From: Methanococcoides vulcani
Lineage (GTDB): Archaea; Halobacteriota; Methanosarcinia; Methanosarcinales; Methanosarcinaceae
Reading direction: 5' to 3'
Assembly: GCF_900111645.1 (NCBI RefSeq)
Contig: NZ_FOHQ01000003.1
Location: 175,803-239,802 of the forward strand
DNA: 64,000 nt
This document shows, one piece after another, positions 1 to 64,000 of the stretch. The notes under the pieces are model-generated. The model ran no database searches, was not told where the DNA came from, and saw nothing but the letters and a program-made list of their open reading frames with translations. Position 1 is the stretch's first letter, and the number at the start of each line of letters is the position of its first letter. The position numbers and the translations under genes are program-made.

Positions 1-149
1 ATAGTTTTGAAAATCATCATATTGGGAAATGTATGTTCATGGGGAACATATGATACAGCCTGCCTTCATTTTGAGGAACATATACATGCTTTCCGGCATT
101 TTCAAGTATTTAATATATGAATAAACTCTTTTCGGAAAATTTTTAAAGT

Positions 150-2267
150 TCAGTTTTTTAATAACTCTAAAATTTTCTCATGTGGAATATAAGGGCTGTA
201 ATGATTATTCCAACCATCCATTCCTTCAGAACAAAACATTGCATTTAAAACCGCTTCTTCTGTAGCTTCAACTGTTGCCTCATAGAGCTTATTTGTCAAA
301 CTATCTCCAACCATCTCTAAAGACGTAATTTTTTTTCGTGAATGCTCATATCTGCTTATATGATTACCTGTACTAAATGAAATTATTATTTCCCCACTAG
401 TTGTTCTTGCATGTGAGCCGACTCTTGCAAGACCTAAAGCGGCTCTTCGTGATAATCTATTCAACTGACTTGATAACATTGGAGCATCAGTTGCAACAAC
501 TACAATTATAGAGCCGTCACATTTAGTTCTTCTAGTTTCTTTAGGACAAATTTCATCTAAATCTGTGCCAACAACTTTGCCATTAATAGTTAAATTCCTC
601 ATAATGCCAAAGTTTGATAATACTAATACCCCCACGGTATATCCCCCGTCATTCTTTGGCAAACACCTTGAAGAAGTACCAATCCCTCCTGCAAAATCAA
701 AACTAGTCATTCCTGTTCCTGCACCAACAGAACCTTGCAGTACTGCCCCAACTTTTGCTGAGTTAATAGCTTTTTTAACATCAGTAATAGTTATAGACCT
801 AATTCTTGTGTCATTCAAAAAAGAGTCATTAGCTTCACCAACTACAGGAATTATTACGCTTCTATCTCCGTGCAACTTAGGATATTTTTCAAGCATATAT
901 TCAATAAGTCCATCATGAACTCTCCCGACAGACATGGTATTAGTTAGCATAATTGGAGTTTCTAGCCATTCCCATTCTAATACTTGTGTCATACCTGCCA
1001 TTTCACCTATACCATTTAAAACAAAACCACCAGCCATTAATCTTGTTTCATAGACATCTTTTGCCGGTATTATAGCAGTTACGCCTGATCTTATTTTAGT
1101 TTTTTCCCCTGTTTCAGGTATTACAACATCATTCATATGTGTTGAATGCCCCACCATAACTCCTTTTACATCAGTTATTGCATTAAACTCACCAGTTTTA
1201 TAATATCCAGTGATTATTCCTTCTTCTCTTAATGTTTTGTTCTGTTTATTTTTTAATTTCTCTTGCTTTTTAGAGTTTCTAATAATTGCTTTTAGATTGG
1301 TTCTTTTTATAGCTGAATGAATAATATTATTTATTACATCTTTATATTCTAAACCTACATTCTTTGCTCCTAACATTAAAGAAGCCTTTGGATGAAGTGA
1401 AGGAAGCGGATTCATTTCAATAAAATAAGGAATATTATCTTTGCTGAGTCTTATATCTGCTCTTGCAAAGTCATTATAATTCATCAACTTAAAAATTCTT
1501 TTACAGTCCTCAATTATTTTTTCTTCTACATCTTTGGGTAAATCTGTAGGAATAGATGATTTAACGCAATTATTGTATTCACCACGTTTTATCGTATAGT
1601 CATAGATATTATATTTATAATTTATTTTTTCTATATCAAAAGTATTTTCTACTATATCTAATGCAAGTTCAGGAAAATATTCAAGCATCGGAACAGTAAT
1701 TTCACGTCCTTCAATATATTCTTCAACAATAACTCCAGCAGGATATTTTTTCAGCAATTCACTAACTTTTTCACAACATTCTTCAAAATTAAGAGCGATT
1801 GAATCTTGAGTTATTCCTTTACTTGAACCTTCAAAGTTAGGCTTTATTATTACTGGATAATTTAAATTATTTTTTACTGAATCATTATTTTTCACAAAAA
1901 AACCTTTGGGAACTTTTATATCATGTGACTTTAAAACTTCTTTAGTTAAGTGCTTATCTAAGTTTAAAAACAATAAAGAACAATTACTTCCTGTATATGG
2001 AATTCCTAAATTTTTAAATAAACTGGGATAAAATGCTTCACGAGATTCTCCGACAGAACCTTCAGCAAGATTGAAAATCAAATCAGGCTCAGAAAGTTTT
2101 ATTTTTTCTATTACTTCATCTACTTCACCTGAAACCTCAACAAGACTTGTTTTATAACCAAGTTCTTTTATTGCCTTTTCGACTCTTAGAACATCTTCTT
2201 TTGATAAAAATTCAGCATTTTCTTCATTTTTATCTTTTTGTAAATTATAAGCAACTAATATTTTCAT
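150..2267 (-). CDS. D-Ala-D-Ala-ligase-like ATP-grasp enzyme fused to DmpA/P1-family aminopeptidase (705 aa)
   Basis: Two enzymes lie in one reading frame. Residues 1 to about 320 are an ATP-grasp ligase of the D-Ala-D-Ala ligase type: KPNFEGSSKG near 142-151 and the metal-binding FIEMNPLPSLHP near 282-293 with E284 and N286. Residues 325-348 are a Lys-rich linker. Residues 350-705 are a peptidase S58 (DmpA/BapA) domain, starting near IITG and DVKGVMVGH. It keeps the autoprocessing Gly-Ser pair (G585-S586) before IIVVVATDAP. Known DmpA enzymes self-cleave before that Ser and release N-terminal D- or beta-amino acids from small peptides; ligases of this type join amino acids with ATP. The substrate is unknown, and methanogens of this family have no murein. 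The ATG is preceded by a GGGGGTTGA Shine-Dalgarno-like stretch. The gene is visibly more AT-rich than its neighbours, which suggests transfer. Confidence 0.85.
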   Translation of the reverse strand: MKILVAYNLQKDKNEENAEFLSKEDVLRVEKAIKELGYKTSLVEVSGEVDEVIEKIKLSEPDLIFNLAEGSVGESREAFYPSLFKNLGIPYTGSNCSLLFLNLDKHLTKEVLKSHDIKVPKGFFVKNNDSVKNNLNYPVIIKPNFEGSSKGITQDSIALNFEECCEKVSELLKKYPAGVIVEEYIEGREITVPMLEYFPELALDIVENTFDIEKINYKYNIYDYTIKRGEYNNCVKSSIPTDLPKDVEEKIIEDCKRIFKLMNYNDFARADIRLSKDNIPYFIEMNPLPSLHPKASLMLGAKNVGLEYKDVINNIIHSAIKRTNLKAIIRNSKKQEKLKNKQNKTLREEGIITGYYKTGEFNAITDVKGVMVGHSTHMNDVVIPETGEKTKIRSGVTAIIPAKDVYETRLMAGGFVLNGIGEMAGMTQVLEWEWLETPIMLTNTMSVGRVHDGLIEYMLEKYPKLHGDRSVIIPVVGEANDSFLNDTRIRSITITDVKKAINSAKVGAVLQGSVGAGTGMTSFDFAGGIGTSSRCLPKNDGGYTVGVLVLSNFGIMRNLTINGKVVGTDLDEICPKETRRTKCDGSIIVVVATDAPMLSSQLNRLSRRAALGLARVGSHARTTSGEIIISFSTGNHISRYEHSRKKITSLEMVGDSLTNKLYEATVEATEEAVLNAMFCSEGMDGWNNHYSPYIPHEKILELLKN

Positions 2268-2500
2268 AATTCAACCCCCAATTATTTCTTGCTGCTATAG
2301 CTTAAAAAGCTACGCCTGTAAAATGAATTGGATAGTTAGTTATTTGTCTATTTGTACAGTAAATACAAACTTGAACTTTTAAATTTATTAGTTACACAAA
2401 AATATAGGGGATTTTTTAAGTCTACTATACACAAGGTTGTGCATATAACTCACACAAACCCGTACACTTTTTTGCTGTTACCTATATCCCCGTTGATATG

Positions 2501-2526
2501 TGCGGGGGGAGGGATTCGAACCCTCG
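2501..2526 (-). pseudogene. 3' fragment of a tRNA gene (T arm plus acceptor 3' strand)
   Basis: On the minus strand 2525-2509 forms a perfect T arm (GAGGG-TTCGAAT-CCCTC), followed by an acceptor 3' strand CCCCCGC and discriminator A at 2501. There is no D arm, anticodon arm or 5' acceptor strand upstream; a permease gene ends only 34 bases away. CATATC follows instead of CCA. The acceptor sequence fits an archaeal tRNA-Leu or tRNA-Ser. Such 3' tRNA pieces typically remain as one attachment site of a tRNA-targeted integrative element. No intact copy lies in this window. Confidence 0.7.
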
Positions 2527-2558
2527 TATTTTTGTTCAGTATTCAAACATCGTGAAAC

Positions 2559-3170
2559 TTATTTCCTGTAGTCGGGAACCAGCTTCTTCTCCATTGCCGT
2601 AAAGATCACATCCAGTGTAAGTGCTATCAGTATTGCAGGAATGGCGCCTGCAAGGATCTTCTCATTGTTGAATCCCACAAGTCCGTCAAAGATAAGTTCA
2701 CCAAGGCCTCCGCTGCCAATGTAGGCTGTCAGGATAGCTATGCTGTTGATGAGAATAGAAGCGAACTTAATACCTGCAAATATGGCAGGATAGGCATTTG
2801 GAAGACGTATATAGCGGAGGATCTGCCACTTATTAAGACCGATACCATCTGCGTAGTCAAGCATGGAGGCATTAACTGTGGAAAGGCCGATGTAGGTGTT
2901 CTTGATAATAGGCAGAAGTGCCCTCAGCAAAATTGCTATCAGGGCAGGATAGAAACCTATGCCGATCAGAGGTACAACAATAGCAACAACGGCAAAGCTT
3001 GGCACTGCCTGTGCAAGGTTCGCGAACTTCATAATGACATACCCAACACGTTTGCTGTAAAGGGAAGCAAATGCAAGGGGCAGGGAGATGCAAATACTGA
3101 CGAACAGTGTGGTTAGTAACAGCACAAGATGCTCACCGGTGTGTCCAAGGATTGTCTCAATGGTTACCAT
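2559..3170 (-). CDS. opuCD: Compatible-solute ABC transporter permease (OpuCD-like)
   Basis: A 203-residue integral membrane protein with about five to six hydrophobic segments and the binding-protein-dependent permease signature around GIGLNKWQILRYIRLPNAYP (about residues 109-128). It is the second permease of a four-gene glycine betaine/carnitine/choline-type importer. Its ATG overlaps the stop codon of the preceding permease gene in the shared string ATGGTAA (3164-3170), so the two are translationally coupled. It is the last gene of the operon, and the tRNA fragment lies just past its stop. Confidence 0.85.
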   Translation of the reverse strand: MVTIETILGHTGEHLVLLLTTLFVSICISLPLAFASLYSKRVGYVIMKFANLAQAVPSFAVVAIVVPLIGIGFYPALIAILLRALLPIIKNTYIGLSTVNASMLDYADGIGLNKWQILRYIRLPNAYPAIFAGIKFASILINSIAILTAYIGSGGLGELIFDGLVGFNNEKILAGAIPAILIALTLDVIFTAMEKKLVPDYRK

Positions 3171-3802
3171 GTGCCATACCTCCTCTGCAGTTTCTTCTCA
3201 ATTGAACCGGCAAAACCGTCAAGGATCACTGCCAGAAGACCGGTCCAGATACCGGCTACAAGTATGGTTCCGACCTCATAGAGCTGAATGCCGGCTATGA
3301 GTGCTGCTCCGAGACCACCTGCAGCGATGAGTCCACCAAGTGTCACAACACCCATGGTAAAGACAAGAGCTATCCTCAATCCTCCTGCTATCATGGGAAG
3401 AGACAGTGGAATTCTCACCCTGAAGAGGATGTCCCGCTGGGAAAGTCCCATTGCATGTGCTATATCCACATACTGCTGGTCGACCTCTTTCAGGCCGGTA
3501 TAGGTATTACGTGTGATAGGTAAAAGCGAATAAAGTATAGAAGCCACGATCGTTGGTTCCTCTCCGAGTCCGAATATTGGCAGAAGAAGTACAAGTAACG
3601 GGATATCCGGTATGGTTTCCACAACGTTCAGGAAATTGAGAACAGGATGAGCAATTCCGGGTCTGCTATACAGGTAGATACCTAAGCTTACCCCGATGAT
3701 GGAAGCAATGACAATAGCAATGCTAAACATCGTCAGATGCTCAATAGTACGAGTGGTAAGGGAATTTGCTTCCCAGACGTTCATGAGGTCAGATAGTAAC
3801 AA
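3164..3802 (-). CDS. opuCB: Compatible-solute ABC transporter permease (OpuCB-like)
   Basis: A 212-residue permease with several membrane segments (for example residues 22-45, 55-75 and 145-165) and the cytoplasmic coupling loop AMGLSQRDILFRVRIPLSLP near residues 116-135, which contacts the ATPase. The family forms a heterodimer with the downstream permease. It begins 16 bases after the ATPase gene and overlaps the next permease by 7 bases. The paired-permease arrangement with a CBS-containing ATPase is that of OpuB/OpuC importers. The actual osmolyte (glycine betaine, choline or carnitine) cannot be read from the sequence. Confidence 0.85.
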   Translation of the reverse strand: MLLSDLMNVWEANSLTTRTIEHLTMFSIAIVIASIIGVSLGIYLYSRPGIAHPVLNFLNVVETIPDIPLLVLLLPIFGLGEEPTIVASILYSLLPITRNTYTGLKEVDQQYVDIAHAMGLSQRDILFRVRIPLSLPMIAGGLRIALVFTMGVVTLGGLIAAGGLGAALIAGIQLYEVGTILVAGIWTGLLAVILDGFAGSIEKKLQRRYGTW

Positions 3803-3818
3803 GAATACTCACTCCCTA

Positions 3819-4946
3819 TCAAACCAGTTGCCTGAAGACATCGTTGGGAAACAGGAAACCGCTGATCCTGCCATTATCTGTAACAAATGCGATCGAATGA
3901 CCTTTCTCATGCAGGTCCTTAAGTGAAGGCTCAAGAAGCTCATCACTGGCAAATGACGGGACACTGACAGCATGGTCACCAATGGTATCACTTGTTTCCC
4001 CCAGACGCATCAGGTCAGGTAACCTGACAATACCAACAGGTTCGTTGCCATTAGATACGACAGCAAGCTCGATGTCCTTTGCAAGCATCGAATCGATCGC
4101 TTCATCGACAGCAAGAGATGCAGCATGGACATATTTATTGTCAAGGGGAGTCATGAGGTCCCTTATCCTCAAAGTATCAAGATGTTTGAACTTTTTCCCG
4201 GTATCAACAATACTTGCCACCATATCGTTTGCAGGATGGAAGATCAATTCCTCTGCTGTTCCGATCTGGACGAGCTTTGCATCGTCCATGATACCTATCC
4301 TGTCCGCCAGCTTGAAAGCCTCTTCGATATCATGTGTCACGAAAATAATGGTCTTGCCAAGTTTCTCCCGGATAATACAGAACTCTTCCTGAAGCTGCTT
4401 TCTCAGGATAGGGTCAAGTGCACCAAAGGGTTCATCCATAAGCAAAAGCGGTGGGTCCATCACCAGTGCCCTTGCAAGCCCCACCCTCTGTTGCTGGCCT
4501 CCACTTAACTGATGAGGGTACCTGTTCATGAACATCTCTGATGGGAGGGATACAAAATCCAGAAGGTATTTTACTCTTTCACTGATCTTTTCCTTATCCC
4601 AGCCTTCCAGTTTAGCAACAAGTCCTATATTTTCAGCTATCGTCATGTGAGGGAAAAGACCGATGTTCTGGATGACATAACCAATGTTCCTCCTGAGAGA
4701 AACCTGCTCAAGTTCTATAATATCCTGCCCGTTTATGTGAATAGTACCGGAATCCGGTTCGATCAGACGATTGATCATACGTAGCGTTGTGGTTTTCCCT
4801 GATCCGCTGGGACCGATAAGAATGAGCATTTCACCGCCTTCAATATCAAGGGTCAGGTCATTGATAGCAAACCTGCCTTCATACTTTTTGGTCACGCCAC
4901 GAAGCTGGATCGAATCTATCCTGTCGAATATCCTTTTGGATGGCAT
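3819..4946 (-). CDS. opuCA: Compatible-solute ABC transporter ATP-binding protein with CBS domains (OpuCA-like)
   Basis: Residues about 13-250 form a complete ABC ATPase: Walker A GPSGSGKTT near residue 45, signature LSGGQQQR near 147, Walker B LLLMDEPFGALD near 168 and the switch His in FVTHD. Residues about 255-375 hold tandem CBS-like repeats (DLMTPLDNKYVHAAS and a degenerate second copy). In OpuA/OpuC transporters these sense ionic strength or cyclic dinucleotides and gate osmotic activity. It is the second gene of the operon, 66 bases after the binding-protein gene. Confidence 0.9.
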   Translation of the reverse strand: MPSKRIFDRIDSIQLRGVTKKYEGRFAINDLTLDIEGGEMLILIGPSGSGKTTTLRMINRLIEPDSGTIHINGQDIIELEQVSLRRNIGYVIQNIGLFPHMTIAENIGLVAKLEGWDKEKISERVKYLLDFVSLPSEMFMNRYPHQLSGGQQQRVGLARALVMDPPLLLMDEPFGALDPILRKQLQEEFCIIREKLGKTIIFVTHDIEEAFKLADRIGIMDDAKLVQIGTAEELIFHPANDMVASIVDTGKKFKHLDTLRIRDLMTPLDNKYVHAASLAVDEAIDSMLAKDIELAVVSNGNEPVGIVRLPDLMRLGETSDTIGDHAVSVPSFASDELLEPSLKDLHEKGHSIAFVTDNGRISGFLFPNDVFRQLV

Positions 4947-5012
4947 AAGTAGATCTCAATAAAAAAGCTGTTTCTGCAGCTATACTAAAAAAATAAGAGA
5001 ATGACAGAGGAA

Positions 5013-5927
5013 TTAAGCCTCTATCAATCCGCTTTCTATCAAATAGTCTCTTGCAATGTCCTCTGCATCACGCTTCTCGACATCGAACTGGTAGTTCAGA
5101 CCCCTCATTGTGTCTGTGTCGATCTGTCCTTCCAGTTTCTCAAGAGCAGCAACCGCATCAGGGTTTGCATCTGCAAACTCCGCAGACATCACAATGATAG
5201 CATCGTATGGAGGCAATGCATTCTTATCATCATTCAGGATGCGAAGATCGAATAGTTCGTTCCTGGTGTCGGTAGTATATGCTGAAACAACATCAACCTC
5301 ATCGTTTTTGATAGCCTCGTACATGATGTTTGCAACTGTAGGCTTGACTGCCTTGAACTCAAGACCATAAAGTTCATTGATGCGAGGCAGACCATCTTCA
5401 CGGTTTGCAAACTCAGGATCAGTGCCTATGATCAGTTCAGATGCATATTCTTCCAGGTCGCTGATGTCAGAGACATTATTTTCCTCGCCCCAATCTTTTT
5501 TTACAGCAAGTGCATATGCATCCTCAAAGCCAAGGTCTGCTACGATGACAACACCATCAGCATTGAGACCTTCCTCGGATTTCTGGTAGACCACTTCAGG
5601 ATCCCATACTTCAAGTGGGGGTTCTTTCAGGATCTGGCTATATGCAGTACCTGTATACTCCACATAAACATCCACAGTGCCCTGTTTGAGACCTTCATAA
5701 TTTATGAGAGTGCCTCCAAGACCTTGTTGTACATCGACCTCATACCCTTCTTCCTCGAGCATGATGCCAGCCATGTGCGCCAGAATAAATGACTCCTGGA
5801 ACAATTTAGAACCAATTACCACTTTACCCTTCTCAGCATCTGCACGATCCTCAGATCCCGATTCTGTACATCCACTAAGGATAACAGCCAGAACAACAAA
5901 AGTTGTTAATAGAATTTTCCAATTCAT
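5013..5927 (-). CDS. opuCC: Compatible-solute ABC transporter substrate-binding lipoprotein (OpuCC-like)
   Basis: A 304-residue protein with a lipoprotein signal: a hydrophobic stretch at residues 4-17 and the lipobox LSGC with lipid-carrying Cys20. The mature part begins with the OpuC/OsmF signature VVIGSKLFQESFILA and contains GGTLINYEGLKQGTVDVYVEYTGT, the typical ligand-binding lobe of the quaternary-amine binding family. It is the first gene of the operon. An AGAGGGGTAAGAA Shine-Dalgarno region precedes the ATG and a TATA-like element lies about 35 bases upstream. Confidence 0.9.
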   Translation of the reverse strand: MNWKILLTTFVVLAVILSGCTESGSEDRADAEKGKVVIGSKLFQESFILAHMAGIMLEEEGYEVDVQQGLGGTLINYEGLKQGTVDVYVEYTGTAYSQILKEPPLEVWDPEVVYQKSEEGLNADGVVIVADLGFEDAYALAVKKDWGEENNVSDISDLEEYASELIIGTDPEFANREDGLPRINELYGLEFKAVKPTVANIMYEAIKNDEVDVVSAYTTDTRNELFDLRILNDDKNALPPYDAIIVMSAEFADANPDAVAALEKLEGQIDTDTMRGLNYQFDVEKRDAEDIARDYLIESGLIEA

Positions 5928-5959
5928 TTCTTACCCCTCTTACAATGGGAACTCTTGAA

Positions 5960-5968
5960 TATTTATAA
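5960..5968 (-). promoter_or_regulatory. Probable TATA box of the opuC operon
   Basis: On the minus strand TTATAAATA is centred about 37 bases before the start codon of the binding-protein gene. That spacing would place transcription start just ahead of the AGAGGGG ribosome-binding region, giving a very short leader. This is inferred from sequence alone. Confidence 0.45.
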
Positions 5969-5993
5969 GTATGGTCCATATGATCGATCTTTC

Positions 5994-6005
5994 GGATTGC
6001 AATCC
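5994..6005. promoter_or_regulatory. Perfect 12-bp palindrome upstream of the opuC promoter
   Basis: GGATTGCAATCC reads the same on both strands and lies about 26 bases upstream of the TATA-like element. It is a candidate site for a dimeric transcription factor controlling osmolyte uptake. No second copy was noticed nearby. Confidence 0.35.
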
Positions 6006-6162
6006 CTTATTATAAATAAAAAGAGCTATTATATAAAATTATCAAAATATAAAAGGATGGATGAGTTCGTAATATATTGGATACTATACATAATTAAAAA
6101 TAGATAATTGATAAATAGATAATAAACAAAAAAAGAATGAAAATGAAAGGATCGATCTGAAA

Positions 6163-7386
6163 TCAGATTGCATCCTTTCCGATCTGTGCGATCGTCTTGT
6201 CAATGTCTGCTGCAAGCTCTTCCGGAAGACCGGTTATACCCACATCAAGGAAACCACGAACGATCATTCCTACAGCATTCTCTTCGGAAAGTCCACGTGC
6301 CATAAGGTATTCGACCTGCTCCTTTGCGATCCTTCCGACAGCAGCTTCGTGTGTAAGCTCCACATCATCCACATTTGCCTCAAGTATTGGAATTGCGCGC
6401 TGTGTACCTTTGTTGCTAAGTACAAGTCCATGACATTCCAGATGACCTTTTGAGTGCAGTTCATTTGCAACCATTTCTCCTCTGGCAGTGATCTTACCGC
6501 CGGTAGTTATGGTCCTGGAAACAAGTTCAGCCTTCGTGTTCGGAGCATTGAAAAGTACCCTGCTTCCAAGATCAAGTTCAGAACCGGGGTGTGCAACAGC
6601 AATTGTATGGAACCTTGCAAAAGCACCCTCTCCTGCCAGGATAGCAGTTGGATAGGACTGTATCGACCTCACAGGTTTTAGCAGGATATAGTTGTTAACA
6701 AATGTTGCACCTTCTTCCAGATGGATAGCAGTTCTTGGACGTACCCCTATATCTTCGGCCCAGTTGTGTATCATTGTGAAGTTAAGGACACCGCCCTTCT
6801 TGACATATATCTCGGAGATACCAAGGTGCATTGCCCTTTCCACACCTTTTTTGGTAGTACAGCCGGTAATGACATCAAGCTGTGCATCTTCCTCTACAAT
6901 AAGGATGTTGTGAACGGTCTGTGTCGCATCCTTGTGACCCATGACAAGACAGGTCTGCACCGGCATAGAACTTTTCTTACCTGCAGGTGCACGAATGAAA
7001 TAACCATTAGCATTCTCAAGATAGCTTTTTGCAGTGTACTTGTCAGCATCCACAGAAACGAGCTTCCAGGAATAATCTTCCAGCCAGTCATGTTTTTCCA
7101 TTGCTTCATGCAAAGACATCAGTTCAATGTCAGGATCACTAATAGACGAATGGGATATTGCATTGTCCAGCATCAGGAAACTGCCTGAACGGTCCTTCTC
7201 ATCAGGGAGAACACCTACATTTACAAGCGTCTGCTTAAGATCACTGTCAAGATCTTCAAGATCATCCGTTAAAGGAACTTCTCTTGTACCTACCTCGAAC
7301 TCGTTAAGATCGAAGTCCTCTCCATACATTGCAACCTTTGTTATGGCCTTTTCGGCCTTTTCCTTTAAAGCTGTCCCCGTTTGCAT
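6163..7386 (-). CDS. sufB: SufB/SufD-type Fe-S cluster assembly scaffold
   Basis: A 407-residue SufBD-family protein with the long beta-helix core typical of the family: runs such as TMIHNWAEDIGVRPRTAI and the conserved Glu-His-rich C-terminal part HEAAVGRIAKEQVEYLMARGLSEENA (in two pieces, about residues 347-372). With SufC it forms the scaffold that assembles Fe-S clusters. It is the only SufBD protein here, matching the two-component SufBC system of methanogens. Its ATG overlaps the 3' end of sufC by 22 bases, so it is coupled to it. Confidence 0.88.
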   Translation of the reverse strand: MQTGTALKEKAEKAITKVAMYGEDFDLNEFEVGTREVPLTDDLEDLDSDLKQTLVNVGVLPDEKDRSGSFLMLDNAISHSSISDPDIELMSLHEAMEKHDWLEDYSWKLVSVDADKYTAKSYLENANGYFIRAPAGKKSSMPVQTCLVMGHKDATQTVHNILIVEEDAQLDVITGCTTKKGVERAMHLGISEIYVKKGGVLNFTMIHNWAEDIGVRPRTAIHLEEGATFVNNYILLKPVRSIQSYPTAILAGEGAFARFHTIAVAHPGSELDLGSRVLFNAPNTKAELVSRTITTGGKITARGEMVANELHSKGHLECHGLVLSNKGTQRAIPILEANVDDVELTHEAAVGRIAKEQVEYLMARGLSEENAVGMIVRGFLDVGITGLPEELAADIDKTIAQIGKDAI

Positions 7387-8114
7387 TTAATGCACTCTCC
7401 ATATCCCTGACTCTTTATTTCCTTGAGCATCTCACGTGGGTGACCTTTGCACACAACAGTACCATTGCAAAGTATGTAACCCATATCAGGTTCAACATAG
7501 TCCAATACCTGACCTGTATGTGTTATAACAAGTGCGGAATTTCCTCTCTTGTTATGGTCAACAAAACATTTTGACCTGCTTGCCAGCAGTTCGTCTATGG
7601 TCTTGCCTATCTCTTCAATGCTTACAAGGTCAACACCTGACTCTGGCTCGTCGAGCAAGTAAAGGCACGGGTTCTGTGCTGATAACTGTAACAATTCAGA
7701 TCTCTTGATCTCGCCACCCGAAAAACCAACATTGACGTCCCTTTCCATGAAACGCTCCATATCAAGTTTCTTTGCGATCGCGTCAGTGTCAAGACTATCT
7801 TCAGTGGATATAGCGTTCACAAGATTCTCGAGCTTAACACCTGTCATGTTAGGTGGTCTCTGGGTCATAATACCCAATCCTCTTTTTGCTCTTTCATCAA
7901 CTGAAAGGCTAGTTATATCCTCACCATTGAATATTATCTGCCCACTAACAACATTGTAACCGCTAAATCCCATAATCGTCATGAGAAGTGCAGATTTACC
8001 AGCTCCGTTGGGGCCGAAAAGAACAGTGGTGCTACCCTGCTCTACTTTGAGATTAACTTTGTTCAGGATCGTCCTGCCGCCAATCTCAACTACCAGATCT
8101 TTTACCTCGAGCAT
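7365..8114 (-). CDS. sufC: SufC Fe-S cluster assembly ATPase
   Basis: A 249-residue ABC-type ATPase with Walker A GPNGAGKSAL near residue 36, signature GFSGGEIKRSELLQ near residue 129, Walker B LYLLDEPESGVD near 152 and VITHTG downstream. The family-specific GGEIKR(S)E signature identifies SufC rather than a transporter ATPase, and no membrane permease is nearby. A GGAGG ribosome-binding site lies directly ahead of the ATG. The C-terminus adds a CIKCKRG Cys pair, unusual for SufC. It is the first gene of a two-gene operon supplying Fe-S clusters to the many Fe-S enzymes of this organism. Confidence 0.92.
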   Translation of the reverse strand: MLEVKDLVVEIGGRTILNKVNLKVEQGSTTVLFGPNGAGKSALLMTIMGFSGYNVVSGQIIFNGEDITSLSVDERAKRGLGIMTQRPPNMTGVKLENLVNAISTEDSLDTDAIAKKLDMERFMERDVNVGFSGGEIKRSELLQLSAQNPCLYLLDEPESGVDLVSIEEIGKTIDELLASRSKCFVDHNKRGNSALVITHTGQVLDYVEPDMGYILCNGTVVCKGHPREMLKEIKSQGYGECIKCKRGQL

Positions 8115-8816
8115 GTTTCCTCCAATTTTTTGAAGAGATATTAATTACCTATGAATTTAACACAAAATTTACAGATTAAACGTAACCAGTTGCTGATCAT
8201 CAATTGATCGATGGCATTCTATAGCATTTTTCAAATCAGAACATGAGTATCTGTTACTTAGTTCTATCGACAAAAATGTTCAGGCCGTTAGTCTTATAGA
8301 CATTACTGATAAGCTTTTGTGTTTGAGTTAACGGTGTGAAGATGGGAATTGATGGGATATATAATTTATCTTCAGAAAATGAAAATAAATTCTGGCAAAG
8401 TAACCGCTAGCTCCGAAAGACAAATTCTGTGAGTTTTTTGAGAGTATATATATGAAACTTTAATTTCAAGTTGAAAATGAATCAAATTGTTTCGACTATT
8501 GCTATTTCTTCAACAGACTTTATATGTATTGAGTTTGTTTAATATCATAAACAAATATGCTTATGGTTTGTTATTAAAAAAATTATTTCCACTTTTTTGA
8601 ATGATAAATTATATTGATCATATTTGGTTAATCTTCCAACAAATAATCTCAGTGGAACTTTATAGAATTAGATACCATTAAGTGGTTCAGGTGCTTTATA
8701 GCAATTCACACATTTCACACTTATTTGTTTATAGAATAGGACAGAATGTTATACACACATTCTAATGATCTACATACTAGCAACGAGGAATTAATCTGGC
8801 CAATTATAGAAGTAAT
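8115..8816. other. 702-base intergenic region without a supported gene
   Basis: This AT-rich stretch lies between the divergent sufC and aIF1A genes and must carry both promoters. TATA-like strings occur (for example TATATATA near 8445), but no start can be assigned. A 22-codon reading frame from ATG 8342 ends in TAG and has no family resemblance. No tRNA or hairpin cluster was recognised. Confidence 0.5.
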
Positions 8817-9137
8817 ATGAGAAAAAATAAGGGTGCAAGCGGCAAAGCTTCCGATACTCCGGAAGTTACAAGAGTTCGTACCCCACGAAAAGATAAAAAT
8901 GAGGTCTTAGCAACTGTTGGCACATTGCTTGGTGGAAAAAGAGTCACATTACAATGCATGGACGGCGTTGTAAGGATGGGCAGGATCCCCGGTTCAAAGA
9001 AAAAAAGGATGTGGGTTCGCGAAGGCGATATTGTAATAGCGACCCCATGGTCTTTCCAGGATTCCAAAGCTGATGTGATCTGGAAGTACACATTTCCACA
9101 GGTAAACTGGCTTCAACGCAAGGGCTACCTGAAATAA
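8817..9137 (+). CDS. eif1A: Translation initiation factor aIF1A
   Basis: A 106-residue protein with a basic N-terminal tail, an OB-fold core holding [26 protein letters not shown] near residues 37-62 (in the aIF1A S1-like domain), the [22 protein letters not shown] segment, and the C-terminal [18 protein letters not shown] block. These are hallmarks of archaeal/eukaryotic IF1A, which binds the A site of the small subunit with aIF2 and aIF1. It is monocistronic, with its own promoter region upstream and a strong hairpin overlapping the stop codon. Confidence 0.95.
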
Positions 9138-9169
9138 ATAATGAATGTATGATCATTCATTATTTATTT
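9132..9169 (+). terminator. 16-bp stem-loop overlapping the aIF1A stop codon
   Basis: AAATAAATAATGAATG (9132-9147) and its exact reverse complement (9154-9169) enclose the six-base loop TATGAT; T-rich sequence follows. The left arm contains the TAA stop codon. It probably ends the aIF1A transcript or stabilises its 3' end. Confidence 0.6.
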
Positions 9170-9405
9170 TCATTATCTATTTTCATTATTTTGCTAAATT
9201 TGGTATCTACGTCTCAATTAAATTAAGAAATATAGATGGATATAGATACGGGTAATATAGCGGCTGGTTTCACTATCAACCAGATAAATATTGCAAACGA
9301 TACTATAATTTAAAACTGCAACTCAAAACAAGAATTAGTATTAAAAAAGTGACAATGAAAGATCGAACAATACGACCTTCCATCATTGAGCTTATAAAGC
9401 TGTAA

Positions 9406-9609
9406 TTAAACGAGTTCGCCGAATGCGAATTTTCTCATGACCTTGGTAATTTTGATTGATACTTCGTCGCCAACTTTTGCGCCTGGGACAAAAATTACAA
9501 AACCGCTTACTCTAGCGATTCCATCGCCTTCTCTTGCGATATCTTCAATTGTTACGTCGTATGTTTCGCCAGCTTCTACTGGTGCAGTTGATTCCATGTT
9601 ATTGAACAA
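9406..9609 (-). CDS. Small TRAM-domain RNA-binding protein
   Basis: The TRAM domain spans nearly the whole protein: YDVTIEDIAREGDGIARVSG, FVIFVPGAKVGDEVSIKI and RKFAFGEL. Such stand-alone TRAM proteins are RNA chaperones in methanogens, reported as cold-responsive in Methanococcoides burtonii. I place the start at TTG 9609 (67 aa). A near-perfect Shine-Dalgarno GGAAGTGA lies five bases before it, while ATG 9597 would be 17 bases away. The frame stays open further upstream (ATG 9702), but that adds an implausible hydrophobic leader. A TATA-like string near 9704-9711 would give a leader of roughly 70 bases, where temperature control could act; that last point is inference. Confidence 0.88.
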   Translation of the reverse strand: MFNNMESTAPVEAGETYDVTIEDIAREGDGIARVSGFVIFVPGAKVGDEVSIKITKVMRKFAFGELV

Positions 9610-9952
9610 ATATTTCACTTCCTTTAAAGTGCTTAAAAAGATAATAACCAGACTAGTAAACATAAGGAGAAATAGCAAAACAGTTAAAGCAATACCATCC
9701 AAACCTATATATTCATCAAAGCAGCGTTAATTCTCTAAAAGCAATTTATACACACCTTATTTACATATAAACCTTTTGGATAATACTGCCACCATCAACT
9801 GAAAAGAAAACAAATATATCATGTCAGATCTGATTCTTCTTTATTACCTATTTAAAACTATATTAAAAAAAGTAGTATTAATATAAAATTCTTTTATACA
9901 ATGACTATAGATATAATCGAATATTCAACATATAATATATTTGAAATTTTAA
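9610..9952. other. 343-base intergenic region with TRAM-gene leader
   Basis: The part next to the TRAM gene probably forms its leader and promoter (TATATA near 9706 on the minus strand). The frame through 9610-9702 is open but encodes only a hydrophobic peptide without a ribosome-binding site. The rest is AT-rich and shows nothing recognisable. Confidence 0.45.
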
Positions 9953-10189
9953 ATGCTTATGGACATCAGGGGATCTAAATTGATTAAATCTAAATACTAT
10001 TCATTTAGTCTAATAATTTTAGCATATGCTGCACTTGCTTTAGTAGCAAAAACACTCCTTCAATTGGAAATTGCTGCAATGAGGTCCGGAGTCAGCATAT
10101 TCCTTGAAAGTAACATATTTCTTATGATAGCTCCTTCAATGGCCCTGGTAGGATATGCTGCAGTTAAGACCCTTAAATTAGCTGAGTAA
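9953..10189 (+). CDS. Small membrane protein, unknown function
   Basis: A 78-residue protein with a short basic N-terminus (residues 1-15) and two hydrophobic segments: about 17-38 (SLIILAYAALALVAKTLL) and 50-72 (IFLMIAPSMALVGYAAV). It could start at either of two in-frame ATGs (9953 or 9959). I recognise no family. It stands alone between the TRAM gene and a decayed radical-SAM gene. The consistent hydrophobic pattern supports a real gene, but small membrane frames arise easily in AT-rich DNA. Confidence 0.5.
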   Translation: MLMDIRGSKLIKSKYYSFSLIILAYAALALVAKTLLQLEIAAMRSGVSIFLESNIFLMIAPSMALVGYAAVKTLKLAE

Positions 10190-10488
10190 GATCAAGGATT
10201 CTCTCCTTGACCATGATTTTATTGTTCATTTAACTTTATAGGTTTCCATCATATCTACACATCATATGTAATGTAAATCCTTATTCTAACAATTGATCTT
10301 AGAGATATTGACCTTCATTTAGATAATCTCGATGTAGATCATCCCATTATAATCTCTATATATAGTTTAAGAAAAAAACTATGGAATGGTAATATTGTGT
10401 AGCAGATGCTGTATTTGCCATCAAGAGGGGAAATTAACAATTACTAAAGATTCTGGAACATTCTCCGGATGGGATCTGATCGGCTCAA

Positions 10489-10890
10489 AAAGGCTTAGAG
10501 TGCAATAAGATTATCACAAGAACTTCAAAAAGTGTGTGCTTGGAATGCCTTAATGTCATTGATTGCCAGATGATACTGCGTGAGAACAAGGTCTTTTTAT
10601 GTAAACACTGTGTGGATCACGGTTCTTTCGAAACCCCTGTGTATTCGGATGCCAACGATTATCTTGATGTCTTAAGCAACAGGCCCGGTTCAAAGCCCCC
10701 TACACTACCAAAAGCCTGTTTCGAAGGGCTGTCCCCTTGATTATGGATTGTGTGCGGATCATCAACAGCACACATGCGTTGGGATCGTAGAGATAACTGA
10801 TACGTGCAACCTGAATTGACCTGTCTGTTTTGCAGATTCAAGAGGAAGTTTTACATTACCTTTTGAAAAGGTAAAGGAGATGATAGACCG
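10489..10890 (+). pseudogene. Decayed radical-SAM gene, MJ0619/Tes-like N-terminal half
   Basis: The translation resembles the N-terminus of the MJ0619-like radical SAM family, which includes the tetraether lipid synthase Tes. It has TRTSKSVCLECLNVID with a CxxC pair and C..CVDHG, then after a +1 frameshift around 10715-10727 GCPLDYGLC, HQQHTCVGIVEITDTCNLN, a TGA at 10817-10819, and PVCFADSRGSF. The TGA replaces the second Cys of the CxxxCxxC radical-SAM motif, and a Cys normally found after GCPxD is Tyr. The match ends near 10890, where the opposite-strand gene ends, so the catalytic barrel is missing. A frameshift, a lost catalytic Cys and truncation make it a clear pseudogene. Tes itself is only one member of this family. 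Confidence 0.7.
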
Positions 10891-10899
10891 TCCAAGTGA

Positions 10900-12261
10900 T
10901 CAATCTAAAGGTTTCATCTTTGATAATATCAGGTCGGTTAATGCTATTCTCTGGCTAAACTCAGTTTCAAGCATGAGATCTTTCACAAATTGCTCAGCCC
11001 CCGGATCATTGATCAGCATTAGTATATCGCTGAAATATTCGGGAACATAATATTCCGTATTTCCTGCTTCGATGGTATTCCTGTACTCATTCCTGACCTG
11101 TTCATCAAAATATTCGGCTTCATGACAGAGAAGTTTGAGGATAAGCTCAACTGCTTCCTGCTTCCTTTCCAGAACTGCCATGCTTGTAAAAGGAGGAACA
11201 AAGATGCTTAAGAAATAGAATGTCCTTCTCATTGAATTATCAGGATCGTACCATATTTGAAATTCCTCCAGCATTTCACGATTCTTTTGCTCTCTCAATG
11301 GATCAGAAAGGGAATGGTTCTCAAAGATGGAAAGAATTGTCTGGAACTTTTCCTTTAGTTCCTGGAAGATCAACTCCCTACCCAATAAGTTAGCTGGCTC
11401 GAGATGTTTCCAGCCCGGAGCAAAATAAAATGGAACAACAAACGGTTCCTCGCCGATGGCCGGATAATAAAGCGTGTCAGACTCCTCTGTAACAATATCA
11501 AAGTAAGGCATCCTTAATCTGAGGCTATAGCAAGCATTTTCCTGGGATGAAATGTTGATAGCGATCTTATCTGCACCTTCACCTTTGGCACTGAATGTAA
11601 GCTCAGGTTCATTGTTCAGCTTAAGCAATGGATATTGCGTTTCATGTACGCTGAGTTCAGCCTCCAGCATAACAAAGTTCAATGGGGCTGCCGGCAAGGA
11701 GTAATCAATTGTAGTGTCAGGTTCCCACTTTTCGACCTCCAGGAAGATCTCCTCTACAATAATTGATCCGGAACCTGTATTAGCTAGAATAAATTGGATC
11801 TCATTGTTTCCCTGAGGGTAATCCAGAGTTATAGTAGGCCGGACCATCTTTAGGCACGATGACTCCTTTTTCTCCATCAATAATTGCCTTAGAAGAGATA
11901 TCTCATTTGTGATCTCATCCATTTGTATGTTGTAGGACATCAGTTCATTCTCAAATGAACTGGTCGAAGCCTGGATGTTGCTGAGCATATCTATAGCATC
12001 AGAATAATTTCTGCCCATCCCTTGTTCTTCCCCGAATGTACGCCTTATAGTAGAAGCAAGCACAGTGCCCAGAAGAGGAACTGGCATTTTATTGATCTCA
12101 TCACAAATAATATTCAAAGCCACTTCGCCAGTTGATTCCTTTAACTTCTGTGGAAGAGCTTTGAGCATAGAACCAATGTAATTCTGAGCAGATGAAATGA
12201 TCGAGTCCTTAGAAACTTCCTCTTGTCTTTCATTCAAATTACCAGACATATTATTTCTCAC
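10900..12261 (-). CDS. Unrecognised 453-residue protein
   Basis: I do not recognise a family. Residues about 18-75 are helical with an amphipathic, membrane-like core (MPVPLLGTVLASTIRRTFG). Residues about 85-130 look like a coiled coil (SNIQASTSSFENELM, EITNEISLLRQLLMEKK). Residues about 135-285 have a beta-rich pattern like a beta-sandwich (IQFILANTGSGSIIVEEIFLEVE). Residues 290-453 are helical and acidic. There is no signal peptide, so it is probably cytoplasmic. Start at Met1 or Met5. It lies tail-to-tail with the decayed radical-SAM gene and downstream of another unrecognised gene on the same strand (gap 107 bases). Confidence 0.75.
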   Translation of the reverse strand: MRNNMSGNLNERQEEVSKDSIISSAQNYIGSMLKALPQKLKESTGEVALNIICDEINKMPVPLLGTVLASTIRRTFGEEQGMGRNYSDAIDMLSNIQASTSSFENELMSYNIQMDEITNEISLLRQLLMEKKESSCLKMVRPTITLDYPQGNNEIQFILANTGSGSIIVEEIFLEVEKWEPDTTIDYSLPAAPLNFVMLEAELSVHETQYPLLKLNNEPELTFSAKGEGADKIAINISSQENACYSLRLRMPYFDIVTEESDTLYYPAIGEEPFVVPFYFAPGWKHLEPANLLGRELIFQELKEKFQTILSIFENHSLSDPLREQKNREMLEEFQIWYDPDNSMRRTFYFLSIFVPPFTSMAVLERKQEAVELILKLLCHEAEYFDEQVRNEYRNTIEAGNTEYYVPEYFSDILMLINDPGAEQFVKDLMLETEFSQRIALTDLILSKMKPLD

Positions 12262-12368
12262 TTTTATTTTAGTGGGAAACTATAAACCATTTCGTCCGGG
12301 AACGTTAAAATTAAAGTAAAAATTGAGCGGAAATTGAGAAACTTAGAGTGATAGTATCAACAAAACAA

Positions 12369-12926
12369 TCAACTGCTTTTAACTCTCGTATGCCACCATA
12401 CATATTCAAATTCTTCTGTTAACAATTGCTCTTCATCTTCATTATCAGTAAAATCATTCCAATCGATCAGCGTAGCCAGATCAAATTCGATCTCGGTGTG
12501 GAAGATCTTCATCATTGTACGGGTGCCTCTTGCATTAAGCGAGATAGAGCTACCTGTGAAAACGATCTTTTTGCCACTCAACTCTTCTGTATGATCAAAA
12601 ACTATAGGCATGATCTCAAAAATAGAATGGACCATTGAATTACGCAAGTGTTCATTGTCAGAATATGACCTTTTTTCAAGGCCGATTACTATTGCGTCAA
12701 TGTTTTCATAGTAACTTACTCCAACTATATTTACACCTGAATCCAGTGACATTTCAGATAATTCGTACATCAGGGTGTCTGCTATTGTTGGAGGTTCTGT
12801 TTGTGCGGAACCAACCATTGTTCCTACAGAGCCTGATGTGTTGTTGCTAACGATCAGAGCTGCAGTAGTGATCAAAAGGACCACAATTACCAGACCCATT
12901 GATAATTTTAAGACAGATTTCATCAC
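12369..12926 (-). CDS. Membrane-anchored or secreted protein of unknown function
   Basis: A 185-residue protein. A single hydrophobic segment at residues 8-27 (LSMGLVIVVLLITTAALIVS) is followed by a low-complexity stretch (NNTSGSVGTMVGSAQTEPP) and an exported domain of about 135 residues. There is no lipobox Cys, so an uncleaved anchor or ordinary signal peptide is likely. The domain has alternating beta/alpha character (NIVGVSYYENIDAIVIGLEK, KKIVFTGSSISLNARG) and an acidic C-terminus. No family is recognised. It is upstream of, and co-directional with, the unrecognised 453-residue gene. Confidence 0.7.
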   Translation of the reverse strand: MMKSVLKLSMGLVIVVLLITTAALIVSNNTSGSVGTMVGSAQTEPPTIADTLMYELSEMSLDSGVNIVGVSYYENIDAIVIGLEKRSYSDNEHLRNSMVHSIFEIMPIVFDHTEELSGKKIVFTGSSISLNARGTRTMMKIFHTEIEFDLATLIDWNDFTDNEDEEQLLTEEFEYVWWHTRVKSS

Positions 12927-13309
12927 TTTAGTACCACCACATATTGAATGAGCGGATTAGCTAAAAGATTAATTGCAATATATATTTTTCGATTATTTTG
13001 TACTGATGCAGATACAAAAAGGCACATAATCACAAGTTCTGTGCTTTTTGTCAATCCTCAAATGAAGGTATACAAAAAGTGCATGTTGCACAGAATCTTT
13101 AAATGGTACAACAAATTAAAAAATAAGTATGAGTTATGTCCATGGGGTGGTGCAATTGCTACCGATTACGAGATCACTGGGATGCAGATCAGAATATCTT
13201 TGATGATGCAGTGATTCGGAAAGGACATCGGCTATTCAAACATTGTAATGACATCAAGATCACGCGTACTGTGCCTAACTGTTTTCTTAAGCTGCATATT
13301 ACACAGGAA
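12927..13309. other. 383-base intergenic region without a supported gene
   Basis: Plus-strand frames of 88 and 103 codons cross this stretch (12948-13214 and 13136-13447), but neither shows a family motif, and the second runs into the permease gene on the other strand. A weak Cys-containing peptide (WCNCYRLRDHW) in the latter was considered and not accepted. No RNA gene was recognised. Confidence 0.4.
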
Positions 13310-13810
13310 TTAGGTATGCCGGGAGCCAGATGTATCATCAACTATTATTTCTGTAATATAGCCGACAACAACCGATGCTATGATCATGTACAGTGTAAGT
13401 ATCAACGTATAGGTAACACCAAAATAATGTATCATGATAGGAAGTAGAGGGAGTTTTATAGAGCGGTTATACAGGAATGTGCTCATGAAAGAAGTTCTCA
13501 TTCCTTTTTCTTTAAGATCTGAAAGAAGAGGATACCATACATAAATTGGACCTGCACTCAAGATGCCCGCTACAATTGAAAATATCCAGCCTCTTGCCCC
13601 TGCTTCCTGTCCAAGATACGTCCCGATTTTGTCAGGTTTGACAAACAAGTCGAAAAGGAATATGAAAACAAATACTAATGCAAGTATTGGAATTACACTT
13701 AAAAGGATCAAGTAGGTTTGCAATACCGCTTCGTAGAACAAAGAAGGAAACGTAAAATAAACCATTAGGTAGATTGCGATCATTATTCCAACAAAATAAT
13801 AATTTCTCAC
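13310..13810 (-). CDS. Permease, C-terminal half of a split DUF318/ArsP-like pair
   Basis: A 166-residue membrane protein with about four hydrophobic segments and the motif GILSAGPIYVWYPLLSDLKEKG (about residues 81-102), which mirrors the Gly-Pro-rich transport motif of DUF318/ArsP-type permeases. It begins two bases after the stop of the partner gene, which carries the matching half with AAGNPITSYVIGGEL. In many bacteria the two halves form one protein of about 300 residues. Here both have their own stop and start, so a two-subunit carrier is likely. The substrate (organic arsenical, metal or other) is unknown. Confidence 0.7.
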   Translation of the reverse strand: MRNYYFVGIMIAIYLMVYFTFPSLFYEAVLQTYLILLSVIPILALVFVFIFLFDLFVKPDKIGTYLGQEAGARGWIFSIVAGILSAGPIYVWYPLLSDLKEKGMRTSFMSTFLYNRSIKLPLLPIMIHYFGVTYTLILTLYMIIASVVVGYITEIIVDDTSGSRHT

Positions 13811-13812
13811 GG

Positions 13813-14265
13813 TTATATTTCTCCTATGAATCCCAGAGTTGTTACTGTTAATATGGCCACAAAAAAAGCTACGATAAAGCAGATTATATTTCTTGTGAGT
13901 GCAAATTTTTTCCCAAGGAGGTCCATCTCAGCAGGGAGATTTAAAATTCCTACAGTAACCCAACTTAACAAGAATGCTGTAACAGCAACAAGAGATACAC
14001 CTTCATTAAGGAGTTCACCTCCAATTACATAACTTGTTATCGGATTTCCCGCTGCCACACTCCCGATAAAACTACCGACGAGGGGATCAATAAGGATATT
14101 GCCAGTAAAAATTCTAGAATAGAGATATTCAGGTACTGCAGCTATCAGAAGACTTATTGCCATTACGACTCCAAAAACTACAGGAAAACTCTGATTTATG
14201 GTATTCAGGGTTTTTCTGGCACTTTTTTTAAAATTAAGCATGCATCCATCACCTTGATTAAGCAC
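13813..14265 (-). CDS. Permease, N-terminal half of a split DUF318/ArsP-like pair
   Basis: Up to 150 residues; the likelier start is the internal ATG at 14241 (MLNFKKSARK, 142 aa). Four hydrophobic segments follow, with the motif SFIGSVAAGNPITSYVIGGE (about residues 65-84), the first of the two inverted Gly/Asn/Pro motifs in this permease class. It is adjacent to the second half with a two-base gap and is clearly co-transcribed with it. Confidence 0.7.
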   Translation of the reverse strand: MLNQGDGCMLNFKKSARKTLNTINQSFPVVFGVVMAISLLIAAVPEYLYSRIFTGNILIDPLVGSFIGSVAAGNPITSYVIGGELLNEGVSLVAVTAFLLSWVTVGILNLPAEMDLLGKKFALTRNIICFIVAFFVAILTVTTLGFIGEI

Positions 14266-14411
14266 TATGAATGTGTTTTTACTGGAAAATACTTAAACTT
14301 TATTATACATCTATGCCTGTAGCTGGGAGTGTCAATCCATCCAGCAAATATCAAGATATATCAGTGTATTACCTGAACAAAATCAGAAAAATACTTGATT
14401 CAGAAAGAAAT

Positions 14412-14487
14412 TGGTAGCCCGGCACGGATTCGAACCGAGGTTGCGGGATCCAGAGTCCTGCATGATTGACCACTACACTACCGGGCT
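14412..14487 (-). tRNA. tRNA-Gln (CUG anticodon), CCA encoded
   Basis: The minus strand folds as a full cloverleaf. The acceptor AGCCCGG pairs with CCGGGCT, followed by discriminator A and encoded CCA (14414-14412). The anticodon loop CTCTGGA gives CUG. The T arm contains GGTTCGAATCC. The anticodon stem has one A-C mismatch, and the D arm is GTGTAGTGGTCAATCAT. It stands alone without flanking integrase traces. Confidence 0.93.
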
Positions 14488-14520
14488 GCTTATGATTACA
14501 GCACCTACATAGTAACCCTA

Positions 14521-14529
14521 ATTAATAAA
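14521..14529 (-). promoter_or_regulatory. Probable TATA box of tRNA-Gln
   Basis: TTTATTAAT on the minus strand lies about 34 bases upstream of the mature tRNA 5' end, the expected archaeal spacing if the transcript starts a few bases before the tRNA. Confidence 0.4.
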
Positions 14530-14555
14530 GCTATCGGCTGGTGCTTAAAAAGAGC

Positions 14556-14957
14556 TTAGAGATCATCCGGATTCTCATCCAGAATGGCTGTCATCCACCA
14601 TCTTGCCATATCCATAAGATCGCGGCTGAACTGGCCCGATAAACGATACTTGTGGTTCTTATTGGTGATCATACCGGCACCAAGAAGCTTGTTACGCATC
14701 GCGTAGAATGAGGCACGGCCTATATCAAGCTCTTTTATGACATCCTGCCATTCGCTTGTCTTGATCGGATTACCTGCCTTCTGGCGCTCTTCGACCATGG
14801 TAAGGAATTTCTGCCCGCGCATAGCTGTGGCATCTTCCTGGAAAAGACGGCGCATAAGGCTGAAATAAGGATCCCTGGAGCGGGTTATGCGCGCATTTGT
14901 ATCGGAACGTACCATTATGGTCGTAGAGGTTCTGGGAGCATCTTTTACAGATACCAT
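14556..14957 (-). CDS. Winged-helix DNA-binding protein, archaeal
   Basis: A 133-residue cytoplasmic protein. The first 40 residues are polar and basic. Residues about 45-115 fit a winged helix: FLTMVEERQKAGNPIKTSEWQDVIKEL, the recognition helix IGRASFYAMRNKLLGAGMI, then a wing with NHKYRLS. The end is helical with a Trp pair (ARWWMTAIL). It is probably a transcription factor. It sits six bases after another winged-helix gene on the same strand, so the two form an operon, possibly a hetero-oligomeric regulator. Confidence 0.65.
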   Translation of the reverse strand: MVSVKDAPRTSTTIMVRSDTNARITRSRDPYFSLMRRLFQEDATAMRGQKFLTMVEERQKAGNPIKTSEWQDVIKELDIGRASFYAMRNKLLGAGMITNKNHKYRLSGQFSRDLMDMARWWMTAILDENPDDL

Positions 14958-14963
14958 TTAAGA

Positions 14964-15305
14964 TCAAAGCCTGCTGATCAGAGATCTGCTTGAGGCAATC
15001 CCCTTAGAACTAAGTTCTGACCTTAAAAGATCGGCATATTCTTCCTTTAAAGAATAGACCGTAAGAGTCTTGTAAGATTCCTTATGGGACCTTAGAATTC
15101 CGAGCTTTGAATGTATATAGCCCACCATCGAAGCAACTGCGCTTCTGGAAACATCATACTTTTTGGTGATGCTTGCATGTAATTCATCTACAGTAGACTT
15201 TTTTAAGTTTAAGAACAACGATAGTATGTAGCTCCTAAGTCCATCAACGTCCAGTTCAATGAATTTTTCAAGCCGGTCTTTAATTTTAGATCGAATAGAT
15301 GCCAT
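14964..15305 (-). CDS. DUF2551-like winged-helix protein
   Basis: A 113-residue protein starting at ATG 15305 (MASIRSKIKDRLEKF), chosen because GGGAG lies nine bases upstream. A reading frame continues 11 codons further 5' without support. Residues 20-95 fit a helix-turn-helix with wing: FLNLKKSTVDELHASITKKYDVSRSAVASMVGYIHSKLGI, then YKTLTVYSLKEEYADLL. The pattern matches the methanogen DUF2551 family, a presumed transcriptional regulator. It is first in a two-gene operon with the next winged-helix gene. Confidence 0.65.
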   Translation of the reverse strand: MASIRSKIKDRLEKFIELDVDGLRSYILSLFLNLKKSTVDELHASITKKYDVSRSAVASMVGYIHSKLGILRSHKESYKTLTVYSLKEEYADLLRSELSSKGIASSRSLISRL

Positions 15306-15422
15306 GATATGTATTCTCCCTAAAGAACAGTAACACATATTATGTAGATTGCAGTATATATATCTTTGTAAAATAATGAAGCAGAATTGATATCAGAACC
15401 ATTGATTCACAAAGGGATGATA

Positions 15423-15962
15423 ATGACAGCTCAAGATACTCGAAATTATAGTTACAATCTGAAAGAAAATATACTTTACGCAGGAGATCAACAGGTACCT
15501 GCCTATGAGCTGGAAGAAAATGAGATCGGCACCTGTGGGGACTGTGAATCGACCATCACAAGTCTCAGTTATCATGAGACAGATGATAAATTCATTGTTG
15601 TAGGCAACTGTACTAACTGTGGAACTCTCTCTGCAAACATCTATGATTCCGACTGGAACTGGATTAGCGAAATAGCCATTTCTTACTATTCCAGCCCGAT
15701 CTCTGAACATAACGCGGAAGGGGTATCTAAAATATTCCCAGGTGCCAAAGGTCCTAAAGAATCAGAAACCCCTGAAATTGATGACCTGGAACTATTGAAC
15801 AGCATCCCTATGAAGCAGATAGAGACTATTTTTTCACCCACGGAAATCACAGCACTGTTTGCACGTGCAAAAGGTGAGAAATGTATTAGGCAATATCTCT
15901 ATAATGCCAGGAAAAAATATCAAACTTTTGAAGATGTTTTTGGAGTCAAGCTTACAATTTAA
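15423..15962 (+). CDS. Zinc-ribbon-like protein of unknown function
   Basis: The frame is open from 15387, but ATG 15423 (179 aa) is preferred because AAAGGGATGAT sits right before it. Residues about 36-68 hold two CxxC pairs (CGDC and CTNC) about 30 residues apart with intervening beta strands, a zinc-ribbon pattern. An acidic linker follows, then a C-terminal helical segment (FARAKGEKCIRQYLYNARKKYQTFEDVFGV, about residues 139-168). It is probably nucleic-acid or protein binding. It is divergent from the DUF2551-like gene, with 117 bases between starts. The specific function is unknown. Confidence 0.6.
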   Translation: MTAQDTRNYSYNLKENILYAGDQQVPAYELEENEIGTCGDCESTITSLSYHETDDKFIVVGNCTNCGTLSANIYDSDWNWISEIAISYYSSPISEHNAEGVSKIFPGAKGPKESETPEIDDLELLNSIPMKQIETIFSPTEITALFARAKGEKCIRQYLYNARKKYQTFEDVFGVKLTI

Positions 15963-16385
15963 AATAAGGGCTTACGATTGCGTTTTTAAAAGTTAAAATT
16001 AATTCAGACCAATCATGTAATAAAATGCCATTACATTAATTACTCCGCAAAATATAAATTAAAATTATAATTGGATAATATATTATTGAACATTATATCA
16101 TGCACAGATAAACTAATTTGTAACTGTTGAACGAGTGTCAAACAAAACGAACATATGCGATTTTTTTAGAGTGTAACTTAAAAATCAAATTCAGTATTAT
16201 TATAATAAAAATTAAATTTAAAATATAGTACCTTATTTTGTGCTATGTGTTTCAATTAACTTTTAAAATGCAGAGTGTATATGTAATAAGCTGAATATTA
16301 GTAGAAAAACATAGGCATGTTTTTAAAAAATAATTATAGACATTTTGCAAATCATAAGACAAATTATAAGAAATGAAGATCTTCA

Positions 16386-16428
16386 TTAAGCTCTAACTCA
16401 AAAAAATGAGTGATACTTTAGAGCATTA
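16386..16428. repeat. Nested inverted repeat
   Basis: An inner hairpin ACTCA-AAAAAA-TGAGT (16396-16411) is enclosed by an imperfect outer pair, TTAAGCTCTA with TTTAGAGCATTAA. It could form a compact RNA stem. Confidence 0.35.
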
Positions 16429-16490
16429 AAAGATATCTCCATTTTATTTATGCGCTTCAATAGAACAACTAACTATGGACGGAAAATGCC

Positions 16491-16507
16491 TATGCTTTTT
16501 TAGCATA
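16491..16507. repeat. Small perfect hairpin
   Basis: TATGCT-TTTTT-AGCATA forms a six-pair stem with a five-base loop. There is no gene end nearby for it to terminate. Confidence 0.35.
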
Positions 16508-16688
16508 ATATTGAATGTAACCTATACCAGTTGTAATCTGAAAAAGTACCGAAAAATATAGGAGTTTTTGGACAATAAAATAAGCCAACCTCAAAAATGT
16601 AATTAAAATAATCAGACAAATTGGGTCTGCTTTCACGAATATACCTGGCATAACTGAGATTAAAAAACTACAAAATTCGATATTACAA

Positions 16689-16810
16689 TATTACATAGTC
16701 TATGTGCACACGGTGGAGTAACATCCCTAATATGCATTTCTCGATTATTTTTTGTAGAGAATAGGGGGTTCGCAGGTTATAAGATGTATATTCATATAGA
16801 CTATGTAATA
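16689..16810. repeat. Long inverted repeat enclosing about 86 bases
   Basis: The left arm 16689-16706 pairs with the right arm 16793-16810: a perfect 15-pair core (TATTACATAGTCTAT), then one G-T wobble and two more pairs. The enclosed sequence is richer in G and C than its surroundings (around CGGTGGAG and GGGGGTTCGCAGG) and contains a further TTCTC/GAGAA hairpin. The layout fits a structured RNA or the ends of a miniature mobile element; no target-site duplication was recognised. Confidence 0.55.
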
Positions 16811-17906
16811 ACTATGTTTGCATAATCACACTTTTCGGAGATGGAACTCACTCCATTCATATATATTATGAGAATGGATGCAGGCAGGAATTATATTGAA
16901 CGATTTTCTAAATTTGAATCACTTCATTAAATATGATTAACAATAAAACTAAGAACTCTAAAATTATTGTAGCATAATGCAAGTTACTTCTACAAAAAAA
17001 TGTATTGAATACAAAAAATAAGAGTGATTTTGACTATGCGAATTAGAGTATTTTATGGGCACAACTAGTAGACTATGCAACCAAAAAAATAATATATAAA
17101 AATAGCTTAATAATAATTAAATTCGTTAAACTATATAGTAAAGTATACATTATACAAAGTATGTTATTTTTTAAACATATTGTATAATTGAATTAATTAT
17201 ACATAAAAAACAAATATTTTAAAAAGATGTAATAAAATATACTATTAATAGTATATATCAATGAATGGTTATGGAATAAACTATATATGAAAGTACAATA
17301 AATCAAAACTATAGTATCATATATACTATAAAAAATAGATTTTATGATGAATATAAATAAGCAAATAATGTATCAAAATAAATGATTTCACATCATAAAT
17401 TTTTACCGAGTTTGCCTATGCGAATCTATCTATTTGTACATCAACACCTATATACTAACAAAGCTGTAAAGTAATAAATAAATATAGCATTATAAAATTA
17501 AAACTGCTTGTTTTTGGAAGGATCAAATGGTAAGATATTGATAAATTTAAACAATAAACATAATGCATATTTTCATTTGACAAATATATACAAATGTATT
17601 TATTAATGAGTGTCAATATTAAAAATAAGATCTCAAAAATGTTGCTTAAAGTCTACTAAAGCATATGGATATTATAAAATATACTATATGTTATACTAAT
17701 AAAACAAAAACTAGATACTAATTGTATATTGAAAATATACATAATGTTAAATAAACAAACTTAGTTAGTATAATATATACGAATAAGCATATATTACACT
17801 AACTAATAAACAAATCATATATATTTAAATATATATTTCCAATAGCATTTTTAAAAAAGTAGTAGTTGCTATTTACTAGAACATATATTTAATTAAAAGT
17901 ATTTAT

Positions 17907-18170
17907 TTAAAAGTAAATTAACGTTGTAGAGTCCAACGTTCTGACTGGTTTTCTCAAAAATTTCACGTTTTGAGAATCCGTTTTCAATAAGAGAAAGAGC
18001 TTTCTTGGGTTTTTCCCAAAAATTTTAGTCAGGTTTCGTACTTCAATTTTCGTTTTTAGCTTTTGGATATTAAAATCTCCAATTAACATTGGAATCTGGT
18101 CCAATGTTGAGTAAAAATATATGGATGACTTAATTCCTTCGCTACCATTCGATAAAACTATATATAACAT
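17907..18170 (-). pseudogene. N-terminal fragment of a ProV/OpuAA-type ABC ATPase
   Basis: The minus-strand translation contains KIEVRNLTKIFGKNPRKLFLLLK, close to the N-terminal signature of glycine-betaine ATPases of the ProV/OpuAA type. A degenerate remainder (RKPVRTLDSTTL) may correspond to the KTGQTVGVD region. It ends before the Walker A motif, so it cannot be functional. The frame begins upstream with a non-homologous leader (MLYIVLSNGS). Confidence 0.6.
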
Positions 18171-18283
18171 TTGGCTTTAAATAAATTTTATAATTAATTA
18201 AAGAAAATTAGGATTAATATTATGAAAAAAGTCTTTGTGCCAGAAATAATAGAGATAACTAAAAAATAAAACTGAGAATAAGC

Positions 18284-18381
18284 AGGTCTGTATGTACGCG
18301 ATCACCAACTTCCCTGGCAAATCCCATTTCGTGAGTTGACACGACCATTCTCATGTCTTCTTTAGCAAGGTGTTTCATTAC
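18284..18381 (-). pseudogene. C-terminal fragment of a GlnQ-type amino-acid ABC ATPase
   Basis: Minus-strand translation gives [29 protein letters not shown]. This is the post-Walker-B region of polar amino-acid transporter ATPases (GlnQ family), where [16 protein letters not shown] is the usual form. Nothing upstream supplies Walker A, and the frame breaks down after about 33 codons. The neighbouring ProV-type fragment is from a different subfamily, so two separate genes decayed here. Confidence 0.6.
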
Positions 18382-18564
18382 ATTAATTTACCAACTCATT
18401 TAAGGTTTTCAATTTTTTAATTTTAAGATTTGGTACAGAATATGTGGCCATGCATTCATAAATCTAATAAAGGTTGATCTTGAAAATATATGCTAAGTAA
18501 CTATATACTAAGCAAATCGATGTTAAATAATGCTAATTAAGTTGGGGAACAATCGGGGCATAAA

Positions 18565-20679
18565 ATGAAAACCAATGATCAGAACAACAGAAAAACGAAC
18601 AGGTTAATCCATGAGAAAAGTCCGTACCTTTTGCAACATGCATACAACCCTGTGGACTGGTATCCATGGGAAGAAGAAGCATTCAAGAAAGCGAAAGATG
18701 AAGGCAAACCTATCTTCCTGTCCATAGGATATTCAACCTGTCACTGGTGTCATGTAATGGAAAAGGAATCATTTGAGCATCAGGACCTGGCAGATCTGAT
18801 GAACAACAATTTTGTTTCCATAAAAGTGGACAGGGAAGAAAGGCCGGACATTGATGCTGTCTACATGGAAGTCTGTCAGGCTATGAACGGAAACGGTGGC
18901 TGGCCGCTTACAATAATAATGACACCTGAAAAAGTGCCCTTTGTAGCTGCAACATATATGCCAAAAGAGAGCATTCCAGGGCATATTGGGCTGATGGAAC
19001 TTTTACCACAGATAAATGAGATCTGGACCAAAGAGCATCACAAGATAGAGGAGCAGACATCCATGATAGTTTCCCATTTCTCAGAACAAACAGCTCAGAA
19101 GCCTATGGGAAAAGGAATAATTGGCGATAATGTCCTGTATCTGGCCTTCAAGCATCTTGAGGACACTTTCGATGAAGAGAATGGCGGGTTTGGGAATGAA
19201 CCCAAGTTCCCTTCCCCACACAACCTCATGTACCTGCTTAGATACTGGAACCGGAGCGGTGATGAAAGGGCACTGGAAATTGTAGAAAAAACCCTCAGTG
19301 CAATGAGATCCGGGGGGATCTATGACCATATCGGTTTTGGATTTCACAGATATTCCACAGATAGCACGTGGCTTATACCTCATTTTGAGAAGATGCTATA
19401 CGACCAAGGAATGCTGGCAATTGCCTATTCAGAAGCCTATCAGGCAACCGGCAAAACCGAATATGCAGGAACGATCAGAGAGATATTCGAGTATATCGAA
19501 AGAGATATGGCATCCCCGAAAGGTGGATTCTATTGTGCTGAAGATGCCGACAGCGAGGGTGTTGAGGGTAAGTTCTACGTTTGGGATACTAACGAGATCA
19601 GAGAGATTCTTGAAGAAGCTAATGCAGAGTTATTCATAGATCATTTCAACATGGAAAAAAGCGGCAATTTCCTTGATGAAAGCACTCGCAGACCAACCGG
19701 AAAGAACATATTGCACATAAAAGCCAGTCCTGATGAGATCGCACATAAACACAATATAGATATCGAAGAACTTGAAAATTCCATTGAGAAAAGCAGGCAG
19801 AAGCTCTTTGAAGTACGTGAGAAAAGAGTCCATCCTTCAAAAGATGATAAAATACTCACTGACTGGAACGGACTGATGATAGCTTCACTGGCCATCGCTT
19901 CAAGAGCACTTGGAGAAAAGAGATACGAAAACCTGGCAAAAAGATGTGCAGACTTTATCCTTACCAGTACATATATGAGAACAGGCAGTCTTTCCCACCT
20001 GTGCAGCGAAAGAACAGAAACACCAGCATTCCTGGAAGACCATGCATTCTTAATATGGGGACTGATAGAGCTATATGAAGCCACTTTTGAAACATCATAC
20101 CTCAATACGGCATTAAAACTCAACGAATACCTGCTGGATAATTACTGGGATATTGAAAATGGTGGCTTCTATCAGACAGCCAATACTTCGGAAAGTCTTC
20201 TTTTCAGGAAGAAGGAAGTTTATGACGGTGCGATCCCAAGCGGTAACTCAGTTGCTTTTTCTAACCTGATCCGCCTTGGTAGAATGACGGGGAACACGGA
20301 ACTTGAGAAAAAGGCCTACGAGATCATGAAGACCTTCTCCGGAACTGTTTCAACCATACCTATAGGATACACCCAGTTCCTATCTGGCGTGAACTTTATT
20401 CTGGGACCCTCAAGTGAAGTTGTGATCGCAGGCGACCTTAATTCAGAGGATACAAAATTGATGCTATCACATCTTCATAAGGAGTACCTGCCTAATAAGG
20501 TCGTGATGTTCAAAGCACCAGGAAATGAAGGGAATGCCATCACCCGGATCGCGGAGTACACTGAGAACCTTATTATGAAAGATGGAAAGGCAACAGCTTA
20601 CGTATGCAAGGACTTAAGCTGTAAAGAACCTACCACCGATCCGGAAAAGATGATGCAATTGCTCAAGGCTAAGGGATAA
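18565..20679 (+). CDS. DUF255/YyaL thioredoxin-fold protein (SPATA20-like)
   Basis: A 704-residue protein. Residues about 11-170 are the DUF255 thioredoxin-like domain with the signature [20 protein letters not shown] (16-35) and the redox motif CHWC at 59-62. Residues about 200-700 form an (alpha/alpha)6 glycosidase-like barrel ([67 protein letters not shown]). The family is widespread; its activity is still unclear, with roles in redox or sugar metabolism suggested. It is cytoplasmic, with no signal. It is followed after 78 bases by exported thiol-redox genes. Confidence 0.92.
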
Positions 20680-20733
20680 GCAAAACAACTCTCTCGTTAA
20701 GTTCGGAATACAAAACACTTATTTGAAGATAAA

Positions 20734-20750
20734 CCCCATAATTAATGGGG
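20734..20750 (+). promoter_or_regulatory. Hairpin covering the ribosome-binding site of the TlpA-like gene
   Basis: CCCCAT-AATTA-ATGGGG forms a six-pair stem eight bases before the ATG at 20758. Its right arm holds the only purine-rich Shine-Dalgarno candidate (GGGGG), so folding would hide it. Possible translational control, or the end of the previous transcript. Confidence 0.35.
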
Positions 20751-20757
20751 GCTTTAA

Positions 20758-21300
20758 ATGCATACTAAAAAGAACATAGTGTTAGCTTCAGTTGTACTGA
20801 TATTATTTTTTGTCATGTTGTCTGGTTGTGTCGAAAGTGAGACTACAACTGATAATGAACAGACGGAATCTGTTGATTGGAGAGATGTGGAACTTACCGA
20901 TGTCAGGACCGGGGAGGTATTCAGGATAAGTGACTTTGAAGGACCTGTACTTGTTGAAAGTTTTGCAGTATGGTGTCCGACCTGCCTTCAGCAGCAAAAA
21001 GAAATGAAAAAGCTCATTCTGACAGAAGGTGAGACGATCACTCATGTCTCTCTTGACACCGATCCAAACGAAGATATTGAAGCTGTGCTTGATCATGTCC
21101 AGAGAAATGATCTTGACTGGTATTTTGCAGTTGCACCTACAGAAATGACAGAAGACCTGATCGATGAATTTGGTGTAGAGGTCGTAAATGCACCAATTGC
21201 ACCGGTTATACTAATCTGTGAGGATGGAGATGCAAGATTATTAGGCAGAGGGCTCAAATCTGCAGAGGAACTAAATGATGAGGTCATGGAGGGGTGCTGA
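20758..21300 (+). CDS. TlpA/ResA-like thioredoxin-fold lipoprotein
   Basis: A 180-residue protein with a lipoprotein signal (hydrophobic 8-22, lipobox LSGC, Cys24) and an outward-facing thioredoxin-like domain. The active-site pair is C73-P-T-C76 in VWCPTCLQQQKEMKK, and the cis-Pro lies in the NAPIAPVILI region. These proteins reduce or exchange disulfides outside the membrane, using electrons passed by CcdA/DsbD-type membrane proteins. Such a protein is encoded immediately downstream, starting one base after this stop codon. Confidence 0.88.
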   Translation: MHTKKNIVLASVVLILFFVMLSGCVESETTTDNEQTESVDWRDVELTDVRTGEVFRISDFEGPVLVESFAVWCPTCLQQQKEMKKLILTEGETITHVSLDTDPNEDIEAVLDHVQRNDLDWYFAVAPTEMTEDLIDEFGVEVVNAPIAPVILICEDGDARLLGRGLKSAEELNDEVMEGC

Positions 21301-21999
21301 ATGGCACTTGTCCCGGCCTTTTTAGCAGACCTGTTCCTTTCATTTACACTGGGCCTACTAACTCCCCTTACAGCTGTATGTGTACTGCCATTGTATCCTG
21401 CATTCCTGGCATATCTTTCAAACCAGCTTTCAGGTGAAGAGAAGAACCAGAGATTGCCTTTGATCTTTGGCCTGATCATAAGTGCAGGTGTGATCCTTTT
21501 CATGTCCTTACTGGGCTTCATATTCACAACCCTGCTTCAGGTATCACTGACAAAGGTTGTAGGGATAATTTCCCCTATTGCTTTCGGAATACTTTTTATC
21601 ATCAGCCTGTTACTGATAATAGACTATGATATTGGAAAGTTCCTGCCACGCACGAACATTGGAGGAGATAGGAATCCTTTGATAACTGCATTCCTTTATG
21701 GATTTTTTTTCGGGGCTATCGTTGTACCATGTAACCCGGCATTTATTGCAGCCCTTTTTGCTAAATCACTTACCAGCATGGGTTTTGTTGGAAATTTCCT
21801 GAACTTTGTAGCCTTTGGAATAGGAATAAGTTTCCCGTTACTGGTCTTTTCAGCGATATCAACTGCAAAAAGCAAAAGCATCATTAGATTCCTTATCAAG
21901 TACAAGAGGAAGATCAACCTGTCTGCAGGCATAATAATGCTCGTAATATCGTTGTATTATCTTATATTCGTATTCAGGGTAGTGGAGAGATTGATGTGA
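21301..21999 (+). CDS. CcdA/DsbD-like transmembrane thiol electron carrier
   Basis: A 232-residue protein with about six membrane helices. Two conserved Cys lie in equivalent positions of the two inverted halves: C27 in TPLTAVCVLPLYPAFLAYLS and C144 in GAIVVPCNPAFIAALF. The CcdA family passes reducing equivalents from cytoplasmic thioredoxin to exported thioredoxin-fold partners. The ATG directly follows the TGA of the TlpA-like lipoprotein gene, and the next gene overlaps its end by four bases. The likely pathway is thioredoxin, then this protein, then the TlpA-like protein. Confidence 0.88.
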   Translation: MALVPAFLADLFLSFTLGLLTPLTAVCVLPLYPAFLAYLSNQLSGEEKNQRLPLIFGLIISAGVILFMSLLGFIFTTLLQVSLTKVVGIISPIAFGILFIISLLLIIDYDIGKFLPRTNIGGDRNPLITAFLYGFFFGAIVVPCNPAFIAALFAKSLTSMGFVGNFLNFVAFGIGISFPLLVFSAISTAKSKSIIRFLIKYKRKINLSAGIIMLVISLYYLIFVFRVVERLM

Positions 22000-23114
22000 A
22001 AATAAAATATAAGGTATTGTTAGTATCGATAACGATTCTGCTAGCTGCCTTCATGGCATGCATCCCTGCATCTGCCGAGGAAGCAGCTAATGGTGGTATA
22101 GAGAAACTTCCTGAACTGACCGAGATGGAAGAAGAGTTTGGGATAAAGCTTACGGAAATGGGTGTCAGGTATATTGTAGACCCCAATGATATCGTCTCAG
22201 GCGGACCTCCTATGGACGGGATACCATCACTAGATGATCCTGAATACGTTACCGTAGAGGAAGCTGACAGTTGGATCGAGGACAATGAACTTGTGCTGGC
22301 CCTTGTCTATAATGAGACAAAGAGGGTCTACCCCTTGCAGATCATGGTATGGCATGAGATCGTTAATGATCACATCAATGGCGAGCCAATCCTCATTACA
22401 TATTGCCCCCTGTGTGGTTCAGGTATCGCTTATGAAAGAACGATAGACGGAGAAGAGGTTGAGTTCGGGACATCAGGTAAACTCTATAATTCGAACCTTG
22501 TGATGTACGACAGGAAAACTAATTCATACTGGACACAGATCGGAGGACAGGCGATAGTAGGAGAACTTACAGGCATGGAGCTTAATGCGATCTCCATTGA
22601 GACCGTCGTCTGGAGAGACTGGAAGGTTGCACATCCGGACTCAGAAGTGCTTTCTCAGAATACCGGATTCAGCAGGCCTTATGGAAATGACCCTTATGGT
22701 AACTACTACGAGAACAGCATATTATTGTTCCCGGTAGAGAACAGCGATACTACGATCCATCCAAAGACCGTGGTCTTCGGTATAGAACTGGACGGTATGT
22801 TCAAGGCTTACCGTGAGGATGAACTCATCGAACTCGGGACCATCGAAGACACTGTCGATGGTGTTGATATCCTGGTAGAAAGGGACGAAGTGGGAATTGT
22901 CACCATAACCAACCAGGATACCGGGGAAGAAATAGTCAAAGAAAGGGACTTCTGGTTCGCATGGTATGCATTCCATCCCGAAACAGAACTTTATCTCCCT
23001 GAAGGCGTAGTTCTTGAGCCTCCGGAGGATGAGCAGGATAGCCCCTTAAGTCCAACCATTGCACTTCTTTCCGTGGCTATAGCTTTTGCTATTCTAAGAA
23101 AGAAGACAAAATAA
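21996..23114 (+). CDS. Exported DUF3179 protein with C-terminal membrane anchor
   Basis: A 372-residue protein. The signal peptide at residues 1-28 ends near ASA. A DUF3179 domain covers about residues 60-335, with the core YPLQIMVWHEIVND, ITYCPLCGSGIAYERT (CPLC at 137-140), LYNSNLVMYDRKTNSYW and a final FWFAWYAFHPETELY. A hydrophobic anchor at about 350-366 with RKKTK behind it fixes it outside the cell. The DUF3179 function is unknown. The CPLC pair and the overlap with a CcdA-like gene (ATGTGA, four bases) suggest it is a client or partner of the thiol relay. Confidence 0.85.
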   Translation: MKIKYKVLLVSITILLAAFMACIPASAEEAANGGIEKLPELTEMEEEFGIKLTEMGVRYIVDPNDIVSGGPPMDGIPSLDDPEYVTVEEADSWIEDNELVLALVYNETKRVYPLQIMVWHEIVNDHINGEPILITYCPLCGSGIAYERTIDGEEVEFGTSGKLYNSNLVMYDRKTNSYWTQIGGQAIVGELTGMELNAISIETVVWRDWKVAHPDSEVLSQNTGFSRPYGNDPYGNYYENSILLFPVENSDTTIHPKTVVFGIELDGMFKAYREDELIELGTIEDTVDGVDILVERDEVGIVTITNQDTGEEIVKERDFWFAWYAFHPETELYLPEGVVLEPPEDEQDSPLSPTIALLSVAIAFAILRKKTK

Positions 23115-23173
23115 GATAAATGAAGAATTAAAAGTGCCATAAAAAGAGAGGAGGTCGTGTACAGTTACGATGA

Positions 23174-23647
23174 TCATTCATCGAGTATTTGGAATACGAT
23201 CTCGACTATTCCATTTTTGCAGGTCATTTTTGAGCTTTTAGGATCAACCTTTGGTTCCAGTTCAACATGCTGGGTAAAGACCTGTTCTTTAGTCTCGAAC
23301 TGAAGTTCAAGTTCAGAACCTGATGCACTATATGATACGTCATCGACCTCAACTCCGGTATCAACTGTAACGTATAGTTTATCATCGACCTCGGTGCACT
23401 CTACGACTGCATCCTTCTTTGAAACATAGAAGAAGCTATTATCACCTAATTTTATGGTGGAAAAGTGCTGCTCCTCAGAGTTATCAGCTTCATTGTAGAC
23501 TACGGAAAAACCATAAAATGCAGGTTTTTCGAATCCCTCTTCAGCCATATCATCCATGATACGCTCAATAAGGGATCTGACAATTTCTTCCAGTTCCTTC
23601 ATCGGAAGAGGAACTGAACCATCATCTTTGCGTTCTTTTTCTGTCAT
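23174..23647 (-). CDS. Hsp20/alpha-crystallin-like protein
   Basis: A 157-residue soluble protein. A helical N-terminus (LEEIVRSLIERIMDDMAEEGF) is followed from about residue 75 by beta strands (VVECTEVDDKLYVTVDTG, ELELQFETK) and a terminal GIVEIVFQI strand. This is the pattern of small heat-shock or GvpH-type alpha-crystallin domains in archaea. A role as a holding chaperone is inferred. It is monocistronic and convergent with the DUF3179 gene. Confidence 0.6.
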   Translation of the reverse strand: MTEKERKDDGSVPLPMKELEEIVRSLIERIMDDMAEEGFEKPAFYGFSVVYNEADNSEEQHFSTIKLGDNSFFYVSKKDAVVECTEVDDKLYVTVDTGVEVDDVSYSASGSELELQFETKEQVFTQHVELEPKVDPKSSKMTCKNGIVEIVFQILDE

Positions 23648-23891
23648 GGTCTGCCTCCATCATTTTTTGTGTTTCAAGGTCGATTCAAACAAGAAAAGAA
23701 AAAATGTAGGTGATTAAGTAGTAAATAAATTAGTTAAGCAATAATATGATCCAATAGTAACGTTCGTGTATATGCGAACTGTTGTTATATAAATGTTTTG
23801 TAAGGGGGAAATACCGTTAAATGAAGGCAATTAGACATAAAATCATGAAATCTGACAAATTTTTAAATGAAAGAAAGACACAATACCTCTT

Positions 23892-24413
23892 ATGAACACT
23901 GAAGATCTTCTTGGCTCGCTTCACAAAGCTGCACGAAGCATGTCCACATCAGATCTTATGAAAGCAAGGGCCTTCATGGTCAGATCAGCTTCCGGTTTGC
24001 CTAAAAAGTACAGGGAAACATATTCAACTGAGCTTTTCAACTATCTGTATACCATCTTTACAGAGATCAGCAATTCAAAGCAGCCTGAAAAGAATGAGGC
24101 CATTGATGCAGAAGAATATGATGATCTTATGAAAAGGCTCGACCAAATGGGTGTTTCAGAAGATCTGAATCAGGAGTATTTCAATAAGTTAGTAAATCTT
24201 ACAGCTCCCTATCTTGTATTCATCGTCAAAAAACCGATCCATCCAATAGGAATGGTCTTTCCAGGAGGAGATCAGGTCCTGGAAAAGGATGGAATATACT
24301 ATTGCCCTGTGAAAGACAAACAGAATGATGTGGAGTGTGCTCTCTGCAAATTCTGTATTTGCAGGGATGCAGAAGAAATGGTAGAAGGAGACAAATGGAA
24401 AATGGAGGTATAA
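23892..24413 (+). CDS. DUF2115 family protein
   Basis: A 173-residue protein typical of methanogens. The N-terminal part is helical. The C-terminal half holds the family motif KKPIHPIGMVFPGGDQV and YYCPVKDKQNDVECALCKFCICRD, with Cys in CPVK and CALCKFCIC that could bind zinc or an Fe-S cluster. Function unknown. The small GWELV-type gene lies convergent, eight bases downstream. Confidence 0.8.
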   Translation: MNTEDLLGSLHKAARSMSTSDLMKARAFMVRSASGLPKKYRETYSTELFNYLYTIFTEISNSKQPEKNEAIDAEEYDDLMKRLDQMGVSEDLNQEYFNKLVNLTAPYLVFIVKKPIHPIGMVFPGGDQVLEKDGIYYCPVKDKQNDVECALCKFCICRDAEEMVEGDKWKMEV

Positions 24414-24421
24414 GATGAAGC

Positions 24422-24601
24422 TTAGATGTTAGCTCCATCTAAAACACGCTTGAAAAATGCAGTAGACATACCTTCCTCATCTACTTGACCAACAAACTTG
24501 ACTAATTCCCAGCCATCAAGACCCATCTGATTAAGATCTTCTTTTGTCTCACCAACTTCACCCATTCGAACAGACTTAATATCATATTCCCAACATGCCA
24601 T
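24422..24601 (-). CDS. Small DUF4177-like protein (59 aa)
   Basis: The minus-strand frame reads MACWEYDIKSVRMGEVGE, and later LNQMGLDGWELVKFVG, MSTAFFKRVL. The LxxxGxxGWELV core followed by a strand and FFKR is the pattern of the small DUF4177 fold, a two-layer alpha/beta protein of unknown function. GAGGTG lies six bases before the ATG, strongly supporting the start. It ends in TAA. Confidence 0.75.
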   Translation of the reverse strand: MACWEYDIKSVRMGEVGETKEDLNQMGLDGWELVKFVGQVDEEGMSTAFFKRVLDGANI

Positions 24602-24851
24602 GACAACACCTCATTTTGAGTTTTATTTGATAATAATAAATAGTCCGTTGATGGTATATAACTGTTTTTAAAAATTATATTTAACATTTAATCAACTAAA
24701 ATTGATTAAAAAGGTTCAATAAAAAGGGAAACAAAACGTCAATGAAAATTGGGGTAACTGCAATCATTAAATATCCATAAAAGTAATTCTGAACTCAATT
24801 CCTGCATGGAACATGATCCTATAAATAGATATAAACAGAAAATATGTATAG

Positions 24852-26102
24852 ATGGACCAGAATGGCTATGAACCAAAAAAACCAAGACTTTTTCCTTTAC
24901 TGCTCATCAACTTCATCAATACCCTTGGTTTTGGAATAGTAATCCCATTCCTTGTTTTTCTGGTAGAGAGATTTGGAGGAAATGCCATAGTTTACGGATT
25001 CATCGGTGCCATGTATCCGGCATTCCAGCTAATAGGAGCACCCATACTTGGAAGATGGTCTGATATTCACGGAAGAAAAAAGATCCTGTTCATAACCCAG
25101 GCAGGAACATTGTTTTCCTGGATCATATTCCTGCTTGCATTTTTTACCCCCGTAAAAGCCCTTGTTAACGTAGATTCCGCGTTCTTCGGGACATTTGTTA
25201 TCACAATACCACTTCTCATCCTTTTCATAGCAAGAAGCTTTGATGGGCTTACGGGGGGAAATGTAGCCGTAGCAAATGCTTACCTTGCAGACATAACTGA
25301 AGAAAAGGACCGCAATAAGAACTTTGGGAAAATGTCTATTTCTACGAATCTTGGATTCATAATAGGACCGGCACTTGCAGGCCTGCTTAGCATAACGATC
25401 TATAGGGAACTCATCCCCGTACTTGCTGCTGCCCTCATATCCCTGGTGGGAACTGTTGTAATAGTTCTGTATCTGCCGGAATCAAGGCAATGCACCATAA
25501 GGAAAGCAGAGAAGATCGGCTTCAGGGAAGTGGTTGGGATAAAGAACATACCATATATGTTGCTGCTATATTTCCTGATATTTCTTGGTTTCAATATATT
25601 CTATACAACATTCACACTTCATGCCATCCGTTCACTTCAGTGGTCCGTTGCTGATCTAGGGATCTATTTCTCAGTACTTGGAATAATGATGATAATAGTA
25701 CAGGGCCCAATACTTAGCGAGGCGGTAAAGAGGTATTCAGATGCTTACCTGACCATATTCGGAAGTGTTGTACTTGGTACAAATTTCATTCTACTTGTTC
25801 CCGGAAACGTTGCTCTTACATATCTTGCAGCTGTTTTCTTTGCACTTGGAAACGGGATCATGTGGCCTTCGGTCCTTTCCATGATCTCAAAACTTACGGG
25901 TAAAGACCAACAGGGTGCGGTACAGGGTTTTGCCAGCAGTTTTTCAAGCCTGGCCAGTATTGCAGGACTTATCTTGGGAGGTTTCCTCTATGAAATACTT
26001 GGAGGCTTGTCGTTCATAATAGCTGCAGCAATTATTTACGCAGTATTTCTGCTGTCCTTCAGGATGCTTTCTTTTGAAAAGAAAGTGCAGGAAGGGGGCT
26101 GA
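24852..26102 (+). CDS. MFS transporter (multidrug/tetracycline-type)
   Basis: A 416-residue protein with about 12 membrane helices. The conserved loop between helices 2 and 3 reads GRWSDIHGRKKIL (about residues 66-78), the MFS A motif, and RSFDGLTGGNVAVANAYLADI follows helix 4. The second half begins after a charged loop near residue 215. The closest type is the TetA-like drug/H+ antiporter class; substrate unknown. It is monocistronic and ends close to the convergent peroxiredoxin gene. Confidence 0.88.
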   Translation: MDQNGYEPKKPRLFPLLLINFINTLGFGIVIPFLVFLVERFGGNAIVYGFIGAMYPAFQLIGAPILGRWSDIHGRKKILFITQAGTLFSWIIFLLAFFTPVKALVNVDSAFFGTFVITIPLLILFIARSFDGLTGGNVAVANAYLADITEEKDRNKNFGKMSISTNLGFIIGPALAGLLSITIYRELIPVLAAALISLVGTVVIVLYLPESRQCTIRKAEKIGFREVVGIKNIPYMLLLYFLIFLGFNIFYTTFTLHAIRSLQWSVADLGIYFSVLGIMMIIVQGPILSEAVKRYSDAYLTIFGSVVLGTNFILLVPGNVALTYLAAVFFALGNGIMWPSVLSMISKLTGKDQQGAVQGFASSFSSLASIAGLILGGFLYEILGGLSFIIAAAIIYAVFLLSFRMLSFEKKVQEGG

Positions 26103-26154
26103 GTATAAAAGATATAAAAAGAAAAACAAAGTAAAAAAGAAGAATAAGAACGAT

Positions 26155-26637
26155 TTATTCTTCCTTGATCTTCTTCAGTTCCTCAAGTACGGCCATGGCA
26201 TGTCCTTTGGCCTTGACCTTATCCCATACTTTCGCGATGTTGCCTTCAGGATCAATAAGGAAGGTTGTCCTAACAGTACCCATGTATTCCTTGCCTGCCA
26301 TCTTCTTCAAATGCCACACATCATAACTCTGCTGCAACTCAGTGCTCTCATCTGAAAGGAGAGTAATGCCCAGATCTTTCTTCTCAATGAACCTTTGGTG
26401 TGATTTCTGGCTGTCCTTACTGACACCAAGTATGAAAGCACCTTCTTTCTCAAAATCACCCTTGAGTTTCGTAAATTCCATGGCTTCTATACTGCATCCT
26501 GATGTGTTATCACGTGGATAGAAATAAAGAACTACCCATTTTCCTTTAAGATCCTCTAAAGATACATCATTGCCTTCAGGATCCGGTAAACAGAGTTGTG
26601 GGGCTTTCTCGCCTGCAGAAAGTGATGTTTTAGCCAT
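26155..26637 (-). CDS. bcp: Bcp/PrxQ-type peroxiredoxin lacking the usual resolving Cys
   Basis: A 160-residue peroxiredoxin with the peroxidatic motif YPRDNTSGCSIEAMEF, where C48 is catalytic. The resolving Cys that many PrxQ proteins carry five residues later is Met53, and no other candidate Cys lies near, so this is probably a 1-Cys form that needs an external thiol partner such as thioredoxin. TTFLIDPEG and GVSKDS are conserved. It protects against peroxides and is cytoplasmic. Confidence 0.9.
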   Translation of the reverse strand: MAKTSLSAGEKAPQLCLPDPEGNDVSLEDLKGKWVVLYFYPRDNTSGCSIEAMEFTKLKGDFEKEGAFILGVSKDSQKSHQRFIEKKDLGITLLSDESTELQQSYDVWHLKKMAGKEYMGTVRTTFLIDPEGNIAKVWDKVKAKGHAMAVLEELKKIKEE

Positions 26638-26830
26638 TTTAGTACCTCATATTTATTTAAGACAGCCAGATACAAAAAACTAACTAAAATAGACCATATT
26701 TCCAAAAGGTAAGCTTCATAACATCAAAAAATGAAACCAAAATGAAACTTCATCTAACATAAGATTTAAAAGTTATATTGTTCTCTTATTAGAAAACAAA
26801 AGGTTCTGACAGATAAGGAGAGTGATCTGA

Positions 26831-27154
26831 TTGAGTTATGTATTTCTTTTTGCAGCCATACTTTTCGAAGTTATGGGTACTACCTGCATGAAACTATCAG
26901 AAGGTTTTACCAAAACACTTCCTTCTATACTGATCTTTGTGTTCTATGGAATAAGTTTCACTCTCTTCACATTAGCCCTCAAACGGCTTGAGGTCAGCCT
27001 TGCATATGCGATCTGGTCAGGGATCGGTACATTGAGCATTACTGCGATCGGCATCTTCTACTTTGATGAAACACTGACTGCCCTTAAAGTAGGGTCTATT
27101 GCCCTTATCATCATAGGTGTAATCGGGCTTAACTTAAGTAGCGGGATGCACTAA
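26831..27154 (+). CDS. Small multidrug resistance (SMR) transporter
   Basis: A 107-residue protein with four membrane helices. The essential membrane Glu is E13 in AAILFEVMGTTCMKLSEGF, and AYAIWSGIGTLSITAIGIFYFDE follows in helix 3. SMR proteins work as dual-topology dimers exporting cationic drugs, guanidinium or polyamines. A single gene suggests a homodimer of the EmrE/Gdx type. It is followed by a remnant of an FtsX-like gene on the other strand. Confidence 0.88.
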   Translation: MSYVFLFAAILFEVMGTTCMKLSEGFTKTLPSILIFVFYGISFTLFTLALKRLEVSLAYAIWSGIGTLSITAIGIFYFDETLTALKVGSIALIIIGVIGLNLSSGMH

Positions 27155-27220
27155 AAAGAAATGATCCTGAAAATGAATTCAGTCAATCCGCCAGTTGGTC
27201 ATTCTATCATCCATTCCAGA

Positions 27221-27325
27221 TCAGCTCTTTCTCAAGGACTCCACAGGATCAAGCTTTGAAGCTTTATTCACAGGATAGACACCTGCGATCAGGCCGACAA
27301 CAACAGCAATAGCTGAGAACAGGGA
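27221..27325 (-). pseudogene. C-terminal fragment of an FtsX/MacB-type permease
   Basis: Minus-strand translation gives SAIAVVVGLIAGVYPVNKAS, KLDPVESLRKS and a TGA. This is the last transmembrane helix and the AGxYPxxxASxLDPVExLR tail of FtsX/MacB permeases, as in the two intact genes at 39-41.5 kb. Upstream sequence (27326-27365) does not continue the match, so about 90% of the gene is lost. Confidence 0.7.
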
Positions 27326-27365
27326 TAAATAATATTAAAAGAATAAATGATATCAAGGGGATATA

Positions 27366-28430
27366 ATGGGTAAAATGGTTCATGTGGGTTCCAGAAAAGT
27401 AGGTGTTGCTCCCGGAACACTTATTCATATTGGGAAAAAGCATCTAACAGAGCCCAAAATAACTGTTATTGATTACAATGTAGATAATTTCCAGGAACTG
27501 GTAGCAGAAAATATCGAGGAAGTATATCCATTTAAAGATAGTGAAAACGTTTCCTGGATCAATATTCACGGAGTACATCAGGTCGACCTGATCGAAAAGA
27601 TAGGTATTCACTTTGGAATACACTCCCTTGTACTTGAAGACATCGTCCATACTGATCAACGACCTAAAGTAGAATTCTTCGATTCCTATATCTACATAGT
27701 TCTGAAGATGCTACAATATGATAAGGACAAAGAAGAACTTATAGCTGAACAGGTAAGTATTATCCTCGGCTCTAATTTTGTTATTTCGTACCAGGAAGTT
27801 ATCGAGGATACTTTCGATCCGGTAAGAGATCGATTAAGGTCCTCAAAGGGCCGTATTCGAAAACAAGGTCCTGATTATTTGGCTTATGCACTTCTGGATT
27901 CTATAGTTGACAACTATTTTGTTATGCTTGAAAAAATAGGTGAAAATATCGACGCACTTGATGACGAGCTATTAGATAAACCTACACCAAAAACGCTTGA
28001 GGACATCCATCACCTAAAGAAAGAACTGATCTTTTTAAGAAAATTCATCTGGCCTTCAAGGGAAGTTGTTAGCAGTTTACAAAGGGAAGAGTCATTTTTT
28101 ATTAAAGAGTCAACATCAATTTTCCTAAAAGACGTCTATGATCATATAATTCAGGTAATGGATACAATTGAATCATACAGGGACATCCTCTCCACGATGC
28201 TCGACCTTTACCTTTCGACTGCAAGCAACAAAATGAACGAGATAATGAAAGTACTTACTATCATAGCGACCATCTTTATTCCCCTCACTTTTATTGCAGG
28301 AATATATGGAATGAACTTTGAATATATGCCAGAGCTGAAATGGCATTTGGGATATCCTGTGATCTGGGCACTAATGATAACTGTAGCTCTTGTGATGCTT
28401 GCTTATTTCAGAAAACTGAAATGGATCTAA
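27366..28430 (+). CDS. corA: CorA-type magnesium/cobalt channel
   Basis: A 354-residue protein. A large cytoplasmic N-terminal domain with long helices (residues about 150-285) is followed by two C-terminal membrane helices. The selectivity motif YGMN appears in IAGIYGMNFEYMPEL just after the first helix. Family members are pentameric Mg2+ channels. It is monocistronic. The first 40 residues (GSRKVGVAPGTLIHIGKK) are typical of the archaeal subfamily. Confidence 0.93.
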   Translation: MGKMVHVGSRKVGVAPGTLIHIGKKHLTEPKITVIDYNVDNFQELVAENIEEVYPFKDSENVSWINIHGVHQVDLIEKIGIHFGIHSLVLEDIVHTDQRPKVEFFDSYIYIVLKMLQYDKDKEELIAEQVSIILGSNFVISYQEVIEDTFDPVRDRLRSSKGRIRKQGPDYLAYALLDSIVDNYFVMLEKIGENIDALDDELLDKPTPKTLEDIHHLKKELIFLRKFIWPSREVVSSLQREESFFIKESTSIFLKDVYDHIIQVMDTIESYRDILSTMLDLYLSTASNKMNEIMKVLTIIATIFIPLTFIAGIYGMNFEYMPELKWHLGYPVIWALMITVALVMLAYFRKLKWI

Positions 28431-28449
28431 AGAATTATTAAAACTGGAT

Positions 28450-29094
28450 TCAAGTTGGCAATGTGATCATGCCCAGATAAATTCCCCAGATACCACTGGC
28501 AATCATAGTTACTGAGATCGCACCCAAGAACAGACCGAATAACCTGGTAAGTACCAGCATTCCATTATATCCCATTTTTTTGTGTATTCTCCTCGAAAAG
28601 AGAAATGTTACCATGGCTATTGAATAGGTCAGTACTGTTGCGAGTATTATCAGAAACTTTTGCTGAACCACTTCAGCAGTTTCTGTAAGAATTATAACGG
28701 TTGTAATGGTAGCAGGACCTGTTAGAATAGGCATTGCGATGGGGAAGATCCAGATATCTTCACGATCCGCGGATGCATCTATCTCTTTATCAGTAATGCT
28801 TTCTCTTGAAATCTTGGCCTGCATCATATCAAAAGCTATCGTGAAAAGTAACAGTCCACCTGCAACTTTCAGTGAATCAAGACTGATCCCAAGAATATCA
28901 AGAATAATGTTTCCCGTGAAAATGAAGAATATGGCAATAACAAATGCCAACAAAACAGATTTCTTTGCGATCACGTTCTTTGCATCTAGAGTGAGGCCAT
29001 TGGTCAGCGTTATAAAAGTAATTACTCCGGTAATAGGGCTTACAATAATAAATAAAGTGATAAAAGAATAGATAAAATACCCGATAAGGTCCAT
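28450..29094 (-). CDS. MarC family (UPF0056) membrane protein
   Basis: A 214-residue protein with about six membrane helices. Conserved MarC features are IVSPITGVITFITLTNG near the start, GGLLLFTIAFDMMQAK in the middle, and IFPIAMPILTGPATITTVIIL after a polar loop. Function is unresolved: an inner-membrane protein once linked to antibiotic resistance. It converges with corA, with 19 bases between stops. Confidence 0.88.
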   Translation of the reverse strand: MDLIGYFIYSFITLFIIVSPITGVITFITLTNGLTLDAKNVIAKKSVLLAFVIAIFFIFTGNIILDILGISLDSLKVAGGLLLFTIAFDMMQAKISRESITDKEIDASADREDIWIFPIAMPILTGPATITTVIILTETAEVVQQKFLIILATVLTYSIAMVTFLFSRRIHKKMGYNGMLVLTRLFGLFLGAISVTMIASGIWGIYLGMITLPT

Positions 29095-29427
29095 TAATTA
29101 GTAAAAGGCATAGTATTTTAAAAAGTATGCGATTGAGTAATGCTCTTTGGATCAATAGAGTTAAGGACCTCTTCATTTAATAAATTTTTCTTTGTTAACA
29201 CTATTAACATAAAGTTTAAGTTGTATGCTATTTATTATTACAAAAATTAAAATTAGTATTAATAGATAAGTTAAATAGATTATAACATAGCATTAAATTG
29301 TTACAGATGATCATGCCAATAGAACCTTAAAAGAAGAAAAAACTTAACCATACCGGGAAATAAACCTAAAACTTCGGGTTCTGTGTATGAAGATCATTTG
29401 TAACATCATATCAGTGGTGTTAACAAA
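29095..29427. other. 333-base intergenic region, promoter of the metal-uptake operon
   Basis: AT-rich DNA between divergent genes; it must hold the promoters of marC and of the ABC importer. No convincing Fur/DtxR-type palindrome was recognised. Confidence 0.4.
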
Positions 29428-30546
29428 ATGAAATTCAAAACATATAGTGGAATACTAATTATCCTCGTACTAATACTGTCCTGCATCGGTGCAGGTTGCC
29501 TTTCGAGTTCCGGGCAGTCAACAGAAGACAATATAGAAGTGCAGACCATTACCGATGGACTTGGCAGGGAAGTAACGGTTCCCGTTAATCCTGAAAGGAT
29601 CGTCTGTCAGGGACCAGGGGCATTAAGATATATTTGCTATCTTAATGCACAGGATGCAGTTGTTGGTGTGGAAGACATTGAATTGAGAAAAGATGAGAAT
29701 AGAAGACCCTATGCTATTGCTAATCCTCAATTCCAGAATATGCCCCTGATCGGTGAATACAGGGGAAATACTGACCCAGAAAAGATCGTTACTGTTGATC
29801 CGGATGTGATCTTCTGGACATACGTCCAGTCAGCTGATGATGCAGATAAACTCCAGGCAAAGACAGGGATCCCTGTTGTAGCCCTTAATTATGGAGACCT
29901 TGGGGCCTATCGCAATGATATGTACCGGTCACTGCGTATCATGGCAGAAGTAATGGGGAAGGAAGAGAGAGCTGAAGAGGTTATTGGGTTTTTCGATATG
30001 ACCATTGAGGACCTCGAGTCCCGGACATCGGATATTCCTGAAGACGAAAAGATATCGGTCTATGTTGGCGGTATAGCATACCGAGGTCCACACGGATTCC
30101 AGTCAACAGAACCCTCTTACCCGCCATTTGCCCTGATCAATGCAAAGAATGTAGCAGCTTCACTTGGGACCGAACATGCTGATGTGTCAAAGGAAGCTAT
30201 CATTGAATGGGATCCGGAGATCATTTTTGTTGACCTTTCAACATACCAGACAACACCTTCAGCAGTAGATGAGCTGAAAACTGATCCTGCCTATACATCC
30301 TTGACAGCTGTAAAGAACGGGAACGTCTATGGAGTGCTACCTTACAACTGGTACACCACAAACCATGGTTCAGTCCTTGCTGCAGCTTACTACTCAGGAG
30401 AAGTTATCTATCCTGAAAGGTTCCAGGACATCGAACCTTCCGACAAGGCAGATGAGATCTATGTATTCCTCCTTGGGGAACCAGCTTATGAAAACCTGAG
30501 ATCCGGATTCAGTGCCGGATTCGGCCAGATCGAACTTGATGAATAA
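29428..30546 (+). CDS. Iron/metallophore ABC transporter substrate-binding lipoprotein
   Basis: A 372-residue protein with a lipoprotein signal (hydrophobic 8-22, Cys24 in IGAGC). The mature part is a class III periplasmic-binding fold: ITDGLGREVTVPVNPERIVC at the start, VDPDVIFWTYV in the middle and a C-terminal lobe with EWDPEIIFVDLS. The family binds ferric complexes, haem or cobalamin; which one is not readable. It is the first gene of a three-gene operon. Confidence 0.88.
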   Translation: MKFKTYSGILIILVLILSCIGAGCLSSSGQSTEDNIEVQTITDGLGREVTVPVNPERIVCQGPGALRYICYLNAQDAVVGVEDIELRKDENRRPYAIANPQFQNMPLIGEYRGNTDPEKIVTVDPDVIFWTYVQSADDADKLQAKTGIPVVALNYGDLGAYRNDMYRSLRIMAEVMGKEERAEEVIGFFDMTIEDLESRTSDIPEDEKISVYVGGIAYRGPHGFQSTEPSYPPFALINAKNVAASLGTEHADVSKEAIIEWDPEIIFVDLSTYQTTPSAVDELKTDPAYTSLTAVKNGNVYGVLPYNWYTTNHGSVLAAAYYSGEVIYPERFQDIEPSDKADEIYVFLLGEPAYENLRSGFSAGFGQIELDE

Positions 30547-30582
30547 AGAGTGGATTGAGCCTGAAGAATATCGGAGGAAAAT

Positions 30583-31674
30583 ATGGAATTTATAGAAGGT
30601 AAAATGGATGAGCTAAAGGAAGATACACTTCCTTTGGCCTATACAGGTTACATCAGAAAGAAGATCTCCTTCATGATCATCTCATCGATCCTTCTGTTCC
30701 TGTTACTCATCTATTCCATAGCCGTAGGTGCTGCAAATATTTCTTTCACAAATGTTATGGCTGCACTGTTCGGCTACGATGTTGGAAATGTTTCCACCAT
30801 CATATGGAATATACGCCTTCCTAGAGCACTGACAGCCATCGTTTCAGGCATAGGACTATCGGTTGCAGGTGTAGCACTCCAGTCCATCCTGCGAAACCCG
30901 CTTGGGTCGCCTTACACACTGGGGATATCACATGCTGCCGCATTCGGTGCAGCATTCTCAGTGATCGTTCTTGGCAGCGGCAGTATGCGAAGCACAGGAG
31001 CAGATGCGGTCATGCTTAACAATCCCTATATGACAACGGCGGTTGCTTTCTGTTTCTCTATGATAGCTACATTCATCCTGATAGCTATCGCAAGATACAG
31101 GAGTGCTTCCCCGGAAGTTATGATCCTCACAGGAGTTGCACTGGCATCACTTTTTACTGCAGGTACAATGTTCCTTCAGTATTTTGCAGATGATGTTCAG
31201 CTTGCAGCGGTTGTTTTCTGGACCTTCGGGGACGTTGGTCGGGCCGATTGGGGAGATCTTGGAATACTAACAGCCGTAACGATACCTTCAATGGTCTATT
31301 TCCTGCTCAACCGCTGGAACTACAATGCGATAGACGCAGGAGATGAAACAGCTAAAGGGCTTGGTGTTAATGTCGAAAAAGTTCGTCTTTGGGGTATGTT
31401 GGTCGCATCCCTGATGACCGCTTTTGTCGTGGCTTTCCTGGGTGTCATTGGCTTTGTCGGACTGGTCTGTCCGCATATTGCACGCAAGTTCGTAGGTGAT
31501 GAACAAAGATTCCTCCTGCCAGCATCCTGCCTTACAGGTGGCCTGCTATTACTTAGTGCAGATACCGCTGCACGTCTTATGCTCGCACCCCACGAACTCC
31601 CGGTAGCTATACTGACCGCTTTTATGGGTGCTCCGCTATTCCTTTACTTGCTTATCAGGGGGTATCAGCACTAA
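30583..31674 (+). CDS. FecCD/BtuC-type ABC transporter permease
   Basis: A 363-residue permease with about ten membrane helices. FecCD hallmarks are IRLPRALTAIVSGIGLSVAGVALQ (two pieces), NPLGSPYTLGISHAAAFGAA, and the coupling region GVIGFVGLVCPHIARKFVGDEQR near residue 285. A polar N-terminus of about 28 residues precedes helix 1; GGAGG lies upstream of the ATG. Its stop overlaps the start of the ATPase gene by one base. Confidence 0.92.
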   Translation: MEFIEGKMDELKEDTLPLAYTGYIRKKISFMIISSILLFLLLIYSIAVGAANISFTNVMAALFGYDVGNVSTIIWNIRLPRALTAIVSGIGLSVAGVALQSILRNPLGSPYTLGISHAAAFGAAFSVIVLGSGSMRSTGADAVMLNNPYMTTAVAFCFSMIATFILIAIARYRSASPEVMILTGVALASLFTAGTMFLQYFADDVQLAAVVFWTFGDVGRADWGDLGILTAVTIPSMVYFLLNRWNYNAIDAGDETAKGLGVNVEKVRLWGMLVASLMTAFVVAFLGVIGFVGLVCPHIARKFVGDEQRFLLPASCLTGGLLLLSADTAARLMLAPHELPVAILTAFMGAPLFLYLLIRGYQH

Positions 31675-32429
31675 TGTTGAACGTAGAAGGGCTTGGGTTT
31701 AACTATAAGACCAGAAAAGTACTCGAACAGATCCACTTCGGTCTAAAACCCGGAGAGGTCCTTGCTATCCTTGGTCCTAACGGTGTTGGAAAATCGACAC
31801 TTCTCAGATGCATCAACACTATACATCCGCCTGCCACAGGAACTATTTTTGTTGATGGTGAGGAGGTCCTTTCCCTTGAAAAGCATGAGGTCGCAAAGAG
31901 AATCGGTTACGTTCCACAACGTTCTGAAGCCGGAAAGCTAACTGCCTATGATGCCATCCTGCTTGGAAGGAAACCGCATATTGGCTGGAACATTAAAGAA
32001 AAAGATCACAAGATCGTCGAGTCCATCATTATGAAGCTGGAACTTGATAAACTTGCACTCAGGTACATCAATGAAATGAGTGGCGGAGAACTTCAAAGGG
32101 TTGCAATAGCAAGAGCCCTCGTCCAGGAACCAAAGCTGTTGTTGCTTGATGAGCCAACCAGCAGTCTTGACCTTAAGAAACAGCTGGAGATACTGCGTAC
32201 TGTCAGGCAGGTTGTGAAAGATAACAGAGTGTCTGCCGTCATAACAATGCATGACATTAATCTTGCACTCCGATTTGCTGACAGGTATATTTTTCTGAAG
32301 GATGGAAACATCTTCGCTCATGGGGGACACGAGATAGTTGTGCCTGAGACTATTGAACAGGTATACGGTGTTTCTGCAACTGTAGAAGAATTGAATGGAT
32401 TTCGTATAGTTGTACCAAATGAAGAATAA
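31674..32429 (+). CDS. Iron/metallophore ABC transporter ATP-binding protein
   Basis: A 251-residue ABC ATPase with Walker A GPNGVGKSTL near residue 35, Q-loop YVPQR, signature MSGGELQRVAIARAL near 134 and Walker B LLLLDEPTSSLDL near 156, with switch His in ITMHD. It belongs to the FepC/BtuD group that pairs with FecCD permeases, which fits its position as the third gene of the operon. Confidence 0.93.
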   Translation: MLNVEGLGFNYKTRKVLEQIHFGLKPGEVLAILGPNGVGKSTLLRCINTIHPPATGTIFVDGEEVLSLEKHEVAKRIGYVPQRSEAGKLTAYDAILLGRKPHIGWNIKEKDHKIVESIIMKLELDKLALRYINEMSGGELQRVAIARALVQEPKLLLLDEPTSSLDLKKQLEILRTVRQVVKDNRVSAVITMHDINLALRFADRYIFLKDGNIFAHGGHEIVVPETIEQVYGVSATVEELNGFRIVVPNEE

Positions 32430-32548
32430 AGCGTAATAGTAATTAATTACTTGACGGAAAAGAAGCGGAAGAAATAGCAGAAAATAAGAATAATGGATGT
32501 GTCAAAGGAAGTTAAATCACATCCATCCACCCTTTTATCAGCTATTGA

Positions 32549-33220
32549 TCAATAAACAATACTCTTAGCAGAAGCACACTCGGCCTGGGTTGCACAGATG
32601 TGGTTTTTGATATTGAATCCCAGAAGGAAAGAACCAACACAATGCTTTTTGTCGCTAATCTGTGCTCTTGATCTTATGTATTCATCCGCAAACCTGGAAG
32701 GTGAAGCCATAAGAGCATCGGAGATCCCGGGAATATGTTCTATGTAAGGGAATGGTTTTGGATTGACGACCATACAGACAGAATCAGCACAGGATTTAAT
32801 TTTTACAAACTTATCAAGTTCTATTACGATATTTCCAAGAACACAGTAACCTGAATGTTCCTGATACTCCTGAAGCTTGACAGGATCAGTTACGTCCCCA
32901 CCTATGATCTGATCACCATGCATCAGCTTGATATTGTTCGCTGGCCATTCAAAGTCTTTGTTCGTCATGAACGCTATCATCACATCGCAATCAAGGACCT
33001 GTTTTACCCCCAGGTTCTTCTTTTTACCGAAAAGAACTGATTTGACCCTTTCGTCCTTCTTTTCAAGTTTAATAATATTCATTCGGTCTACAGCATTCAG
33101 AAATAGTATTTGCTCAATGCCTTTTGTGGAATCTAGCTCCACAATTACCTTGTCCATTGTATCTTCGTATGAAATACGATTAACCCCCCATAAAATGAAT
33201 TGTGGTTTATTGAAAAACAC
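32549..33220 (-). CDS. Unrecognised Cys-containing protein (223 aa)
   Basis: I do not recognise the family. The N-terminal half is alpha/beta (KVIVELDSTKGIEQILFLNA, DCDVMIAFMTNKDFEW). The C-terminal half has several Cys (SGYCVLG, SCADSVCMVVNPK, KHCVGSF, HICATQAECASAK), which could bind a metal or cluster. There is no signal or membrane segment. ATG 33157 (MDKVIVELDST) is a possible shorter start; neither start has a clear ribosome-binding site. It converges with the metal-uptake operon. Confidence 0.65.
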   Translation of the reverse strand: MFFNKPQFILWGVNRISYEDTMDKVIVELDSTKGIEQILFLNAVDRMNIIKLEKKDERVKSVLFGKKKNLGVKQVLDCDVMIAFMTNKDFEWPANNIKLMHGDQIIGGDVTDPVKLQEYQEHSGYCVLGNIVIELDKFVKIKSCADSVCMVVNPKPFPYIEHIPGISDALMASPSRFADEYIRSRAQISDKKHCVGSFLLGFNIKNHICATQAECASAKSIVY

Positions 33221-33403
33221 AAATCAATGTATATTGTTATAATTCAATGTTATTTAAGTTTTCTTTTAGTACCATATAGAATAGCATAAAAATGTAAAAT
33301 ATAAAATGTAAAATTCCCGATAATATTTTGTCAAAAAGAGAAACGATCAGAAAAAAGACAAAACTGAAAATGAAGAGAAGAATAGAAAAAACTGGTGGAA
33401 ATA

Positions 33404-34894
33404 TTACTCCACCTTTTTAACAATACTTTGTTTGCTCAAAAGCAGGTTGTATGCATCTTTAGCTTCGTTGTACTTAACAAGAACATTGTACAGCTCAAGA
33501 ACATTTCCATAACCTTCCTCTTTGAGAAGCGCATTTTCATAAACGACATTATGTGAAGGTAATACAGCATATACCTGTTTTTTTGAAGTTCCATCACATA
33601 CCTTATAGACGGAGTATTTATTATCACCAAGATCTCCTGACATAAGGGAACAAACAACATTGATGCGCTTGTCAACATACTTTTTCATATCTGACAATCT
33701 GGCAAATTTCGCTTTTAGTGGTACCTTGTAGCTTACTTTTGACAAATTGTCCTTTCTCATTATAGCATATGAATATTTGATATCAGTGTTAAGATACCTG
33801 AAGGGCTCCTCGCATTCCGCAATCTTTGACATAAGGAGAGGTGGCTTTATATCCTCTTTCTGCTCAAAGCTCCAGCATTCGTCAGGATTACAGCCTCTGC
33901 ACCAGATAAAGGAACATGGACTATATATCCCAAGACCAAGATGCTTAAGAGCAAGGGTCAGCTTCCTGAACTCGGTTGAATTTACCCTATCTGCAGGTTC
34001 GATAAGAAGAATGTTGCCATCGTCTGTGAGCTTCTCGGACAGTTTTTTGACAAGCTCTGCCTTCTGCTCAATTGTAAGCTCCCGGATCTCATTGAGAACA
34101 TTGGAAAATACCATTAGGTCGATCTTGTCAGGAATATCCTCGGGCTTAAGGTCCACGATATTAGCCTTAATGGGTTTTTCCACGGATACCCTTGCTTTGT
34201 TCTTTGCATATTCCGGTACGATGGAATCATATGCCTCGATGTTCTCGTCATATAGTTCAACGCTATGGATAGCTGCTTCTGCCACGTCAAGTCGCTTGTA
34301 GAAGTCAGTGATAGCAAGAGGAACTGTTCCCGGACCGGTGCCTATGTCAAGGATCTTCATCCTGGTCTTCAACATGCCATCAAGTGCCATGCTGTAGAGG
34401 ATATGTTCAAACTGTACGAAATAGACCGGAAACTGATAAGCAAGATAGGCAAGGATGCTATAACCTTTCTCATAAGAGATATTCTTGGACTTTCCTGATT
34501 TCCAGTAGGAATTCTTCTGGGCAACTATCGCTTTTCTTATTTTTTCCAGAACCAGAGGGTCATCCCAGTCCTTTGTCGTCTTATGTTTGATGTACTGCTC
34601 AATGGTCTTCTGGAGTTGTTGTGATACAACAGGAGACCTGAAGAATGACCTGGTTCTTCCCTGCTCTTCAACTGTAAGCTCCAGCTTTTCTTTACTGAGA
34701 GCGCGGGTCATCCTGAAATCTTCATCCCGGGGAGTTGCATTGATCTTAAGATCGAATAAGAATGGTGATACGACTTTATAGATGTCCTGTGTCGACATCT
34801 CTTCTTCTATGTAGTCCTTTATCTCCGATAGCATGAACTCTTTTTTCATGCGTGAAACATACTTCAACACGGAGAGTATATTATTTTTGGGCAT
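33404..34894 (-). CDS. Rsm22/METTL17-like methyltransferase-fold protein
   Basis: A 496-residue protein. A helical N-terminus (1-150) is followed by a SAM-dependent methyltransferase-like fold with motif I LDIGTGPGTVPLAI and LMVFSNVLNEI. The Cys cluster CSFIWCRGCNPDEC follows, spaced like the four-Cys [4Fe-4S] site of Rsm22/METTL17. The family helps assemble the small ribosomal subunit in mitochondria and is found in some prokaryotes. A role in ribosome assembly here is inferred. Confidence 0.75.
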   Translation of the reverse strand: MPKNNILSVLKYVSRMKKEFMLSEIKDYIEEEMSTQDIYKVVSPFLFDLKINATPRDEDFRMTRALSKEKLELTVEEQGRTRSFFRSPVVSQQLQKTIEQYIKHKTTKDWDDPLVLEKIRKAIVAQKNSYWKSGKSKNISYEKGYSILAYLAYQFPVYFVQFEHILYSMALDGMLKTRMKILDIGTGPGTVPLAITDFYKRLDVAEAAIHSVELYDENIEAYDSIVPEYAKNKARVSVEKPIKANIVDLKPEDIPDKIDLMVFSNVLNEIRELTIEQKAELVKKLSEKLTDDGNILLIEPADRVNSTEFRKLTLALKHLGLGIYSPCSFIWCRGCNPDECWSFEQKEDIKPPLLMSKIAECEEPFRYLNTDIKYSYAIMRKDNLSKVSYKVPLKAKFARLSDMKKYVDKRINVVCSLMSGDLGDNKYSVYKVCDGTSKKQVYAVLPSHNVVYENALLKEEGYGNVLELYNVLVKYNEAKDAYNLLLSKQSIVKKVE

Positions 34895-35048
34895 CTTTTG
34901 ACAGGAAGGATCGCAAGTAATTAAAGCATTTTGGGGAAAAGAAGAAAAAAAGAATAGAAATGAAGAATTGGATGAAAAGAAAGTTCATCGATATCTTAAG
35001 ATGATATATATCCTATGAACTTCTCTCACCGATACTTAAGGATAAAAA

Positions 35049-35321
35049 TCAGTCCCTTGCAAGGGAGTATTCTGCAAGCACCTTCAGATATTCATCATCC
35101 ACTTCCATCAGTGCTGTCTGAAACATGGCCACATGGATCATTTCTTCTCTTGCGACATCAAGAAGTATCGCTCTGAGCTCTTCATCGTCGGTTAGGGAAG
35201 CCATTTGTTCATAAAGGTTGACAGCATCCAGTTCGGCTATCATGGAAAGTCTCATGAGTTCCTTGTTAATATCTTCCTTATTTACTATTTCAAGATCAAT
35301 AGGTATTTCTGATAACATCAC
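35049..35321 (-). CDS. Half-ferritin (rubrerythrin/EncFtn-like), copy 2
   Basis: A 90-residue two-helix protein. Helix 1 carries IAELDAVNLYEQMASL and helix 2 carries AREEMIHVAMFQTALM. The Glu in IAELD/LYEQ and the ExxH in EEMIH are the iron ligands of half-ferritins that dimerise to a ferroxidase centre. It follows a close paralogue on the same strand after a perfect AGGAGG ribosome-binding region, so the two are co-transcribed. No encapsulin shell gene is visible in this window. Confidence 0.85.
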   Translation of the reverse strand: MMLSEIPIDLEIVNKEDINKELMRLSMIAELDAVNLYEQMASLTDDEELRAILLDVAREEMIHVAMFQTALMEVDDEYLKVLAEYSLARD

Positions 35322-35332
35322 AGGAGCCTCCT

Positions 35333-35617
35333 TTACTTTTCGAGCTTTTCTTCAACTTCTTTTTTCCCCATCTTTAGTTCATAGTCCTACTGGTCATCTT
35401 CTTTCAGTAACAGTGTCTGGAATTCACCTACGTGGGTCTTTTCTTCTTTTGCAACATCCAGAAGGACCTGTTTTACCTCATTGTTATCTGTAAGAGAAGC
35501 CATTTGCTCATACAGACTGATAGCATCAAGTTCAGCAATTACTGCAGTCCTGAGGATTTCTTTATTAATGTCTTCAGCAGCTACTTTAGAAAGGTCTATT
35601 GGTATCTTCGATAACAT
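35333..35617 (-). CDS. Half-ferritin copy 1 with in-frame UAG (possible pyrrolysine)
   Basis: The conventional frame ends after 76 residues at TAG (35389-35387). The same frame then stays open for 17 codons, DYELKMGKKEVEEKLEK, to TAA at 35335-35333, directly before the AGGAGG of the next gene. The paralogue next door continues well past the equivalent position (DDEYLKVLAEYSLARD), so the tail looks genuine and the full product is 94 residues. Iron-site motifs are the same: IAELDAISLYEQMASL and AKEEKTHVGEFQTLLL. UAG is read as pyrrolysine in many Methanosarcinaceae. Alternatively the UAG is a real, rarely used stop and a short form is made. Confidence 0.75.
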
Positions 35618-35824
35618 ATCTGCATCCCGTTAACCTATAATTATATCGAATCGATTATAGAAAGCATTCAAAAAAACAAAAATGCTACAACTCGATCAAA
35701 TTCCCAATAAAATATCATCAACTGAACTATTAATAAATTTCGCAGGGCTATTTTTAGGAAAACGCATATTATTGATACTAACATAAATTTAGGCAAGTTA
35801 GGAATAACTAAGGGGGACTTACCA

Positions 35825-36259
35825 GTGAGAGCATTAATGGTATTGTTCGTTCTATTGACAACAATAATAATGGCAGGATGTGTACAGGATAGCGAACAAC
35901 CTGCACAGGAAACAGACATAACCACACCTGAAAATACAGATGAAGTCACAGCAGAAGATGATGAAGATGAGATGGACATCACCAATAATGTCGATGAAAC
36001 TTTGTCAAAGGATCATGAAGTGCTGATCGAGGACTTTAAGTTCAAACCTACTAAACTTCAGATATCGGTTGGTGATACTGTTACATGGATCAATATGGAT
36101 TCAGCAGCACACACAGCAACTTCGAATGATGAAGAGTTCGATTCAGGAAGTCTTTCAAAAGGCGAAAGTTTCAGTTTTACTTTCGCGGAAGTGGGCACTT
36201 TTGATTATATTTGTACTTTCCATCCTTATATGGAAGGAAAGATCATAACCGAAGCTTAA
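35825..36259 (+). CDS. Cupredoxin (plastocyanin/amicyanin-like) lipoprotein
   Basis: A 144-residue protein. The lipobox MAGC with Cys19 is followed by an acidic linker (residues 25-60) and a blue-copper domain. Type 1 ligands are all present: H96 in DSAAHTATS, C130 and H133 in DYICTFHPYM, and M136. TKLQISVGDTVTWINMD is the usual strand pair. It is exported and membrane-anchored. Its partner is unknown; the divergent half-ferritin genes hint at metal or oxygen handling. Confidence 0.9.
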   Translation: MRALMVLFVLLTTIIMAGCVQDSEQPAQETDITTPENTDEVTAEDDEDEMDITNNVDETLSKDHEVLIEDFKFKPTKLQISVGDTVTWINMDSAAHTATSNDEEFDSGSLSKGESFSFTFAEVGTFDYICTFHPYMEGKIITEA

Positions 36260-36559
36260 AGAAGATCCTGCGAAAATGAGATTTTGATAAAAACGAGATG
36301 GGAAAGAAATCCCATCAATCCCCGTTTTATTTTTTATATTTATTCTTGTTTATTTTATCGCATTTGCGCCTGCATTTTTTAGTTAGGCATTAAATAAAAT
36401 GTCAAAACGTCAAGAAACAGAACCTGAATATCCGGAAAGCTTGTAATTGTTATCACAATTTCACAGGTTTTCTCAAGGTCATTAACCCTTTTCTGATTAT
36501 TTAATAACTTCAATATAATATTAAAACAAAAATCTATACTTCTAAAAAGGGGTATAGAG

Positions 36560-37581
36560 ATGTTACAAAAGACAATCCAAATTTTATTATTATCAATATT
36601 CCTGATATCGTCCGGTTGCACGAGTTCCACGGGAGACCTTGCAGGGTCTGTAGATAAGATATCTACGGCTGCAGCAGAAGTATCAGGTGCTATAGAAAAG
36701 ATAGAATCCGAACTGAACGAACCAAACGAACCTGCGGAAAACACTCCCTCTGATGTGGATGATGGTAAAGGAACACCTGCAATTGACGATTCAACATCTG
36801 ATATGGATGATCTTCGCATAGGCGCTTTCAACATACAGGTGTTCGGTGTTACTAAGGCATCAAAATCTGATGTCATGATGGTGCTTGCAGACATCGTTCG
36901 CACCTATGATATCATTGCCATTCAGGAGATTCGGGATTCCTCGCAGACCGCACTTCCTGCACTTGTGGATCTGGTGAACAGTGATGGTTCACAATACGAT
37001 TATGTTGTAAGTGAGCGCCTTGGAAGGACTTCCAGTAAGGAGCAATATGCTTATATCTATGACACCTCCGCTGTTGCACTTGCAGGCACACCTGAAACAT
37101 ATCCTGAGCCTGAAGGTACCGATCCGTTCCACAGGCAGCCCATATATCAGCTATTTCAAAGCTTTAGATGGTGATTATGATGCTGTCCTTATGGGTGATC
37201 CATACAGACCCCGATGAGGCTACCGAGGAGATCAATGCTCTTGATGATGTACTTGAATATGCAAAACTGTCCTATCCTGATGAGGGGGATTTTGTCCTTA
37301 TGGGTGATTTCAACGCTGACGGGAATTACTTTGATGAGGACTCTTCCAGTGACCTCGATGATCACTTCTGGCTGATCGATGATAGCTGGGATACTACCAC
37401 TAAAAGTACTGATTATACTTACGACAGGATAGTGCTAACTGATGCTTCTGACTTTAGCGGTGAGCATGGTGTTTTCAGGTATGATCTTGAATATGGCCTT
37501 TCCGAAGAAATGACAGTTGCTGTGTCAGATCACTATCCGGTCTATATGGAGGTCAGTTGCTACGGGGATAGTGACCTGTGA
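36560..37581 (+). pseudogene. DNase I-like (endonuclease/exonuclease/phosphatase) lipoprotein with two frameshifts
   Basis: The reading passes through three frames. Frame 1 (36560-37138) has lipobox SSGC with Cys20, an acidic linker, then the DNase I fold LRIGAFNIQVFG and IIAIQEIRDSS and on to DPFHRQ. Frame 2 (about 37139-37190) continues PYISYFKALDGDYDAVL. Frame 3 (about 37192-37581) resumes VIHTDPDEATEEINAL, FVLMGDFNADG and VSDHYPVYMEV. All catalytic blocks (QE, GDFNAD, SDHYP) survive, so loss is recent or the shifts are sequencing errors. A string TGTCCTTATGGGTGAT occurs at the second break and again near 37291, so local copying may have caused it. An exported nuclease or phosphatase would be expected. 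Confidence 0.75.
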
Positions 37582-37702
37582 ATATCTGTGCCAGAAAATT
37601 TCAGGCTATTATTAGTGAGATATATGGTAAAGCAAAAAAGTGAGATAAAGGCAGAAGGAAAAAAGGTAATCGCTGGTAATAGATGGATCATTATTTCTAA
37701 TG

Positions 37703-37727
37703 GTCTGCTTTACCAGACTTCTTTTTT
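37703..37727 (+). terminator. Hairpin with T run
   Basis: GTCTG-CTTTAC-CAGAC followed by TTCTTTTTT. It lies about 120 bases past the DNase I-like gene. Confidence 0.5.
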
Positions 37728-37752
37728 ATTAAGAAGTTAAAGGATCAACAAT

Positions 37753-37783
37753 AAACTACCAATTCAGTAGAAATTGGTAGTTT
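37753..37783. terminator. 12-bp perfect stem-loop between convergent genes
   Basis: AAACTACCAATT (37753-37764) pairs exactly with 37772-37783 around the loop CAGTAGA; T-rich sequence overlaps its right arm. It lies between the DNase I-like gene and the convergent tail-anchored TPR gene and could serve either. Confidence 0.5.
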
Positions 37784-37886
37784 TTGGTAGTAATTCTTTT
37801 TGAAAGTTACGCTGCTTTCTATTACGTTTAATACCAGAATACCTTCCGATCTTATTGATCTTTGGGGAATTAATCTCTCCTGGTCA

Positions 37887-38798
37887 TTATACAAGTAAGG
37901 AATTCATGATCATGCCTACAATGATCAGTACAATGGCACCTACTATCCAGAACTTAATGATCTCCATAATTGGTAATTTTATAGCTATCGGCTCTGAAAT
38001 ACTGCATTGTGGCATTGCCTGTGGAACAGCAGTTGAATTTGAAGATGTTGCTGCAGTTTTACTTCCTGATGCTTGTACAGCTGGCTGGCGTGTGGTCTGT
38101 TCCCTCACGGGAGTAGCCACCTTCTGCTCAGTCTGCTTTTTAACAACAACTGGTTCCGGTTTTGCTCTTGTAGGACTCTCTTCCGGGACACTGGCTGGTG
38201 TGGTTGGAATAGCTGGCTGATCTTCAGTTTCGTTTAGTTCTTCCACAACGACATTCGTTTCCTGTTGAGAGAATGATGCTGCACTTGTGCTGAAGCTCTC
38301 TTCCTCTTTTTTAGCTTCATTTTCCTTTGCTATCTCAAAAATAGCCCACTTCTCTTTGTTCGAATTGGATATTTCGCTGCCCGGGTCAGTTTCGGTCACA
38401 GGTGTTCCAAAGCCCATATTCCTGTTATTTTCAGGTGCTGAGAATGTGGATTCTTCCACGAAATTCTCTTCTTCTACAGCCATGGTATCTGAAGTGAAGC
38501 TATCAGAACCAAATGCATTGTTCTCTGTATAGCTTCCGGGTTCCTGGCTGAACATACTGGATGAGCCTTCGATGTCATCTGCCCTTGCACGGCTTCCCAT
38601 AGCAGCATCTATCATACCAAGTTCTTCCTGTGTATCTGCCAGAAGTCTCAATGCCTGCACGTTTTCCGGCTCTATCAAGAGGCATTTCGTGAAGTACTGC
38701 ACTTTTTTATCCAGGCTTTTTGTTTGCACACCAAGGTCGAACCAGTTCTTAGCGCTCTGGTCTTTTTGTTTATCCTTAAGCTTTTCAATAAAATCCAT
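37887..38798 (-). CDS. Tail-anchored protein with N-terminal TPR-like region
   Basis: A 303-residue protein in three parts. Residues 1-75 are helical and TPR-like (WFDLGVQTKSLDKKVQYFTKCLLIEPENVQALRLLADTQ, in two repeats). Residues about 76-270 are low-complexity Ser/Glu/Thr/Pro-rich and presumably disordered. The last 25 residues are one hydrophobic segment (FWIVGAIVLIIVGMIMNSLLV) with no tail beyond it, a tail-anchored topology with the bulk in the cytoplasm. Function unknown; it may be a scaffold at the membrane. Confidence 0.75.
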   Translation of the reverse strand: MDFIEKLKDKQKDQSAKNWFDLGVQTKSLDKKVQYFTKCLLIEPENVQALRLLADTQEELGMIDAAMGSRARADDIEGSSSMFSQEPGSYTENNAFGSDSFTSDTMAVEEENFVEESTFSAPENNRNMGFGTPVTETDPGSEISNSNKEKWAIFEIAKENEAKKEEESFSTSAASFSQQETNVVVEELNETEDQPAIPTTPASVPEESPTRAKPEPVVVKKQTEQKVATPVREQTTRQPAVQASGSKTAATSSNSTAVPQAMPQCSISEPIAIKLPIMEIIKFWIVGAIVLIIVGMIMNSLLV

Positions 38799-39097
38799 CT
38801 GATTACCTCTATAAGGGCAGCCCTCATGTCATCTCCACAGCTCATCTGCGGAAACACCTGCCCATTATAATAATATTTGAAAGCTATAAATATATGTGCC
38901 CTTATGACCGCTGATGTCCGGTTCATATGTGGTCTGCTTGACTCCCATTAATAAATAATCTTATTCTGACCTGTATTCTAAAAATGAAGTGGGTAACCCA
39001 GTTTCAAAATAAATACAAGCAATACAAACAAATATTAAGCCGGAGAAAATAATCTAATATCCATAGCAGGCAGAGTACCTGTATCAGGAGATTTCTT

Positions 39098-40267
39098 GTG
39101 TTCGAGTTAAGCATAGCAATGCGTCATATCAATTCACGCCGGCGGCATACTCTATTCTCTCTTCTCGCCGTTGCACTGGCAGTTGCTACTATAGTTGTCC
39201 TCATGTCAATGGTCTCAGGAGTTCAGGAGGAACTTATCGAGATCACCATTGAGAACGCTCCACATATTGTTGTCAGCCCGCAGTCAGATGCTGAAGAGGA
39301 TCTCCATTTGTATAATTATCTGATGGATATCATCATACAGAAAGAGGGGGTTGTTGCAGTGTCACCTTATCTTTCAGGTCAGGCGGCTTTGAAATATAAA
39401 GACAATGCAGAAGGCGTATTGCTCAAAGGTATAGAACCACATGCTGAAGAGCGTGTGATGCGTGTAGGCGACGACATTGTAGCAGGAAGTTTTGTAGATA
39501 TTTCCCTTACTGGACATGGTATTGTCCTTGGTGACGAACTTGCAGAGAACCTCGAAGTAGGTATCGGGGACAACGTCGAAGCTGTTTATCCGGGTTCTCC
39601 GACAAGATCCTTCAAGGTTGTTGGTATTGTCAACACCGGAACAGCCAGTGATGAAAGTCTCGCATATGCAAGGCTTGGGACCCTGCAGGATCTCTTCCGA
39701 AAGAACGGGGTTGTGACCTCTATTGGTGTCAGAGTGCTTGACCCTTATCAGGCAGAAGATATAGCGGTTTTAATTGAGGCAGAAACCGGGGCTGATGCAG
39801 TTAGCTGGACCGAGGCCAACAAGGACATCCTCGACCTGCTCAACACCCAGAAAGTGTTCGTCTGGATATTCTATGCTCTTATCTATGTGATCGCAGGTTT
39901 TGGCATTGCTAACACCCTTATCACAGTAGTGATGGACAAGAAAAAAGAGATCGGTATGCTTAAGGCAATGGGTGTTTCCAGAAAGAGCATAACTTCGATA
40001 TTCCTTTTTGAGTCAGCTTTCCTTGGAGCATCCGGTGTGGTAGTGGGCTGTATAATAGGATATCTGGCATCTGTGGCAATTGGAGCTTATGAGCTTGAGC
40101 TCCCAAGTGAGATGTATCTTGGCCTGACCACAATGCCAATGAAAATAGAAGCCATCAATTTCGTTTATGCTGCCGGGTTTGCTTTTATCCTGAACCTCAT
40201 TGCAGGAGTTTATCCTGCAAGACGTGCTTCGAAACTAGATCCTGTGGAAGCAATTGAGAATGACTGA
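39098..40267 (+). CDS. FtsX/MacB-type ABC permease, first copy
   Basis: A 389-residue protein. Helix 1 (residues 20-42) is followed by an extracytoplasmic MacB-like domain of about 220 residues, then three helices near 265-290, 310-335 and 355-375. The coupling segment MDKKKEIGMLKAMGVSRKSI and the tail AGVYPARRASKLDPVEAIE are diagnostic. It starts at GTG 39098, with AGGAG upstream. No ABC ATPase gene is adjacent, so it must borrow one. It converges with a paralogue. Confidence 0.9.
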   Translation: MFELSIAMRHINSRRRHTLFSLLAVALAVATIVVLMSMVSGVQEELIEITIENAPHIVVSPQSDAEEDLHLYNYLMDIIIQKEGVVAVSPYLSGQAALKYKDNAEGVLLKGIEPHAEERVMRVGDDIVAGSFVDISLTGHGIVLGDELAENLEVGIGDNVEAVYPGSPTRSFKVVGIVNTGTASDESLAYARLGTLQDLFRKNGVVTSIGVRVLDPYQAEDIAVLIEAETGADAVSWTEANKDILDLLNTQKVFVWIFYALIYVIAGFGIANTLITVVMDKKKEIGMLKAMGVSRKSITSIFLFESAFLGASGVVVGCIIGYLASVAIGAYELELPSEMYLGLTTMPMKIEAINFVYAAGFAFILNLIAGVYPARRASKLDPVEAIEND

Positions 40268-40327
40268 TCTTGCTGGCTGAAATTTTGATGTATCTTATCT
40301 TTTGATCGTGATCTGTTTACTATATGA

Positions 40328-40369
40328 GTTAACGATTGTGGGTAATGATCGTGTGTTAATGATCGTAGG
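40328..40369. repeat. Three degenerate direct repeats
   Basis: Three units of 13-15 bases follow one another: GTTAACGATTGTGG, GTAATGATCGTGT, GTTAATGATCGTAGG. They lie between the two convergent FtsX-like genes. No function is evident. Confidence 0.35.
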
Positions 40370-40396
40370 CTACTGACTATAGGCTAGTAATCGATC

Positions 40397-41560
40397 TCAT
40401 CGATTGGATATTGCATATACCGGATCAAAACTTGCTGCTTTCCTGGCAGGGTATAGTCCGGCCACAATGTTCAGTATAAATACTCCTATCACTACGAGTA
40501 AGACGTCAATGAATCTTACTATGACCGGAATGGATGTAAAGCCATAAGTGTCACCCATACTTCCAATCTCTATATCGCCTATCATGGACGAAATTATAAT
40601 CCCTGCAGAGGCCCCCAGGATCGCACCGGTCAGTCCCAGCAGTCCGCTTTCCAGAAGGAAAATCGTCCGTATGCTTGAAGGAGAAACTCCCATTGCCATC
40701 ATGATCCCGATTTCCCTCATCTTTCCCATGACCATCATATTAAGTGTGCTCACAACACCAAATGATGCTATCAGTAGTAACAGGCCGTAGATTATGTAGT
40801 TCTCTGCAGTCTCTATTGCCATAGTCCTCAGTATCTCCGGGTTCGTCTCGGTCCATCCCTGTGCATTGTAGCCTTTCTGCTTGATCATTTCTGCGATCAC
40901 CATGTCCTGGTGGATATCTTCTATCCTCAGTGACATTCCGTTTATCACATCAGTTGTATCAAAGAATTCCTGTGAGGTCTGGAGGGAAGTGTATGCAAGG
41001 GATGTGTCATATGGGGTTCCTGTATCATATATCCCGACAACTTTCAGGGACATTGTCTTTGCATTTGGAAACGATACATCAATACTATCGCCCAGTACGA
41101 CTTCGAGGTCTTCTGCAAATTCATCTCCGAGAATAATTGAGTTCCTTGAATGCACCAATCCAAAAAGGTCGCCTTCAACGATGTCATCTGACAGGTAGGA
41201 AACAGCGTCTTCCTCGGCTGGATCTATCCCTTTCAATATAGCATTCTGGCTCAGTTCGTCATTACTAAAGGTCGCCGTCCCTATCAGGTACGGGGAGGCA
41301 GCCACCACCCCTTCAATGTTGAGTATGTCTTTCAGGACATTGTTATGGAGGTGTATGTATTCCTCATCCTCTTCCGGTGATATGGTCACATGAGGCAGCT
41401 GGTCTATGGTCTTGTCATAGAGCTCATCTGTAAATCCTACCATGATGGCCTGTGAAACAGAAAGCACCATAACCGCTATGGCTATGGCTATGATGGATAG
41501 TAACGTCTGCCTTCGTTTTGACTTAATATGTCTTACTGCAATGAAGAGTTCATAGCTCAT
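40397..41560 (-). CDS. FtsX/MacB-type ABC permease, second copy
   Basis: A 387-residue paralogue of the convergent gene with the same layout: helix 1, large outer domain, three C-terminal helices. The coupling segment is MGKMREIGIMMAMGVSPSSI and the tail AGLYPARKAASFDPVYAIS. The start has similar residues (AVRHIKSKRRQTLLSIIAIA). No ATPase is adjacent. The pair may form a heterodimer, or the two may be independent systems. Confidence 0.9.
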   Translation of the reverse strand: MSYELFIAVRHIKSKRRQTLLSIIAIAIAVMVLSVSQAIMVGFTDELYDKTIDQLPHVTISPEEDEEYIHLHNNVLKDILNIEGVVAASPYLIGTATFSNDELSQNAILKGIDPAEEDAVSYLSDDIVEGDLFGLVHSRNSIILGDEFAEDLEVVLGDSIDVSFPNAKTMSLKVVGIYDTGTPYDTSLAYTSLQTSQEFFDTTDVINGMSLRIEDIHQDMVIAEMIKQKGYNAQGWTETNPEILRTMAIETAENYIIYGLLLLIASFGVVSTLNMMVMGKMREIGIMMAMGVSPSSIRTIFLLESGLLGLTGAILGASAGIIISSMIGDIEIGSMGDTYGFTSIPVIVRFIDVLLVVIGVFILNIVAGLYPARKAASFDPVYAISNR

Positions 41561-41631
41561 TAGTTTCAGTTAAAAATAAACTCTAATGATATTTATATCA
41601 AATGCAGCAGGTCTTTAAGGCCTTTAATTTC

Positions 41632-42567
41632 TCACAAGATGTTCGTGATCTCTGATATGTAAGGGACCATGCGGAAGAACATTGAACCTGAAAAGATCAG
41701 AATGAACCAGATAAATGGCTCCCCAGCTGCAAAGAGGTAGCTTTTATGGTCTTTTCTTGATCTTTTGACCTTTTCCAGATAGTTCTGGGAATAGAACATT
41801 ACCGGTACGATCATCAATGCAGTGGGCGGAAGGACCCGAATGTATGTTTCGTAAATAAGTAGTATGACTGTAATGAAATTGATGGCAACGAGGGTCATAA
41901 GGCCTTTCCTGTATCCGTAGATCGCAGGTAATGTGCGTAGTCCTTTCTTCTGGTCGCCCTCGATATCCCTGATGTCAAAAAGTATCTGGATGCCTGTCAT
42001 TCTCAGGAATACAAAAGCAGAGATGACCAGTGCTTCTGTTGTTATGGGGTATGAGTAGTACATGAACATGACATACACAAGTATGGCCCATACCAGTGAT
42101 ACAAAGATGTTCTTGAATGCTGTTATCTTTTTTGTAAGTCCCTTAAAATATGCCTGATATGTCAGTCCGAGTATCAGGATGGCAAATCCTATCAGCATGT
42201 TCGGTATGTCACTATAAAGCACGTAGATAAAGGCTATAGAAATAATGGATCCATATAATATGTAGGCTATTGTCTTTGAATCATTTTTCCGGAAATAATC
42301 TGCACGGGTTGAATTTGTTTTCTGGTCATCTTCTGTTCCATTAAAGTAATCGTACAGGTAGATTATGTAGAACATAAGGTAGATTATGATCAGGAAATCC
42401 CATGTTACGGGGATAGCGAACAGGATCGAGCACATGAATGCAACACAGATTGCACCAAATGCAAAAATATGCCCTCCATATATGAAGTCGGTCCAAAGCT
42501 CCTTTATTATGCCGAAAGTTTCGCTACAAATTCTATCATTCTCTGTTAAGTTATGTGCTTTACTCAT
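41632..42567 (-). CDS. UbiA-family prenyltransferase
   Basis: A 311-residue membrane protein with about eight to nine helices. The two Asp-rich motifs are at YDYFNGTEDD (about residues 91-100) and DIRDIEGDQKKG (about residues 198-209), the Mg-diphosphate sites of UbiA enzymes. Substrates may be a polyprenyl diphosphate and an aromatic or glycerol-phosphate acceptor. A role in lipid or quinone-type cofactor synthesis (methanophenazine is possible in this family) is inference. It is monocistronic and divergent from paaK. Confidence 0.82.
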   Translation of the reverse strand: MSKAHNLTENDRICSETFGIIKELWTDFIYGGHIFAFGAICVAFMCSILFAIPVTWDFLIIIYLMFYIIYLYDYFNGTEDDQKTNSTRADYFRKNDSKTIAYILYGSIISIAFIYVLYSDIPNMLIGFAILILGLTYQAYFKGLTKKITAFKNIFVSLVWAILVYVMFMYYSYPITTEALVISAFVFLRMTGIQILFDIRDIEGDQKKGLRTLPAIYGYRKGLMTLVAINFITVILLIYETYIRVLPPTALMIVPVMFYSQNYLEKVKRSRKDHKSYLFAAGEPFIWFILIFSGSMFFRMVPYISEITNIL

Positions 42568-42804
42568 GCTCCCTCAATAAAGAAATAATAAATGTTCACG
42601 AAAAAGGAGTATATGTTCATAAGATAAAGTTTATGGAAACAAAAATATAATTCATGGCCTTATATTATAAAATCATGAACTTACAGTGAGCGTTTAGCAA
42701 GAATGTAAAAGCAGTATTTTTTCGTCCCCGTCTTTTTTATCGAAGGGCTGATAGGAAATAATTTAAAGATTGAATTCAATGACACCTGAAAAGGTGATCA
42801 TCTC

Positions 42805-44106
42805 ATGAAATACTGGCAGCCAAAATTTGAAACAATGGAGCACAATGAACTTCGGGAACTGCAATTGAATCGTTTAAAGAAAACGGCTGCTGCAGTCTAT
42901 GATAATGTTCCTTTCTACAGGGAGAAGTTCGATTCTTTGGGCATAACTCCTGATGACATCAAGTCCGTGGATGACATTAAAAAACTGCCAACTACCCGAA
43001 AAACGGACCTGCGTGACAACTATCCTTTCGGTCTTTTTGCTGTTCCAAAGAAGGACATTGTCCGTATCCATGCATCTTCCGGTACAAGCGGTAAGCCTAC
43101 CGTGGTCGGATATACTGCCAATGACATCAACACCTGGGCAGACATGATGGCACGTAACTTCACAATGGTTGGGCTTGATGCAAATGATACTTTCCAGAAT
43201 GCTGTTAACTACGGCCTTTTCACGGGTGGTCTGGGCTTCCACTACGGCATTGAGAAGCTGGGTGCCATGGCAGTTCCAAGCGGAACAGGAAATACAGTCC
43301 GCCAGATCGAGATGATGCAGGACTTTGGTGTTACTGCTATCCACTGTACTCCTTCTTATGGTCTTTACCTTGCAGAAACTGTCAGGGAAATGGGTATCGT
43401 TGACAAATTATCATTACGTGTCGGCTGCTTCGGTGCAGAGCCATGGTCTTCCAGTACAAGAAAGGAACTTGAATCTGCTTTTAATATTAAGGCATACGAT
43501 TCCTATGGTCTTTCTGAAATGATGGGACCAGGCATCGGATTTGAATGCCAGGAGCAGGATGGTCTTCACATCTGGAGTGATCACTACATCGTGGAGATCC
43601 TTGATGAGACTGGCGAAGAGGTTGCAGAAGGCGAGAAAGGAGAAATTGTGCTTACTTCCCTTACAAAGGAAGCACTACCTGTTATCAGGTATCGTACCGG
43701 AGATATTGCCAGGCGCCTGAAAAGTGAGTGTGCCTGTGGACGTACCACTGATCGTATCTCAAGGATCCTTGGAAGGGCAGATGATATGCTTATTGTAAGA
43801 GGCATTAATGTATTCCCATCCCAGATAGAGGACGTACTTGTCAGGATCGAGAAGATCACAGACCAGTTCGAGATCTATCTTGACAGGAACAAGAAGAAGC
43901 TGGATGAGATCACAGTAAGGGTAGAACTTGATGAAGATGCTTTCACCGGTGAGATCGGGGACCTTGCAACAGTAAAAAAGGTTGTAGAAGGCGAACTCAA
44001 GAGTGTCCTGAGCATCAGGGCAAACGTTGAGCTTGTGGAAAAGGGTACGATTCCCAGAAGCACAGGTAAGGCCAAGAGGGTCTTTGACAGAAGGGAAGCT
44101 ATCTAA
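42805..44106 (+). CDS. paaK: Phenylacetate-CoA ligase-like adenylating enzyme
   Basis: A 433-residue enzyme of the PaaK type, about 430 residues without the extra domains of larger acyl-CoA synthetases. The P-loop is HASSGTSGKPTVVGYT near residue 92. Later come YDSYGLSEMMGPG, YRTGDIARRL and the C-terminal domain with GRADDMLIVRGINVFPSQIE. It activates an aryl or other carboxylate as CoA thioester. Its substrate in methanogens is not established; indolepyruvate/aryl-acid metabolism is the usual context. Marker protein 8 follows after 29 bases, probably in one operon. Confidence 0.88.
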   Translation: MKYWQPKFETMEHNELRELQLNRLKKTAAAVYDNVPFYREKFDSLGITPDDIKSVDDIKKLPTTRKTDLRDNYPFGLFAVPKKDIVRIHASSGTSGKPTVVGYTANDINTWADMMARNFTMVGLDANDTFQNAVNYGLFTGGLGFHYGIEKLGAMAVPSGTGNTVRQIEMMQDFGVTAIHCTPSYGLYLAETVREMGIVDKLSLRVGCFGAEPWSSSTRKELESAFNIKAYDSYGLSEMMGPGIGFECQEQDGLHIWSDHYIVEILDETGEEVAEGEKGEIVLTSLTKEALPVIRYRTGDIARRLKSECACGRTTDRISRILGRADDMLIVRGINVFPSQIEDVLVRIEKITDQFEIYLDRNKKKLDEITVRVELDEDAFTGEIGDLATVKKVVEGELKSVLSIRANVELVEKGTIPRSTGKAKRVFDRREAI

Positions 44107-44135
44107 CCCCTTCATATTCTTCCAGAGGTTCAAAT

Positions 44136-44984
44136 ATGCCACACGTTATGGAGATCCTTGGAAAAACAAGGGTTGTGGTCGAGGACGGAAAGGTTGTCGA
44201 AGTTGGTTAGCCACAGCTCCAATGGTGCCCTCTTTTTGAAAAAGCAAGAGGTATCAAAGAAATTACTTGCGAAGCTGTAAAGGAGAACATGGAGTTTCGC
44301 ATAAAGGATTTCGGTCTTTTTACTGAGGACCGTAAGCTTGAGATGGACGTCTTTGTGGGTTTCGGTGCTTCTGAAGTTATGATGACCGGCCTGAACCGTG
44401 ACCTGCTGGATACCACAATAACCGTGTGCGATGGTGCCGGAACTGTAATTAGCAATAATCCAACTCTTGTTCAGGGAATGGGTGCAAGGATATCAGGTCT
44501 TGTAGAGACCGAGCCTATTGATAAAGTCATCAACGGTATCGAGGACAGGGGTGGCATCGTGCTCGATCCTTCAAATGCAACTATTGATCCTGTAGGCGGC
44601 GTTCTGAAAGCCAGTGATCTTGGCTTCAAGAGGATTGCAGTTACTGTGGTCGACCCTGCTACTGCAAGGACCCTTCGTGAGATCGAGGAAGAGAATGACC
44701 TTGAGCTTATGATAATCGGTGCGCATACAACAGGTCTTGGCAGGGAAGAAGCTCTTGAGATCATCAAGCATCTCGACATTGTCACTTCCTGTGCTTCAAA
44801 GAACATAAGGGATGCAATAAGACCTCTGGCACAGGTAGGCACTGCTGTGCCTTTATTTGCACTTACTCAGAAAGGAAAGGAGCTTTTGCTTGAGCGTGCC
44901 AAGGAAGTAGAAAGCCCGATACTTGTAAACACAATGCCTTTACCAGTGCTTCCTGAAAAGAAGCAGCCGAAAGATCTTGTCTGA
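44136..44984 (+). CDS. Methanogenesis marker protein 8 with internal UAG (possible pyrrolysine)
   Basis: The frame starts at ATG 44136 (AGAGGTTC upstream), reads VMEILGKTRVVVEDGKVVEVG, meets TAG at codon 25 (44208-44210), and continues PQLQWCPLFEKARGIKEITC into the long frame to TGA 44982-44984: 282 residues in all. Residues on both sides of the TAG fit the known N-terminus of this family, in which VVEVG is followed by a polar residue and a CPLF-type segment. Translation from the next in-frame ATG (44289) would lose 51 conserved residues. UAG is therefore most likely read as pyrrolysine. Family function is unknown; it is confined to methanogens and relatives. Downstream motifs include GARISGLVETEPI and DPSNATIDPVGGVL. 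Confidence 0.85.
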
Positions 44985-44994
44985 TCTTTTCGGC
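44966..44994 (+). terminator. Stem-loop spanning the marker protein 8 stop codon
   Basis: GCCGAAAGATC (44966-44976) pairs with GATCTTTTCGGC (44983-44994) with one bulge and the loop TTGTCT; AAAATATTTTTTG follows. It separates this gene from the convergent fwd operon. Confidence 0.6.
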
Positions 44995-45066
44995 AAAATA
45001 TTTTTTGATGATCCTTAATGAGCACTGGCAAAACTACTGACAAACATTGAATATCAGGTCTCGATA

Positions 45067-45462
45067 TCAAATATCATAAGTGGTTATCTTCTCGTCCTTT
45101 GCATCAGAGATCGTTGCAGTTATCATTTTGAACTTTGGTACTCCTGTACCGTCGTCAGCGGACACAAGTGCATTTGACCATGGGCTGTTGGTCATGTAGG
45201 CAATACCTTCATGAGCTTCCTCATATTCGGATAGCTGAACAGAAACCACGACCCTTGCAAAGCTGTTCTTCAGGATAACGTTACTTTTCTCCTTGAATCC
45301 CATCTTCTTCATGTCATTTACATCTATCTTTATGACTGCTGAACGGTTGAGGTATTCCTCTCCGCCTCTTGAGGACTCAAGGGCAGTGTTCTGGAATATA
45401 TCCCTGTAAGTTATGATCTTTAGATCATATTCAGGAGCTGCAAGAAATTGGCCAAATCCCAT
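45067..45462 (-). CDS. fwdD: Formylmethanofuran dehydrogenase subunit D
   Basis: A 131-residue molybdopterin-dinucleotide-binding subunit, a beta-barrel of the FdhF C-terminal type: NRSAVIKIDVNDMKKMGFKEKSNVILKN, then GIAYMTNSPWSNALVSADDGTGVPKFK, which closes over the pterin held by subunit B. The complex reduces CO2 to formylmethanofuran in the first step of methanogenesis from CO2, or the reverse during methyl oxidation. Its start overlaps the stop of fwdB by one base. Subunits A and C are not in this window. Confidence 0.9.
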   Translation of the reverse strand: MGFGQFLAAPEYDLKIITYRDIFQNTALESSRGGEEYLNRSAVIKIDVNDMKKMGFKEKSNVILKNSFARVVVSVQLSEYEEAHEGIAYMTNSPWSNALVSADDGTGVPKFKMITATISDAKDEKITTYDI

Positions 45463-46706
45463 TATAATGCCTCCATGATGCGGCTAAGTATCTCTTCATC
45501 GCTTAAACTGTCAGTAGGTATCATCGGCTTGAACTCGACCTCAACACCATCCATTCTTATAGCAGTGCCTCCACATTCAGCACCACTGGTAACAGAAGCT
45601 ATTGCTACCTTTGCTTTTTTAGACGTCATTGTCATGCAGGGGTCGATCGTTATCACAGGGATGTCAAGAAGTTCTTTAGCAATACTTCCCGGCAGGCTTG
45701 ACATTGGATCAGAGCCTATTACAAGGGCTGCATCCACATTTTTAGTTCTAAGCAACTCTACGATAGAGCATTGCGGACCATGTTCAACACCACTTTCCTG
45801 GAATCGTGCACGATTGATGTATCCGGTTTCCTCATGCAGGTTGTGGTCAAATCCACGCATATTGAACTGGCCTACCATTGGTATAAGGTGGAAATTAGAA
45901 ACATCGTTGAGCTTGTTCATCAACTTGACAAGAGGTTCAATGTCAGAAAGGGAATAGATTAACCCAAGACCTACACAGACGACACCGAACTTTGCTTTCT
46001 TTAATAGGTTGGCAAGTTCCAGTATCTTCTTTGGCCCCATTCCAAAGGAGACCTTTGGGACTTTCCCTGACAATGCACTGACAAGCGCATCGATCAGTTC
46101 CTCATCTGCCTGTGGTGGTATCTGGTAGAACTTATCCCCGCATATAATAGCAGTATCAGACTTTCTAACATCGATGCATATAGCGGTCCTGTCCTCTTCC
46201 CAGCCACGCTGCCTTTCCTTTCCGCGAGGGAAGTATGTGTATTTTGAGAGATGACGTGGATGTGAGTTCGAAGGGTCTGCACCCCAATAGACTATCACAT
46301 CAGCATAGTCTTTCACCTCATCCAGCGTGCATGTCCTAATCCTGTCCCCAAGGATAGCCTCAATAACAGGTCCCTGACAGAATGAGGATGTATCGTCAAT
46401 GTATGCATTTGTCCTCTTTGCAAGCTCTATAGCTTTTTTCTGGGCACCGGTGGTGGAATTGCCCATGCCGAATATCAGGGGATTGGGGGCATTTTTAAGT
46501 ATGCTTGATGCTTCCTTTATAGCGTCATCTATGTTGACATTGCTTCCATCAACTTTACACTCTGCGGGTTTAGCACACTCTTTGAGGCGGGCCACACCTT
46601 TTAAGCAGGCGTTGTTCACTTTTGAGAGTTTATTATCAGTTACTTCTATTTCGATATCATCACAAAGAAGTGCACAACCTGTACAAACGTAATATTCCTG
46701 TTCCAC
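45462..46706 (-). CDS. fwdB: Formylmethanofuran dehydrogenase subunit B
   Basis: A 414-residue catalytic subunit. The N-terminal [4Fe-4S] site is C8, C11, C15 (CTGCALLC) and C34. The metal ligand is a Cys (C110 in TSSFCQGPVIEA), not selenocysteine. YWGADPSNSHPRH and NMRGFDHNLHEETGY are characteristic. Whether the metal is tungsten or molybdenum cannot be read safely; I use the fwd name by convention. It is third in a probable operon after the FTR/Fe-S genes and directly before fwdD. Confidence 0.93.
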   Translation of the reverse strand: MEQEYYVCTGCALLCDDIEIEVTDNKLSKVNNACLKGVARLKECAKPAECKVDGSNVNIDDAIKEASSILKNAPNPLIFGMGNSTTGAQKKAIELAKRTNAYIDDTSSFCQGPVIEAILGDRIRTCTLDEVKDYADVIVYWGADPSNSHPRHLSKYTYFPRGKERQRGWEEDRTAICIDVRKSDTAIICGDKFYQIPPQADEELIDALVSALSGKVPKVSFGMGPKKILELANLLKKAKFGVVCVGLGLIYSLSDIEPLVKLMNKLNDVSNFHLIPMVGQFNMRGFDHNLHEETGYINRARFQESGVEHGPQCSIVELLRTKNVDAALVIGSDPMSSLPGSIAKELLDIPVITIDPCMTMTSKKAKVAIASVTSGAECGGTAIRMDGVEVEFKPMIPTDSLSDEEILSRIMEAL

Positions 46707-46723
46707 TTATCTCACCACATTCT

Positions 46724-47182
46724 TCAGACGAACTCTATTGCTTTTGTCGGACATGTCACTATGCAGCCGTTGCACATTATCTTGTTCTTTCCAAAACGGC
46801 GGCACTGGTTAACATTGGAGAGGCGCACAACACCATCTTCAACGCGCAGGATGACATTTTCATTTGTAGGAGCTTTTCCTGATCCTGCACCATAAGGGTC
46901 TTCTGCAACATTTACAGGGCAGGCGACCACACAATTACCGCATCCGATGCATTTTTCCGTATGGACGATCATCCCGGATTCCGAGGCCTCGCCTGAAGGT
47001 GTTATCATCTGCGAGAGTTTCTCATAGTTTTCCCTGAACTTGTCCTCTTTCAGGGGCGGGCAGTCATCTATGGTAACTTCTCTTGAAAGAAGAGCAGCCC
47101 CAAAAGCCATGCATGTGGCTTTCCCACATTGCTTACAGTTCGTTTTTGGGAGAAGCTGATATATCTCCAATGCATTTGTCAT
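46724..47182 (-). CDS. Polyferredoxin-like Fe-S protein of the fwd locus
   Basis: A 152-residue protein with three cysteine blocks. C16, C19, C24 and C41 form a CxxCx4C..C site of the acetyl-CoA decarbonylase/CdhE type (NCKQCGKATCMAFG). C78, C81, C84 and C88 form a ferredoxin motif. C127, C137, C140 and C144 form a second, irregular one. It probably feeds electrons to the FwdBD enzyme, whose genes follow 17 bases downstream. It resembles FwdG/FwdF-type subunits, but the N-terminal domain makes an exact name uncertain. Confidence 0.8.
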   Translation of the reverse strand: MTNALEIYQLLPKTNCKQCGKATCMAFGAALLSREVTIDDCPPLKEDKFRENYEKLSQMITPSGEASESGMIVHTEKCIGCGNCVVACPVNVAEDPYGAGSGKAPTNENVILRVEDGVVRLSNVNQCRRFGKNKIMCNGCIVTCPTKAIEFV

Positions 47183-47237
47183 AGGTTCACCTGATAAATA
47201 TTGTCATATCCGTAAAAGATAAAAAAGATGTTAAATT

Positions 47238-47549
47238 TTAATCTTCGTCTGTATCTTCATCTTCCTTTTTGAAGAAAAGATCACAATGGCAGGAACCATC
47301 GGTTTCGATCTCACCCTTATGGTATATGCAGGGACAAATTATCTTTTTGTCTTCGATCTCATCACCTGTTACTATCCTGCAGGGACAATAGTTCTTTCCG
47401 TGAGTGTCCTTGTTCTTTGCTATTCCTTCCAGAACAAGTTCCCTCATTTCTTCATCCGGGTTAAGCATATATCCCGCTTTATCTGCATATCTGGAAGTCC
47501 ATGAATGTACATCTTCTTTTGTAGTTTTTCGTTCGCTCATAATTCTCAC
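47238..47549 (-). CDS. Ferredoxin:thioredoxin reductase catalytic subunit
   Basis: A 103-residue FTR catalytic chain with the diagnostic Cys motifs CPCR (55-58), CPCIYHKGEI (from 72) and CHCDLF (87-92). These hold the [4Fe-4S] cluster and the redox-active disulfide. It moves electrons from ferredoxin to thioredoxin. It lies 24 bases after a thioredoxin gene on the same strand, its likely substrate. No variable subunit is nearby, as is usual in archaea. Confidence 0.92.
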   Translation of the reverse strand: MRIMSERKTTKEDVHSWTSRYADKAGYMLNPDEEMRELVLEGIAKNKDTHGKNYCPCRIVTGDEIEDKKIICPCIYHKGEIETDGSCHCDLFFKKEDEDTDED

Positions 47550-47573
47550 GTTGAATCGGGGGTTCTTAATGCA

Positions 47574-47981
47574 TCATTCCAAAAGACTTTCAAGTTTCTC
47601 TTTCAGCTTATCTTCTTCGACAAATCCAACTACGTTCGTCACCATGTCCCCACTCCTGAAGAACAAAAAGGTTGGTACGCCTATGATCTTGAACTGCTTT
47701 GCGATCTCAGGTGAGTTCTTGAGATTCATTTTTACGAACTTGATCTTTCCATCATATTCTGCGGCTACCTTTTCAAATATAGGAGCCATTTTTCTGCATG
47801 GTGGGCATGTCTTTGTAAAGCAATCCACTACAACAGGTAAACCGGAGTTTACAACCTCATTCTCGAATGCAGCTGTATTGATCTCGTAGAGGTTCGTACT
47901 TATTTCCTCTACTGCCGGTTCGTTGCTTGCAGTTGCCTTTTCTTTCCCAAACAGGTTGCTGATAAAGTTTCCCAATCCCAT
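47574..47981 (-). CDS. Thioredoxin with CPPC active site
   Basis: A 135-residue protein. An N-terminal extension (1-28, partly hydrophobic GNFISNLFGKEK) is followed by a thioredoxin fold with the active site C59-P-P-C62 in DCFTKTCPPCRKMAP and the cis-Pro in GVPTFLFF. The CPPC motif is unlike the CGPC of classical thioredoxin and is seen in methanogen forms. It is first in the operon with FTR, which presumably reduces it. Confidence 0.9.
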   Translation of the reverse strand: MGLGNFISNLFGKEKATASNEPAVEEISTNLYEINTAAFENEVVNSGLPVVVDCFTKTCPPCRKMAPIFEKVAAEYDGKIKFVKMNLKNSPEIAKQFKIIGVPTFLFFRSGDMVTNVVGFVEEDKLKEKLESLLE

Positions 47982-48339
47982 ATATTACACCTTCTTGCTT
48001 CAAGTTCAAGTTTAAGATAAAGTTGTCTTACAAGTAAATTTGTCCACCATGTCTGATAGTAGCTCTGATATCATTAATATTTCACACTTTCTTCTATAGA
48101 ACATAAATAAAGCATATCTGAAAGTACATATCTATTTCGATATTGATCCAATGGATGAGCTCATGACATTAAGTAGCAGGCACTCAAAATAATTTTTAAG
48201 AATTCTATATGGTTAGTATATAGTTATTCTAACATAAACATAACTACAAATTTACTAAAATCATTTTACGATTTTATTAAACAGATCATAAAAAAGTTTA
48301 TAGCAGGTAATAACATAACTTAACAGGTTCATCATCATA

Positions 48340-50358
48340 ATGCACTCTAATAATATGGGAGAGATGTATACGACACACGAAGAAGAAAAACTCATTGATA
48401 TTGTTTTGGATTCAATATTATCAGGTGTTGTGATCATTGATAACAAAGATCATGTTATAGTTGATGTAAACGAAACAGCTGCTAAGATGATCGGGCTGGC
48501 AAAAGAAGATATTATTGGTAACGTGTGTCACAAGTATATCTGCCCTGCTGAGATCGGACAATGTCCTGTTTTTCATCCCTGGCAAATTATAGATCGATCG
48601 GAATGTGTGCTTTTAAACTATAAGGGCGAATCAATTCCGATTCTAAAGACTGTCAAGAAGATCAAGAAGGACGACCATCTATACTTGATCGAGAGCTTTA
48701 TAGATATTTCAAAAATTAAAGAAACAAAAGAGGAACTTTTAGTAAAAGAAAAGGCTATCGATTCATCGATCAATGCTATTGCTCTTGCTGATCTTGAAGG
48801 GAATCTGACCTATGTTAATCATTCTTTCCTTGAATTATGGGGTTATGGTGATGAAAAAGAGGTTCTTGGGAAACTCTCTGTAGAATTCTGGCAGGATGAA
48901 AGTAAAGCAGAGGAAGTAAAAAAGGCACTATTCTTTGAAGGTAGTTGGATTGGAGAATTACTTGCCAGAAAAAAAGATGATACTGAATTTTTAGTAAATT
49001 TATCAGCTAACATGGTATCTAATGAATTCGGGAAACCGGTTTGTATGATGGCTTCGTTTGTGGATATCACTGACATCAAAAAGGCAAACTTGCTTATCAA
49101 GCGAAAGCTCGAAATTGAAGAAACCGTGGCATCGATCTCTTCTATGTTCATATCTCCTAAAAATATTGATCAGACTATTAACGTCGCTCTTGAGAAGATC
49201 TGTGAACTATGTGGATGCAGCAGAAGTTACATTTTCAGGTTCAGTAATGATGGAACAAGAATGAGCAATACTCATGAATACTGTCCGGAAGGCATTTCTC
49301 CACAAAAAGGCAATCTTCAGGACCTTACGGTCGATATGTTTCCATGGTGGATGGACAAACTCCACAATGGTGAAGCAATCCACATTAAAGATGTTTCAGC
49401 GTTGACAGAAGAAGCATCTGCAGAAAAAGAGATCCTTGAGATGCAGGGTATAAGATCCCTGATAGTTTTACCTATTTATATGAACGGTGAACTTACAGGT
49501 TTTCTTGGTCTGGACAATGTTCTGAATACAGGGGAGTGGGAAGAAGAAGATATCAACATTCTCTCTCTGGCATCTCTGATCATAGGTGCTGGCCTTGAAC
49601 GCAGAAATGCTGAAGATGTGCTTATGAATGCGAAAATTGCTGCTGAAGATGCTAACCTGGCCAAGACCGAATTTATTGCAAATATGAATCATGAACTGAG
49701 AACTCCTCTCAATTCGATCATCGGATTCTCGGATGTACTGTCAAGTGAAAACTTTGGTACCTTGAACGATACACAAAAAAAGTATCTGTCCAATGTTGTT
49801 ATAAATGGTCAACATCTTTTGAGAATAATCAATGATCTTCTTGATCTTTCAAAGATCGAAGCTGGTAAGATGGAGCTTTTCCCTGAAAAGTTTGTTATCC
49901 TCGATGCCATCAATGGAATAAAAGCGACAATGATGCCTCTTGCAAAGAAGAAGGGCGTTGACCTGAAATGCAACATAAATATCGGGAACCCCCTTATAAT
50001 GGCGGATGCATTGAAGTTCAAGCAGATTCTCTATAACCTTGTAAGTAACGCTATTAAGTTCACCGATCAGGGAGGGTCTGTGACAATAGGTGTGAACACA
50101 TCTAATGAGCTGGTTTCAGTTTTTGTAGAAGACACCGGTTTAGGTATCTCACAAAACGACCAGGGTAAACTGTTCAATCCTTTCAGTCAGGTGGATTCAT
50201 CAAACTCAAGGGAATATGATGGCACAGGGCTTGGTCTTGCTCTTGTGAAAAATTATGTTGAGATGCATGGTGGCAAGGTCTGGGTAGATAGTGAAGTTGG
50301 AAAAGGTAGTAAGTTCACTTTTACAATACCTGTTGAGAACCAGATCACCAGGGCATAA
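48340..50358 (+). CDS. Sensor histidine kinase: PAS-PAS-GAF-HisKA-HATPase
   Basis: A 672-residue cytoplasmic kinase without membrane segments. A first PAS (about 20-125) holds a Cys/His-rich insert CHKYICPAEIGQCPVFHPWQ, possibly a metal or redox site. A second PAS spans about 135-250 and a GAF domain about 270-425 (LCGCSRSYIFRFSNDGTR). The HisKA dimerisation helix has phospho-acceptor His451 in MNHELRTPLNSIIGFSD. The HATPase region follows with N box LVSNAIKFTDQGG and GLGLALVKNYVEMHGG. No response regulator gene is adjacent, as is common for methanogen kinases. Confidence 0.92.
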   Translation: MHSNNMGEMYTTHEEEKLIDIVLDSILSGVVIIDNKDHVIVDVNETAAKMIGLAKEDIIGNVCHKYICPAEIGQCPVFHPWQIIDRSECVLLNYKGESIPILKTVKKIKKDDHLYLIESFIDISKIKETKEELLVKEKAIDSSINAIALADLEGNLTYVNHSFLELWGYGDEKEVLGKLSVEFWQDESKAEEVKKALFFEGSWIGELLARKKDDTEFLVNLSANMVSNEFGKPVCMMASFVDITDIKKANLLIKRKLEIEETVASISSMFISPKNIDQTINVALEKICELCGCSRSYIFRFSNDGTRMSNTHEYCPEGISPQKGNLQDLTVDMFPWWMDKLHNGEAIHIKDVSALTEEASAEKEILEMQGIRSLIVLPIYMNGELTGFLGLDNVLNTGEWEEEDINILSLASLIIGAGLERRNAEDVLMNAKIAAEDANLAKTEFIANMNHELRTPLNSIIGFSDVLSSENFGTLNDTQKKYLSNVVINGQHLLRIINDLLDLSKIEAGKMELFPEKFVILDAINGIKATMMPLAKKKGVDLKCNINIGNPLIMADALKFKQILYNLVSNAIKFTDQGGSVTIGVNTSNELVSVFVEDTGLGISQNDQGKLFNPFSQVDSSNSREYDGTGLGLALVKNYVEMHGGKVWVDSEVGKGSKFTFTIPVENQITRA

Positions 50359-50474
50359 TTCTGCTTTAATTAATTTTTTGATCCCAATCTATATTTTTTA
50401 ATAAGTTTTAACGAATAAAGATCGATAGTATCTGTTTCATTTAAGTACTATCAGTATATTAGAAGACGACTATT

Positions 50475-50675
50475 ATGTCAATGAGCGATATTTCCAGAAG
50501 ACAGGCACAGTATGCAGGCTACATTTTTTTCGTTCTGGCTTCCGTAGCAGTGGCACTCCCATTGATGGTTCCACTTGGGTTTAAGGTGCTTATCCTTATA
50601 CCAATAGCCTTTAGCATTGGAATGGTAGGTTTCTGGCTGGGTGGTTTCATCCACAAAAAGCTGCAGGATGAGTAA
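50475..50675 (+). CDS. Small two-helix membrane protein, unknown
   Basis: A 66-residue protein with an N-terminal SMSDISRRQAQYAG and two hydrophobic segments (about 15-33 and 37-57) joined by a short PLG turn, ending in HKKLQDE. Its ATG is followed by a second in-frame ATG two codons later. No family assigned. Confidence 0.6.
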   Translation: MSMSDISRRQAQYAGYIFFVLASVAVALPLMVPLGFKVLILIPIAFSIGMVGFWLGGFIHKKLQDE

Positions 50676-50711
50676 TTTCAAACCTTAATAATATCACGTA
50701 ATATTGCAGCA

Positions 50712-51107
50712 TCAGATGAAGTCCGGTTCTTTAAGTTCAACATCAAGTACCGGAAGTTCAATAGGTTCCCCATCACCATTATAGCATTGCCAGCTGTTCT
50801 CATCATAAGGGGCACCTACAATGATGTGATAGCTTCCTGTTTTCCCAAAAAGCCGAAGGTCGGCGTTAGAAGGAGTTATGTTAGATCCGGGATGGCTATG
50901 TACCGATCCTACGGATGAGACGTTTGGCATCATGAATAACTTGATAACAGCATTCTGCTCGCTGGACTCGGTACCTGGAAGTATAAGGACCTCAGCGATC
51001 ACGCCGTCCTCTACCTGTAAAAGTCCGGCGAATTCTTTTGGGGCCATGGACTTACTGACACTCAGGATGAACTCCAGCGTTTCACGTGCAATACCATTTA
51101 CTTTCAT
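50712..51107 (-). CDS. JAMM/MPN metalloprotease
   Basis: A 131-residue single-domain protein with the full JAMM motif: E25 in PKEFAGLL, then H70, H72 and D83 in VHSHPGSNITPSNADLRLF (zinc ligands and catalytic Ser80). Archaeal members cleave ubiquitin-like SAMPs from proteins; bacterial ones act with sulfur-carrier proteins. No SAMP or E1-like gene is adjacent, so the substrate is inferred only from family. Confidence 0.85.
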   Translation of the reverse strand: MKVNGIARETLEFILSVSKSMAPKEFAGLLQVEDGVIAEVLILPGTESSEQNAVIKLFMMPNVSSVGSVHSHPGSNITPSNADLRLFGKTGSYHIIVGAPYDENSWQCYNGDGEPIELPVLDVELKEPDFI

Positions 51108-51175
51108 AATAGGAAATTGTTTTCGAAGATAATATAGTTTTGCTGAAGTTTAATTTCTATATTAATATCTGCAAA

Positions 51176-52594
51176 TCAAAAAAGCAGCAGATAGAGTCCT
51201 GCAGATATAATAGCACCTATGAAGGTGGCTACAAAATTGACACCGCTATTGGATAGCAATCCTCTACTCTGGAGTGTAGCACCCAGAAGACTGTCAACAT
51301 TCGTGCCTAAGAATCCACCTGCAATTGTTATGACAAGGGCTGCAGTAACATTGTCAACCATTCCGAAAGCCACTGCCAGTATAGCAATTACAGCCGATCC
51401 GCCTATAGAGGAGAGTTCTCCAAGCAGGGTAACACCCCCATCGATACCGGTCCTGACAGGTTTCAGGGTAGTTATCATTCTCGGTTTCTGGTTCGAGGTC
51501 GTACCTATCTCACTGGCAAGAGTATCTCCTGCAGCTGTTGCTACTGTTCCAAGGTAGGCAAAGATGATCAGTTCACCATGTTGCGGGTAGATGCCATATG
51601 CGATCGCTAATATAAGGGCTGCTGTACTGTTGCTGAAAACATTCTCATATGTGCGTACACCACCCTTTGATTCGGCAATGCCAAGTGATTCTTTTAATTT
51701 ATACTTGTACTTGGTGAACATGCCTCCAAGTATGAAGAATGTCAACAGTAATACGAACCAGTAGATATTGCTGAATGCAATGATGAGAACACCGATCAGA
51801 GTGGCGCTCAGGGATGCGGATATGTCTGCTATCTTTGCATAATAAGCAAGGTATCCTAAGAACAATGCGAACAGAAGAGCGAATAATATCTGTTGCGGGG
51901 GAACAGAATACCCAAACGAGAAGAAAAGCCACATTGCCATTCCTGCACCAAGTGGGATGGAAATATTCTCATCTATCTTGGAAGGTATGGATTCGAAAAG
52001 TGCGGCTGTTATTGAGCCTATTACTGCTACAAAGAACACCAGATTGTAGGATATGCCCGGATCCTGCCAGTAGACTATCCATGCACCGGCTATTGATGCA
52101 ACGATAATTCCAGTGATAAGCATTGAGATGCTTGAAGGTATGAGATTCAGGCTGTTCGGGTCACCCTTGTATTTTTTTGAAGGATATTTATTCTTTGTAA
52201 GGGATGCATACTTTGATTTCATGTGGCACCGAACGATGGTTGCAACACCTAGGCCCATGGTCGATATGGTGATCGTCTGTCCTATCACAAAGAGCGGATA
52301 GGTAGCAGAGAATAAGTTCAGCACAAAGCTTACCAGAAGCAGAATAAAGATCGAAACTACCAGATACTGTGTTGATCTTATCTTCAACATTGGTTCGAAC
52401 ATTCCCAATGTGCCAGGTCTGTCCTCAAGATATCTAATGGCTAAAAGCAAAAAGAAGAACAGGCCGATAAGGATCTCCCAGCTGACGAATGGGAACAGCA
52501 GGAACATGAACATGAACGCAAGGGATAGTAGCAACTGACCATGTGCTTGAGGTTCAGCCTGGATTATATGTTCCGGTATTATTTTCATGCTCAT
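51176..52594 (-). CDS. DUF92 (TIGR00297) membrane protein
   Basis: A 472-residue protein from ATG 52594 (or 52588). The frame continues upstream, but that part overlaps the SIR2 gene and has no merit. It has about 13 membrane helices in two parts. The C-terminal half is the DUF92 core: YAKIADISASLSATLIGVLI, GGVRTYENVFSNSTAALILAI, GTVATAAGDTLASEIGTTS, GIDGGVTLLGELSSIGGS and GGFLGTNVDSLLGATLQ. Plant relatives (VTE6) phosphorylate phytyl phosphate; a prenyl-phosphate kinase role in archaea is a guess. Downstream of and co-directional with SIR2. Confidence 0.82.
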   Translation of the reverse strand: MSMKIIPEHIIQAEPQAHGQLLLSLAFMFMFLLFPFVSWEILIGLFFFLLLAIRYLEDRPGTLGMFEPMLKIRSTQYLVVSIFILLLVSFVLNLFSATYPLFVIGQTITISTMGLGVATIVRCHMKSKYASLTKNKYPSKKYKGDPNSLNLIPSSISMLITGIIVASIAGAWIVYWQDPGISYNLVFFVAVIGSITAALFESIPSKIDENISIPLGAGMAMWLFFSFGYSVPPQQILFALLFALFLGYLAYYAKIADISASLSATLIGVLIIAFSNIYWFVLLLTFFILGGMFTKYKYKLKESLGIAESKGGVRTYENVFSNSTAALILAIAYGIYPQHGELIIFAYLGTVATAAGDTLASEIGTTSNQKPRMITTLKPVRTGIDGGVTLLGELSSIGGSAVIAILAVAFGMVDNVTAALVITIAGGFLGTNVDSLLGATLQSRGLLSNSGVNFVATFIGAIISAGLYLLLF

Positions 52595-52640
52595 CGTTTT
52601 TGCGATCGATATATTTATCGAGCATTTAAGTTTTATTTGT

Positions 52641-53396
52641 TTATATATGTTCTGAAACATCGAGACCCATTTTTTCAGCCAGATAATTGATAAACTCCAC
52701 AAGATCATCATACTTGTTCCGTGCATAATTATCAAGCGGTGTTGGCATATTATTCACTATTACAAGATCCCCACCGTTATCAAGAGTGTAGAATGGAAGT
52801 GCAGCTGCCGGCTGGACCACCAGCGAAGATCCCAGTACGATTATCAGGTCGGCCTTTGAGCTTTCGTCAATGGCTTTTTGGATCACTTCATGCTCAAGCA
52901 TTTCCCCATAGAAGATCACATCCGGTTTGATGAGACCACCGCACTCATTGCACATGGGAATCTCTTCATTCTTAACAAGATCTGCAACGTATTCATATGA
53001 ATATTTCTTTCCACATGCAAGGCAGGTGTGATTCCTTGGAGAACCGTGAACCTCAATGACGTTCTTTGATCCTGCTCGCTGGTGCAACATATCGATGTTC
53101 TGTGTGATCACCGCTTTGACGATCCCTCTCTTCTCAAGTTCTGAAAGGGCTTTGTGAATGATGTTCGGTTTCCTTTGATCAAGTTCGTATATCAGCTCTC
53201 TGGAATGGGTATAGAAATAAGATGGGTCCTTGTTGAAGTACTCGATTGAAAAAATAAGGTCTGCATCGAATTTGTTGTAAAGTCCGTCCTTTCCCCTGAA
53301 ATCCGGTATCCCTGAAAGGGTGGATATTCCTGCACCTGTCAGGACTACGCAATACTGTGAGTTTTGCAGGAGGTCGAGGAGTTCTTCCATACTCAA
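52641..53396 (-). CDS. SIR2-family NAD-dependent protein deacylase
   Basis: A 251-residue sirtuin. NAD-binding GAGISTLSGIPDFRG at about 21-35, TQNIDMLHQRAG, catalytic His in VIEVHGSPRNHTC, and a zinc ribbon with two Cys pairs (CLACG and CNECG). VIFYGEML and VLGSSLVVQPAA complete the fold. It removes acyl groups from lysines; archaeal targets include chromatin proteins. It precedes the DUF92 gene by 46 bases. Confidence 0.92.
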   Translation of the reverse strand: MSMEELLDLLQNSQYCVVLTGAGISTLSGIPDFRGKDGLYNKFDADLIFSIEYFNKDPSYFYTHSRELIYELDQRKPNIIHKALSELEKRGIVKAVITQNIDMLHQRAGSKNVIEVHGSPRNHTCLACGKKYSYEYVADLVKNEEIPMCNECGGLIKPDVIFYGEMLEHEVIQKAIDESSKADLIIVLGSSLVVQPAAALPFYTLDNGGDLVIVNNMPTPLDNYARNKYDDLVEFINYLAEKMGLDVSEHI

Positions 53397-53692
53397 AATG
53401 GTTTTCTTATTGTATTTATATTGTGGTGGGGGTGAAGTGGTTAACAGTATTCGATTTGGACTGTATAGGTGAGGAACAGGATGAGAATAAGCGATTGAAA
53501 AGTTTCATAAACAGAGCAGCTAATGTGAAGTATAAAAAAGAAAGTTGAATTTAAAATTATAAATTGAAGGAACCGGCATCAATCGATGTTGAATTAAGGC
53601 TAGGTCTCCACAATGAAAAATTAAAAAAATAGTTGTATTCGGACGTGACTTCCCTGTTATGAGCAAGTCATCCAGTTTTACGACATTTGATG

Positions 53693-53878
53693 TTATTCTT
53701 CCTTGATTGCTGCTTTAATCTCTTTTTGCGTTTCGGGATCATTTAATTGTTCATCAGTATAACCATGCATTTCTTTGGCGTGCTTTACAGCAACTTCCAT
53801 CATTTCATCCATGGTTTTTCCTTGAGCAACAAAGGGACAAGTAACCCCCAAATCTTCACAAGCTAATTTATATGTCAT
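53693..53878 (-). CDS. Small DUF1059 family protein
   Basis: A 61-residue protein reading MTYKLACEDLGVTCPFVAQG and then KTMDEMMEVAVKHAKEMHGY, ending in acidic helix. The CEDLG and CxFxAxG positions are the DUF1059 signature. It starts after a GGGAGG ribosome-binding site eight bases away. Function unknown. Confidence 0.85.
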   Translation of the reverse strand: MTYKLACEDLGVTCPFVAQGKTMDEMMEVAVKHAKEMHGYTDEQLNDPETQKEIKAAIKEE

Positions 53879-53961
53879 AATTTATGACCTCCCTGCTTAC
53901 AATATATTGTCCTTTCTATTTAAGGACTTTGTAATATAATGGATGTTATATAATAAAAAAA

Positions 53962-54100
53962 TTAAACATTTCCGTTCGTAAAGCATCCCATATCGATGTC
54001 CTGAATTTTTCTAGTATTTTCAGCAAACACAAAAAACATAGTATTGGCATCAACAGGCTATTGAAAGCTCTTGTGAGCTATAAGTTCACAGACAATTTGC
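53962..54100 (+). pseudogene. N-terminal remnant of a transposase (IS1634-like)
   Basis: One open stretch reads LNISVRKASHIDVLNFSSIF then SKHKKHSIGINRLLKALVSYKFTDN. This resembles the N-terminus of Methanosarcina IS1634-type transposases, where KALVSYKxTDNFSI is followed by the wing domain. Similarity stops right after TDN, and no further transposase motif or terminal repeat was found. It is a short relic. Confidence 0.45.
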
Positions 54101-54327
54101 TACTTGACCCATGCATCTATTTACAAACAATAATTGGTTTGATTGGTATTAGCTCGATTGGTTTTTTTTATCATTGTCACCAAGTGGGCACTTTTAGCAC
54201 CCTGAGAGCAAACGTTCACAATTCACGGCAACCCCCTGCTCGATTTATACTCTCAACCCACCACTAACCCCAAACCCAGCACTAAATCTCGAAACACGAA
54301 CATCCTTCCGGTTGAGATAATTAAAAT
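54101..54327. other. Rest of the intergenic region after the transposase relic
   Basis: The 449-base gap 53879-54327 contains the transposase relic and then about 230 bases without supported features. Confidence 0.4.
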
Positions 54328-57300
54328 TCACTCCCCATTATACCACTCACAAAGCCCCTTGTAGTCACAATAATAACAATTCGGATCAGCATCAACCTCA
54401 AAATCATCCCTCATTGCCCTCTCGACCACAGAATTGATACCCTCCACCACAGCACCGATCCTCTCCCCATCCACATCGATCATCCTAAGCTCCTGGACCT
54501 CGGGATTGACATAAAGGTGTCCTGCCTTTATCGGTAGCTTCCCATACATCTCCTTCACAGCCAGACAATACAAAGCAATCTGAACATCATCCTTCAGCTT
54601 GTTCTTTGAAAGTGTGGTCTTTCCAGTCTTGTAGTCGATAACAATGTATTCACCATCAGGTGTCCGGTCTATCCTGTCGATCAATCCTGCAAAATGGGCA
54701 CCGCTTAGTTCAAGATCGAACCATTCTTCCACTGCAACGGTCTCGTTGGGATCATCTTCTTCAAAGCGGAACCAGAAGTCCAGCATCTTCTTCATCTTGC
54801 CGTGTTCCTGCTGTTCCTGGGTCCTGGAAGGGTATGCTGCAGGGTCCCAGATGTCATCCAGCAGCTTGTTGGCTGTGGTGATGTCAATAGTATCTCCCTT
54901 CATGTCCATACGGGACAGTTGTTCGTAGACGGAGTGCACATCTGTACCGACCTGGAAATAGGCCTTCTGCGGTGTGGGTATGTTGAGGACTGTCCCGTAC
55001 TTGAACTTCAGCGGGCAGTCCTGGTATGTCTTGATCTTGGAAGCCGAGAACCTCATGTTCGGATCCACAAGTGGCGGGATGTTGTCATCGATCAGGTCCT
55101 CCAGTTCCTTCGGACCTTTCGGGGTGACCTGCAGGAAATCCTTTGCATCAAAAGCAGCCAGATTGCCTTCATCCTCGATATCCCTCAACTGGGCAAGGAC
55201 CAAAAGGGATTCCAAAGCCTGCTTTAACTGACCCTGCTTTGAATACATATTGAGCATCTGGAGATATTCATCCTTTTTCTTCATCAGAGGTGAAACCTCC
55301 TCAGCCTCGCTCTTCCTTTCAAATTTATCTGCTTCGATATATTCTATTAGGGGATTTGACGTGTATTCAAGCTGTGCAAGGAACTCACTTGGAGCAACTT
55401 TCCTTTTGTTGCCTTCATATTTTTCAGGGAACATAAGGTACAGTTGTTCCTTTGCCCTTGTCATGGCAACATAAGCCAGCCTTCTTTCCTCCTCAAGATG
55501 CAGCACCTTTTCGTCCACATCCCTTTGCCGGCTCTTAGAGAGCGCTTTTGGCACAGTGAAGGCCTTTCTCCTATAATTCAAAGGAAGATGCCTGGTAGCC
55601 ATGTCGCAGACGAACACGACCTTCGCTTCCTTACCCTTGGACTGGTGGATCGTCATCACCTTAACAGTATCCTCATCACTGGACACACCCTCACCCAGGT
55701 CAAGCCCGAACACGAGTTCAAGATCCTCCACCACAGTCTCCAGCTCACTGCCACCATCAACAAGTTCAAGGTCTTCCACAGTGGTGACAAGCGAGTTCAG
55801 AATGGAAATGTTCCTTCTGGATGCCTGCGTATCTTCCTGCAGCTGTGTCCTGTAGAAGTCGGTCTTCTCGGACAGCAGATGTTTCACAGTATCAGATGGC
55901 AGGTGGCTCTTTTTGTATTCTATCAGCTCATTGAGCCGGGATACTATCGATCGGATCAGGTCCTTCTGGCTGATATCAAGTTCATCAAGCTGGTAAAGCA
56001 ACACGGAATATATCCCGTCCCCTGAAGTGCTGTCATCCCTGCTGATCTTCAATGCCTGAAGATTGATCTTCTGCAGGTTGTGTTCGCTCACTCCTTCCCT
56101 TGACAGTATCTTTGCAAACCCGATCCCGTTGTTGAAAGGATCAGCCACCACATGGAGGTATGCCATTGCTTCCCTGACAACCGGGAAACGGTTCAGCTGG
56201 AGGCTACCCACAAATTCCACAGGGACCATCCTTTGCTTCAATGATTCACTGAACTTCTTGCCGTCAGCCCTTTTTCGGGTAAGTATGAAGATCTCACCCG
56301 GTCGGACACCATCATTGATCATGCCCGTGATCTCTTCAGCAACCCATTCTGCTTCACTCACATCATCAGGCGCTTTGACCACTTTTACCTCGCTCTTCTC
56401 TCCATTGTGGGCTGTGAGATTTTTCTCCTGCCTCTGCGGATTGTTGGCGATAAGCTGCTGGGAAAGCTGCACGATCTGTGAACTTGACCTGTAGTTCTTT
56501 TCAAGCGGAATCTTCTCAAGGGAGTGGTAGTATTCCTGCAATTGCTCTATGTTGGCAAGATATGCTCCTCTGAAACGGTAGATGCACTGGTCATCGTCAG
56601 CGACACAGGTCAGGTTATTTCCATCAGCTATCTGGTGCACGAGAAACAGCTGTGCAAAATTCGTGTCCTGGAACTCATCCACGAGAATATATTCATACCT
56701 GGATCTCACCATGTTTTTGACAACATCATTTGTCTCAAGGAGGTTACAGGCCATGGAGATCATGTCATCATAGTCAAGGAATCCATTATCACTTTTGTAC
56801 TGCTGGTAATGTTCATAGAACCTTGCAAGGTCGCTCAGCTTTAACAGTACATCTTTTTCTCCTTCATCGATGCTCTCATCTTCCAGATTGCTGCTTGCAT
56901 ATTCAGCCAGTTCGTTTGGTGAGATCAGATGGTCCTTCAACTGGGATACACCTTCCAGCAAGCTGGTAATGAGGTCGTATGGCTGTGTCGGGATTGCAAG
57001 GTTCTGGAAACCGAACGAATCGATGTTCTTGATGCCCCAAACGTGCGAATGTTCTTTTGAGATCAGCTTTGCATTCTGGTTTATGCCAAGGTAGAGGGAG
57101 AACTCACGTATCAGGTCATTACAGAATGAGTGGAACGTGGAAACTGTGATACCGCTTCCAACACCTATTTTCTTCTCCATCCTTTCCTGCATCTCTCCGG
57201 CTGCTTTTTCTGAGAAGGTTAGTGCCAGTATTTTTTCAGGGGACAGACCTTTTTCAGTAAGATCGACCACTTTTTCTGTGATGGTGAATGTCTTTCCTGA

Positions 57301-57384
57301 GCCGGGACCTGCGAGGATGAGTAGTGGTCCATCGGTGTAGGTGACTGCCTTCAGCTGATTTTCATTAAGTTTGGTGGATGCCAA
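54328..57384 (-). CDS. UvrD/PcrA-type helicase fused to a Fe-S PD-(D/E)XK nuclease
   Basis: A 1018-residue protein. Residues 1-700 are superfamily 1A helicase: Walker A LAGPGSGKTFTI near residue 30, VDEFQDTN motif II near 236, FRGAYLANIEQL and the late motif VAMTRAKEQLYLMFP. Residues about 790-1018 are a RecB-type nuclease: QDCPLKFKYG at its start, GLIDRIDRTPDGEYIVIDYKTGKT (catalytic Asp and Lys) and a terminal CYYCDYKGLCEW. The four Cys make a Cas4/AddB-like [4Fe-4S] lock. It resembles AdnAB/AddAB in a single chain and probably resects DNA ends. No partner gene is adjacent. Confidence 0.9.
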   Translation of the reverse strand: MASTKLNENQLKAVTYTDGPLLILAGPGSGKTFTITEKVVDLTEKGLSPEKILALTFSEKAAGEMQERMEKKIGVGSGITVSTFHSFCNDLIREFSLYLGINQNAKLISKEHSHVWGIKNIDSFGFQNLAIPTQPYDLITSLLEGVSQLKDHLISPNELAEYASSNLEDESIDEGEKDVLLKLSDLARFYEHYQQYKSDNGFLDYDDMISMACNLLETNDVVKNMVRSRYEYILVDEFQDTNFAQLFLVHQIADGNNLTCVADDDQCIYRFRGAYLANIEQLQEYYHSLEKIPLEKNYRSSSQIVQLSQQLIANNPQRQEKNLTAHNGEKSEVKVVKAPDDVSEAEWVAEEITGMINDGVRPGEIFILTRKRADGKKFSESLKQRMVPVEFVGSLQLNRFPVVREAMAYLHVVADPFNNGIGFAKILSREGVSEHNLQKINLQALKISRDDSTSGDGIYSVLLYQLDELDISQKDLIRSIVSRLNELIEYKKSHLPSDTVKHLLSEKTDFYRTQLQEDTQASRRNISILNSLVTTVEDLELVDGGSELETVVEDLELVFGLDLGEGVSSDEDTVKVMTIHQSKGKEAKVVFVCDMATRHLPLNYRRKAFTVPKALSKSRQRDVDEKVLHLEEERRLAYVAMTRAKEQLYLMFPEKYEGNKRKVAPSEFLAQLEYTSNPLIEYIEADKFERKSEAEEVSPLMKKKDEYLQMLNMYSKQGQLKQALESLLVLAQLRDIEDEGNLAAFDAKDFLQVTPKGPKELEDLIDDNIPPLVDPNMRFSASKIKTYQDCPLKFKYGTVLNIPTPQKAYFQVGTDVHSVYEQLSRMDMKGDTIDITTANKLLDDIWDPAAYPSRTQEQQEHGKMKKMLDFWFRFEEDDPNETVAVEEWFDLELSGAHFAGLIDRIDRTPDGEYIVIDYKTGKTTLSKNKLKDDVQIALYCLAVKEMYGKLPIKAGHLYVNPEVQELRMIDVDGERIGAVVEGINSVVERAMRDDFEVDADPNCYYCDYKGLCEWYNGE

Positions 57385-57846
57385 TTTCGAGTACCCCTGT
57401 ATCTTGTTTGTTTGACAAATGTTATGTTAAGGACTAAAGATTTGATTGATGTTATACTTTGTTATTTGATTTTGGTGGATCAGCGGAGGAATGTGGTCGG
57501 GGAAAAGCATTGGACTCTGGTAAGGAAGCTCCCCTTTCTCGCCCCTTGCCTGTTCCTTTCCGTCCCGTCCAGTTGAACGCTGTTCAACAGTCATGAACGA
57601 TAGAAAGGAGTAGAAAAAATAGCTGGCTTTGATTAAAAAAGAAAAAGGATGCCTTGATATTAATCATTTCTTCTGCGACCCACAATGAGTGCAGCTCCAA
57701 TGTTTCCACCTTTAACAGCATTTAGCATACCGTGTTTGTTCGTATGGTACATAACAATATTGTGTAGATTGCATGATGCAGGAATAACATTTATGTCCAT
57801 AAACAACACAAAATAACTCTTGCATATTGATGGGAGGGGATAGTTT
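57385..57846. other. 462-base intergenic region with a hairpin
   Basis: A perfect hairpin GTTGAAC-GCT-GTTCAAC lies at 57572-57588. On the minus strand 57728-57660 encodes a short basic tail (MLNAVKGGNIGAALIVGRRR), possibly the end of a lost gene. Nothing else is recognised. The region just before the kinase carries GGGAGGGGA. Confidence 0.4.
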
Positions 57847-58989
57847 ATTCGAACTACCAATAATAAACAAGCAGATAAGGCGTTACGGGAGTCTGAGACG
57901 AAGTATAGGCTGATCTTTGAAAATTCACCGCTGGGGATCTTCCACTTTGATAAAAATGGTATTGTTACTGAATGCAATGAAAGCCTTCTTAAGATCCTTG
58001 GTCTGCCGAAAGAAGAGGTCATCGGCTTTAACATGGAGATATCCTTAAGGGATGAAAATATGCGGCTTGCTCTTGAGGCAGTCCTAGCAAGGAAGTCGGG
58101 ACAGTACGAGGGAGAGTATAGTCCCACCACCAGCACCAAGATTACACCCATCAAAGCCGATTTCAGCCCGAACATATCTGAAGATGGTTCCCTGCAGGGT
58201 GGCATCTGTATTATTGAAGACATCACTAAGCGCAAGCGGGCAGAGGATGCACTTCAACGATACGCAGAGGAACTTGCAAACGCTAACGAGGAACTGAAAT
58301 CCCTTGACAGGATGAAGGACGAGTTCCTATCGAACGTAAGCCATGAACTCAAAACGCCTCTTACCTGCATCAAAGGCTACGGTCAGATCTTATCTGATGA
58401 AACGTTAGGTTCAGTTAATGATCAGCAGAAAAAAACAGTCGATACGATCATGCGCAACTCAGAGCGGCTCAGGCGTCTTGTTGACTCTCTCCTGTACATC
58501 AGTAAGGTGCAAGCCGGTACCATTGAATACGTATTTGAGCCGGTCCAGATCGCAGAAATCACAGACTACGTGGTTGCTGATATGCTTCCGCAGGTCAAGG
58601 AGAAGGATCTGACCATTGAAAAGTATGTACCTGACAGTTTACCTTCAATAAATGGGGATAAGGATAAATTGACCGATCTATTGGTCAACCTTGTTGACAA
58701 TTCGATCAAATTCACACCATCAGGAGGCAGGATAACTGTGACTGCACAAGAGGAAGAGGACAATCTGCACATAAGTGTTGAAGATACCGGAATCGGTATC
58801 CCAAAAGAATTGATATCGAACCTGTTTCAAAGGTTCTACCAGATCGACGCCTCGATCAGGCGCAGGTATGGAGGCACAGGAGTGGGGCTGTACATCAGCA
58901 AGAACATTGTAGAAGCACATAATGGGAAGATCTGGGTGGAGAGTGAGGAAGGTGGCGGGACAACGGTTCATGTGAATCTGCCGAAGTGA
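57847..58989 (+). CDS. Sensor histidine kinase (PAS-HisKA-HATPase) without an ordinary start codon
   Basis: Homology begins at about 57868 ([20 protein letters not shown]), a typical PAS entry. The PAS core runs to about residue 125 ([24 protein letters not shown]). HisKA follows with His166 in [19 protein letters not shown], then HATPase with [22 protein letters not shown] and [17 protein letters not shown]. The frame has no ATG, GTG or TTG before the Met at 58033 inside the PAS domain. A strong GGGAGGGGA lies seven bases before ATT 57847, so an ATT start is possible (380 aa). Otherwise the gene has lost its 5' end. A TAG (57841-57843) closes the frame just upstream. Confidence 0.75.
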
Positions 58990-59134
58990 AGACATGTGAG
59001 ACGGGCAACCTGCCAATATGCCGATGGATTTGCACGAAGCCAGTAGCAATGGTTCTATAATTCTTTTCTTGTGTATGATTCCATTCCTACCGTTACTAAA
59101 TTCAACCATGAAATATGGGGATGTATTAACCAAT

Positions 59135-59146
59135 ACGTTTAAACGT
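59135..59146. promoter_or_regulatory. Perfect 12-bp palindrome upstream of lysA
   Basis: ACGTTTAAACGT lies about 65 bases before the lysA-like start codon. It may be an operator for a dimeric regulator, but no second site was seen. Confidence 0.35.
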
Positions 59147-59210
59147 CGCAAATAGTATTAACTTTGAAGTTACTAGGGTACAGCAGAACCCTATCAGGAG
59201 AATTAAAAAA

Positions 59211-60473
59211 ATGGTCTCAAAGACACTTCCATTTACAAAGGAACAGATCCTGGAAATAAAAGAGCAGTACCCGACTCCTTTTCATGTCTATGATGAGAAG
59301 GCCATAAGGGAGAATGCAAGAAAACTAAAGGATGCTTTCAGCATTCTTGAGGGATTCAAGGAATTCTTTGCTGTCAAAGCACTACCAAATCCGTACATTC
59401 TAAAGGTACTGGAGAGCGAAGGCTTTGGTGCAGATTGCAGTTCATTACCTGAATTACTTCTTTCTGAGATGTCAGGTATCGTTGGTGAGGACATAATGTT
59501 CAGCTCAAATGACACTCCTGCGGAAGAGTTCGTCAAAGCAAAAGAACTAGGTGCTATCATCAATCTCGATGACATCAGTCATATCGAGTTCCTTGAAGAG
59601 ACGGCTGGACTTCCCGAACTTGTATGTTTCAGGTTCAACCCCGGCACCCTAAAGAAAGGCAATGCTATCATTGGAAATCCGGAAGAGGCAAAATACGGTT
59701 TTACAAAGGAACAGCTCTTTGAAGGCTACAGGATGCTCAAAGAGAAAGGTGTAAAACGCTTTGGACTGCACACAATGGTAGCATCCAATGAACTTGACCC
59801 ATCTTACTTCGTAGAGACTGCAAGGTTGCTTTTCGAGACAATTGTTGAGATATCAAATGAGCTTGACATCCGCTTCGATTTCGTGAACCTTGGTGGCGGT
59901 ATTGGTATCCCTTACATGCCGGACCAGGAAGCTGTTCCATACGATGTCATTGCAAAGGGTGTCAAAGAGGAATATGATGCAAAGATCAAGGCTAACGGAC
60001 TTGACCCGCTGAAGATCTACCTTGAGTGTGGTCGAACCATCACAGGTCCGTACGGTTATCTTGTGACCGAAGTAAGACATCTCAAGAACATCTACAAGGA
60101 TTATGTCGGAACAGATGCCTGTATGGCAAACCTCATGAGGCCCGGTCTCTATGGTGCATATCACCACATAACCGTTCTTGGAAAGGAAGATCAGCCTGAA
60201 ACACACAAGTATGATGTCACAGGTTCCCTTTGCGAGAACAATGATAAGTTTGCCATCGACAGGATGCTCCCTGAGATCACACGTGGTGACCTGCTTGCAA
60301 TTCACGACACCGGTGCCCACGGTCATGCAATGGGATTCAATTATAACGGAAAGCTCCGCTCTGCTGAACTTCTGTTAAGGGAAAATAGTAGTTTTGTCCA
60401 GATAAGAAGGGCAGAAACAATTAAAGATCACTTTGCAACCCTTGACCTCGAAGGTCTCGGAGATTTCAGTTAA
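59211..60473 (+). CDS. lysA: Diaminopimelate decarboxylase-like PLP enzyme
   Basis: A 420-residue fold-type III decarboxylase. The PLP lysine lies in FFAVKALPNPYILK (about 45-58). VNLGGGIGIPY binds phosphate, ECGRTITGPYGYL and TGSLCENNDKF bring the catalytic Cys, and DTGAHGHAMGFNYNG closes the site. AGGAGAATT precedes the ATG. It makes lysine from meso-diaminopimelate; relatives act on other diamino acids, and its lower similarity at the substrate helix leaves that open. Monocistronic, with a TTTC repeat past its stop. Confidence 0.85.
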   Translation: MVSKTLPFTKEQILEIKEQYPTPFHVYDEKAIRENARKLKDAFSILEGFKEFFAVKALPNPYILKVLESEGFGADCSSLPELLLSEMSGIVGEDIMFSSNDTPAEEFVKAKELGAIINLDDISHIEFLEETAGLPELVCFRFNPGTLKKGNAIIGNPEEAKYGFTKEQLFEGYRMLKEKGVKRFGLHTMVASNELDPSYFVETARLLFETIVEISNELDIRFDFVNLGGGIGIPYMPDQEAVPYDVIAKGVKEEYDAKIKANGLDPLKIYLECGRTITGPYGYLVTEVRHLKNIYKDYVGTDACMANLMRPGLYGAYHHITVLGKEDQPETHKYDVTGSLCENNDKFAIDRMLPEITRGDLLAIHDTGAHGHAMGFNYNGKLRSAELLLRENSSFVQIRRAETIKDHFATLDLEGLGDFS

Positions 60474-60532
60474 GCAAAGGAATTTAGTTCTGACCGGACA
60501 TATTTTGGAACGGAACTATCCTTTCAAAATAT

Positions 60533-60560
60533 TTTCTTTCTTTCTTTCTTTCTTTCTTTC
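60533..60560 (+). repeat. Tetranucleotide repeat (TTTC)7
   Basis: Seven perfect TTTC units run from 60533 to 60560, followed by CTTTTC. They lie 59 bases after the lysA-like stop and about 120 bases before the LigD-PE gene. Such repeats slip in replication; the T-rich plus strand could also act as an archaeal terminator. Confidence 0.8.
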
Positions 60561-60684
60561 CTTTTCTTGCAATTTACTTACTTTTATTATTACGATTTTC
60601 TTAATTCGATTTATCCCAATTATGCTGCTTATGCTATACTTTGAAGTAAACGCTTATTAAGTCCCAGGTCTCTTTTCATTATTG

Positions 60685-61074
60685 ATGACTGATAAGGACG
60701 GTCTTATATTTGTGATACAGAAGCACCATGCACGTAATCTTCACTACGACCTGCGTCTTGAGATGCAAGGGGTACTCAAAAGCTGGGCGATACCCAAGGA
60801 ACCACCAACTGTAGAAGGGGTCAAACGACTTGCAATACAGACCGATGATCATGCAATTGAATATGCTGATTTTGAAGGCACGATACCTGAAGGCAACTAT
60901 GGCGCTGGAAAGGTCGAGATATGGGACCATGGGATCTTTGAACCCGAGATCGTCAAAGAAAAAGAGATCGTTTTCAGTCTCTCAGGTGAAAAAATGAAAG
61001 GCAAGTTCGTCCTGGTAAAGACGAACTTCGGGAAGGCTAAGAATAGCTGGCTTTTCTTTAAGAAAAAGGAATGA
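60685..61074 (+). CDS. Stand-alone LigD-type 3'-phosphoesterase
   Basis: A 129-residue protein that is only the phosphoesterase domain of bacterial DNA ligase D. HHARNLHYDLRLEM gives the catalytic His and Asp pairs, followed by SWAIPKEPP, DHAIEYADFEGTIPEGNYGAG and WLFFKK. It trims 3'-phosphates and ribonucleotides at DNA breaks. A TTG (60682) sits just before the chosen ATG. It ends five bases before the convergent TPR gene. No Ku or ligase partner is visible here. Confidence 0.9.
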   Translation: MTDKDGLIFVIQKHHARNLHYDLRLEMQGVLKSWAIPKEPPTVEGVKRLAIQTDDHAIEYADFEGTIPEGNYGAGKVEIWDHGIFEPEIVKEKEIVFSLSGEKMKGKFVLVKTNFGKAKNSWLFFKKKE

Positions 61075-61078
61075 GCCT

Positions 61079-64000
61079 TTACTTTCTGTCATTCTGGTTG
61101 GTCTTTATAGTGTTGTTCTCGGTGTCATCATACCACCTGTCAGGAAGCTTGTACGTAATAGTTGGATCATACTCCTGAGGCATGAAGAACTTTGTTCCCC
61201 TGTCATCAAGTGCTTCCACAAATCCCGGATCAATGGCTTCCAGTTTCTTCTTCTCATTTTCTGCAGATACCGATTCTCCGATCCTGTAGTGTGCAAATCT
61301 TTTGTTGTAGAGCACAGAAGTTGACGTTGGATCTATCTCCAGTGCTTTTTCATAGTATCCAACTGCTTCTTCCACATTTCCAAGGATATTAGCAATAAAA
61401 CCTCTGTTGTACCATGCAGATATAGAATTGGGTTGCAGTTCAAGTGCCCTGGCATAGAAGTCTGATGATGCAACATAACTGCTTGTCAGGTAGGCAGCAG
61501 TTCCCTTATTGTACCATGCAGCGGCATTATTTGGTTCGATCTCAAGGACCTTGTCATAATGGTACATTGCACCATTATAATCCCCGCTCATATAGAGTGC
61601 AAATCCCTTTATGTTAAGTGCTTTAGTGTTTGTCGGATCATTTGCGAGTATGGCGTCATAACAATTTATGGCTTTTCCGTAAAGTCCAAAGTTCTCATAT
61701 GCTTCCCCTAGCTTGTAAAAGGTAGCAGGATCTTTGATCTCAGTGGAAAGTATCTGGTCATAGGATGCGATGGCATCTTCGGTCCTGTTTACCCCATCGA
61801 ATGCAAGGGCCTGTGCGAACAGAACCTCTACATTATTCGGTTCAGCTTCCAGGGCCTTTCCGTAGGACAGGATCGCAGATTCATAGTTTCCGAGCCTGTA
61901 GGATGTTTCCCCACGGTGGTACCAACCCTCAAGGTTATCAGGCTCCAATTCAAGGAGCTGATCATAGGATCTCAGTGAATTTTCGTACTGCCCAAGTTTG
62001 TCGTATGAAAGTGCTCTCATGAACAATGATGTTATGTCTTCAGGGCTGATCCTTAGGACATTGTCATAGCATTCAACTGCATGGTAATGGTCTCCTATGT
62101 TGCTGTAATCCTGTGCAAGATAGAACCATGCATCACGATTATCAGGATCCAGTTCAACAGCTGTCCTGTAATTCTCAATAGCTTCAACTTGTCTTTCCAG
62201 AATATCGAAAGTTCTTCCCCTCATGACCCACATATTGCTGAAATCAGGGTCTATCAGGATGGCCTTATTGTATGAGCTTAAAGCAGTAGAATATTCACCG
62301 GAATTTAGAAGTGCATTTCCCTGTGCGAACCATGCATCTTCTGCATGAGGCTCAACACCTATCAGATCAACATCATGAGATGAAATATCATTGTCAGCAA
62401 TTTGATCGTAGTAGTCATTTCCATTTTCCAGATCTATTATCTGGAACATGTCAAGTAAGTTTGGTCCGGCAAGTGAACTTCTAACAACTGGAATACTTGA
62501 AGAACTGTTGAACCTTTCCATTTTGCTGATTGTGACCTGCAGCTGAGTGTTTACAGCTGAATTTGATGGTTCAAATGTCAAAGCAGTTTGATAACTATCA
62601 ATAGCTTCCGGATAATGACCAAGTTTTGTCAGTATCCTTCCTTTCCTGTAATAAGCATCAACGAATTCGGGTTTCTGTTTGATGACCATATCATAAGCGA
62701 GGATGGCTTCATCATATTCTTCGAGATGATCGAGGTCAAGTACAAGAGCGTACCATGCGAGAGTGAACTCCGGTTCTATCTCAACCGCTTTTTTGTAGCA
62801 AGAGACAGCTTCGTTATACCTGCTGAGAGCATCAAGATCAAAACCTTTCTGATACCATGCTTGTGAACACGAGGGGTCTTTTTTCAGAGCTGCAGTGTAA
62901 CATTCTACAGCTTCGTTTCTCATCCCTAATTCATCAAGAGCAACTGCTTTGTTGTACCAGACAGAGGGATGCTTTGTTTCAAGTTCAAGTGTTTTGTCAA
63001 AGCTCTCTGCAGCATTTTCATATTGTCCCTGCTTCAGGTAGATCGAACCTTTATCGAACCATATTTTAGTGGATTCCATGATAAAATCGGGTGTCTGGTC
63101 ATAGCAGTATTCCTCCCTGCTTGTATTCAATCGCGAGATAGCGGGGTTCTGCAAATAGATCTTTGCAATGGTGTCGGGATCGATACCTAAGGCTTTATCA
63201 TAGCTAACAAGGGCTTCATCATATCTACCAATAAGATCAAGTACCATTCCTTTCTTTTGCCAGGCGCTTGTATTGTCCGGGTCAAGCTTGATCACCTGTC
63301 CATAACTTGTCAAAGCTTCCTGATATTTTCCGGTCGATCTGAATGCTTCACCAAGTCTGAACCATGCATCGATATTGTAAGGGTCAAGTTCAGTAACTTT
63401 TTTATAAGCTTCTATCGATGCTTCGTTTTCACCCAGGATCGCATGTGTCTGTGCCTTGCTCCACCATGCATCGATGTTCTCCGGATCGAATTCGATCACC
63501 ATATCATATGCTTCAATCGCCTTTTCATATTCTCCAAGGCTGTCGTAAGCCTGCCCTTTGTGGTACCATATGGTCGTGTTGTCCGGGTCGATCTTTAGTG
63601 CTTCACCATAAAGTTTGACAGCTTTGGAAGCTTTGCCTTTTTCTATAGAAGTTATGGCTTCTTTATAAAAGTAGGATGAACGTTCCAGTTGTAGTTCAAG
63701 AAAACTTCCATAGATCTTCATTGCTTCATCATGTTTACCAATGCTGTCCAATGCCTGTGCCTTGTGATAAAGTACGATCGTTTCTTCTTCACTTATATCT
63801 TCTGTTATCTCAGATGCTGACATGTCCGTATCGGTATTGCTGGAATTATTTGATCCACTGGCTTTGGTAAGGTATTTTTCAATGGACACAAGTGCCTGGT
63901 CATACATCGAAATAGCAGATTCGTAGTCACCTTTTTTCGAGAATGCCATCCCTTTTTTAGTAAGTGTTAGTACATGCCCGGGCTGAATTTCCAGTATCAT
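61079..64000 (-). CDS. Large TPR repeat protein, cut by the window edge
   Basis: At least 973 residues made almost wholly of 34-residue TPR units, repeating the pattern AWYNKGxALxxLGxYEEAIxxYxKALEIDP, with about 25 copies and interruptions near residues 290 and 500 (low-complexity, no repeat). A Met codon lies exactly at the window end, but the sequence there (ILEIQPGHVLTLTKKGMAF) is mid-repeat, so the true start is probably beyond. There is no signal in the visible part. Scaffold or protein-complex hub, partner unknown. Confidence 0.85.
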   Translation of the reverse strand: MILEIQPGHVLTLTKKGMAFSKKGDYESAISMYDQALVSIEKYLTKASGSNNSSNTDTDMSASEITEDISEEETIVLYHKAQALDSIGKHDEAMKIYGSFLELQLERSSYFYKEAITSIEKGKASKAVKLYGEALKIDPDNTTIWYHKGQAYDSLGEYEKAIEAYDMVIEFDPENIDAWWSKAQTHAILGENEASIEAYKKVTELDPYNIDAWFRLGEAFRSTGKYQEALTSYGQVIKLDPDNTSAWQKKGMVLDLIGRYDEALVSYDKALGIDPDTIAKIYLQNPAISRLNTSREEYCYDQTPDFIMESTKIWFDKGSIYLKQGQYENAAESFDKTLELETKHPSVWYNKAVALDELGMRNEAVECYTAALKKDPSCSQAWYQKGFDLDALSRYNEAVSCYKKAVEIEPEFTLAWYALVLDLDHLEEYDEAILAYDMVIKQKPEFVDAYYRKGRILTKLGHYPEAIDSYQTALTFEPSNSAVNTQLQVTISKMERFNSSSSIPVVRSSLAGPNLLDMFQIIDLENGNDYYDQIADNDISSHDVDLIGVEPHAEDAWFAQGNALLNSGEYSTALSSYNKAILIDPDFSNMWVMRGRTFDILERQVEAIENYRTAVELDPDNRDAWFYLAQDYSNIGDHYHAVECYDNVLRISPEDITSLFMRALSYDKLGQYENSLRSYDQLLELEPDNLEGWYHRGETSYRLGNYESAILSYGKALEAEPNNVEVLFAQALAFDGVNRTEDAIASYDQILSTEIKDPATFYKLGEAYENFGLYGKAINCYDAILANDPTNTKALNIKGFALYMSGDYNGAMYHYDKVLEIEPNNAAAWYNKGTAAYLTSSYVASSDFYARALELQPNSISAWYNRGFIANILGNVEEAVGYYEKALEIDPTSTSVLYNKRFAHYRIGESVSAENEKKKLEAIDPGFVEALDDRGTKFFMPQEYDPTITYKLPDRWYDDTENNTIKTNQNDRK

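Follow-up and report, generated by a model that had tools for sequence, protein, structure and literature searches.

The marker protein 8 gene and its in-frame TAG

The window, the whole 64,000 nt stretch of Methanococcoides vulcani DNA that was analyzed, carries a gene for methanogenesis marker protein 8 whose reading frame contains a single TAG. From the ATG at 44136 the frame reaches this TAG at codon 25 and then continues for 257 open codons to a TGA at 44982-44984. The features of the locus, in window positions, are:

44136..44984, + strand: methanogenesis marker protein 8 (DUF2099/TIGR03275), 282 residues with UAG counted as an amino acid
44208..44210, + strand: in-frame TAG at codon 25, proposed to encode pyrrolysine; GAG or GAA in 10 of 10 congeners
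44124..44129, + strand: Shine-Dalgarno-like AGAGGT upstream of the start; AGAGG/GAGG kept across the genus
44280..44291, + strand: internal AAGGAG and ATG (44289), a rival restart site; K-E-N-M coding sequence, kept across the genus

In profile searches, the read-through product matched TIGR03275 with 374.9 bits (cut-off 232.7) over positions 1-259 of the 259 in the profile, and PF09872 with 379.7 bits; both matches span the codon 25 TAG without a break, and homologous sequence is present on both sides of it. The start codon at 44136 and the AGAGG/GAGG motif upstream of it are kept in all ten congeners, which indicates that the 24 N-terminal codons are real. A sequence-only reading of this DNA had described a frame that opens at 44136 behind its own AGAGG site, meets TAG at codon 25 and goes on for 257 codons of family-like sequence; its coordinates and motif were verified, and the full-length TIGR03275 and PF09872 matches across the TAG bear out the family resemblance.

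This gene is the sole full-length copy of marker protein 8 in the genome (99.95% complete), the only other match being a stretch of 44 residues that scores 23 bits and contains a stop. Among the family genomes, the 86 that are at least 90% complete and no more than 5% contaminated all keep marker protein 8.

Codon 25 in related genomes

Alignment of marker protein 8 from relatives, a check proposed in the sequence-only reading that came out in its favor, showed GAG at codon 25 in the four nearest species and GAA in the other six congeners, with Glu, Asp or, rarely, Asn at this position in the wider family. TAG was found in one of 51 aligned loci (some of which represent the same genomes taken from two collections) and a sense codon in the other 50, including those of the ten congeners. 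Across these 51 loci the TAG is not conserved among orthologs in the way that it is for the functional pyrrolysine of methylamine methyltransferases. The ancestral codon is GAG, and the simplest history would be one G-to-T change, from GAG to TAG, private to one species.

The dN/dS of marker protein 8 against the congeners is 0.05-0.09. Before codon 52, the gene differs from that of the nearest relative by synonymous changes, except at E25 and at one other site (Q29K), where the change was assigned to the nearest relative's side. On the M. vulcani branch there are 11 nonsynonymous and 26 synonymous changes, compared to 6 and 22 in the sister (p 0.57), with no relaxation relative to the sister. 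The dN/dS values would be supportive rather than decisive for translation past the TAG, because the TAG may be young and the selection may mostly predate it.

Pyrrolysine machinery and termination at UAG

The sequence-only reading had named an absence of pyl genes as evidence that would count against pyrrolysine; the genome carries a complete and intact pyl cluster on contig C8:

C8:227208-227279: tRNA-Pyl(CUA), found by ARAGORN
C8:225857-227098: pylS, found by profile
C8:224794-225906 (L065 4794-5906): pylB, intact ORF; by sequence, size and order
C8:223710-224822: pylC, intact ORF; by sequence, size and order
C8:222918-223697: pylD, intact ORF; by sequence, size and order

The three genes identified by sequence, size and order are those that we take to be pylB, pylC and pylD from established knowledge of the cluster. 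The pylB frame ends in TAG, after which 42 more codons are open; these overlap pylC in another frame and are without coding signal. A pylB ending in TAG has also been recorded in M. burtonii, among other species (PMC2933860).

One full-length match above the cut-off is listed in this genome for the archaeal release factor aRF1. Since aRF1 is present and its homolog in Methanosarcina acetivorans recognizes all three stop codons (PMC2933860), some termination at UAG is likely. A second release factor as an explanation was unsupported, as the listed match is a single one. The RNA structure in the 100 nt downstream of the marker protein 8 TAG appeared unremarkable (z -1.63; 14 of 200 shuffles as stable), and the PYLIS element has been reported as not essential (PMC2933860).

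Use of UAG in the genome

Stop codon usage was sampled on 464 kb of the genome, with genes called by hexamer score (n=392). TGA terminates 217 of these genes, TAA 171 and TAG 4, as compared to 56-75 TAG ends expected from out-of-frame or intergenic composition (P 1e-20 to 1e-30). The four called genes ending in TAG are pylB, mtbB, an FrhB-type gene and a ferritin-like gene, and most of these apparent ends are internal TAGs; the TAG of mtbB is the known pyrrolysine site. UAG is almost absent as a terminator in this genome and, given also the conserved sequence after in-frame TAGs in the genes below, is mostly a sense codon.

Interior stops were also compared with the sister species across 351 conserved ORFs (about 107,000 codons), filtered for wrong starts and shadow ORFs. 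M. vulcani had three private interior stops, namely a TAG in marker protein 8, a TAG in the ferritin-like gene and a TGA in a less conserved ORF; the reverse comparison gave one private interior TAG in the sister species and nothing else. These numbers hint at an enrichment of TAG but are too few for proof; that so few such stops turn up over so many codons indicates a low error rate.

Other genes with an interior TAG in Methanococcoides

Three further genes of the genus have a TAG within a conserved frame:

35333..35617 of the window, - strand: ferritin-like (Rubrerythrin/EncFtn-like) protein, private TAG at 35387-35389; CAG in nine aligned congeners
C8:353110-354279 (loci L078-L083): FrhB-type gene, TAG at codon 344; YHS, ferredoxin and FrhB domains
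C8:369515-370006 (loci L088, L089, L091, L092): MarR-type regulator, TAG at codon 50

The ferritin-like gene is a likely second case of pyrrolysine in the window and a close parallel to marker protein 8. Also in the window, an endonuclease-like gene (36560-37581) seems to be split into the overlapping frames 36560-37174 and 37168-37581, perhaps by a frameshift.

In the FrhB-type gene, codon 344 is TAG in six Methanococcoides species and TAT (Tyr) in four, and the FrhB C-terminal domain match runs over the TAG. The 45 residues past the TAG show a dN of 0.00-0.04 versus a dS of 0.26-1.38, and pairs among the six species with TAG differ over these residues by 0 to 4 nonsynonymous versus 6 to 16 synonymous changes, so that purifying selection past the TAG is strong. 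In the MarR-type gene, codon 50 is TAG in four species and TGG, CGG or AAG/AAA (Trp, Arg, Lys) in the rest, a distribution indicating that UAG is gained or lost within the genus; the dN/dS past the TAG, about 0.14-0.22, reflects purifying selection. Together, the FrhB-type and MarR-type genes argue strongly, on comparative grounds, that translation in this clade continues past UAG in genes other than those of the methyltransferases. The FrhB-type gene, for an F420 dehydrogenase beta subunit with a YHS domain, would represent a clade-wide pyrrolysine outside the methyltransferases and is perhaps more interesting than the marker protein 8 case.

Position of residue 25 and fold of marker protein 8

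An AlphaFold2 model of marker protein 8 (mean pLDDT 83.9) places residue 25 in a loop between a strand (residues 19-23) and a helix (residues 32-38), six residues ahead of an invariant Cys-Pro-Leu-Phe. This agrees with the sequence-only reading, which had put the residue between a VVEVG strand and a CPLF segment; its suggestion that closeness to the Cys might matter is not supported, as the TAG occurs in a single species and has taken the place of an acidic loop residue, which looks like drift.

The best PDB matches of the model, ranks 1-12, were all FrhB-type F420/flavin proteins (E 7e-5 to 5e-3, TM 0.33-0.38), and weak Pfam matches to FrhB_FdhB_N were found in 7 of 19 marker protein 8 family members (best E 0.0086). 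A profile comparison against two FrhB sequences gave no significant match, and a sequence search with marker protein 8 found no PDB chains. Marker protein 8 (DUF2099) may thus be distantly related to the FrhB F420/flavin-binding family, which we regard as a lead only.

Interpretation of the in-frame TAG

Taken together, these data make it very probable that the gene yields full-length marker protein 8 with pyrrolysine at position 25, as a near-neutral replacement of Glu. That the UAG is likely pyrrolysine had been suggested by the sequence-only reading, and the pyl genes, the scarcity of TAG terminators and the conservation past shared TAGs all support it. UAG would be decoded by tRNA-Pyl(CUA), onto which PylS loads pyrrolysine, in a species that has nearly ceased to use UAG for termination. 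A G-to-T change would have turned Glu25 (GAG) into TAG in the single marker protein 8 gene, and the ribosome would insert pyrrolysine at codon 25 to give the full 282-residue protein. The exchange would represent near-neutral drift at a loop position and not the acquisition of a catalytic pyrrolysine.

Were the TAG a real stop, marker protein 8 would be a recent pseudogene or only a peptide of 24 residues, which would fit a private TAG that could be young and the presence of a release factor. We consider this very unlikely, given that the protein is found in every relative (at the completeness and contamination thresholds above) and here has its sole copy, that the 257 codons carry no further damage and the branch resembles that of the sister, and that other genes of the clade are conserved past UAG. 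Even less probable would be a stop at codon 25 followed by a restart at ATG 44289, giving a protein of 231 residues. The AAGGAG at 44280-44285 lies closely ahead of this ATG, but it is K-E-N coding sequence common to all congeners without the TAG: the motif before ATG 44289 reads AAGGAGAACATG in ten of the 11 genus genomes and AAGGAGAATATG in one. The shortened product would also be without the three N-terminal strands and, among others, the invariant H3, G9, G18, C31, P32, L33, F34 and R38. We reject the idea that a restart at 44289 has evolved here, the motif arising from nearly invariant K-E-N codons that are kept without the TAG. The sequence-only reading, which had described this start as lacking N-terminal conservation, is to be corrected in that a Shine-Dalgarno-like AAGGAG exists; we see in it no sign of an evolved restart.

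A functional role for pyrrolysine at residue 25 is unlikely. A selected role, whether in chemistry near Cys31 or in linking pyrrolysine supply to methanogenesis, could draw on the location six residues before the invariant Cys-Pro-Leu-Phe; with the TAG private to one species, Glu kept in the ten congeners and E, D or N all occurring at this position across the family, we give it as little credence as the restart. Least probable is that the codon is in truth GAG and the TAG arose by an error in sequencing or assembly. Although TAG and GAG are one base apart, just two other private interior stops were seen in about 107,000 codons of conserved ORFs. One of them is the TAG of the ferritin-like gene, also in the window, and the genus has TAGs that several species share.

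Relation to known systems and implications

The tRNA-His guanylyltransferase of Methanosarcina contains pyrrolysine and represents a neutral appearance of UAG. Marker protein 8 would be a similar case: in a methanogen that uses pyrrolysine, TAG has replaced a sense codon in a conserved housekeeping gene unconnected with methylamine metabolism. It is, however, a different protein in a different genus and known from sequence alone, while the guanylyltransferase, which is mentioned in PMC2933860, has been studied. With MtmB, MtbB and MttB it shares a single in-frame TAG and, probably, decoding by pylTSBCD, and this genome itself encodes an mtbB that has the TAG; however, in these methyltransferases the isozymes conserve the TAG at one position and the pyrrolysine is functional, whereas the marker protein 8 TAG is private and located in a loop. 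For a CobN-like read-through ORF predicted in Methanosarcina acetivorans (PMC1242214), the presumed pyrrolysine likewise aligns with ordinary amino acids in relatives, although the gene and the species differ. A search of one literature library for pyrrolysine in marker protein 8 or DUF2099 found nothing. In 2025, an archaeal "Pyl code" was reportedly described in which all TAG codons are read as pyrrolysine; M. vulcani resembles it in that UAG is nearly lost as a terminator and is a sense codon in many genes. Marker protein 8 is a new instance of a known event, the drift from a sense codon to UAG in a pyrrolysine-using methanogen.

Such genes will be cut short or dropped by annotation pipelines that treat every TAG as a terminator. 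With pyrrolysine in the sole copy of marker protein 8, the whole energy metabolism of this species could be tied to its pyrrolysine supply; this is unlikely, but if true, the pyl genes would be needed even without methylamines. A core methanogen protein would join the few cases of pyrrolysine outside the methylamine methyltransferases and, along with the shared TAGs of the FrhB-type and MarR-type genes, would show that ordinary Methanococcoides proteins gain and lose UAG by drift, as they do sense codons.
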